A stretch of 34,636 nt of DNA from an uncultured Deferribacteraceae bacterium (GTDB lineage: Bacteria > Chrysiogenota > Deferribacteres > Deferribacterales > Mucispirillaceae), in contig CAMRCY010000023.1 in the NCBI GenBank assembly GCA_947041165.1, positions 1 to 34,636 of the forward strand, written 5' to 3'. The stretch's first letter is position 1; each line of letters starts with the position of its first letter. This document shows, piece by piece, positions 1 to 34,636 of this stretch. Made by a program: the position numbers and the translations under genes. The notes under the pieces are model-generated. The model was not told where the DNA came from. It saw nothing but the letters and a program-made list of their open reading frames with translations, and made no database searches.

Positions 1-252
1 TCGTAAATAATTGAACTCATTTTAATAGTTACAACAAGTTTAATTAATTTTAACAACTGCAACAAGTTCGGTTAATTTTAACAGTTGCGACAATCTCGGT
101 TAATTAATATTAACGATGAGTTTAGTTGATTAAATATTAAGCAGTTATTGGTTCGTAAATAATTGAACTCATTTTAATAGTTACAACAAGTTTAATTAAT
201 TTTAACAGTTGCAACAATCTCGGTTAATTTTAATAATTATACCAAGTTCGGT
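1..252. repeat. Nested direct repeats upstream of flhF
   Basis: Bases 1-65 and 153-217 are the same sequence with two mismatches, giving a 152-bp offset. Inside this lies a shorter unit of about 28 bp, built around taattttaacagttgcaaca, with copies starting near 45, 73, 101, 197 and 225; the later ones are diverged. There are no open reading frames of note. Copy 1 begins at the first base of the window, so the repeat may extend beyond it. No function is apparent. Confidence 0.85.
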
Positions 253-351
253 AGAGGTAAATATTCTCCACTTGCTAGTCATTCAATATGTGTCATTTAT
301 TCAGTTATTTATAACAATAGTTATAAATATTGGTATTTTGATCTAATTTAC

Positions 352-380
352 TTGCAATTATAGAGTAATCTATTTATAAT
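352..380 (+). promoter_or_regulatory. Predicted sigma-70-type promoter of the flhF operon
   Basis: TTGCAA at 352-357 is followed after exactly 17 bases by a perfect TATAAT at 375-380. Transcription would start near 387, leaving a leader of about 85 bases before the flhF start. This is a sequence match only. It suggests that flhF, flhG and fliA are read by the housekeeping sigma factor rather than by FliA itself. Confidence 0.55.
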
Positions 381-472
381 GGTGATAATTATAAATATTT
401 GTTTATGCTATTAATAGTTATAGATTTATCAGTAGTTTCTGTTCGTTTTATTAGGTGGAGATAGTTTCTAAC

Positions 473-2038
473 ATGAAGATAAAGAAGTATGAAGCAAAAA
501 ATATGAAAGAGGCGATGAAGATCATTAAAGCTGATCTAGGGCCTGATGCGGTTATTTTAACTACAAAAAAAGTTGTTAAAAATAATGGTTTAGGTATTTT
601 TAGTTCACCAGTGTTAGAGGTTACAGCGGCTGTTGATTACGATGAAAATAATGGCAGAGGGAAGAGATTGGTGTCACAAGGTAAAGGCTCAAAAAAAATA
701 AATAACAGTAAAACAGTCGGTTCATATTCACAATCTGACACTATTGATATTTTGTCAGATGATGAAGAGGATATGTCTTATCCACCACTCAAACGTATAG
801 ATTATACAGTTGGTGGAAATCCGTATGAAACTTTATCACCTAAACGAGTTTTATCTCCTTCTGTGAATAACGATGTGGAAAACGAGGAAGATCTAGATGG
901 CTACGGCGTGGATGATATTCTTAGAGATTTATCAGAGCACAGCACATCAACTGCTCAACCTATAAACAACTATAGCGTCGACGCTGATTCTTCAAGTTCA
1001 TACAGAAGTTATCGTCAACAATCAAGTGGGTTTAATGCACCAGAAAGGGTTGAACGCAAACCGTTAGAAGAGGTTATTGAGAGCAAGAAGAGAGAGTATT
1101 CATCAGACACAAACAGTGCGTTAACTCCAGAGAAGTTATCTATTATTTTGCAAGATATATCAGATATAAAAAAACAGGTATCGGATATTCGCTACAATGT
1201 AGGTCCAGGTGTATCGGTTGATCTACCAAGCAGATTGAAAGATATACATTTGATACTTTGTAAAAGCGGTGTTGATGATGTTATATCGTATAGATTTTTA
1301 AAAGATATTGAAAAATTAATGTCGGACAATCTTTCAAATATTCAGTTAAAGAATATTGTGATGGAGTCGTTAGCACAAATGATTCCGATAGAAACAGAAT
1401 GTTTTGAAAAACTTAAAAATAAAGTAACAATATTTGTAGGTCCAACAGGGGTTGGCAAAACAACAACGGTTGCAAAACTTGCAGCGAAATTAAAACTTGA
1501 ACAGAACAAAAATGTTGCACTTATCACGATAGATAATTATCGTATTGGAGCTATAGAACAGCTTAGCACATACGCAGATATAGTTAATATTCCCTTATTT
1601 ACAGCATCGACGCCATCGGGGCTTAAATCGCTTATAAGGGATCTAAATAATAAAGATTACGATCATATACTTATCGATAGTATGGGTAGAAGTCAATTTG
1701 ATTCACAAGAGTTAAATGCGATTAAAACTTTTACAAAACTAAGTGATGAAATGTTGGTTGTGCTTATTTTATCTTTATCGTCAAACCATGCTGAATTAGG
1801 TGATACGGTTGAGCGATACTCGATATTAAATCCTGAATATCTTATTTTTACCAAATTGGATGAAACAAGATATTTCGGAACGTTATTGAATGTTTCTATA
1901 AAACGCAAGTTACCAATTCTTCTTTTAGGTACTGGTCAAAATGTCCCAGATGACATTGAAATCCCTAATGGCAAAAGAATTGCTAGAAAGGTGTTACAAG
2001 AGATACCTTCCTTATGGAATGATAAGAGATTGTCATAA
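473..2038 (+). CDS. flhF: Flagellar biosynthesis GTPase FlhF
   Basis: FlhF is an SRP-family GTPase that recruits early flagellar components to the correct place on the cell envelope. The N-terminal B domain (residues 1-60) has the usual opening with a Lys/Glu-rich helix. A long Ser/Asp-rich, low-complexity linker follows (about 60-215), then the N domain and the G domain. G-motifs are visible: P-loop GPTGVGKTTT at 323-332, DNYRIGAIEQL at 354-364, IDSMGRS at 401-407, TKLDET at 460-465 and the closing loop near 485-495. The G3 motif reads D-S-M-G where D-T-A-G is common. The start is ATG 473, preceded by AGGTGGAG; a GTG at 455 lies inside that ribosome-binding site and is rejected. The protein has 521 residues and is followed by flhG, its usual partner. 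Confidence 0.96.
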   Translation: MKIKKYEAKNMKEAMKIIKADLGPDAVILTTKKVVKNNGLGIFSSPVLEVTAAVDYDENNGRGKRLVSQGKGSKKINNSKTVGSYSQSDTIDILSDDEEDMSYPPLKRIDYTVGGNPYETLSPKRVLSPSVNNDVENEEDLDGYGVDDILRDLSEHSTSTAQPINNYSVDADSSSSYRSYRQQSSGFNAPERVERKPLEEVIESKKREYSSDTNSALTPEKLSIILQDISDIKKQVSDIRYNVGPGVSVDLPSRLKDIHLILCKSGVDDVISYRFLKDIEKLMSDNLSNIQLKNIVMESLAQMIPIETECFEKLKNKVTIFVGPTGVGKTTTVAKLAAKLKLEQNKNVALITIDNYRIGAIEQLSTYADIVNIPLFTASTPSGLKSLIRDLNNKDYDHILIDSMGRSQFDSQELNAIKTFTKLSDEMLVVLILSLSSNHAELGDTVERYSILNPEYLIFTKLDETRYFGTLLNVSIKRKLPILLLGTGQNVPDDIEIPNGKRIARKVLQEIPSLWNDKRLS

Positions 2039-2098
2039 GGTAAACTTTTAGCAAACAACTTGAAGTACAATGGATATCAATAACAATTGAGGGTTTAT

Positions 2099-2944
2099 AT
2101 GGCAGATCAAGCATTTAATTTGAGAAAGCACGCATGGGAAGCTAATAGGAATGCTCACTATGTGACTGTTTCAAGTGGTAAGGGTGGTGTTGGCAAGAGT
2201 AACTTTTCTGTCAATTTAGCATATCAGCTTGCGAACTTAGGAAAGCGAGTACTATTATTTGATGCTGATTTAGGTTTAGCGAATATTGATATCATGCTAT
2301 CAGTTACCGTATCTGCTACGATAAAGAAGTATATAGAGGATAAAGCGACAATAGATGAGATAATCAAGAAAGACGTTTACGGCTTTGATATTCTTCCAGC
2401 ATCAACAGGCTTTATGGAATTGACAACTTTAACGGATGCAGAGTTTGAGAAGATTTTTAATATCTTTTTAGTACTCGATAGCAGATATGATTACGTTATT
2501 TTTGACACAGGAGCGGGTATATCGGATGCGGTTACACGTTTCTCATCAATTGCTGATTCTGTCATAGTTGTAACAAATCCAGAACCTACAGCAATCACGG
2601 ATGCTTATGCGTTCATGAAAATAGTTAGCAAACTATATAACATTCATAAGATGTTTATCGTGTTCAACAAGGTAGATGACTTAAAGAGTGCAGACATTAC
2701 ATATAACAATCTTAAAACGGTAGTGAGCAGGTTTTTATCGATAGATTTACAGCTTTTAAACCATATTCGTGAGGACAAATTAGTTAGAAAAGCTGTTAGG
2801 TTGCAGAAACCAGTATCGGTATTAGATCCGAATTCGTTTTATGCAAGAGATATAGAGAACTGTGTAAGATCGTTTATCGGTTTACCATCAGTTAAGAAAA
2901 CTAATGAGAAAGTATACACATTATTTAAGAGTGTATTTAGATGA
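2099..2944 (+). CDS. flhG: MinD-family flagellar number regulator FlhG
   Basis: FlhG is a deviant-Walker ParA/MinD ATPase that limits flagellar number and stimulates FlhF GTPase activity. The first nine residues are MADQAFNLR, matching the DQAxxLR activator motif known from FlhG; this also fixes the start at ATG 2099, with GAGG just upstream, rather than an in-frame TTG at 2087. The deviant Walker A SSGKGGVGKS is at 25-34 with signature Lys28, the A' box FDADLGLAN at 54-62, and the Walker B Asp136. The last ten residues look like a short amphipathic helix, which in MinD relatives binds the membrane (inference). The protein has 281 residues. The stop codon overlaps the next ATG as ATGA. Confidence 0.95.
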   Translation: MADQAFNLRKHAWEANRNAHYVTVSSGKGGVGKSNFSVNLAYQLANLGKRVLLFDADLGLANIDIMLSVTVSATIKKYIEDKATIDEIIKKDVYGFDILPASTGFMELTTLTDAEFEKIFNIFLVLDSRYDYVIFDTGAGISDAVTRFSSIADSVIVVTNPEPTAITDAYAFMKIVSKLYNIHKMFIVFNKVDDLKSADITYNNLKTVVSRFLSIDLQLLNHIREDKLVRKAVRLQKPVSVLDPNSFYARDIENCVRSFIGLPSVKKTNEKVYTLFKSVFR

Positions 2945-3147
2945 TAACGGCGCTAAAATATGTTCCACTACTTTTCTCAACAACATTATTATTCGCCTCA
3001 ATGTTTTTTAAGCTTATATTTTTAGATGAATTAGAGTATATATATATATTCAAAGATCTAGCAGTATTTTTCATTTCTTATTATGTACTAAAAACACTTA
3101 CAGGTAATATTATAAAGATGTTTAGAAACTATTGGAAGATATTATGA
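2941..3147 (+). CDS. Small two-helix membrane protein between flhG and fliA
   Basis: This is a 68-residue hydrophobic protein of unknown function. Two membrane-spanning stretches are visible, about residues 8-28 and 36-55, with a basic C-terminal tail (K, R and W residues). It overlaps flhG by ATGA at 2941-2944 and overlaps the fliA start by ATGA at 3144-3147, so it is translationally locked into the flagellar operon. That coupling is the main reason to accept it as a real gene. No catalytic or metal-binding residues stand out. It could be a flagellar-placement accessory protein, but the sequence does not prove this. Confidence 0.75.
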   Translation: MITALKYVPLLFSTTLLFASMFFKLIFLDELEYIYIFKDLAVFFISYYVLKTLTGNIIKMFRNYWKIL

Positions 3148-3878
3148 GCCGAGAAACGCCTCCAGTATTGCAACCTCTTTCAGAAGAAGAGAAAGCGAAG
3201 ATAGTCAAAGATTATCTTCCTAAGATGAAATTATGGGTTATGAAAGCAAAAGGCACTTTACCAGAGTCAGTTGATGCGGATGATTTATATTCAGCAGCCT
3301 CAATGGGACTTATAGAGTGTTTAGAACGTTTTGATAAATCCCGCAATGTTTCATTCTCAACATTTGCTGAGTTAAGAATTAGGGGTTCAATCGTTGATGC
3401 GTTACGAAGTTTAGATACATTGCCAAGACATATACGAACAAATATCAAGCAATTAGAGAAGATAAGTGTAGCACTAGCCTCTAAGTTAGGACGTAAACCT
3501 TTAGTTTCAGAGCTAGTTGAACATACAGAATTTAGTGAAGAAACAGTTTATAGGTTGCTTGATTTGCAAGAAACGGATAAAGTATTATCATTGAACGATA
3601 CTGTTGGTAACGATGATAGTAATTTAATAGATTTTATAGATAGTGCAACTCTTTCTCCAGAGGATGAGTTGTTGAAGTCTAAATTGGTAGAGCATTTAAG
3701 TAGTGAGATAGATTCTCTTTCAGAGAAAGAGAAAACTGTAGTATCGTTATATTATTTCGAAGATTTAACTATGAAAGAAGTTGCTGAAATTATAGGAATA
3801 ACAGAGTCGAGAATATCTCAGATACATACTCAAGCTATATCAAAGCTTAAAAGGAGATTGAAAAGTCTTTATGAATAA
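3144..3878 (+). CDS. fliA: Flagellar sigma factor FliA (sigma-28)
   Basis: FliA directs RNA polymerase to late flagellar and chemotaxis promoters. The 244-residue protein carries the conserved region-2 block D-D-L-Y-S-A-A-x-x-G-L at about 46-56 and the R-I-R-G-S-I-x-D-A-L-R core. Region 3 and a region-4 helix-turn-helix (LTMKEVAEIIGITESRISQI) lie near the end. ATG 3144 is chosen because GGAAG sits 6 bases upstream and because the family normally begins close to region 1.2; an in-frame TTG at 3132 overlaps that ribosome-binding site. The gene overlaps its neighbours by 4 and 8 bases. No anti-sigma factor FlgM is visible in this window. Confidence 0.95.
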   Translation: MSRETPPVLQPLSEEEKAKIVKDYLPKMKLWVMKAKGTLPESVDADDLYSAASMGLIECLERFDKSRNVSFSTFAELRIRGSIVDALRSLDTLPRHIRTNIKQLEKISVALASKLGRKPLVSELVEHTEFSEETVYRLLDLQETDKVLSLNDTVGNDDSNLIDFIDSATLSPEDELLKSKLVEHLSSEIDSLSEKEKTVVSLYYFEDLTMKEVAEIIGITESRISQIHTQAISKLKRRLKSLYE

Positions 3879-5070
3879 GATCAAAGTATTAGTTGTTGAC
3901 GACTCATTTGTAATGCGTCGTATAATTGAATCAATTATAAAGCAAGACTCAGAATTAGAGTTAGTTGGAACAGCACGTAACGGTGAAGAAGCTGTTAAAT
4001 TAACGAAAGAGCTTTCTCCAGATGTCATAACTATGGATATCGAGATGCCAAAAATGAGTGGGCTTGAAGCATTAGATATAATAATGAAAGAGAAACCTAC
4101 TCCAGTTATCATGGTAAGTTCGCTTACGCAAGATGGAGCAGAGGCTACGATAAAGGCATTGAGTTTAGGTGCGGTAGATTTTGTTCCTAAGCAGATGCTG
4201 AATGATGATATTAGTGGCACAAATGGTATTGCTACTGATTTTCTTAAAAGGTTAAAAAGATTTGGTAACAACAAAGCGACATTAGTTCGTTTGATGATGA
4301 CTGCAAGAACGGCAAGACCTGCAAGTTCTACAGGTGTTACAAAACCTTTAAATTCTACAAGTGTTGCAAAACCTTCAAGTTTAACAAAATTAACAAACCC
4401 TATAAAACCTGTAATAGGTGGTGGAAGTGGTGCGACAGCGTTAAAAGACTCTCCTGTAACGGATAGTTCAAAGCGTGTAGTTGTTGCAAATTCAGCACGT
4501 AAAAAGATTGTAGCGATCGGTGTTTCAACAGGTGGTCCACAATCATTACAGCGAGTTATTCCTTTTTTACCAGAGAATTTAGGTGTACCAGTTGTTATCA
4601 CACAGCACATGCCTGCCGAGTTCACGGCGAGTTTAGCGAAACATTTAGATGCATCGTCTAAACTGAAAGTTGTTGAGTGTGCAGATAAAATGAAATTAGA
4701 ACCGAATGTTGTATATATAGCAAGAGGTGGTATACATTTGAAATTTGTAAAAGTTTCAAATAATGTTTATATTGAACTATCTCCTGAACCATCAACACTT
4801 TTCAATATTCCATCAGTGGATGTTATGGTATCGTCGCTTGTAGGTATTTATGGTGCAAGTTGCATGGGTGTTATAATGACAGGAATGGGATCAGATGGAG
4901 CAAAAGGTTTGAAAGAACTTAAAGCATCAAATGGTTTAGTGTTAGCACAAGATGAAGCTAGTTGCGTAGTATATGGTATGCCAAGATCGGTAGTAAAAGA
5001 TGGTATAGCAGATGAGATCGTTCCACTTGATGAAATTGCATCTAGGATTGTTTTCCATTGCAAAGGCTAA
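3871..5070 (+). CDS. cheB: Chemotaxis response regulator methylesterase CheB
   Basis: CheB removes methyl groups from, and deamidates, chemoreceptor glutamates when phosphorylated by CheA. The N-terminal receiver domain (1-125) has acidic-pocket D10/D11, phospho-acceptor D56 and K107. The C-terminal esterase domain (about 211-399) has the catalytic triad S219 (GVSTGG), H246 (QHMP) and D342 (GMGSDG). The linker (about 130-205) is long, rich in Ser, Thr and Lys, and contains imperfect short repeats of the type STxVxKP, unlike the conserved domains. The 399-residue length is slightly above typical because of this linker. The gene starts 8 bases before the fliA stop, with AAGGAG upstream at 3851-3856. 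Confidence 0.96.
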   Translation: MNKIKVLVVDDSFVMRRIIESIIKQDSELELVGTARNGEEAVKLTKELSPDVITMDIEMPKMSGLEALDIIMKEKPTPVIMVSSLTQDGAEATIKALSLGAVDFVPKQMLNDDISGTNGIATDFLKRLKRFGNNKATLVRLMMTARTARPASSTGVTKPLNSTSVAKPSSLTKLTNPIKPVIGGGSGATALKDSPVTDSSKRVVVANSARKKIVAIGVSTGGPQSLQRVIPFLPENLGVPVVITQHMPAEFTASLAKHLDASSKLKVVECADKMKLEPNVVYIARGGIHLKFVKVSNNVYIELSPEPSTLFNIPSVDVMVSSLVGIYGASCMGVIMTGMGSDGAKGLKELKASNGLVLAQDEASCVVYGMPRSVVKDGIADEIVPLDEIASRIVFHCKG

Positions 5071-5092
5071 TAATAGTTTAGATGTTTTAGGT

Positions 5093-5540
5093 TTTTTGCG
5101 ATATAGATATATTGGATTTTTTTAATGTTTATATGCAAGGGACTATTTTTGCGATATCGGGATATTGGCTTGTTTTGATATTTACATGCAAGGGACTATT
5201 TTTGCGATACGGGAATGTTGGTTTTTTGTGATATTTACATGCAAGGGACTATCTTTACGATACGGGAATATTGGCTTGTTATGATATTTACATGTAAGGG
5301 ACTATTTTTGCGATACGGGAATGTTGGCTTGTTTTGATATTTACATGCAAGGGACTATTTTTACGATACGGGAATGTTGGCTTGTTATGATATTTACATG
5401 CAAGGGACTATTTTTGCGATATCGGGATATTGGCTTGTTGTGATATTTACATGCAAGGGACTATTTTTACGATACGGGAATGTTGGCTTGTTATGATATT
5501 TACATGCAAGGGACTATTTTTGCGATATCGGGATATTGGA
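5093..5540. repeat. 53-bp tandem repeat array, eight copies plus a decayed leading half-copy
   Basis: Units begin at 5135, 5188, 5241, 5294, 5347, 5400, 5453 and 5506, each beginning GCAAGGGACTATTTTT (copy 4 has GTAAGGG, copy 3 one more change). The period is exactly 53 bases throughout. A degenerate half-unit precedes copy 1 from about 5093, and copy 8 is cut short near 5540. Two internal variants alternate: one with GATATCGGGATATTGG (copies 1, 6, 8) and one with GATACGGGAATGTTGG (most others). Copies 5 and 7 are identical, so copies 5-6 and 7-8 look like a recent duplication of a 106-bp dimer. The period is not a multiple of three and no reading frame runs through, so it is non-coding. Confidence 0.95.
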
Positions 5541-5702
5541 TTTCACAGCATTAGGCTGTTATGATACAAGCAGTTGCAAGACGGTTTGGTGTTTCTGTTT
5601 TTGTGTAACAAATTGGTAGATAAACAGTTTTGTATGGGCTGTGTTTTGATAGTTTTATATAGCGAGTGTCGAAAGATAGTTTTGCTAATAGTATAATATA
5701 GA

Positions 5703-5732
5703 TTGCTTAATGAGTGTATAATGTTTTATAAT
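5703..5732 (+). promoter_or_regulatory. Possible promoter of fliM
   Basis: TTGCTT at 5703-5708 and TATAAT at 5727-5732 are separated by 18 bases, placing a start near 5739 and leaving a very short leader before fliM at 5756. Two more TATAAT hexamers lie at 5692 and 5717 without good partners. The remainder of 5541-5700, between the repeat array and this site, shows no recognised feature. Confidence 0.35.
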
Positions 5733-5755
5733 GAATTTATGGTAGATATTAGCTA

Positions 5756-6769
5756 ATGGCAGATATTTTAAGTCAAGATGAAATTGATGCGTTGCTCTCA
5801 ACGGTTTCAGATGATACCGAGGTAGAAGAAGGATCATCAGAATCAGAGTCGTACGATTTTCATCCTAAGAAGATATCAGTTTATGATTTTAGAAGACCCG
5901 ACAGAGTCTCTAAGGATCAGTTACGTTCAATAAGAAACATTCATGATAAGTTTGCTAGAAATTTTTCATCAAATTTATCAAACTTTTTAAGAACAATAAC
6001 CGATATAACATTAGTATCGGTAGATCAGATGACATACGGTGAGTTTTTGATGTCACTTCCTGATCCTACGAATTTCAATATTATATCGATGATACCTCTT
6101 CAAGGCAATGCGGTATTAGAGATTAATCCTTCGTTAATTTTTCCTATCGTGGATAAATTATTAGGAGGACAAGGGTTACCACTTTTCCATGTAAGAGAGT
6201 TAACACATTTAGAGCTTAATATAATAGATGGTATTATCACTTTAATATTAAAAGATTTGGAAGAAGTTTGGAAACAAATTATACCAAACGTTAGATTTAA
6301 GAAAGAGTTATCAGAGAATTCTCCTCATATTATTCAGATTGTTGCACAGAATGAGGTTATCGTTTTAGTTGTTTTCGAAGTTAAGTTTGGCGAAGCAACA
6401 GGAATGATAAATCTATGTCTTCCAGCGATTATGTTAGAGCCGGTATTAAATAAGATCTCATCACAAGATTGGTTAATCGGTGCTAAGAAAGGTAGATCTG
6501 GTGAGTATGAAACGAGAATATTAGAGTTGTTAGAAAATATCTCAATACCTTTTAAGGTTGAGATCGGTAGGACTAAATTAAAAGTATCAGAGTTATTAGA
6601 ACTGCAAACAAACGATACAATTATATTGAATAAAAAAAGTAAACGTCCATTGAACATTTACATTAATAATAAACATAAGTTTTTTGGTGCGCTTGGTGTT
6701 TTAGGAATACGTAAAGCGATTAAAATAACAAGGTCAACAACGGAGCAAGATGATGAAAGAGACGGTTGA
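5756..6769 (+). CDS. fliM: Flagellar motor switch protein FliM
   Basis: FliM is the C-ring component that receives phosphorylated CheY and changes the direction of rotation. The N-terminus contains LSQDEIDALL (residues 5-14), the conserved CheY-binding peptide. It is followed by an acidic linker, the CheC-like middle domain (about 45-230) and a C-terminal SpoA/FliN-like domain (about 250-325). The protein has 337 residues, normal for the family. The ribosome-binding site is weak, but the conserved N-terminal peptide fixes ATG 5756. The end overlaps the next gene by about 20 bases. Confidence 0.97.
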   Translation: MADILSQDEIDALLSTVSDDTEVEEGSSESESYDFHPKKISVYDFRRPDRVSKDQLRSIRNIHDKFARNFSSNLSNFLRTITDITLVSVDQMTYGEFLMSLPDPTNFNIISMIPLQGNAVLEINPSLIFPIVDKLLGGQGLPLFHVRELTHLELNIIDGIITLILKDLEEVWKQIIPNVRFKKELSENSPHIIQIVAQNEVIVLVVFEVKFGEATGMINLCLPAIMLEPVLNKISSQDWLIGAKKGRSGEYETRILELLENISIPFKVEIGRTKLKVSELLELQTNDTIILNKKSKRPLNIYINNKHKFFGALGVLGIRKAIKITRSTTEQDDERDG

Positions 6770-7625
6770 TTTATCTACATCACCGATGCTAGGATCGATA
6801 TTTGATATATGTAAGGAGACGTTAGCGTCATCATTACAAGCTATAACATCTGCTGAAGTTAAACTTGAAAGCAGTGAGATGAACACAGTTGATACAGAGA
6901 CTCTTTTTAGTGAATATCTAGGTCAAACGGTTATCAAGTCAATAGAAACTACTTCTGAGTTAAAGCTAGGTTTATTATTTAAAACCACAGATATATCAAG
7001 ATTGAGTAATCTTATGTTAGGTGGCGATGAAGAGCCAAAAGCGGAATTAGATGAAGATACAATTGATGCAGTGAGAGAGCTTACAAATCAGTTAATAATG
7101 TCATTGAATGTCCCGTTTGCATCAGAGAGCAAGCAACAAGTAGCTATGAAAGTGGATGATGTTGCAGTGAGCAGTTCAGATGATGGCTATACAGAAGAAA
7201 ATTATATATCAATGGAATTTGTATTTGATATAGCTGGCAAACCAGTACCATTTATATTGTTTTTTGATCCAGGAATTGAAAGTTATTTAATTTCAGGTAT
7301 TAAGAAAGCGGTTGTATCAAACACATCTAGTGGAGATGTTAGCAATAATGCACAACAGGCTAATTTAAATTTAGATTTATTATTAGATATAGATATTCCT
7401 ATATCAGTTAGAATGGGTACAGCTAAGCTTTTCCTAAAAGATATTTTAGGTTTAGGGCCAGGTAACATTGTAGAGTTAGAGCAAAGTGTTGATGAGCAGA
7501 TAGATCTAACGATTAATGATAAAGTAATTGCACGAGGCGAAGTTGTTATTGTTGATGGTTATTTCGGTTTCAGAATTAAAGAGATTATAAGTAGAGCCGA
7601 AAGAATAAGAAAGCTTAAAGATTAA
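6750..7625 (+). CDS. fliY: Flagellar motor switch protein FliY (FliN with CheC-like N-terminal domain)
   Basis: This 291-residue protein combines a C-terminal SpoA/FliN C-ring domain (about 207-285) with an N-terminal domain of the CheC/CheX/FliY fold. That matches FliY rather than the roughly 100-residue FliN. One phosphatase-type signature D-x3-E-x2-N is present as D106, E110 and N113, while I do not see a second copy, and the proline expected further on is not evident. It may therefore dephosphorylate CheY-P at the switch, or may have kept only the structural role. An ATG doublet at 6750/6753 follows GGAG at 6742-6745; the second gives the better spacing. The linker at 190-205 is low complexity. 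Confidence 0.92.
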   Translation: MMKETVDLSTSPMLGSIFDICKETLASSLQAITSAEVKLESSEMNTVDTETLFSEYLGQTVIKSIETTSELKLGLLFKTTDISRLSNLMLGGDEEPKAELDEDTIDAVRELTNQLIMSLNVPFASESKQQVAMKVDDVAVSSSDDGYTEENYISMEFVFDIAGKPVPFILFFDPGIESYLISGIKKAVVSNTSSGDVSNNAQQANLNLDLLLDIDIPISVRMGTAKLFLKDILGLGPGNIVELEQSVDEQIDLTINDKVIARGEVVIVDGYFGFRIKEIISRAERIRKLKD

Positions 7626-7924
7626 ATTTTATGTTATGTGCATAGCATTAGAAATAGTAAGATCGCAAATAAACTTGCAGATATTAAAATTTGAGAATTA
7701 AATTTTATGTTATGTGTATAGCTTTAAAGTTGAAGAGCTAACAAGTAAGAAATTATATATATGAACTAAATAATTAGGTTTTATATTATAGTGTTGCTTT
7801 AGAATTAATAAGATAGTAATTAAAACTTATGGATATTAAAACTTGTGTATTAAGTTTTATATTGTCAAATGTTGTATATTATTTTATAGTTCATAGATTA
7901 GATGTGAAGTTAGAACTAAGAAAA
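7621..7924. repeat. Four diverged 76-bp tandem repeats filling the fliY-cheY spacer
   Basis: Units start at 7621, 7697, 7773 and 7849, spaced exactly 76 bases apart, each opening with a version of ATTAAATTTTATGTTATGTG. Units 1 and 2 share about 25 nearly identical opening bases. Units 1 and 3 also agree near their ends (AACTT, then GATATTAAAA). Unit 4 is the most decayed. Together they occupy nearly the whole gap, beginning in the last fliY codon. The remaining bases, 7925-7946, carry the AGGAGAT ribosome-binding site of cheY. No gene or terminator is evident. Confidence 0.75.
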
Positions 7925-7946
7925 TCTTAGATAGGAGATAGACAAT

Positions 7947-8327
7947 ATGTCTTATAGTCATTCAATAATTACTGTAGATGATTCTTCGACCATGCGTAGG
8001 ATAATAAAGAACACGTTGCAAAAATTAGGTTTTTCTAATATTTTGGAAGCAGAGCATGGTGTAGAAGCTTTAGAGGTCTTATCTAAAAATGAGGTAGACA
8101 TTATCATTACAGATTGGAATATGCCAGAGATGGATGGGTTAACGTTTGTTAAAACGCTTAGACTTGATCCTAAATATCTTGATACTCCTATTCTTATGGT
8201 TACAACTGAGGCTGCGAAAGAGGATATTTTAACAGCATTAAAAAATGGTGTTAATAACTATGTAGTAAAACCTTTTACACCGGAAATTTTGCAAGAAAAA
8301 GTTTTCAAACTACTTGATATAAGCTAG
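7947..8327 (+). CDS. cheY: Chemotaxis response regulator CheY
   Basis: CheY is a single-domain receiver that carries the phosphoryl group from CheA to FliM. In the 126 residues, acidic-pocket D11 and D12, phospho-acceptor D56 (ITDWNMP), switch residue T86/T87 (MVTTEA) and K108 (VVKPF) are all in place. The sequence is close to canonical CheY throughout. AGGAGA lies about 10 bases before the ATG. A gene for a CheZ-like protein begins 8 bases after its stop codon and cheA follows that, the expected order for one signalling operon. Confidence 0.97.
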   Translation: MSYSHSIITVDDSSTMRRIIKNTLQKLGFSNILEAEHGVEALEVLSKNEVDIIITDWNMPEMDGLTFVKTLRLDPKYLDTPILMVTTEAAKEDILTALKNGVNNYVVKPFTPEILQEKVFKLLDIS

Positions 8328-8334
8328 TTTTGTT

Positions 8335-8967
8335 ATGGATAACTATAGAGATCTAAATGAATTGATATCAATAGCTAGAAACATAACAGAAGGTAGATAT
8401 GATGTTGTTGAGAACGGCATAGATGCAAAGAGCGAGTTTTATGAAATAGCTAGATTTTTTAGCGATTCGTTGAAGAAAATCCAATCGGTACATTTTGAGG
8501 TTGATACTCAATATGGAGATATCCCGATGTTTGAATATGTTTTAGATCAAGTCATTTCAGAATCTAGAGAGTATTCAAACGAGGTATTATCATTAGTCGA
8601 AAAGATCAACTTTAATATTGATGAGTTAAAGGAAGAATTTTCTACTGTTAAGGCAGAGGTATCGAAGGGTAACTTTTTAAAAGTTGATGGTATTTTAAAT
8701 AGACTATCATCTAAATTAATTTCAGGCGAGGATATCTGTTTAGACATGGTATCTTCATTAGAATTTAAAGAGAGTAGTATATCTAAAGTAGAAGAGAGTT
8801 TGTCAATAGTGGTTTCATTGGAAGAAAGGTTATCATCTCTTCTTTTATCTCTTGGAATAAAAGAGAACATTATTGATGTAGATAAGATTGACAACATGAA
8901 AAAGAATAAAGAGATTTTAAATGATCAAAATCTTATAGATAAATTATTAGAACAATTTGGAGTCTAG
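8335..8967 (+). CDS. cheZ: Divergent CheZ-like CheY-P phosphatase (catalytic motif eroded)
   Basis: This is a 210-residue, almost fully helical acidic protein between cheY and cheA. Two points support a CheZ identity. The C-terminal 14 residues, including QNLIDKLLEQFGV, resemble the CheY-binding tail of CheZ. The central long helical hairpin (about 80-175) is also right in place and length. However, the hallmark D-F-Q-D-L-T-G-Q segment is represented at about 142-150 only by something like LEFKESSIS, so the catalytic Asp and Gln are not recognisable. It is either a very divergent phosphatase or a CheY-binding protein that has lost activity. The gene lacks a clear ribosome-binding site and is probably translated by coupling to cheY. 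Confidence 0.6.
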   Translation: MDNYRDLNELISIARNITEGRYDVVENGIDAKSEFYEIARFFSDSLKKIQSVHFEVDTQYGDIPMFEYVLDQVISESREYSNEVLSLVEKINFNIDELKEEFSTVKAEVSKGNFLKVDGILNRLSSKLISGEDICLDMVSSLEFKESSISKVEESLSIVVSLEERLSSLLLSLGIKENIIDVDKIDNMKKNKEILNDQNLIDKLLEQFGV

Positions 8968-8979
8968 GGTGAACGACTG

Positions 8980-11145
8980 ATGGATAAGAATGAGATTGAA
9001 GAGCTGATAGGTGATTTTTTAGTAGAAACATCTGAGATTGTTGATTCACTAGATCACGATTTGGTTGAGTTAGAACATAGACAGAATGATCTAGATCTTT
9101 TAAATAAGATATTTCGTGGTGCACATACGATGAAAGGATCATCTTCGTTTCTAGGATTTGATAAACTGACTTTACTGACACATAATGCCGAAGAAGTTTT
9201 AAACAAACTTAGAAAAGGTGATATGGTTGTAACTCAATTAGTTATGGACGTTCTTCTAGAGTTTGTTGATTCAACGAAAGAATTAATAGAAGATATTCAA
9301 ACAGGCGAAGATAAAGTTGATATAGATAATGTTGTTCAACGCTTGAAAGATATTAATCTTGGTGGAGATACAAGTAGTATATCGGCACGTCCAAAAGAGG
9401 TTGCACCAACAGCTCCTGCTGAAACTGCACCAAAACCAGTTGCGGCAAAACCAGCTGCAGCTCCAGTAACAAACACACAAAAACAAGGTGCAATACCACA
9501 GCAAGAACAAACAATAAGAGTTGATGTGTCAAGACTTGATGCGCTTCTAAATCTTGTTGGAGAGCTTGTGTTATCAAGAAACAGATTATCTCAATTATCA
9601 AATGATCTAGATAGCAAGTTTGAGAATGAGTATCTTATAGAGCAGTTATTAGAAACAACATCACAGATAGGTATGAATACAACTGAGCTTCAGCTTGCAG
9701 TTATGAAAACAAGAATGATTCCTATCGGCAAAGTTTTTAGTAAATTTCCACGTATGGTGAGAGATTTATCAAGAGACAGTGGAAAGGATATCGAGCTTGT
9801 TATAACTGGAGAGGAAACAGAGCTTGATAAATCAGTAGTGGAGGAGATCGGAGATCCACTAATTCACCTTATTCGTAACTCATGTGATCATGGTTGCGAA
9901 ACACCAGAAGCACGACTTGCAAAAGGTAAACCTGAGAAAGGTATAGTAGAGTTAAAAGCGTACCATGAGGGTAACCACATCGTTATTGAGATAAAAGATG
10001 ATGGTGCTGGAATGGATCCTGAAAAACTTAAAAGCAAGGCTATTGAAAAGGGTATAATGACTCAAGATGAGGCGTTAAATCTTACAGATGAGCAAGCGTA
10101 TGCAATAATATTTAGACCTGGTTTTTCAACGACAGAGAAGGTAACAAACATTTCTGGACGTGGAGTTGGAATGGATGTTGTTCGTACAAATGTTGAGAAA
10201 TTAAATGGTATAATAACTATTAAAAGTGAGATAGATCAAGGTAGTACATTCTATCTTAAATTGCCGTTAACTTTAGCGATTATTCAAGCATTATTGGTTG
10301 AAGTATCGGAAGAAGTATTTGCAATACCACTCGCATCTGTTGTTGAAACAGTTAGAGTTTCTATTGATGAGGTACACTCATTTGAAGGTAGAGAGGTGTT
10401 GAAATTACGTGATAGAGTTTTATCACTTGTAAGGATTGATAGAACATTTGGTTTAGAAGAAGTTGACAGTAATGAAGTATATGTTGTTATAGTTGGGCTA
10501 GCTGAGAAACAGCTAGGGTTTATAGTAAATAATCTAATCGGGCAAGAAGAGATTGTTATAAAATCTCTAGGCGAATATATCACAGGTAACTCGGGTATTG
10601 CTGGTGCAACTATTACTGGTGATGGACGAGTAAGATTAATTATTGATGTTGCAGGAACTATGGAACTTGCACAATTAATGCCTAGACGTAGCACAAAGAG
10701 TAAGGGTAAAAGTAAAGATATTGAAAAATCACATAATGATTCTACGCATTCTAAGAAAGATAATCGTGCAACAGTTCTTATATGTGATGATTCTCCAACT
10801 GATAGAAAAATCACAAGAAAAGTAATTGGATCGTTAGGTTTATTTACTATACTTGAGGTATCATCTGCAAAAGATGCGATAGCGACATTATCAGATTCTA
10901 GTAACGGTTGCGATATTTTATTAACAGATATAATGATGCCAGATATGGATGGCTTTAAACTATGTTCAGCTATCAGAGAGAAGGGGATAGATATTCCTAT
11001 TATCGGTATGTCATCACGAGTTGAGCCTGCCGATAGAAAGAAGATGATGGCATCTGGAATGAATGGCTTTGTTCAGAAACCATTAAATAAGACAGAGTTA
11101 CTAGGCAGGATAAATGAGTTTATTTTTGATAAAGACTCTGAGTAA
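8980..11145 (+). CDS. cheA: Chemotaxis histidine kinase CheA with C-terminal receiver domain
   Basis: CheA phosphorylates CheY and CheB in response to chemoreceptors. Domains in order: HPt with phospho-His H49 (GAHTMKGSSSF); an Ala/Pro/Lys-rich linker at 135-175 with no obvious P2 domain; the dimerisation helices (about 178-260); the HATPase domain with N-box HLIRNSCDHG at 296-305, G1 DDGAGM at 340-345 and G2 GRGVGM at 393-398; a CheW-like regulatory domain (about 430-565); a Lys/Ser-rich linker; and a receiver domain (597-721) with D603/D604, phospho-acceptor D650 and K700. The appended receiver makes it a hybrid kinase of 721 residues. The ribosome-binding site is AGGGTGA upstream of ATG 8980. 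The 3' end overlaps the next gene by 32 bases. Confidence 0.96.
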   Translation: MDKNEIEELIGDFLVETSEIVDSLDHDLVELEHRQNDLDLLNKIFRGAHTMKGSSSFLGFDKLTLLTHNAEEVLNKLRKGDMVVTQLVMDVLLEFVDSTKELIEDIQTGEDKVDIDNVVQRLKDINLGGDTSSISARPKEVAPTAPAETAPKPVAAKPAAAPVTNTQKQGAIPQQEQTIRVDVSRLDALLNLVGELVLSRNRLSQLSNDLDSKFENEYLIEQLLETTSQIGMNTTELQLAVMKTRMIPIGKVFSKFPRMVRDLSRDSGKDIELVITGEETELDKSVVEEIGDPLIHLIRNSCDHGCETPEARLAKGKPEKGIVELKAYHEGNHIVIEIKDDGAGMDPEKLKSKAIEKGIMTQDEALNLTDEQAYAIIFRPGFSTTEKVTNISGRGVGMDVVRTNVEKLNGIITIKSEIDQGSTFYLKLPLTLAIIQALLVEVSEEVFAIPLASVVETVRVSIDEVHSFEGREVLKLRDRVLSLVRIDRTFGLEEVDSNEVYVVIVGLAEKQLGFIVNNLIGQEEIVIKSLGEYITGNSGIAGATITGDGRVRLIIDVAGTMELAQLMPRRSTKSKGKSKDIEKSHNDSTHSKKDNRATVLICDDSPTDRKITRKVIGSLGLFTILEVSSAKDAIATLSDSSNGCDILLTDIMMPDMDGFKLCSAIREKGIDIPIIGMSSRVEPADRKKMMASGMNGFVQKPLNKTELLGRINEFIFDKDSE

Positions 11146-11452
11146 AAGCTTATACATAATTGTATTTCTATTAATTTCTACAAATGTATATTCGATGGTT
11201 TATGTCTATGAAGTGACGACAAAAACCACTAGATTTCAAACAGTATCTAGACTGCAACCAGATGCATTCATGCAATATAACGGTGGTCCAGATATCATTT
11301 ACCGCCTAGAAGTATTAGGTATTTATCCTAATAGAGATTATGATAAAGTAATGAGGGATTATGGTTTTATTGACACAAAAAATGACAATCAGTTATTATA
11401 TAAAAATGTTCCTAAGTTTATTCCTTATAAACCTTATTATTGGTGGCGTTGA
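11114..11452 (+). CDS. Small exported protein of unknown function
   Basis: The 112-residue product has a clear signal peptide: a short basic start, a hydrophobic core (about 12-22) and a likely cleavage after V-Y-S at 25-27. The mature part is about 85 residues, rich in Tyr and ending with aromatic residues (PYYWWR). No cysteines and no known domain were recognised. It starts inside the cheA 3' end and is itself overlapped by the next gene in another frame, so the three are read as one unit. The signal peptide and the compact overlap argue that it is real. Its role in the chemotaxis cluster is unknown. Confidence 0.65.
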   Translation: MSLFLIKTLSKSLYIIVFLLISTNVYSMVYVYEVTTKTTRFQTVSRLQPDAFMQYNGGPDIIYRLEVLGIYPNRDYDKVMRDYGFIDTKNDNQLLYKNVPKFIPYKPYYWWR

Positions 11453-12365
11453 TCTATCATATTCACAAGACAGTCGAATAAAATATAAGTATAAAGTAGT
11501 TATTGAGAACAACGAATCTAAAGTTGTCACCAACATGCACGTATATGCATACACTGAAGACGAGGCAAAATCTGAGGTCGAGTTAAATGGTTGGACGGTA
11601 ATATTTATCAATAAGGTAGAGAGTGATTTAATTAATCAAGACTCATTTGTTGAGGATAGTACAGACCTATTAAAAAGTTATACAGTGCCCGATAAGATCG
11701 TTATCAGATCTCCTATTGAGGATTATATAATAGACAACGAAACGCAAACTGGCGATAAAGTTGAACAATTAATTGTTGGTACACCTCCTCTTGATAATAT
11801 AACAATAGCTGATAATACTACAGATAAGCCGAAAGATAACAGCAGTTATCTGAATGAACTATACGATGGACCTATGATTGATCCATTCTCAGGTTCTGTA
11901 TCGGATAATAGTAGTTTATCTGATAATAGCAGTGTAGCTGATAATGGTTTAATGGATAATGGTTCTGATTTTGCATCAACTAATGATTTTACACCAACAA
12001 ACGATAACCTTAAACTTGTTTCAAAATCATTTAATAATCTAGGTGTTATCAAACCTAATGGAATTATTGAAGGTGTTGATTTTAGTAAGTTAGATAATCA
12101 GAAGCAGTATGTGATTTTTGGGTTTTCAGATGAAGTTCCTGTAACGAGTAATTCACGATACAGAAACAATTTTGATCTTTCATTAAAGCGTGCAAAATTT
12201 ATTCAAGAGAAACTGTTATCATTAGGTTTTAAATCTGAAAACATAAAATTTTATGGATTAGGAACAATGTATCCAGTAGTAAAAAGTGATGGTAATCTAA
12301 GTGACTTAGAACCTATGTCAGAAAATAGAAGGGTTGAAATTTATGAGTTTAGAAGAGTCAAGTAA
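11361..12365 (+). CDS. Exported protein with C-terminal OmpA/MotB-type peptidoglycan-binding domain
   Basis: The C-terminal 90 residues match the OmpA-C fold: the core includes DLSLKRAKFIQEKL, a G-L-G-T motif, and ENRRVEIYEF near the end, the pattern that binds peptidoglycan diaminopimelate. A hydrophobic signal segment lies at about residues 16-33 with no lipobox cysteine. The middle (about 80-225) is acidic and disordered, with Ser/Asp/Asn repeats such as SDNSSLSDNSSVADNG. Start choice is uncertain: ATG 11361 has GAGGGA just upstream, while ATG 11406 would begin directly at a compact signal peptide. Either start overlaps the previous gene. It is not MotB, since no motor plug region is present. 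The 3' end overlaps the next gene by 23 bases. Confidence 0.75.
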   Translation: MVLLTQKMTISYYIKMFLSLFLINLIIGGVDLSYSQDSRIKYKYKVVIENNESKVVTNMHVYAYTEDEAKSEVELNGWTVIFINKVESDLINQDSFVEDSTDLLKSYTVPDKIVIRSPIEDYIIDNETQTGDKVEQLIVGTPPLDNITIADNTTDKPKDNSSYLNELYDGPMIDPFSGSVSDNSSLSDNSSVADNGLMDNGSDFASTNDFTPTNDNLKLVSKSFNNLGVIKPNGIIEGVDFSKLDNQKQYVIFGFSDEVPVTSNSRYRNNFDLSLKRAKFIQEKLLSLGFKSENIKFYGLGTMYPVVKSDGNLSDLEPMSENRRVEIYEFRRVK

Positions 12366-13314
12366 GTTTGAAGAACTTCAGAATATAAAATTAGTACAAC
12401 TTTATGAATTTGTCACAGAGGTTGTTCATGATTTTGGATATACACTTCATAAGACGTTAAAAGATCATGAAGTGCGTAGAAGAATTGAGCTATGGTCAAA
12501 CCAGAGTAAAGATAATGAATTAGCACTTGTTTGGATTGAGATTGTAAAACCTGGCGAAATTATGGATTCATATACTCCAACAGATGTTCTTCGCACGATG
12601 AATGACGAAAACATTACACATCTTTTCTTTTTCACAAATATGAATTTACCAGCAGAGATTAGAGAAGTGCTTGAAGGTATGGATAACCATATTTTCGATA
12701 TGAACGAAATCTCAGAAAACTTAATAGCGATAGATAATCGACGTCTAGTTAATATAGCAAGAAAAAGAAAAATTGTACGCATTCCATCAGGCGTTGGTCT
12801 TATCAAAAATTTCATGAAAAATAATTTAGATGCTAGAAAAGAGATTAAGCTTAAAGTATCTGCAGCACCAGAGTTAACAAATCAATATCTACGTGTTATT
12901 CGTAAAATTTTAGATGAAGTAGATGCGATAGAAGATATCAACAATCTAAGTTCAAGTGCTAAAGAGAGATTGAAGTTAGCACAATACGAACTTCTTCCTG
13001 AATTAGTTAAAATTCCTAACTTTATATTTACACGACAATTTACACACCTAAGAAATACTATTTTCACTCTTGTGGAATATCTGGTAATATATTTAGGTAA
13101 TGTGCTGGAGTATGAATCAGAAGATTCGATGAAAAAGAATAGAGATGTAATAGAAGAGATAGTTGAGCGTCTTGAATATGTTGGACAGCAGGTAATGACA
13201 TATAAAGAAGATATGATGTTAAGTTCAGAGAAGCTATCGTTAAAGATATTAATTTCATCGGGTATTTTTTGTTTATTATTTCTTCTTATATTAATTGTGG
13301 TAAAGTACAGTTAA
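12343..13314 (+). CDS. Unknown protein with C-terminal membrane anchor
   Basis: The 323-residue product has one clear transmembrane helix at the extreme C-terminus (about 300-320), so it would be a tail-anchored protein with its bulk in the cytoplasm. The N-terminal part (about 20-130) alternates strands and helices, including ELALVWIEIVK and THLFFFTN. This faintly recalls Mrr/PD-(D/E)xK nuclease-like folds, but a full catalytic D...E-x-K set is not clear, so no activity is assigned. The rest is mainly helical with probable coiled coil. The start is ATG 12343, with AGAAGGG upstream; an in-frame TTG at 12334 is less likely. It overlaps the OmpA-domain gene and lies 32 bases before the phosphatase gene. 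Confidence 0.7.
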   Translation: MSLEESSKFEELQNIKLVQLYEFVTEVVHDFGYTLHKTLKDHEVRRRIELWSNQSKDNELALVWIEIVKPGEIMDSYTPTDVLRTMNDENITHLFFFTNMNLPAEIREVLEGMDNHIFDMNEISENLIAIDNRRLVNIARKRKIVRIPSGVGLIKNFMKNNLDARKEIKLKVSAAPELTNQYLRVIRKILDEVDAIEDINNLSSSAKERLKLAQYELLPELVKIPNFIFTRQFTHLRNTIFTLVEYLVIYLGNVLEYESEDSMKKNRDVIEEIVERLEYVGQQVMTYKEDMMLSSEKLSLKILISSGIFCLLFLLILIVVKYS

Positions 13315-13346
13315 TAACTAAACATAGGATTATTAAGGAATAAAAA

Positions 13347-14888
13347 TTGATAGATGAGTTTAAAACATCCTTATTTAAAATAGATAATGATTTCAAAATA
13401 GTATTTGCTAGTGATAGTTTATCTATTTTTCTTGGTATATCAATTAAAGATATAATTGGTAAGAGTTGTTACTCCTTATTAAACCAATATAGTTCTCCGT
13501 GTAAGTTTTGTCCAATCGTCGGCAATAAATTTGAATTAAAGTATTATTATGAGCTTGTATCTGATAACGGTAATTACGGTTATTTTGTTGCAAACATTAC
13601 AAAGTCAGAGGATAAGTATCTGATATCTATGTTAGATATGACAGAGATGCGAGCATATAATCGAATAAATAAACATCAGATCAAAGAGCAAGAAGCGGTT
13701 ATCTCAAGGTTAAAAAACGAATTAAATTTTAATAAACGTAAACTGGCTTTTTTTGAACGATCGTTAGATAACTCTCAAGCAGGCGCGATGTTTGTGGATA
13801 GAGATTATAACATAATTCATATTAACCTGAAGTTACGAAAACTAATTTCTTTAGAAATTGTTGTTGTTAATTCAAAGTGTTATAATATTTATGGTTATGA
13901 CTCACCATGTCATTTCTGTCCTTGGACGAATGTAGGCAAGGAGCGACAAGCAAAAGTTATCGGAGATATCTCGGTTGTAATAGAGTTTACACGTATGGAT
14001 CATTACATCCTTGAAATATTTAGAGATGTCACAAAAGATTTATCATATATAAAATCTATAAAAGAGAATCAGCTATTGTTGATTGATAAGCAAAGACAGA
14101 TGGAGATTTTGAATATTGATCTCATTGAAACAAACGATAAGTTAAAAGTTATTCAAGGTGCAATGGATGATGAGTTAAAGCGAGTAGGATATATTCAAAG
14201 CAGTTTACTTCCTAAAAATAACCCAGAGATTGATGGGTATGATTTTGGAGTTGTCTTTATATCGACAAAATATGCAAGTGGAGATTACTACGATTTTATC
14301 GATGCGAGTGAAGGTAATTTAGGAATAGTTTTAGCTGATGTTTCAGGACATGGCACTCCAGCTGCAGTAATCATGGCGATGACAAGAGCTATTATGCGAT
14401 CATACACCTTAGGTGTAACATCATCAAGCAGTGTGTTATCGATGGTGAATGAAGTTTTATGTGACAATATTTATACAAAAGATTTTGTTACTATGTTTTA
14501 TTTGGTTTTAAATATAGAAAATGATACTATAAATTATTCATCAGCGGGGCATCATCCGGTACTATTTTATGATGCTTCAGAGTTCATGGTGAAGAAGCTT
14601 AATGTCAGTGGTTTACTGCTAGGAATATTTAAAGAGCAGGAATACGAGGAAAAAGTCTTGACATTAGACACAGGAGATATATTATTTCTGTATACCGATG
14701 GTTTGGTAGAGGTGATTAATAAACATGATGAGCAGTACGGTTATGATCGATTACTGTCAAAAATCATTATGTATTCATCACTGCGTCCTCAAGATATGAT
14801 TAATGAGATCATGCAGGATGTAAAAGATTTTACAAGCTTAGAGAGTTATAGAGATGATATAACTATAGTAGCGATGAAAAAGGGATAA
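13347..14888 (+). CDS. PAS-PAS-SpoIIE (RsbU/RsbP-type) serine phosphatase with Cys motifs
   Basis: This is a PPM/SpoIIE-family phosphatase, expected to dephosphorylate a STAS-domain protein in a partner-switching pathway. Two PAS domains (about 1-105 and 135-230) each carry a cysteine cluster: C41, C52, C55 and C178, C188, C191, of the form C-Y-x(8-9)-P-C-x-F-C-P. A coiled coil (about 235-285) connects to the phosphatase domain (about 285-513). That domain has the expected metal-site acidic residues D313 (SGDYYD), D331 (ADVSGHG), D451 (YTDG) and D503/D504. The start is TTG 13347, with AAGGA 8 bases upstream; no later start keeps PAS 1 intact. The cognate STAS gene follows 23 bases downstream. 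The signal sensed by the Cys-PAS domains is unknown; metal, iron-sulfur or redox are possibilities. Confidence 0.9.
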   Translation: MIDEFKTSLFKIDNDFKIVFASDSLSIFLGISIKDIIGKSCYSLLNQYSSPCKFCPIVGNKFELKYYYELVSDNGNYGYFVANITKSEDKYLISMLDMTEMRAYNRINKHQIKEQEAVISRLKNELNFNKRKLAFFERSLDNSQAGAMFVDRDYNIIHINLKLRKLISLEIVVVNSKCYNIYGYDSPCHFCPWTNVGKERQAKVIGDISVVIEFTRMDHYILEIFRDVTKDLSYIKSIKENQLLLIDKQRQMEILNIDLIETNDKLKVIQGAMDDELKRVGYIQSSLLPKNNPEIDGYDFGVVFISTKYASGDYYDFIDASEGNLGIVLADVSGHGTPAAVIMAMTRAIMRSYTLGVTSSSSVLSMVNEVLCDNIYTKDFVTMFYLVLNIENDTINYSSAGHHPVLFYDASEFMVKKLNVSGLLLGIFKEQEYEEKVLTLDTGDILFLYTDGLVEVINKHDEQYGYDRLLSKIIMYSSLRPQDMINEIMQDVKDFTSLESYRDDITIVAMKKG

Positions 14889-14911
14889 TATAGATTGCGG
14901 AGGCACATACG

Positions 14912-15235
14912 ATGGAGATGAATATTAAAGAATCGAGTAAAGGTTTTATAATTTATCCTACTGGAGATATTGATATAAAAAGCAGTCCGATGCTTAAAAG
15001 TAAAGTGCTAGAGTTATCAGATAGAGGATCAGTGGTATTATCTCTTAAACATGTACATTACATTAACAGTTCTGGTTTGAGAGAGATTGTTGATTTATTT
15101 AAGATATTAAAAGAAAGTGATAAAGAGTTACGACTTTGTGAGATGTCTGTTGATATGAAAGAGCTTTTTTCATTCACAGGTTTGAGTAAGGTTTTTAAAA
15201 TATTTGATAGCGAAAAAGATGCACTAGGTAGTTAG
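14912..15235 (+). CDS. STAS-domain anti-sigma factor antagonist
   Basis: The 107-residue protein is a single STAS domain of the SpoIIAA/RsbV type. The phospho-site loop reads YINSSGLREI at 50-59, so S53 or S54 is the likely serine, with Asn where Asp is usual in SpoIIAA. In partner switching, the unphosphorylated form binds an anti-sigma kinase and frees its target. The adjacent SpoIIE phosphatase is the natural activator. No HATPase anti-sigma kinase is encoded nearby. GCGGAGGC lies 8 bases before ATG 14912; a second ATG at 14918 is possible. The gene ends the block that began with cheA. Confidence 0.92.
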   Translation: MEMNIKESSKGFIIYPTGDIDIKSSPMLKSKVLELSDRGSVVLSLKHVHYINSSGLREIVDLFKILKESDKELRLCEMSVDMKELFSFTGLSKVFKIFDSEKDALGS

Positions 15236-15904
15236 TTTTAATTAATAAGGAATATTTTATTATTAGTAATGTTGAATGTTTTGATTATCGTATATAGAGA
15301 GTGGTAAAGTATTTTAGATAATTTGAATGTTGATAAATTTTATTTCTTACACAATACGACGATAATATTAGCACTACTTATGTATGTTGTTTTTTGTATT
15401 AGAAAGTTGTTTAGAAAATGCCGAAAATTTTAATTATAAATTAAGAAATAATAAATTTATTTTGCTTTATAAAATCATCAGCACGTTTAGTTTTTGATAA
15501 AACAAGACTTGTTTCATCTTAAATAATCCATAATTTTTAAATTAATTAAAAATTGTTATTTAATTAATCATAATATTAATATAGTAAATTGAGGGTTTTT
15601 ATTAACTTTTTTAATGTTAATATAGATTTTTTTAGAAACTATCTATATGATATAAGTTAAGATATATGTAAATTATTAATATGTTTAATGGCTAGCGGTT
15701 ATGCGTTACCTTGAAGTATATTCTTTTATCAGATATAGTTATAAAAATACCTTAGTAAAATGTAAGGTATATCGTTATGGGTATGATCAGATTTATATAG
15801 TTACATGAACGACATTTTGTCAATTTTTACAAAGCTAGCGATAATGGATGTTTTAGATGAGTACGTTATGTTTTTGTTCAGAGAGATATTAAAGAGGATT
15901 AGTA
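15236..15904. other. Long AT-rich intergenic region with inverted repeats
   Basis: This 669-base gap between the STAS gene and cheR has no plausible gene on either strand. A perfect inverted repeat at 15747-15770 has 8-base arms (ATACCTTA/TAAGGTAT) and an 8-base loop, which could be an operator or an RNA hairpin. A second at 15542-15567 has perfect 9-base arms but consists only of A and T, so it carries little weight. The heptamer GCTAGCG occurs near 15691 and 15833. No convincing sigma-28 or sigma-54 promoter was found. Confidence 0.45.
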
Positions 15905-16738
15905 ATGCTACAACCATCATCAGTAAAGATTAGTGAGATTGAATTTTTTGAGTTAAGGGACATTATCGTGAAGGTTTCTGGTATAATGTTTTCAGAACAC
16001 AAAAAATATTTGATAGAAAATAGACTTTCTAAAAGACTGATCGAGTTAAAATTTACATCTTTTAAAGAGTATAACAACTATCTTAAAAACAATCCAAAGC
16101 GTGATGCAGAGATTGTTACACTAATTAATTTAGTGACAATAAATGAAACATATTTTATGCGTGAAAGGGGACAAGTGGATTATCTTGTATCTACAGTTAT
16201 GCCTGCTTTGATTGCTAAGAATAAAAAAAATATCCGTATCTGGTCGATACCTTGTTCAACAGGGGAAGAGCCATATTCGATTGCTATAGAACTTTTTGAT
16301 GCAGGATTTTTCTCTAAAGCAACAATTGAAGTTATAGCGACTGATATAAATTCTGATGTTGTTGAAGCTGCTAAGCATGGAGTTTACCGTGAAGGTGCAT
16401 TTAGAAGTTGCAGTCCACAGTTTATAAGTAAGCATTTCACACAACAAGGCACAGATTTTTTAATAAACAGTAATATTAAAAATAGAGTTAAGTTTAATGT
16501 CGGCAATATTGTTTCAAGTAAAATTGTACCAATGATGGGATCTATAGATATAATATTTTGCAGAAATGTATTAATCTATTTTGATTTTGACAATAAGAAA
16601 ACAGCCTTATTAAATTTTAACAAAATTTTAAGTAACGATGGTTATTTATTTCTAGGACATTCAGAGTCTGTTTCAAGAGTTTCAACTGATTTTGTAATGA
16701 ACAATTTTGGCACAGGAATAGTTTACACTAAAAAGTAG
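15905..16738 (+). CDS. cheR: Chemoreceptor glutamate methyltransferase CheR
   Basis: CheR transfers a methyl group from S-adenosylmethionine to receptor glutamates and is opposed by CheB. The 277-residue protein has the N-terminal helical domain (about 1-85) ending in NETYFMRE at 80-87, and the SAM-binding Rossmann domain. Motifs there include STGEEPYS at 118-125, D147 in ATDIN, FCRNVLIYF at 218-226 and GHSES at 251-255. GAGG lies about 8 bases before ATG 15905. It lacks any TPR extension or receptor-tether domain. It is separated from cheB by more than 10 kb, so the methylation pair is not co-transcribed. Confidence 0.96.
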   Translation: MLQPSSVKISEIEFFELRDIIVKVSGIMFSEHKKYLIENRLSKRLIELKFTSFKEYNNYLKNNPKRDAEIVTLINLVTINETYFMRERGQVDYLVSTVMPALIAKNKKNIRIWSIPCSTGEEPYSIAIELFDAGFFSKATIEVIATDINSDVVEAAKHGVYREGAFRSCSPQFISKHFTQQGTDFLINSNIKNRVKFNVGNIVSSKIVPMMGSIDIIFCRNVLIYFDFDNKKTALLNFNKILSNDGYLFLGHSESVSRVSTDFVMNNFGTGIVYTKK

Positions 16739-16917
16739 TAGATTGTCGTAGCTATAAATATTATTGAGATATTGAAAGTAGAGTGATTTAAATAAAAAAT
16801 TAATTAGTGTATAATTTAATTTGATCTAATTATTTAAGTGAGTTCTATTAAAGCGATCAATATATTTAAGATCGACTATATTTATAATTAATAGTACAAT
16901 ACTGTTAAGGTGAAATT

Positions 16918-17214
16918 ATGAGTACAACATACGGAGTAGCCACTGTAGTTTCTAGAAGTTATTTAGTTGAGCAAGCCCAAACCAATCTCCAGAAGGGTTT
17001 AGATAATGCGGGTCAACAATTAACTCAAGAGATTATGAAAAAGGTTGCACAAGAGGTTGCTAGCGTAAAGAGTGGCGCTGAGGCTGGCAAAGCTAATGTT
17101 GAAACTGGTGACAAAAAAGATCGTAACATTAAAAATAAAAAAAATGATAGAAAGAGATTAGGACAAAATAATCAATCTACAAAGGGCAACAGAATGCAGG
17201 ATATAACTGTATAG
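16918..17214 (+). CDS. Small helical protein of unknown function with basic tail
   Basis: The 98-residue protein has an N-terminal region (1-55) predicted to form one or two amphipathic helices and a very hydrophilic Lys/Asn/Asp tail (about 66-92). There is no signal peptide, membrane segment or cysteine. AAGGTGA lies 6 bases before ATG 16918, a good ribosome-binding site, which supports expression. The next gene begins 40 bases downstream. I do not recognise the family. The position after cheR and before two flagellar-cluster-type genes suggests a motility-associated role, but that is inference only. Confidence 0.6.
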   Translation: MSTTYGVATVVSRSYLVEQAQTNLQKGLDNAGQQLTQEIMKKVAQEVASVKSGAEAGKANVETGDKKDRNIKNKKNDRKRLGQNNQSTKGNRMQDITV

Positions 17215-17254
17215 ATTGCCTAGTACATAGTTTTATTATTAAGGATTGTGTAAA

Positions 17255-18043
17255 GTGGCAAGAAATATTTTTAAAATTTATTTCTGGTTTGATAATGATA
17301 TAAAAAGTTATTATGCAGAAGAGGTTTCAACAGATCCACTCGTTATCTATATGCCTAACTTTAACGAAAATTTACTTGATTACACAGCTAAAGTTAATAT
17401 GATAAATTTAGGTGATGCTGATAAAAAGTTATATAAGTTAGATCTGCTTGTTAACAGCAACTCTATGTATCAGTGTGATAATATAGTTGAAGAAAATATT
17501 GATGAATGGCAGAAAGATTTATCGATAGATTATAAAGATACTGCAGATATTGCTACTGTTAATGAATTAAATATCGTTGATTACGTGAACGTGGTTGACA
17601 ATATTAATAGATATGAAGGTGAGAGTTTAACGGCTACATTGAAGCAGGTTATATACGAAGATGTAGAGCAGAGTTCGATGATATTAAATTATATCACAGA
17701 AGTGAACCGTAAGCTTGATGAAGTTCTCTCTATTATTAGACCACCACTAGTTATTGATGGCAGTTTTAAAGTTCGTTCAATCTCAATATCATCAGAGTGG
17801 TTTATATTTCATTCAGATAAAGAGATTATAGATAATGCTATTATATTGATTTACATATCGATATACAACGACGGTGATAAACTGGTTTTTGCATCGTTAT
17901 GCAAAGTTAATATAATTAAAGGTTCTCGTGACAAAGGTTATATTTATATGGCTAACTACAAAGATATATCTGAGTCAATTAAAGATAGAGTTATAAAGTT
18001 TATTTTCTCAAAAGATCGAGAAAATTTAAAACAGTTAAAATAG
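17255..18043 (+). CDS. PilZ-like domain protein lacking canonical c-di-GMP motifs
   Basis: This is a 262-residue cytoplasmic protein. The C-terminal 100 residues run as beta strands and end in DISESIKDRVIKFIFSKDRE, which strongly resembles the closing helix of PilZ domains. The N-terminal half (about 1-155) is acidic and unrecognised. The c-di-GMP-binding motifs of typical PilZ domains, RxxxR and D/N-x-S-x-x-G, are not visible; the corresponding strand reads RSISISSEW. It is therefore more likely a structural or protein-binding PilZ relative than a c-di-GMP receptor. GTG 17255 is the preferred start, with AAGGA ending 9 bases upstream; an in-frame TTG at 17246 directly abuts that site. Confidence 0.6.
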   Translation: MARNIFKIYFWFDNDIKSYYAEEVSTDPLVIYMPNFNENLLDYTAKVNMINLGDADKKLYKLDLLVNSNSMYQCDNIVEENIDEWQKDLSIDYKDTADIATVNELNIVDYVNVVDNINRYEGESLTATLKQVIYEDVEQSSMILNYITEVNRKLDEVLSIIRPPLVIDGSFKVRSISISSEWFIFHSDKEIIDNAIILIYISIYNDGDKLVFASLCKVNIIKGSRDKGYIYMANYKDISESIKDRVIKFIFSKDRENLKQLK

Positions 18044-18048
18044 ATAAG

Positions 18049-18108
18049 TTTTATTTAGAGTTAGAGTTATATTTAGATTTTATATTTAGAGTTAGACTTT
18101 TATTTAGA
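18049..18108. repeat. Two tandem copies of a roughly 30-bp AT-rich unit
   Basis: TTTTATTTAGAGTTAGAGTT at 18049 is followed at 18078 by TTTTATATTTAGAGTTAGAC, giving units of 29 and 31 bases, both closing with ATTTAGA; a partial third follows. The repeat occupies most of the spacer between the PilZ-like gene and the next gene. Confidence 0.6.
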
Positions 18109-18147
18109 TTTAGATTAATCAATTAATTCAAATTAGGAAAAACAACC

Positions 18148-18570
18148 ATGGGATTAACATCACTTTTATTAATGTCATACTTTCTTGTTTTTATATTAAT
18201 ATTACTGATAGCCTCATTAATATTACGTATACGAAAAGTTGAAAGTAAGTTATTAAACTTTTCAGTAACAGAGGCGTATACTATCATGCAAAACATGTCA
18301 GAGATAGTGAAAGAGTCTGAAAGATTAGCTGAACAGTTAGATATAAAAATACGTGAGAAAGAGGCTATTTTAGAAGATGTTATCGATTTAATTGACTCAA
18401 AAATAATTAGATTTGATAGTGCCGTTAGTAAAAATAGAGAAGAGAAAGGTATTAGACAATCAATTATTTCACTTCATGAAGAGGGACATACATCTGCTGA
18501 TATCGCTCGTAAATTAAGCATTTCATTAACAGAAGTTCAAATCACATTAAATATAATTAATCGTAAGTAA
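18148..18570 (+). CDS. Membrane-anchored coiled-coil/HTH protein (DUF2802/DUF6115-like)
   Basis: The 140-residue protein has an N-terminal transmembrane helix (about 5-26), a coiled-coil middle (about 30-95) and a C-terminal helix-turn-helix-like segment (HEEGHTSADIARKLSIS, about 111-127). This three-part layout is that of small DUF2802/DUF6115-type proteins often found beside flagellar and chemotaxis genes. The HTH resembles resolvase-type helices and may serve in protein rather than DNA contact. AGGA lies upstream of ATG 18148. Family assignment is by recall of architecture and is tentative. Confidence 0.65.
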   Translation: MGLTSLLLMSYFLVFILILLIASLILRIRKVESKLLNFSVTEAYTIMQNMSEIVKESERLAEQLDIKIREKEAILEDVIDLIDSKIIRFDSAVSKNREEKGIRQSIISLHEEGHTSADIARKLSISLTEVQITLNIINRK

Positions 18571-19027
18571 TAATCTTACAGTTAATAATATGTTGTAGAT
18601 TATTGTAACCTTTACGAGTTTTAGATAATATTTTTCAACGGTAAAAGATGTCATGAGTGCACACCACTAGATCAATACTTTTATAAATTGTAAACACTTA
18701 TTGTAAACTATAAATATATATTATAAACTGCAAGCACATATTATGAGTGTATATAATCTGTAAATTTGGCAACAATAAAATATATTCTGAATGCATGAGG
18801 CGTGATCAACAATTTCATAAACATATGCAATCAACAACCTCTACAACAATAAATATGTTATCAATCTTTGATAACATGGTCAACACTTTCTGAAGCAGTA
18901 AACCTATTATAAATGTATATAATCTTTCCAATAATAAAATTCATTGTAAATTAATATAATTCGTGTTAATAATTAAATGTAATATATCACTATAGATATT
19001 TTATTATTTCAATAGTTTATAAGTATT
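18571..19027. other. AT-rich spacer with a perfect hairpin and decayed repeats
   Basis: No gene is apparent. A perfect hairpin at 18855-18877 has 10-base arms (ATGTTATCAA/TTGATAACAT) around a TCT loop; no T-run follows, so it is not a standard terminator and may be an operator or processed RNA element. The stretch 18685-18770 has several decayed echoes of ATTGTAAAC and ATTATAAAC, which look like an old tandem repeat. The promoter of the B12 operon should lie close to 19027 but could not be pinned down. Confidence 0.45.
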
Positions 19028-19226
19028 TAGGAGAAGGGAATTAGGTGATCGATAGATCAATTTAACGATTAAGCCTAAGCCGCCCAGCGACTGTATGTCT
19101 GACGAATATCCTGTTTAACATCACTGTCTGTTTTAACAGATGGGAAGATGAGGATTAGTAGGTTGAAGATAAGCCAGGAAACCTTGCCTAACTGCATATT
19201 GAATTAAGCTTCAACTAGGGAGGGGG
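19028..19226 (+). ncRNA. Cobalamin riboswitch controlling btuB
   Basis: The region has the ordered conserved elements of an adenosylcobalamin-type riboswitch: AGGGAA followed by GGTGA near 19035-19046, GCCGCCCAGCGACTGTA near 19079-19095, CACTG, TGGGAAG at 19141-19147, and the B12 box AAGCCAGGAAACCTTGCCT at 19171-19189. The expression platform follows. AAGC at 19207-19210 can pair with GCTT at 19226-19229, folding the AGGGAGGGGG ribosome-binding site (19217-19226) into a loop, which suggests control of translation initiation. The expected outcome is that bound B12 turns off the downstream btu operon. Exact ends are approximate. Confidence 0.92.
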
Positions 19227-19232
19227 CTTGAG

Positions 19233-21371
19233 ATGTTATTCCACTTTATTAAACTTGTTTATACTCAAATTTTAATTCTTATTTTTCTTTTCACATCCAA
19301 CTTTTTATTCGCTCAAGAGATTGCTACGTCAGATAATCTAACTAGTGGTGATAAATCATCTAATTCATCAAACTTAACATCAACTAATAACCGTGATAAA
19401 GACGATAATAAATCATCTATTTCGTCAAACTTAACATCAACTAATAATCGTGATAAAGACGATAATAAATCATCTAATTCATCAAACTTAACATCAACTA
19501 ATAACCGTGATAAAAATGATGATAAAACGAATGGTGCATCTGATGAAAGTAGTGTTAATGAAATTCTTGTAACTGGAAGCAGATTGTCATCACAAGCATC
19601 GGTTGATATGCCAGGTGTAAATATTATCACATCGGATGATATCGAAAATATTCAGCCAACGTCAGTTACATCGTTATTAAGAACATTGCCGTCAGTTAGT
19701 ATCACAGAGTACGGAGCAGGTAAAGCATCAACGATTAGATTACGAGGCGCATTATCGGAACATACATTAGTTATGGTTGATGGAGTTATCGTAAATGATC
19801 CAACAAATATCGGCAATGTTGCAGATTTATCAACACTATCGCTTGAGGATATTGAGAGGGTTGAGGTTATATCGGATTCTGTTTCATCAGTAGGTTTTGG
19901 AGGCATGGGTGGAGTCGTTAATATTGTTACAAAGAAGGGTGACGGCAAATTATCTGCAACTGTGCATTTAGATACATCTGTGTTCCTTGACGAATTTAAT
20001 GGTGGTGCATCGATTGGTGCTGGTAACGATAATTTCAGTTATAAAGTATCTTACTCTAAACTTTATGTTGATGCGATGAGTGTGTTAACAAATACAGCTA
20101 ACGATAATGATCCTGAGATAGATGCTACAAGTCGTGATAATGTTGTGATAAAAATTGCCTTTCAACCTATACAACATTTTAAAAATGAGTTCGTATTAAA
20201 TTATGTAGATATGTTTGCAGATATAGATGGTGGTGGATCTCCTAACGGTGACAATCCAGAATTTACACAAGGATCAAATCGAGTTGCCACAAAATATACC
20301 ACAAGTTACCTTATCAAGGATATGTTTGAACCTAAGTTATCGTTTTATTATACATACAACCAACGAGAATATAGGGATTCATTTTCAAACTCAAGTTTTG
20401 TGTTTAGGAATAACGATTATATTTCTCATTCAGCTGGTGTTGATTTTGAGACGAATATTAAAATCAAAAAGTTGTTTAAAATTTTAGTTGGAACGAGTTA
20501 TCAATTTAATATGATGGATTTACGAACAGAAGAATCGGTATTTTCAGCTGGTAACGAAGTTTACGATGAAAGGCTAGATATTGATGGAAAAATATTATCA
20601 CGGTTCTCTGTTTTCAGTGAAGCACAAGCTTATCTATTTGATTCTTTAACATTAAAATTATCAGGCAGAGTTGACAACAGTGGTGGTTCAGATTTTTTTG
20701 GCACATATAAGGTTTCGGCTTTATACAACTTAAAATATCTTAGAACTAAATTTAGAGGTACAGTTGGAACAGGTTACAATCCTGCATCTTTGTTTCAGTT
20801 ATTTGATCCTATATATGGCAACAGAGGTTTAGAGGATGAAAAATCTTTCGGCTATCAAGTAGGTGTTTTGTCAGAGATTGTGAAAGAGATATTATTTTTG
20901 TCGATAGATTTTTATGATAACTACTATAAGAATTTAATTGATGGATCGTCAGGTGTATATGAGAATGCTGGTGATGTTCGGATTTATGGAGTTGAGGTTG
21001 CAGGAGAGTATTATCCAATAGATACTATAGCAATCAAGTTAGGTTATGTATATAGTTTTCCGTATGATAAATCTAAGCAGAAAGAGATGTTGCGTGTTCC
21101 AAATAATAAAGTTACTGGTTCATTTTTCTGGGAGATAATTTCAGGTTTACATGTCGGTGCTGAAATCGCATATGTTGGTGAAAGATATGATTCTGGATAT
21201 ATTATTTTAGATGATTATTTTTTATTAAATCTTAATGCAAGATATAAGTTGAATGATAATATAGAGTTAATTCTTAAAGGAACAAATGTAACAAATGCAG
21301 ATTATGAAGAAGCGTTGGGTTATGAAAGTTATGGTGCTAGAGTTTATTTTGGAGCTAAGTTTAAAATTTAA
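19233..21371 (+). CDS. btuB: TonB-dependent outer-membrane cobalamin receptor BtuB
   Basis: The 712-residue protein has a signal peptide (cleavage near A27), a low-complexity stretch, a TonB box EILVTG at 110-115, a plug domain (about 124-235) with TIRLRG and MVDGV, and a 22-strand-type beta-barrel to the C-terminus. The assignment to cobalamin rests on the riboswitch just upstream and the btuFCD genes downstream. The segment at 47-98 contains three copies of a 19-residue unit beginning NLTSTNNRDK, rich in Ser, Asn and Asp, which places the TonB box unusually far from the mature N-terminus. A strong ribosome-binding site, AGGGAGGGGG, precedes ATG 19233. Confidence 0.92.
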   Translation: MLFHFIKLVYTQILILIFLFTSNFLFAQEIATSDNLTSGDKSSNSSNLTSTNNRDKDDNKSSISSNLTSTNNRDKDDNKSSNSSNLTSTNNRDKNDDKTNGASDESSVNEILVTGSRLSSQASVDMPGVNIITSDDIENIQPTSVTSLLRTLPSVSITEYGAGKASTIRLRGALSEHTLVMVDGVIVNDPTNIGNVADLSTLSLEDIERVEVISDSVSSVGFGGMGGVVNIVTKKGDGKLSATVHLDTSVFLDEFNGGASIGAGNDNFSYKVSYSKLYVDAMSVLTNTANDNDPEIDATSRDNVVIKIAFQPIQHFKNEFVLNYVDMFADIDGGGSPNGDNPEFTQGSNRVATKYTTSYLIKDMFEPKLSFYYTYNQREYRDSFSNSSFVFRNNDYISHSAGVDFETNIKIKKLFKILVGTSYQFNMMDLRTEESVFSAGNEVYDERLDIDGKILSRFSVFSEAQAYLFDSLTLKLSGRVDNSGGSDFFGTYKVSALYNLKYLRTKFRGTVGTGYNPASLFQLFDPIYGNRGLEDEKSFGYQVGVLSEIVKEILFLSIDFYDNYYKNLIDGSSGVYENAGDVRIYGVEVAGEYYPIDTIAIKLGYVYSFPYDKSKQKEMLRVPNNKVTGSFFWEIISGLHVGAEIAYVGERYDSGYIILDDYFLLNLNARYKLNDNIELILKGTNVTNADYEEALGYESYGARVYFGAKFKI
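19371..19526 (+). repeat. 57-bp in-frame tandem repeat within btuB
   Basis: Units start at 19371, 19428 and 19485, each beginning AACTTAACATCAACTAATAA; the third diverges at its end. The 57-base period encodes 19 residues, so copy-number change would keep the frame. It lengthens the spacer between the signal peptide and the TonB box of the receptor. Confidence 0.9.
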
Positions 21372-21440
21372 CAAAGCTTCAATCAAGTTGCATCAGATTA
21401 TTAGATATGAAAGTGTACGCAATATATATGGGGATATCGT

Positions 21441-22103
21441 ATGTTGACTAGAGGTTTAGTTTTATCAAGTGTAGTATCATTAATGCTCCATACTGGTGTG
21501 CTTGTGACGTATACAAATTTAACTGCTGATAAGTTGGGAGATAATGTGAATGACATTATCGAGATAACTTTTGTTGCAAAAGAGAGTAGTGTTGCTGACA
21601 GTATCAAAACTAAAAAAAGTGTAGCTGTTAAAAAGAAGAGTAAAAAAATAAATGAAAATATAGATCACGAAATTGATAAAAAAGAAGTTAGCGAGATCCC
21701 TAAAGAAGTTGTAAAAAAAGAACTGATAGAGAAACAAGAAGATGAAAAGTTAGTTGAACAGTTAAATGAAAGTTTAGATAAAGCAGAGCCTAGTGAGGAT
21801 ATTTCTAACAGTATTGATAGCCAGCAAGCATCTAAGGATTCGGTAATAAAAAAAAGTGACAAAGGATATTATATACCAAAACCTGAGTATCCAAATCTTG
21901 CACGCAAACGAAGTTACGAGGGTGTAAGTAAATTTAGAATTATTCTTAATGATAATTTAGAGGTGAAAGAAGTAATATTGCTTTCATCATCTGGGTATAA
22001 TATTTTAGATAGAGCAGCTAGAAAATCAATTGAGAACGGAAAGTATAATGTCGATAAAAAAGAGTTAGAGATAGCGATAAGGTTTAGTTTAGATGATTTA
22101 TAA
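21441..22103 (+). CDS. tonB: TonB-family energy transducer
   Basis: TonB passes inner-membrane proton-motive energy to outer-membrane receptors. The 220-residue protein has an N-terminal membrane anchor (about 5-25), a long charged Lys/Glu linker (about 50-140) in place of the usual Pro-rich spacer, and a C-terminal TonB domain. The latter shows PEYPNLARKRSYEG followed by F-R-I-I-L-N-D-N-L and S-S-G-Y-N-I-L-D-R-A-A. GGGGAT lies about 6 bases before ATG 21441. Its place directly after btuB suggests a transducer dedicated to B12 uptake. ExbB and ExbD are not in the window. Confidence 0.9.
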   Translation: MLTRGLVLSSVVSLMLHTGVLVTYTNLTADKLGDNVNDIIEITFVAKESSVADSIKTKKSVAVKKKSKKINENIDHEIDKKEVSEIPKEVVKKELIEKQEDEKLVEQLNESLDKAEPSEDISNSIDSQQASKDSVIKKSDKGYYIPKPEYPNLARKRSYEGVSKFRIILNDNLEVKEVILLSSSGYNILDRAARKSIENGKYNVDKKELEIAIRFSLDDL

Positions 22104-22133
22104 AAGTTTAAATATTTTATGTGTTGGTGTTAT

Positions 22134-23054
22134 ATGAGTATTAGAAAAAACAAGTTAAGAAGTTTTTTAAAAGCTACAATTATAATTTTATTAATATTGT
22201 TATCGACATTTTTTTTATATTTGTTTTTAAACAGTTATGGGTTATTAAAAAATATATCGAACACTCGTGATAGTGCGATTGGTTCTGAACGAATAGTATC
22301 TTTTGGGCCAAGCATAACAGAAACAGTTTATGCGTTAGGATTAGAAGATAGACTTGTTGGCAATACCGATTACTGCAAATATCCTGAGGCTGCAAAATCT
22401 ATCACAAAGATCGGTGCACATGCAGATATGAATTATGAGCTTTTAATGGCGTTAAATGTGGATAAGGCTATTGTATATTCGTGGAATGATAAACATAAAT
22501 CTGTGTTAGAAAATTTAGGTATTAAATATTTGGTAGTAGATCATTCATCTATCAAAAGTATTATGCAATCTATCACTGATATAGGAAGTGAGTTTGGTAA
22601 GGACGCAGAAGCTAAGCTACTTTTAGATAATATTACAAGACGAGTTGAAGTTGCAACTTGTGATAATAAAAGTTATAAACCGAGGGTGTTACTTGTTGTG
22701 CATAGGGATATCGATTTTGGTGGAATGTCTAATATAACGGTTGTAGGTAGCGATATCTATTTTAGAGATTTAATTGATTTAGCGGGTGGTATAAATGTTT
22801 TTGGAGAGGCGAATGCTGCGTATCCGATCATAGATATGGAAGCTGTAGTTAGATCTAATCCAGATATAATTATAGAGATTCTTGTGAAATATAATGAGAA
22901 AGATTTATCTCTTAAAAATTGGTTAAAGGTACAAGATATAAATGCTGTAAAGAACGGTGCGGTACATTTTTTTAATGTTGAAGATGCATCAATACCAGGT
23001 CCAAGATTTGTAGATACATTAGAAAAGATGACATCAATAATTTGTTCTAGATAG
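22134..23054 (+). CDS. btuF: Cobalamin ABC transporter substrate-binding protein BtuF
   Basis: This is a periplasmic binding protein of the BtuF/FhuD class that hands corrinoid to the BtuCD importer. An N-terminal hydrophobic helix (about 14-32) serves as signal or membrane anchor; there is no lipobox Cys. The opening of lobe 1 reads ERIVSFGPSITETVYALGL, characteristic of this family, and the two lobes are joined by a long helix. ATG 22134 is chosen over the in-frame ATG 22119 because it gives a normal basic n-region, and no ribosome-binding site precedes 22119. The gene belongs to the riboswitch-controlled operon. Confidence 0.9.
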   Translation: MSIRKNKLRSFLKATIIILLILLSTFFLYLFLNSYGLLKNISNTRDSAIGSERIVSFGPSITETVYALGLEDRLVGNTDYCKYPEAAKSITKIGAHADMNYELLMALNVDKAIVYSWNDKHKSVLENLGIKYLVVDHSSIKSIMQSITDIGSEFGKDAEAKLLLDNITRRVEVATCDNKSYKPRVLLVVHRDIDFGGMSNITVVGSDIYFRDLIDLAGGINVFGEANAAYPIIDMEAVVRSNPDIIIEILVKYNEKDLSLKNWLKVQDINAVKNGAVHFFNVEDASIPGPRFVDTLEKMTSIICSR

Positions 23055-23073
23055 TGTTGGAGATAAAAAGTTT

Positions 23074-23838
23074 ATGTTAGAGATAAAAAATATAGGTTAC
23101 AGCGTCGGTGAGAAGGAGATCATTAAAGATATTTCTTTCTCAGTTAACGATGGCGATATTGTATCGATCATAGGTGCAAATGGTTCTGGCAAATCTACTC
23201 TTATGAAAGTTATATCAAATATGATAAAGGCTAAAAGTGGCGAGGTTATTTTATTTAATAAACGAGTGATAGATTATAAACGTATTGATATCGCAAAAGT
23301 GATGTCATATCTTTCACAGATCAATGATGTGTTTATAAACTTAACGGTTGAGAGTGTTGTGTTGTCAGGCAGGTATCCATATTTTTCAAGATTAAGTTCG
23401 GTTAAGAAAATAGATATGGATATTGTAGAGAAGATGATGGATCTAACAAATATAACGGATATGCGTTATAGAAAAATATCATCATTAAGTGGTGGTGAAA
23501 GACAGAGAGTTTTTATAGCATCATCTCTAGCACAAGAAGCTAAAATAATTTTACTTGATGAGCCTACAGTATATTTAGATCCACGAAGCAATCAAGAAAT
23601 TTTTGATCTGCTTAAACGGTTGAATAAAGATGAGGGAATAACTATTGTGATTGTTAGTCACGATATAAATAATTTATTATTACTAAACTCTAGGTTTATC
23701 GGTTTACGAAATGGAGAAATTCTTTTTAAGAGAGAAAGCAATCAGATTACGGATAAAGATTTGAATGATCTTTATGAGTATAAATTCAACTATGTACATC
23801 ATCCGAAAGCAATAAACAATATCCAACTTTTACCTTGA
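23074..23838 (+). CDS. btuD: Cobalamin ABC transporter ATPase BtuD
   Basis: This is the 254-residue ATP-binding subunit of the cobalamin importer. Walker A GANGSGKST is at 34-42, the Q-loop Gln at 82, signature LSGGERQR at 138-145, Walker B IILLDEP at 158-164 with E163, and the switch His at 196. These match the BtuD/FecE/FhuC family. A GGAG lies about 11 bases before ATG 23074. Family alone would also permit a siderophore ATPase; the operon and riboswitch point to cobalamin. Confidence 0.92.
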   Translation: MLEIKNIGYSVGEKEIIKDISFSVNDGDIVSIIGANGSGKSTLMKVISNMIKAKSGEVILFNKRVIDYKRIDIAKVMSYLSQINDVFINLTVESVVLSGRYPYFSRLSSVKKIDMDIVEKMMDLTNITDMRYRKISSLSGGERQRVFIASSLAQEAKIILLDEPTVYLDPRSNQEIFDLLKRLNKDEGITIVIVSHDINNLLLLNSRFIGLRNGEILFKRESNQITDKDLNDLYEYKFNYVHHPKAINNIQLLP

Positions 23839-23905
23839 TGGTTTTGTTAGTTTTAGTTATAGATCAGTTGATTGAAAATAATTAGTAGAGAGAATAAATT
23901 AAATT

Positions 23906-24880
23906 ATGCGATTATATATTACCATTTTATTAACCTTAATCATATCTGTATCGATTTTATTATCAGCAGTTTTTATAGGTTCAGATTATAGTTCGTTGGT
24001 AGATAAAATAACTTCAGAACAGTTAAGAAGCATAATTATCAACGTCCGTTTACCGAGAGTAATCGCCTCATTTTTTATAGGTGGAATTTTAGCGTTAGGT
24101 GGTTTAGTTTTTCAATCGTTATTTAGAAACCCACTTGCAACGCCGTATACTTTAGGTTCAGCATCAGGAGCATCATTCGGTGCAGCACTTTATTATGCAT
24201 TGGGCATGAGTTCTATTTTTCCAACTTTATATGGTGCTCCGATATTCACATTTTTAGGAGCATTTTTAACGGTTATAGTTGTGAGTTTAGTATCAAGGGC
24301 GTCACGAGATAATAATATTGTATTGTTGATGGGTGTTGCGTTATCGTTTATATTTTCAAGTTTAATAATGTTTATACAATATGTTACAGATCTTCACCTG
24401 TCGCAACAGTTACTACGTTTCACATTTGGAGCGATGGACGGGATAACATATTCACATTTAATTTTATTATTTCCAGTCTGTGCGATCACGTTTTTTATTA
24501 TTGTATCATTTAGACGAGAGATAAATATGATATCAATATCAGATGAGTTCGCATCAAGCAGAGGAGTGAATGTTGATAATATTAAAATCACATTATATAT
24601 AGTTGTGTCAATTATGATAGGCACGGTGGTATCAATTGCAGGTCCTATAGGATTTGTAGGAATGATGATCCCACATATAATGCGAAGTTTTTTAGGATCA
24701 GACAGTAAATATTTTATTTATATGACGTTCATTGTTGGTGGATTATTTTTAACGATATGCGATACGGTATCGAGGATAATTATTTCACCGATACAACTAC
24801 CAGTGGGAATTGTCACATCAATGATCGGAGGAACATTTTTTATATTTCTACTAATCAATAATATCAGAAGATCTAATTGA
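23906..24880 (+). CDS. btuC: Cobalamin ABC transporter permease BtuC (FecCD family)
   Basis: This is the 324-residue polytopic inner-membrane permease of the FecCD family, with about nine to ten transmembrane helices. Typical sequences include RLPRVIASFFIGGILALGG near residues 48-66, FRNPLATPYTLG and GPIGFVGMMIPHIMR, the latter part of the coupling region contacting BtuD. The ribosome-binding site is weak (GAGAG, distant). It is the last gene of the B12 operon, 67 bases after btuD. Confidence 0.93.
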   Translation: MRLYITILLTLIISVSILLSAVFIGSDYSSLVDKITSEQLRSIIINVRLPRVIASFFIGGILALGGLVFQSLFRNPLATPYTLGSASGASFGAALYYALGMSSIFPTLYGAPIFTFLGAFLTVIVVSLVSRASRDNNIVLLMGVALSFIFSSLIMFIQYVTDLHLSQQLLRFTFGAMDGITYSHLILLFPVCAITFFIIVSFRREINMISISDEFASSRGVNVDNIKITLYIVVSIMIGTVVSIAGPIGFVGMMIPHIMRSFLGSDSKYFIYMTFIVGGLFLTICDTVSRIIISPIQLPVGIVTSMIGGTFFIFLLINNIRRSN

Positions 24881-25343
24881 GAATTTCTGTATAAACGAAT
24901 AGTAAGGGATCAATGGGTAAACAGCTCTCAAATAATTGTCAAATAGTTAACAAATTTCATTATCTAGTTACACATAAAAATCTTAAAATCAAAGTACGTC
25001 ATTATTAAATTGTTTATGAATTGAAAGTTTCATACTCTTGATGTATTATGATTTTATTAGCTTGACCACCACATAATTATAGAGTAGAAACAAGTGATAA
25101 TAAAATCAAAACCCTTCTATAAATCATCGCTGTTTCTCATCATATATTATATATCAAAATAATATATGTTTTCATATCGTGGTTATTCCTATATCATAAG
25201 AGAAATTTTAAAACAGTAGCAATTTAAAACTTGAGTGGTGTACAGATTTAATATTAATAAAATTAAATTAGAAACCAATTGAATTTATTTTTAATTATGG
25301 TTTTTACAATTATTGTTACATAAAATAATGGAGATTACAAAAA
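24881..25343. other. Intergenic region with two inverted repeats before pyk
   Basis: No gene is visible in this 463-base gap. A long-spaced inverted repeat at 25049-25108 has perfect 11-base arms (TGATTTTATTA/TAATAAAATCA), extended by GCTTG/CAAG with a small bulge. A compact perfect hairpin at 25141-25168 has 10-base arms (CATATATTAT/ATAATATATG) and is followed by TTTT, making it a possible but A/T-only terminator for the btu operon. The pyk ribosome-binding site GGAG is at 25331-25334. No confident promoter was found. Confidence 0.45.
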
Positions 25344-26804
25344 ATGTTATCTAAGTCAAAAACGAAATTAGTCTGTACGATAGGCCCTGCATCAGCGAAC
25401 ATTGATATAATAAGAAATATGATTTTAAGTGGTATGAATATGGCACGCTTAAATTTTTCACATGGTACGCATGAAACTCATAAAATATTAATTGATATGA
25501 TTCATAAGGCATCAAAAGAGTTAGGAGTTCATGTTGGTATACTTCAAGATCTTTGTGGTCCTAAAATACGTTTAGGAACATTGCCTGACGAGGGTATTCA
25601 GTTGAGAGCGGGTGAGACTGTAATATTGCGTGAAGCATCACGTTCAACAGAAGGCACAATCCCAGTTGATTATGAAGGGTTGCATAAAGAGATAAAAATT
25701 GGTGAGAGTATTCTTATAGCCGATGGAATTATGGACTTAGAGATAATCGAAATAAACGATTATGATGTTGTGTGTAAAGTTATAAGTGGTGGAATGGCGT
25801 TCACAAAGAAAGGTGTTAATCTGCCTAAATCTAAATTACGTATTCCAGCATTTAGTGATAAAGATAGATCTGATTTAGAGTTTGGATTAAAAGAACGTCT
25901 AGATTATATTGCACTATCATTTGTAAGATCTGCTGAAGATTTGGAAGAGATAAGTGATATTATTTCTAAGAGTAGTTATCATCCAAAATTGATAGCGAAG
26001 ATAGAGAAACCACAAGCTATGGAAAATTTAGAGTCTATCATAAAAGCAGTTGATGGAGTAATGGTTGCTCGTGGCGATTTAGGTGTTGAAGTTCCATTTG
26101 AAGAAGTTCCTCACATGCAGAAAATTATTATTAATAAAGCACGCAGTTGTGGAGCGATGGTAATTACGGCAACTCAGATGTTACAAAGTATGGTTCTTTC
26201 TCCACGTCCTACAAGAAGCGAAACGACAGATGTTGCAAATGCAGTATCAGAAGGTACTGATGCGTTAATGTTATCAGATGAAACAGCTAATGGACATTAT
26301 CCACTTGAAGCAGTTAAGACATTATCTAAGATTGCAAAAGCTGCAGAGCGTTACTCACTATCTTCACTCAGTATGGATTTTGCACCACTAGATTACTCTA
26401 AACGACTGGACAATTCACAAGGTAGTGATGTGGATGCCGAGGAACTTATTTTAGGTTTAGCAAGAGCTGCTTGCTGGCTTGCTAAAGATATTGGTGCAAA
26501 AGCTATCGTAGCGATGACAAGCACAGGATACACAGCGTATAGTATCGCAAGATTTAGACCATCATCAATAGTATTAGCGTTAGCACCAACAGAGGAAGCT
26601 TGTAGAAAAATATCATTGATTTGGGGTACAGAAGCTATCTTGATAGATGAAGTAAAAAGTAGTGAAGAGATGATATCTGTTGCAATCGAAAAGGTACGAG
26701 AAGCAGGGTATGCTAGATTTGGAGATAAGATAGTTGTGGTAGCAGGTTTACCGTTTGGCACTCATGCACCTATAAACTTTTTGAGAGTAGTTGATATCTT
26801 ATAA
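25344..26804 (+). CDS. pyk: Pyruvate kinase
   Basis: Pyruvate kinase converts phosphoenolpyruvate and ADP to pyruvate and ATP, the last step of glycolysis. The 486 residues are full length. Conserved features include R35, N37, S39 and H40 (MARLNFSHG), the signature IAKIEKPQAMEN with K219 and E221, ARGDLG with D245, ITATQML at 274-280, and PRPTRSETTDVANAV. The C-terminal allosteric domain is complete. It appears to be a single-gene unit: long gaps flank it and a terminator-like hairpin follows 50 bases after its stop. Confidence 0.97.
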   Translation: MLSKSKTKLVCTIGPASANIDIIRNMILSGMNMARLNFSHGTHETHKILIDMIHKASKELGVHVGILQDLCGPKIRLGTLPDEGIQLRAGETVILREASRSTEGTIPVDYEGLHKEIKIGESILIADGIMDLEIIEINDYDVVCKVISGGMAFTKKGVNLPKSKLRIPAFSDKDRSDLEFGLKERLDYIALSFVRSAEDLEEISDIISKSSYHPKLIAKIEKPQAMENLESIIKAVDGVMVARGDLGVEVPFEEVPHMQKIIINKARSCGAMVITATQMLQSMVLSPRPTRSETTDVANAVSEGTDALMLSDETANGHYPLEAVKTLSKIAKAAERYSLSSLSMDFAPLDYSKRLDNSQGSDVDAEELILGLARAACWLAKDIGAKAIVAMTSTGYTAYSIARFRPSSIVLALAPTEEACRKISLIWGTEAILIDEVKSSEEMISVAIEKVREAGYARFGDKIVVVAGLPFGTHAPINFLRVVDIL

Positions 26805-26853
26805 TTATAACATTGTTCTATAACAAGCGTATAAATTTTTCATATTTTTTAAT

Positions 26854-26895
26854 AATAGTGGTAGAAGACTTTTCTTTTACCACTATTTTAGTCTT
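26854..26895 (+). terminator. Probable intrinsic terminator of pyk
   Basis: Perfect 10-base arms AATAGTGGTA (26854-26863) and TACCACTATT (26878-26887) enclose a 14-base loop, followed by a moderately T-rich TTAGTCTT. The position, just downstream of pyk, supports a terminator. The stem has four G/C pairs and the T-tract is interrupted, so efficiency may be modest. Confidence 0.6.
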
Positions 26896-27046
26896 ATTAT
26901 CTATGTAAGTACACTTATCTATAATAGCTCAAAATCATGTAACTCTAAATCAATAAACAACTTTTTTAGTCTTATTATATAAATCTAAAGTATTGTTTTA
27001 TAAATATATATAATACTACTTGAAAAAACGTATAAATAGGAGTACT

Positions 27047-27094
27047 ATGCACAGGAATTTTATAGATGATAAATATCGGAGGCACATATGGTAG
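27047..27094 (+). CDS. Possible 15-residue leader peptide before the hydrogenase operon
   Basis: ATG 27047, preceded by AGGAG at 27038-27042, opens a frame of 15 codons (MHRNFIDDKYRRHIW) ending with TAG at 27092-27094, which overlaps the first codons of the small-subunit gene. Its codons run straight through the CGGAGG ribosome-binding site of that gene. The overlap could couple translation, or the frame may be chance. The rest of the gap, 26896-27046, is AT-rich with a TATAAT at 27009-27014 that lacks a convincing -35. Confidence 0.25.
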   Translation: MHRNFIDDKYRRHIW

Positions 27095-28191
27095 AAAGGA
27101 GTTTATTAACCCCTAACCTGTCGAGAAGAGATTTTGTTAAAGCATTAGGTACAATTACTACGGCACTTGGTTTGCCGATGACAATGGCAACGGACGCAGC
27201 AGAGGCGGCATCAAATGTTGATAATCGTCCGCCAGTTATATGGTTACATTTTCAAGAGTGTACAGGTTGTACTGAGGCTGTATTAAAGGCAACTCATCCA
27301 TCACCAGCAGAGTTAATCTTAGAGTTAGTTAATTTATGTTATCAAGAGTCATTGATGGCAGATTTTGGACATGGCGCAGAGGAATTATTAGAGAAAGCAA
27401 TGAAGAAGTATGCTGGAAAGTATATTTTAATAATTGAAGGCTCTATTCCTTTAAAAGATAATGGTGTTTACTGTAAGATAGGTGGCAAGACAGCTATTGA
27501 TATCTTAAAACATGTATCAGCATCAGCAGCAGCTGTTATCAATTTAGGTATTTGTGCAACATCAGGTGGTATTGCTTCTGCTGGATCAAATCCAACAGGT
27601 GCAGTTGGAGCTCCAGAGCTTCTTCCAGAGGGTATTCCATATATATCATTACCAGGTTGTCCTCCAAATCCATATAACTTATTGGGAGTAATAATGTATT
27701 TACTCAACTTTAATAAGTTACCAGATATGGATTCTAAGAAGAGACCATTATTTGCATACGGCACATTAATACATGAATATTGTGAACGTAGAGCACATTT
27801 TGATGCAGGAAGATTTGCAAAAGAATTTGGTGATGAAGGTCATAGAAACGGTTTTTGTTTATATAAATTAGGCTGTAAAGGTCCAGAGACTCATGCAAAC
27901 TGTTCAGCTATTAAATTTAATGAAGGTATCGTTTGGCCAATAGGTAACGGTAATCCTTGTATCGGTTGTACTGAGGGTGATGTTCTATTTAAGGAGAGTC
28001 TATTTACTTATGCTAAGGTTGCACAACCAAGACTTAGCTCTAATGTTCCTCCAGCACAGCAAGAAGATTTAGGTGATAGAGCTACAGCATCACAAGGTGT
28101 TTTAGTTGGAGCTATTATCGGTGCAGCAGTTGGTGCTGGTGCAGTTTACGCATCTAAGCTATCTAAGGAGCCTGAGGATGAAAACAAGTAG
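27088..28191 (+). CDS. hybO: [NiFe] uptake hydrogenase small subunit (HybO-like)
   Basis: This subunit relays electrons through three iron-sulfur clusters from the large-subunit active site. A Tat signal with SRRDFVK (residues 12-18) exports the folded dimer. Likely proximal-cluster ligands are C58, C61, C155 and C190; distal H228, C231, C256 and C262; medial C271, C290 and C293. A C-terminal hydrophobic helix (about 340-360) anchors it in the membrane. The 367-residue length and Tat plus anchor layout fit Hyd-2/group-1 membrane-bound hydrogenases. CGGAGG lies 6 bases before ATG 27088. The 3' end overlaps the next gene by 14 bases. Confidence 0.95.
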   Translation: MVERSLLTPNLSRRDFVKALGTITTALGLPMTMATDAAEAASNVDNRPPVIWLHFQECTGCTEAVLKATHPSPAELILELVNLCYQESLMADFGHGAEELLEKAMKKYAGKYILIIEGSIPLKDNGVYCKIGGKTAIDILKHVSASAAAVINLGICATSGGIASAGSNPTGAVGAPELLPEGIPYISLPGCPPNPYNLLGVIMYLLNFNKLPDMDSKKRPLFAYGTLIHEYCERRAHFDAGRFAKEFGDEGHRNGFCLYKLGCKGPETHANCSAIKFNEGIVWPIGNGNPCIGCTEGDVLFKESLFTYAKVAQPRLSSNVPPAQQEDLGDRATASQGVLVGAIIGAAVGAGAVYASKLSKEPEDENK

Positions 28192-29326
28192 AAGAGAATT
28201 TATAAAAGTTGGAACAGCCGCTGTATTAGGAGCTGCAACAGTTACGACTGTTGGGGTTAAGGATGCAGAAGCTGCTGCGAAGAGGGAGTTTTCTCCTGAA
28301 GCTGTAGGTATGTTTTATGACTCTACGAAGTGTATCGGGTGTCAAGCATGCGTTATCAGTTGTTATGAGATCAATTTTCTTAATAAAGAATCATATGTAA
28401 ATAATGTTATAGCTCCTGAGGATCAGAACTTTATTGTAAGAGAGGATTTAATTCCGAAACTTGCACCTGGTGATCAATTTAATCCAGATAGACCGTGGTT
28501 AAATGTTGAAACAAACGACTATAGATTTAGAAATATTATACAGAAATATGTTGATCCAGAAGATAAGGTACATTTTATCAAACATCAGTGTATGCATTGT
28601 AATCATCCTGAGTGTGTATCGGTTTGTCCAGTTGCAGCTTTAACTAAAGATCCAGTTGATGGCGTTGTTGAATACAATGCATCATATTGTATCGGTTGCA
28701 GATATTGTCAATTGGCTTGTCCATTCTTGATACCTAAATATGAGTGGAAGAGAGCTGTTCCTAAAATTGTTAAATGTGATATGTGTAAATCAACACTTGG
28801 AGCTAATGGTATAGCTGGTACTGGTTGTACAAATGTTTGTCCAACGGGTGCTGTTATTTACGGTAAGCGTGTTGATCTTATGAAAGATGCGAAAAGTCGT
28901 ATATCAAACAATCCTGGAAAATATTTTGCAGACAAAGTTTATGGTGAGCATGATAACGGTGGAACAGATGTTATATACTTATCAGCAGTAGATTTTAAAT
29001 ATCTAGGTTTTGATGAAAGAATTCAAGATTATTCATACGCAGAAGTTTCTGAAAAACTTCACCATACAATATATACATTAGGTATCGCTCCGATCGGTTT
29101 ATTTCTTACATTAGCAGTTGTAGGTTACATTAACGGTAAGAGAAATGCACATGATTCATTTGAAGGCGTTGAGTTTGAAGATGAATATGTAGAAGATATA
29201 AAAGCTAAAGATAAAAAATCTAGCGGTATAAAAGCTACTGATGCAAAAGCTACTGATGCAAAAGCTACTGATGCAAAAGCGAAAGAAGTAAAGGCTAAAG
29301 ATGAAAAAGATAAGGGGGGCGAATAA
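28178..29326 (+). CDS. hybA: Tat-exported ferredoxin-type hydrogenase subunit (HybA-like, four [4Fe-4S])
   Basis: This subunit passes electrons from the small subunit to the membrane partner. It has a Tat signal (SRREFIK at 4-10) and sixteen cysteines in four ferredoxin sets: 52, 55, 58, 62; 138, 141, 146, 150; 171, 174, 177, 181; and 200, 203, 217, 221. A C-terminal transmembrane helix (about 315-335) follows, then a Lys/Ala/Asp tail containing KATDA repeats. ATG 28178, with AAGGAG upstream, is preferred over an upstream in-frame start at 28106, because it begins directly at the Tat signal. The product has 382 residues. The tail is longer and more repetitive than usual for HybA. Confidence 0.93.
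   Translation: MKTSRREFIKVGTAAVLGAATVTTVGVKDAEAAAKREFSPEAVGMFYDSTKCIGCQACVISCYEINFLNKESYVNNVIAPEDQNFIVREDLIPKLAPGDQFNPDRPWLNVETNDYRFRNIIQKYVDPEDKVHFIKHQCMHCNHPECVSVCPVAALTKDPVDGVVEYNASYCIGCRYCQLACPFLIPKYEWKRAVPKIVKCDMCKSTLGANGIAGTGCTNVCPTGAVIYGKRVDLMKDAKSRISNNPGKYFADKVYGEHDNGGTDVIYLSAVDFKYLGFDERIQDYSYAEVSEKLHHTIYTLGIAPIGLFLTLAVVGYINGKRNAHDSFEGVEFEDEYVEDIKAKDKKSSGIKATDAKATDAKATDAKAKEVKAKDEKDKGGE
29231..29280 (+). repeat. 15-bp in-frame repeat encoding KATDA units
   Basis: The unit AAAGCTACTGATGC recurs at 29231, 29246 and 29261 with a strict 15-base period, encoding KATDA three times in the cytoplasmic or periplasmic tail of the ferredoxin subunit. Neighbouring KAKD/KAKE codons look like older diverged copies. 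Confidence 0.9.
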
Positions 29327-30526
29327 ATGGCTGTACATCACCATGAATATATAATTCGTAGAGGTAATATTTTCACTCCAACATTTTATATAACCACTGC
29401 ACTAATCATTTTAGCTGTGTTAATCGTTATGTATAGATACTGGATGGGTATGGGTTACATCACAAATATGAGTGATGGATATCCTTGGGGAACATGGAAA
29501 TCGGTAAACGTTTCGTTAGGTGCTGCGTTTGCTTGTGGCGGATATGTTCTTGCGATACTTGTTTACATATTTAATAAATATAAGTATCACCATATGGTAA
29601 GATCTGGTGTTTTAGTATCTATGTTTGGATACTCACTAGCTGGTCTTGCTGTAATGATTGATATCGGTAGACCGTGGAATGCGATATACTTTTTTGTTCC
29701 AAGCAACTGGCAGTTGAACTCGGCATTATTTGAAGTAGCGTTATGTGTTATGGCTTATACTGGTGTAACTATGTTAGAGTTTTTACCAGCTGTTTTTGAG
29801 CGTACATCGCTGATTGAAAAGTATCCACGTTTCTCTGCGTTCTCTAAAAAGTGGTATCATGTTCTTGAGAAAATCACATTTTTAATAATTGCAATAGGTG
29901 TAACATTACCTTCAATGCACCAATCATCACTTGGAACAATGTTGATCTCAACAGGGCATAAGTTACATCCTTTATGGCAGTCAAACTTTATACCATTATT
30001 ATTTTTAATAACAGCATTTATAATGGGTATTGCGTCGATTATTCTTGTATCTATGTTAACATCAAAATTATTACATAGACCATTTGAAAAGAGTATATAC
30101 GGGATTTCTAAATTAATTCCTTATGCAACAATTACGTGGATAGTTGTTAGAGTGATATCGTTAACGACATCAGGTGCGTGGGGATATTTATTTACATCAG
30201 GCTTAAACTCTGTATTTGTTATCTTAGAATTTTTAACAATAGGTATACCTGCGTATATTATTCTTGCTACAAAACTTGGTAAAAGTAAGCGTGGAGTATT
30301 TATTTGTTCTTGTCTAATGATTGCAGGTGTATGCTTATATCGTCTAGGAGTTTACTTACTAGGTTTTAATGTTGAAGCTGGTTGGAACAGATATTTTCCA
30401 AGTTTTGGAGAAACGCTTACAACAACTGCATTACTGCTAGTGATATTATGGGGTTACGTAATTCTTATAAAATTAGTACCTGTACTTCCTAACCTTAATG
30501 TTAAAGGCGACCCTAGAAAAGATTAA
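29327..30526 (+). CDS. hybB: Hydrogenase integral membrane subunit (HybB/NrfD family)
   Basis: This 399-residue polytopic protein with about ten transmembrane helices belongs to the HybB branch of the NrfD family. It contains YPWGTW at 52-57, a conserved feature near the quinone side. Its role is to link the periplasmic electron-transfer chain to the quinone pool. The start ATG directly follows the TAA of the ferredoxin gene (TAAATG), with AAGGGGGG as ribosome-binding site. No heme-ligating cytochrome subunit is encoded, consistent with a Hyd-2-like rather than HyaC-type complex. Confidence 0.93.
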   Translation: MAVHHHEYIIRRGNIFTPTFYITTALIILAVLIVMYRYWMGMGYITNMSDGYPWGTWKSVNVSLGAAFACGGYVLAILVYIFNKYKYHHMVRSGVLVSMFGYSLAGLAVMIDIGRPWNAIYFFVPSNWQLNSALFEVALCVMAYTGVTMLEFLPAVFERTSLIEKYPRFSAFSKKWYHVLEKITFLIIAIGVTLPSMHQSSLGTMLISTGHKLHPLWQSNFIPLLFLITAFIMGIASIILVSMLTSKLLHRPFEKSIYGISKLIPYATITWIVVRVISLTTSGAWGYLFTSGLNSVFVILEFLTIGIPAYIILATKLGKSKRGVFICSCLMIAGVCLYRLGVYLLGFNVEAGWNRYFPSFGETLTTTALLLVILWGYVILIKLVPVLPNLNVKGDPRKD

Positions 30527-30578
30527 TTTACAGTATATATATAATTGATATAAAGATATAAAATAGGAGATAATTAAA

Positions 30579-32255
30579 ATGGCGAAGAGAATTACCATAG
30601 ATCCAATCACAAGGATAGAAGGTCATCTTAGAATAGATGTGCAGATAAATGATAACAATGTAGTTGATGATTCTTGGTCATCAGTACAGATGTTTAGAGG
30701 AATAGAAACAATATTAAGAGGATCAGATCCTGCGTCAGCATGGTCACTTGCTCAAAGATTTTGTGGAGTTTGTACGACTACACATGCATTAGGTTCTATC
30801 CGTTGTGTTGAGGATGCTTTAAATGTTGAGATCCCTTTCAACGCACAGATGTTAAGAAATCTTGTTTTAACAATTCAATCTTTACAAGATCACATTGTGC
30901 ATTTCTATCATCTAACTGCTCTTGACTGGATAGATATAGTTTCAGCTACTAAGGCTGATCCTGTAAAAGCTGGAAAAATTGCTGAAGGATTATCAGGTTG
31001 GCCAAAAAACTCGGTTAACGATATGAAAGAAGCTAAAGATAAATTAACTGCTTTTGTAAGTACTGGAAATTTAGGTATCTACAGTGCAGGATATTGGGGA
31101 CATGAAGACATGCGTTTATCTCCAGAGATAAATTTAATGGCTTTCTCACATTATCTTCAAGCATTAGATGCTCAAAGACAAGCGGCTCAAGCGGTTGCTA
31201 TAATCGGTGGTAAAAATCCTCATATTCAAAATCTTTGTGTAGGTGGAGTTTCAACTCAACTTAACATGGATGGATATACAGGTTTAAATATTGAGAAATT
31301 AGATTGGTTAGGCGATATTATTGGCACAGTTGATAAGTTTATTAATCAAGTATATGTACCAGATGTTTTAGCGATCGGTGGAATATATAAAGATTGGTTT
31401 AACATGGGTAAAGCTTCACCTAACTATATATCTACTCCTGATATCCCACTTGATGGCAAGGCTACTAAGTTTGCTATTAAAGGTGGAGTTATTATAGGGA
31501 AATCTGTAAGAGAGTTTAAAGATTGGAAAGATACAGATCTTCGTTCAAAAATAACAGAAACATCTAAACATGCTTGGTATGAAGAGAATGATCCTCTTCA
31601 TCCATATGTTGGTGAGCAGACTCCTAACTATACTGATTTTGAAGATGATGGTAAATACACATGGTGTAAAGCACCACGTTATGATGGCAATGTAACTCAA
31701 ACAGGTCCTATTGCTCAGATTATGGTAAACTATAAATTAGGTCATGCATCAACTGTAAAATATGTTGATTATGTTAGATCTAAATTAGGTTTAACTGTTG
31801 ATCAGTTGAACTCAACTATGGGACGTAACGCTGCAAGAGCTATCAAAACTCTTGTAATGGTTGATTATACTAAAGAGTGTTATCAATTATTAATAGATAA
31901 TTATGCAAGTGGAGATACTGCGTATAACAATCCTACAACGATCCCAGCTGGTGAATATAAAGGTGTTGGTTTCAATGAAGCACCTCGAGGAATGTTATCA
32001 CATTGGGTTGTTATTAAAGATAAACTGATTACAAATTATGAGGCTGTTGTTCCATCAACTTGGGTGGCATCACCTAGAGATAATGAGAATAAGAAAGGTC
32101 CTTATGAGGAATCATTAATGAATCTTAAAGTTGCTGATGCAAAAAATCCTTTAGAGATTGTTAGAACAATACATTCATTTGATCCTTGTATTGCATGTGC
32201 AGTACATACTGTTGATCCAGATGGTGTTGAGTTTGTTAAAGTTAAAGTAAGATAG
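30579..32255 (+). CDS. hybC: [NiFe] uptake hydrogenase large subunit (HybC-like)
   Basis: This catalytic subunit splits H2 at a Ni-Fe(CN)2CO centre. The four nickel-ligand cysteines are C62 and C65 in RFCGVCTTTH, and C537 and C540 in DPCIACAVH. RIEGH at 12-16 is the usual N-terminal motif. The 15 residues after H543 form the C-terminal extension expected to be removed by the maturation protease encoded next. The 558-residue length is typical. AGGAGA lies about 10 bases before ATG 30579. It has no signal peptide and is presumably co-exported with the Tat-bearing small subunit. Confidence 0.96.
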   Translation: MAKRITIDPITRIEGHLRIDVQINDNNVVDDSWSSVQMFRGIETILRGSDPASAWSLAQRFCGVCTTTHALGSIRCVEDALNVEIPFNAQMLRNLVLTIQSLQDHIVHFYHLTALDWIDIVSATKADPVKAGKIAEGLSGWPKNSVNDMKEAKDKLTAFVSTGNLGIYSAGYWGHEDMRLSPEINLMAFSHYLQALDAQRQAAQAVAIIGGKNPHIQNLCVGGVSTQLNMDGYTGLNIEKLDWLGDIIGTVDKFINQVYVPDVLAIGGIYKDWFNMGKASPNYISTPDIPLDGKATKFAIKGGVIIGKSVREFKDWKDTDLRSKITETSKHAWYEENDPLHPYVGEQTPNYTDFEDDGKYTWCKAPRYDGNVTQTGPIAQIMVNYKLGHASTVKYVDYVRSKLGLTVDQLNSTMGRNAARAIKTLVMVDYTKECYQLLIDNYASGDTAYNNPTTIPAGEYKGVGFNEAPRGMLSHWVVIKDKLITNYEAVVPSTWVASPRDNENKKGPYEESLMNLKVADAKNPLEIVRTIHSFDPCIACAVHTVDPDGVEFVKVKVR

Positions 32256-32297
32256 TAAGTTATTAATCTAATTTACATTTTGTGATTATAATATTAT

Positions 32298-32325
32298 GGG
32301 GAGATTTAGATCTCCTCATTTTATT
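32298..32325 (+). terminator. Terminator-like hairpin between large subunit and protease genes
   Basis: Arms GGGGAGAT (32298-32305) and ATCTCCTC (32310-32317) pair with one G-U wobble around a TTAG loop, followed by ATTTTATT. It lies 42 bases after the large-subunit stop and ahead of the protease start at 32347. It may cause partial termination, giving less protease mRNA than structural-gene mRNA, or stabilise the upstream message. Confidence 0.5.
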
Positions 32326-32346
32326 ATCTATTTTAAGGAGTTCAAG

Positions 32347-32811
32347 TTGAAGAAGATAGTAGTTATGGGTATAGGCAATTATATTTTTACTGATGAAGGT
32401 ATCGGTGTTCATGCGATAATGGAGTTAGAGAAATTAAAGTTACCAGAAAATGTTGAACTAGTTGATTGTGGAACAGCGAGTATGTTTACAAACAGTCATA
32501 TTGCAGATGCAGATATATTAATTGCAATAGATGCAATAGCTTCAGATAAAGAGCCAGGTGCAATAGTTGTGTATGATAAAGAAGATATCATGCTTTCAAG
32601 AGTTCCTATGAAAATCTCACCACATCAGATAGGTTTCCAAGAAACATTATTGCATGCAAGACTTAGAGGAGATATTCCTGATATAGTTAAACTAGTTGGA
32701 GTTGTGCCAAAATCACTTGATGCATCAATAGTTTTAACTGATGAGTGTCAAAAATCTTTACCTGAAGTTGTGAAAATAGTTTTAGATTTTATAGAAGAGT
32801 TTAACAAATAA
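32347..32811 (+). CDS. hybD: Hydrogenase maturation endopeptidase (HybD-like)
   Basis: This protease cleaves the C-terminal extension of the nickel-loaded large subunit. With TTG 32347 as start, the 154-residue protein has E17, D62 and H93, matching the nickel-sensing residues of the HybD family, and the opening VVMGIGN. TTG is chosen because TAAGGAG (32334-32340) lies 6 bases upstream and the family starts here. A longer frame from ATG 32296 would begin inside the terminator-like hairpin and add 17 unneeded residues. It closes the hydrogenase operon; hypABCDEF are not present. Confidence 0.93.
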   Translation: MKKIVVMGIGNYIFTDEGIGVHAIMELEKLKLPENVELVDCGTASMFTNSHIADADILIAIDAIASDKEPGAIVVYDKEDIMLSRVPMKISPHQIGFQETLLHARLRGDIPDIVKLVGVVPKSLDASIVLTDECQKSLPEVVKIVLDFIEEFNK

Positions 32812-32825
32812 TATTATTGATATTA

Positions 32826-33009
32826 GATTAATTGCATAGTACGATTATTAATCTTTAGAAGATATTAGTTAAGTAACTAAGGTTATTGATATTTAGAAGA
32901 TATTAGTTAAGTAACTACGATTATTGATATTTAGAAAAGATTAATTGCATAGTACGGTTATTGATATTTAGAAGAGATGATTATAATAAATTACTATTAT
33001 TAATGAGAG
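32826..33009. repeat. 35-40-bp tandem repeats in two forms
   Basis: Units begin at 32826, 32861, 32899 and 32939, with a remnant at 32974. Form A contains GATTAATTGCATAGTACG, form B contains GATATTAGTTAAGTAACTA, and all four end in TTTAGAA. The order is A-B-B-A. The remnant runs into the start of the methyltransferase gene, whose GAGAG ribosome-binding site may derive from the repeat. No hydrogenase-operon terminator is seen here. Confidence 0.85.
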
Positions 33010-33741
33010 ATGAGTATAATAGATTACACGATAGACACAGTTGTTGATGAAGATATAAAGATATGTCAATTAAAGACGGGTGGTTTCAGATTTGGAATTG
33101 ATTCGGTTTTACTGGCATATTTTAGTAAGCCTAAACCTAAAGCTAAGATGTTAGAAATAGGTGCTGGATCGGGTGTAGTTTCAATATTGATAGCTAAAAA
33201 ATACGGTATTAATATTGATGCTTTAGAGATACAAAAACCGATCTATGATACGCTTATAAAAAGTATTGAACTATCAAATGTTATAGATAAAGTTACTCCA
33301 ATACTCAGTGATTTGAATGAGTATAAACCGAAGGACAGCAGTTGTTATACGCATATTATTTGCAATCCACCGTATAGGAAAATAGGTACTGGTGGGACAG
33401 CTAAAAATGAAGTAGAAGCTGTTGCTCGGTTTAATATAAAGTTGACGATAAATGATATCGCTCTATTTGCAAAAAGATATCTTGCAGATGGTGGTAGGTT
33501 AACATTATCATACGATGCAGATATGTTAATAGATCTGCTTGCTGTTTTGAGAGAGAATATGATTGAGCCAAAATCATTGCAATTTGTATATCCTGCGATC
33601 GATAAGTGTGCAAAAATTGTCTTGATTGATGCAATTAAAACAGCAGGGGTAGAGCTCAAGATAGAGAAACCGATTATTCAATATGGTGATGATATTACAA
33701 GATATGAGTATGATAAAGTTTTTAATTGTAAATGGAAGTAA
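33010..33741 (+). CDS. TrmN6/YfiC-type SAM-dependent methyltransferase
   Basis: This is a class-I methyltransferase of the TrmN6 family, which methylates adenine N6 (in E. coli, A37 of tRNA-Val). The 243 residues include GGFRFGIDSVLLA near 24-36, SAM motif LEIGAGSG at 48-55, acidic ALEIQ at 71-75, and the N6-adenine catalytic motif NPPY at 119-122. Family members also act on other RNA or protein targets, so the substrate is inferred. The ribosome-binding site is weak (GAGAG). It lies beyond a repeat spacer from the hydrogenase operon, so is probably separate. Confidence 0.85.
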   Translation: MSIIDYTIDTVVDEDIKICQLKTGGFRFGIDSVLLAYFSKPKPKAKMLEIGAGSGVVSILIAKKYGINIDALEIQKPIYDTLIKSIELSNVIDKVTPILSDLNEYKPKDSSCYTHIICNPPYRKIGTGGTAKNEVEAVARFNIKLTINDIALFAKRYLADGGRLTLSYDADMLIDLLAVLRENMIEPKSLQFVYPAIDKCAKIVLIDAIKTAGVELKIEKPIIQYGDDITRYEYDKVFNCKWK

Positions 33742-33773
33742 TATATTGTATTATTAAAGCTATTGATTTTTAG

Positions 33774-34373
33774 ATGAGGATAGATTTGTTTTTATATATT
33801 AAATTAATCTTAGTTATTATGCTGTTTTCTACAAACCTTTATGCAGGTATGCAATGCGATAATCGTACGTATCTTCATAGAGATGTTTATGATGCTAAAA
33901 ATCTTTTCTACATAGAAAAAAATGATAATGCTAATACTACATTTTATGATATCAATCTTGATGCTAATGGATTAATAGACTCGAAAAAACCTGTGGATAT
34001 ATATTGGAAACTGTTCGATGAGGATGGAAGAAGAGATGAAGTATCTTTTGTAGCTAAAAAACTAGCATTTGGTTTATCAGAGGTTAAAGAAATTGTGCCA
34101 GGTAAACATTACTCAGTGAGAGTTGCCTCAATGGACAGAAATATTGAAGTCAAGCATTACGATAATTGTTCATGGGCAGAGATGGTAATAGATGGAAAAT
34201 CTTCAAGAATTGAACGTGTGATGTTGAAAATAAAAAAGAGTATTCCATTTGTTTCACTTATATATATGGATCTGTATGGAACAGACCTTGCAACAAAAGA
34301 GAAGATAAACTCTGAAAGATGGTATCACGATGAAGATATTCGGTATAAAAATAAAGATAAGCCACCGTTATAG
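33774..34373 (+). CDS. Exported DUF4833-like protein
   Basis: The 199-residue protein has a signal peptide (about 1-24, cleavage near Y-A-G). Its mature part resembles the DUF4833 family of exported proteins: LFYIEKNDNANTTFYDINLD near 44-63, followed by V-D-I-Y-W-K and K-L-A-F-G-L. Function is unknown. Two cysteines in the mature part could form a disulfide. The last codons (KDKPPL and stop) lie inside a duplicated segment whose second copy occurs about 180 bases downstream. The gene starts 32 bases after the methyltransferase gene, without a strong ribosome-binding site. Confidence 0.75.
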   Translation: MRIDLFLYIKLILVIMLFSTNLYAGMQCDNRTYLHRDVYDAKNLFYIEKNDNANTTFYDINLDANGLIDSKKPVDIYWKLFDEDGRRDEVSFVAKKLAFGLSEVKEIVPGKHYSVRVASMDRNIEVKHYDNCSWAEMVIDGKSSRIERVMLKIKKSIPFVSLIYMDLYGTDLATKEKINSERWYHDEDIRYKNKDKPPL

Positions 34374-34458
34374 TATTGTAGAGAACGTTCAAAGATAAAC
34401 ATCCCTTCAAGTTAGATATTACATTTCAAACAACAACTCATAAGATACACTCGATTAG
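34354..34458. repeat. Direct repeat copy 1, including the 3' end of the DUF4833-like gene
   Basis: These 105 bases start with AAGATAAGCCACCGTTATAG, the last codons and stop of the gene, and end with CGATTAG. They match 34533-34636 with a single one-base deletion in the second copy. The right end adjoins a small inverted repeat, CGATTA/TAATCG, at 34452-34465. Confidence 0.93.
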
Positions 34459-34532
34459 TTAATCGTACCCTCTCAATCCAACTCATAAAAACCCCCATAC
34501 TCAGCTATTATAATACTCTAAACATAAAGCAT

Positions 34533-34636
34533 AAGATAAGCCACCGTTATAGTATTGTAGAGAACGTTCAAAGATAAACATCCTTCAAGTTAGATATTAC
34601 ATTTCAAACAACAACTCATAAGATACACTCGATTAG
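34533..34636. repeat. Direct repeat copy 2, reaching the window end
   Basis: This is a nearly perfect copy of 34354-34458 (one C missing in CATCCTTC). It carries the fossil 3' end of the upstream gene but no gene body. The bases between the copies, 34459-34532, contain no gene; they include another CAACTCATAA motif that may be a decayed remnant. The window ends inside or at the edge of this copy. Confidence 0.93.

Follow-up and report, generated by a model that had tools for sequence, protein, structure and literature searches.

The phosphatase gene at the centre of this analysis lies in the window (the whole 34 636-nucleotide stretch of DNA that was analysed) and encodes a protein with two PAS domains, each of which carries a triad of cysteines. 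We propose, with a probability of roughly 0.55, that the two triads are ligand sites that control how a cytoplasmic, RsbU/RsbP-like sensor phosphatase acts on a neighbouring STAS protein. In the proposed scheme, Cys1 at the start of a short helix and Cys2 and Cys3 in the loop leading into the next helix would form, in each PAS domain, one three-thiolate ligand set. The most likely occupant of the site would be an Fe–S cluster, a Zn-type metal ion being the alternative; the fourth ligand may be non-protein or variable. Were the cofactor lost, oxidized or changed, the PAS dimer and the coiled-coil linkers would be altered and the dimeric PPM domain switched, which would determine whether the STAS protein is phosphorylated. 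The STAS protein would in turn engage in partner switching, perhaps with an unlinked RsbW-like kinase, and thereby act on motility/chemotaxis or on a sigma factor.

Domain architecture of the sensor phosphatase

The features of the gene, its product and the downstream neighbour are collected in Table 1. Pfam places PAS_9 at residues 9–99 (E value 4.5e-8, 33.7 bits against a cut-off of 27) and SpoIIE (PF07228) at residues 322–511 (165.9 bits against a cut-off of 25), while PAS_8 and PAS_4 cover residues 135–194 of PAS2, both under their cut-offs. The Asp residues of the GD, ADVSGHG, TDG and DD motifs, which we take to be metal ligands, are invariant in the rows with letters at those positions (42 to 44 of 45 orthologues), and at the sequence level the catalytic motifs of the phosphatase are intact. 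An AlphaFold2 model of residues 1–262, calculated with 40 aligned N-terminal sequences, has a mean pLDDT of 85 and displays the order PAS1, helix 99–141, PAS2, helix 229–261; its pTM of 0.49 is low, so that the relative placement of PAS1 and PAS2 is untrustworthy. The matches listed by Foldseek and VIA-align are PAS-containing proteins, those of VIA-align mostly over residues 1–127. PDB PAS structures match the model with Z up to 13.3, with FixL, LOV and PYP structures among the best. PAS1 thus scores above its profile cut-off, and PAS2 is PAS-like by the secondary structure of the model; PAS2 also matches profile A3 (described below), by construction, since the window is one of its rows. No match to residues 1–262 was found among plasmid records.

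Table 1. Positions in the window of the phosphatase gene, its parts and the adjacent STAS gene
Feature	Positions	Strand	Description	Evidence
Sensor phosphatase ORF	13347..14888	+	513 aa, TTG start; PAS1-coiled coil-PAS2-coiled coil-PPM (SpoIIE/RsbU type)	Pfam and orthologue alignment
PAS1, residues 1–108	13347..13670	+		Pfam PAS_9; PAS topology in AlphaFold2 model; PDB PAS matches
PAS1 cysteine triad	13467..13511	+	C41, C52, C55 (C-x10-C-x2-C)	Orthologue conservation
Long helix 99–141	13641..13769	+	PAS1-to-PAS2 joint	Model secondary structure
PAS2, residues 128–240	13728..14066	+		Sub-cut-off Pfam PAS_8/PAS_4; PAS-like strands/helices in model; aligns with PAS1
PAS2 cysteine triad	13878..13919	+	C178, C188, C191 (C-x9-C-x2-C)	Orthologue conservation
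Helix 229–261	14031..14129	+	PAS2-to-PPM linker, up to about the end of the modelled part	Model secondary structure
SpoIIE/PPM phosphatase domain	14310..14879	+	GDYYD, ADVSGHG, YTDG and DD motifs	Pfam 1.3e-48; Asp conservation
STAS anti-anti-sigma-type protein	14912..15235	+	Presumed substrate; N-S-S-G phosphosite motif	Pfam STAS 1.5e-17; TIGR00377 1.3e-20

An earlier note on this DNA had assigned a STAS output to the phosphatase itself. This is not borne out: the STAS domain belongs to the separate next gene, and the output is presumably the PPM phosphatase, acting on that neighbouring protein. The arrangement resembles RsbP (the Bacillus subtilis PAS-coiled coil-PPM protein) and RsbU in its N-terminal sensor, helical linker, C-terminal PPM domain and STAS (RsbV-like) partner, which is encoded next door here. 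RsbP differs in having one PAS domain, whereas the protein in the window has two Cys3-PAS domains and its gene sits in a chemotaxis/flagellar cluster. No RsbQ-like hydrolase was found among the nine window proteins scanned with Pfam, two of which had no match of any kind. According to PMC12143880, helical (coiled-coil) linkers switch RsbU by dimerizing its PPM domains, and RsbP and other PPM phosphatases are predicted to be controlled likewise.

The triad in orthologues and in other sensor proteins

The motifs read C41-Y-x8-P-C52-K-F-C55-P56 in PAS1 and C178-Y-x7-P-C188-H-F-C191-P192 in PAS2. The translated ORF therefore confirms the earlier note in that both PAS domains share one three-cysteine signature, C-Y-x(8-9)-P-C-x-F-C-P at 41–56 and 178–192, with its motif and positions correct and its spacing in need of correction to x(7-8); searched as DNA across the whole genome, the x(8-9) pattern matches PAS1 only. 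The Phe within the CxxC is found, among orthologues, only in the four rows of the genus of the window. Lack of conservation among orthologues had been named in advance as one of two results that would tell against the proposal, and the six cysteines turn out to be near-invariant in 45 rows. Where aligned, C41 and C52 are each present in 43 of 43 orthologues, C55 in 44 of 44, C178 in 44 of 45, and C188 and C191 in all 45. The sole substitution is C178S in L059 (from a genome that is 75% complete), and otherwise there are just gaps in truncated rows. This conservation rules out a chance motif.

An N-terminal alignment (A1) of 40 of the 45 orthologues, excluding the truncated or broken L048, L050, L054, L055 and L059, has 18 invariant columns, six of which are the triads. 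When 24 PAS1 and 24 PAS2 domains from 24 of these 40 taxa were aligned jointly (A2, 48 domains), the invariant columns were the three cysteines and D97 only, the latter belonging to the D-x-T ending common to PAS domains. A further invariant Cys or His that could serve as a fourth ligand is absent from the 40-row, the joint and the wider motif-family alignment. C372 of the PPM domain is also Cys in 42 of 45 orthologues; no role is claimed for it. In a FastTree phylogeny with midpoint rooting, PAS1 and PAS2 of these proteins group together, apart from the PAS domains of other genomes, with a support of 0.99, and PAS2 alone forms a group with a support of 0.75. This suggests an old internal duplication, a reading of sequence that depends on short domains and on the rooting.

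The triad is not confined to this protein. The pattern C[YH]-x(8-10)-P-C-x2-C-P, searched as DNA, has matches in 141 of 384 genomes, a count to be read with the matches of the reversed-pattern control and with the many listed matches at other lengths that are due to chance. Among 30 loci fetched from this search (L080–L109), 15 have the motif in an open frame of more than 60 aa; 14 of these are sensor-like and one (L106) is not. Nine motif proteins were scanned with Pfam, seven from these loci and two from the phylum of G055 (four genomes only, which yielded L067–L079). Eight of the nine contain histidine-kinase domains, the exception being L080, with only PAS domains in the stretch examined. 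A PAS model likewise matches eight (none in L098), although in L084 the best stretches lie away from the motif. L070 and L086 are tandem PAS-PAS kinases with the motif; they share both features with the protein in the window and differ in output, which is a histidine kinase there and a PPM phosphatase here. A profile (A3) of 21 Cys3-PAS domains, from which the duplicates L067, L071, L078, L079, L101 and L102 and the 143-aa frame L106 (not PAS-like) had been dropped, matches 309 of 384 genomes at an E value of 1e-4, ordinary PAS domains being included in the count. The best matches fetched comprise 95 ORFs with at least one domain carrying all three cysteines (CCC), 15 of them with adjacent tandem CCC domains, and the family consensus is GKKCYxxxxxRxxPCxxCP.

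The motif observation is thus real in the aligned sequences and extends past this protein: the triad marks a PAS subtype that is also found in histidine kinases of other genomes, sometimes in tandem. The repetition of the motif is therefore no sign of a special design of this protein, and a special invention in it was rejected in view of the motif in sensor proteins of other genomes. Among the papers listed by searches of the open PMC library we saw none on the triad motif in PAS domains. The near-invariance of the triad and its recurrence in other sensors suggest a metal or Fe–S sensing site that is widespread and apparently undescribed. PAS domains are very common intracellular sensors. In a recent PAS survey, over 100 of the 163 large clusters had conserved cavity residues that are possible cofactor or ligand binders, and assignments exist for few; the survey also mentions a cysteine motif, putatively for Fe–S binding, that is shared by nine PAS domains within a single cluster, and cites NreB for it (PMC10468136). 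The Cys3-PAS subtype may be included in its clusters.

Evidence for a proposed metal or Fe–S ligand set

A sample drawn blind to cysteine indicates that the three residues occur as a unit. Loci were collected via the PAS_4 family (PF08448) and 224 distinct domains were aligned to a profile with the triad columns masked. L214 and L217 (near known motif hits), L180–L184 and the 44 of 224 domains gapped at a triad column were left out. Of the 180 domains ungapped at the triad, eight have all three cysteines, two have two, seven have one and 163 have none. The marginal Cys counts are 10, 11 and 14, from which 0.05 CCC domains are expected under independence against the eight observed; three of the eight (L122, L132 and L133) belong to a single family within the same order, and two to one protein (L155). 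The PAS finder used for this and for the motif-family sample derives from triad-masked Cys-PAS domains and so leans towards that PAS neighbourhood.

When both samples were pooled and gapped rows dropped, the motif family comprised 117 CCC domains and 14 without the middle Cys. A His two residues after Cys3 is present in seven of these 14 compared with two of the 117 (Fisher p 1e-6), and a His five residues after Cys1 in 12 of the 14 compared with 31 of the 117 (p 2.5e-5). These counts are of sequences, not events, are uncorrected for relatedness and include several domains from the same genome or protein. The His comparison was devised once the family alignment had been inspected and is hence exploratory. 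The middle Cys is itself replaced by His in two of the 14, which are other members than the seven with His after Cys3; in nine of 14, loss of the middle Cys is therefore accompanied by a His, either at the vacated position or shortly after Cys3. The other five have neither, and some of them may have lost the cofactor. In the PAS domains of the window the residues five after Cys1 are Asn and Gly, so that a His at this position is not their fourth ligand. Seven members without the middle Cys (L275, L298, L313, L322, L326, L327 and L329) have C-P-H at the third position, possibly a Cys2-His form. The distance from Cys1 to Cys3 is 14 residues in 105 of the 117 CCC domains, 18 in ten, 15 in one and 26 in one, and in the 18-residue form the Cys2–Cys3 stretch is longer by four (C-x6-C). 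L278, L301, L308 and L318, of the C-x10-C-x6-C form, carry [ST]-H at positions +4 and +5 from the first Cys.

The near all-or-none triad and the Cys/His exchange would also be expected if a structural Zn with no sensory role steadied the short helix and loop in PAS domains of this subtype. This reading survives best among the alternatives and is nevertheless unlikely. According to PMC6624279, PAS-bound Zn has a precedent in WalK, where it is regulatory, and structural Zn sites are typically Cys4 or Cys2-His-Cys; only three ligands are conserved here. The likeness to the cytoplasmic PAS domain of WalK, with its regulatory Zn, lies in a PAS-bound metal, putative in the present case, that tunes an output domain.

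Somewhat less probable again is a thiol/disulfide or persulfide redox switch in which no metal is bound. The protein looks cytoplasmic, the C-x2-C form is that of the window and of most family members (the 14-residue spacing above), and an odd third Cys could be a resolving or modified thiol. The exchange of Cys for His and the extra His upon loss of Cys2, however, suit ligands better, as does the C-x6-C form compared with a dithiol, and the triad is near all-or-none. The near all-or-none triad, the Cys-to-His exchange, the apparent compensation by His and the C-x6-C form together argue for metal or Fe–S ligands over a CxxC switch. The earlier note had offered a metal, an Fe–S cluster or a thiol switch; the first two are likely and well motivated, if unproven, and the third is less so.

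The position of the triad within the fold is in keeping with a metal or Fe–S site. In the model C41 opens helix 41–46, C52 and C55 lie in the loop ahead of helix 56–59, and C178 opens helix 178–181, and profile alignments place Cys1 (C41) at the Cys position of the LOV protein YtvA (2pr5). PAS cofactors usually bind in the region of the fold that holds the YtvA-type Cys, which would put the triad in the usual PAS cofactor region. No solved structure with the triad is present among the alignments displayed (at most five per search) for PAS1 of the window, A2, A3, the motif piece of L087 and the PAS domain of L090. A pocket lined by the triad for a covalent or coordinated small ligand (a LOV-like flavin adduct or another cofactor), with Cys1 as the LOV equivalent, would fit this alignment and the FixL, LOV and PYP structures among the best matches, but is improbable, as the LOV N-C-R-F-L-Q signature is absent and a LOV site leaves Cys2 and Cys3 unexplained. 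The photoactive Cys of LOV domains sits in that signature; the domains of the window share the fold of YtvA and have two further conserved cysteines, and a LOV photoreceptor was rejected in view of the consensus given above.

Within the metal or Fe–S reading, we prefer Fe–S to Zn because of the precedent for three thiolates, the occurrence of the spacing inside Fe–S motifs (those having four cysteines) and a likely hydrogenase operon in the window. Ligation by three thiolates and a variable fourth ligand is well known for Fe–S clusters. The PAS domain of NreB binds [4Fe–4S] through four cysteines, whereas only three are invariant per PAS domain here, and an NreB-like Fe–S PAS was rejected on this count. 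C-x10-C-x2-C is contained in the 2Fe–2S motif C-C-x10-C-x2-C of FhuF (four cysteines; PMC8068687) and in the Fe–S motifs CX10CX2CX3C of rdhA (again four; PMC4918011), and a title cited in PMC10468136 describes NreB as a cysteine-bearing cytoplasmic PAS protein that senses oxygen via Fe–S.

Putative STAS partner, genomic setting and implications

In 42 of 45 orthologue loci the STAS gene is adjacent to the phosphatase gene and has the same orientation. Of the three exceptions, L055 retains a downstream STAS gene, its phosphatase frame being split in two; the phosphatase genes of L054 and L059 reach the contig end. The phosphosite of the 42 aligned STAS proteins is SSG in 39 and SAG in three, which are the three from outside the order; the N-S-A-G of these relatives makes canonical Ser phosphorylation doubtful in them. 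As judged from its motif, a putative STAS partner with a potentially phosphorylatable Ser lies beside the phosphatase, as in a partner-switching module. The genome has one HATPase_c_2 (RsbW-like) protein above the Pfam cut-off, unlinked to the phosphatase, and 43 of the order's 45 genomes (G000–G044) contain long matches to this kinase, with none in G012 and a short weak one in G014. FlgM is also encoded in the genome, and the partner of the STAS protein could be the RsbW-like kinase or FlgM. The RsbW-like protein (L065 1075–1911; G000 C11) has an extra N-terminal region of ∼110 aa that is conserved across the order. A second SpoIIE-type phosphatase of the genome (L002 511–2085; G000 C31; 524 aa) does not have the cysteine motif in its translation.

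The closest named relatives of the protein are from uncultured Deferribacteraceae MAGs (83–89% identity) and Mucispirillum MAGs (45–46%). Orthologues are found in 42 of 45 genomes of the order (G000–G044), the G013 copy being a fragment, with none in G016, G023 (both 99% complete) or G024 (88%). They are also found beyond the class in all three further genomes of the phylum (G047–G049), and in neither of two genomes of another order of the same class. The phosphatase gene sits inside a flagellar/chemotaxis cluster. In addition to the window, 16 loci have the full order cheA, small ORF, ompA-like gene, 326-aa gene, phosphatase, STAS and cheR; many of the others do not extend far enough to show it, and the three outside the order display phosphatase, STAS and cheR only. 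This position alone suggests motility as the regulated process.

Several other features of the window were observed. The 326-aa protein directly upstream (12334–13314) has no Pfam match and, by eye, an apparent C-terminal membrane helix; its gene is present in 35 of 45 orthologue loci, some of the remainder being too short. Between STAS and cheR, ∼670 bases (15236–15904) contain no plus-strand ORF of at least 60 aa. By eye, 19233–24880 resembles an ABC uptake set for iron or cobalamin together with TonB and a TonB-dependent receptor, and 27088–32811 is likely to be an [NiFe] hydrogenase operon (Tat small subunit, Fe–S protein, membrane subunit, large subunit and maturation protease).

More broadly, and more tentatively than for the protein itself, at somewhat less than even odds, we suggest that an unnamed and widespread Cys3-PAS subfamily, in which Cys and His can exchange and a C-x6-C form occurs, binds Fe–S or metal through its three cysteines and that it operates in histidine kinases and, in Deferribacterales and relatives, in a PPM–STAS switch of the chemotaxis cluster. 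A rule of C-x10-C-x2-C, C-x10-C-x6-C or C-x13-C-P-H would then predict metal or Fe–S sensing for many orphan kinases and phosphatases, and the Deferribacterales protein would be a convenient test case, as it has two sites and a phosphatase output that can be assayed directly.
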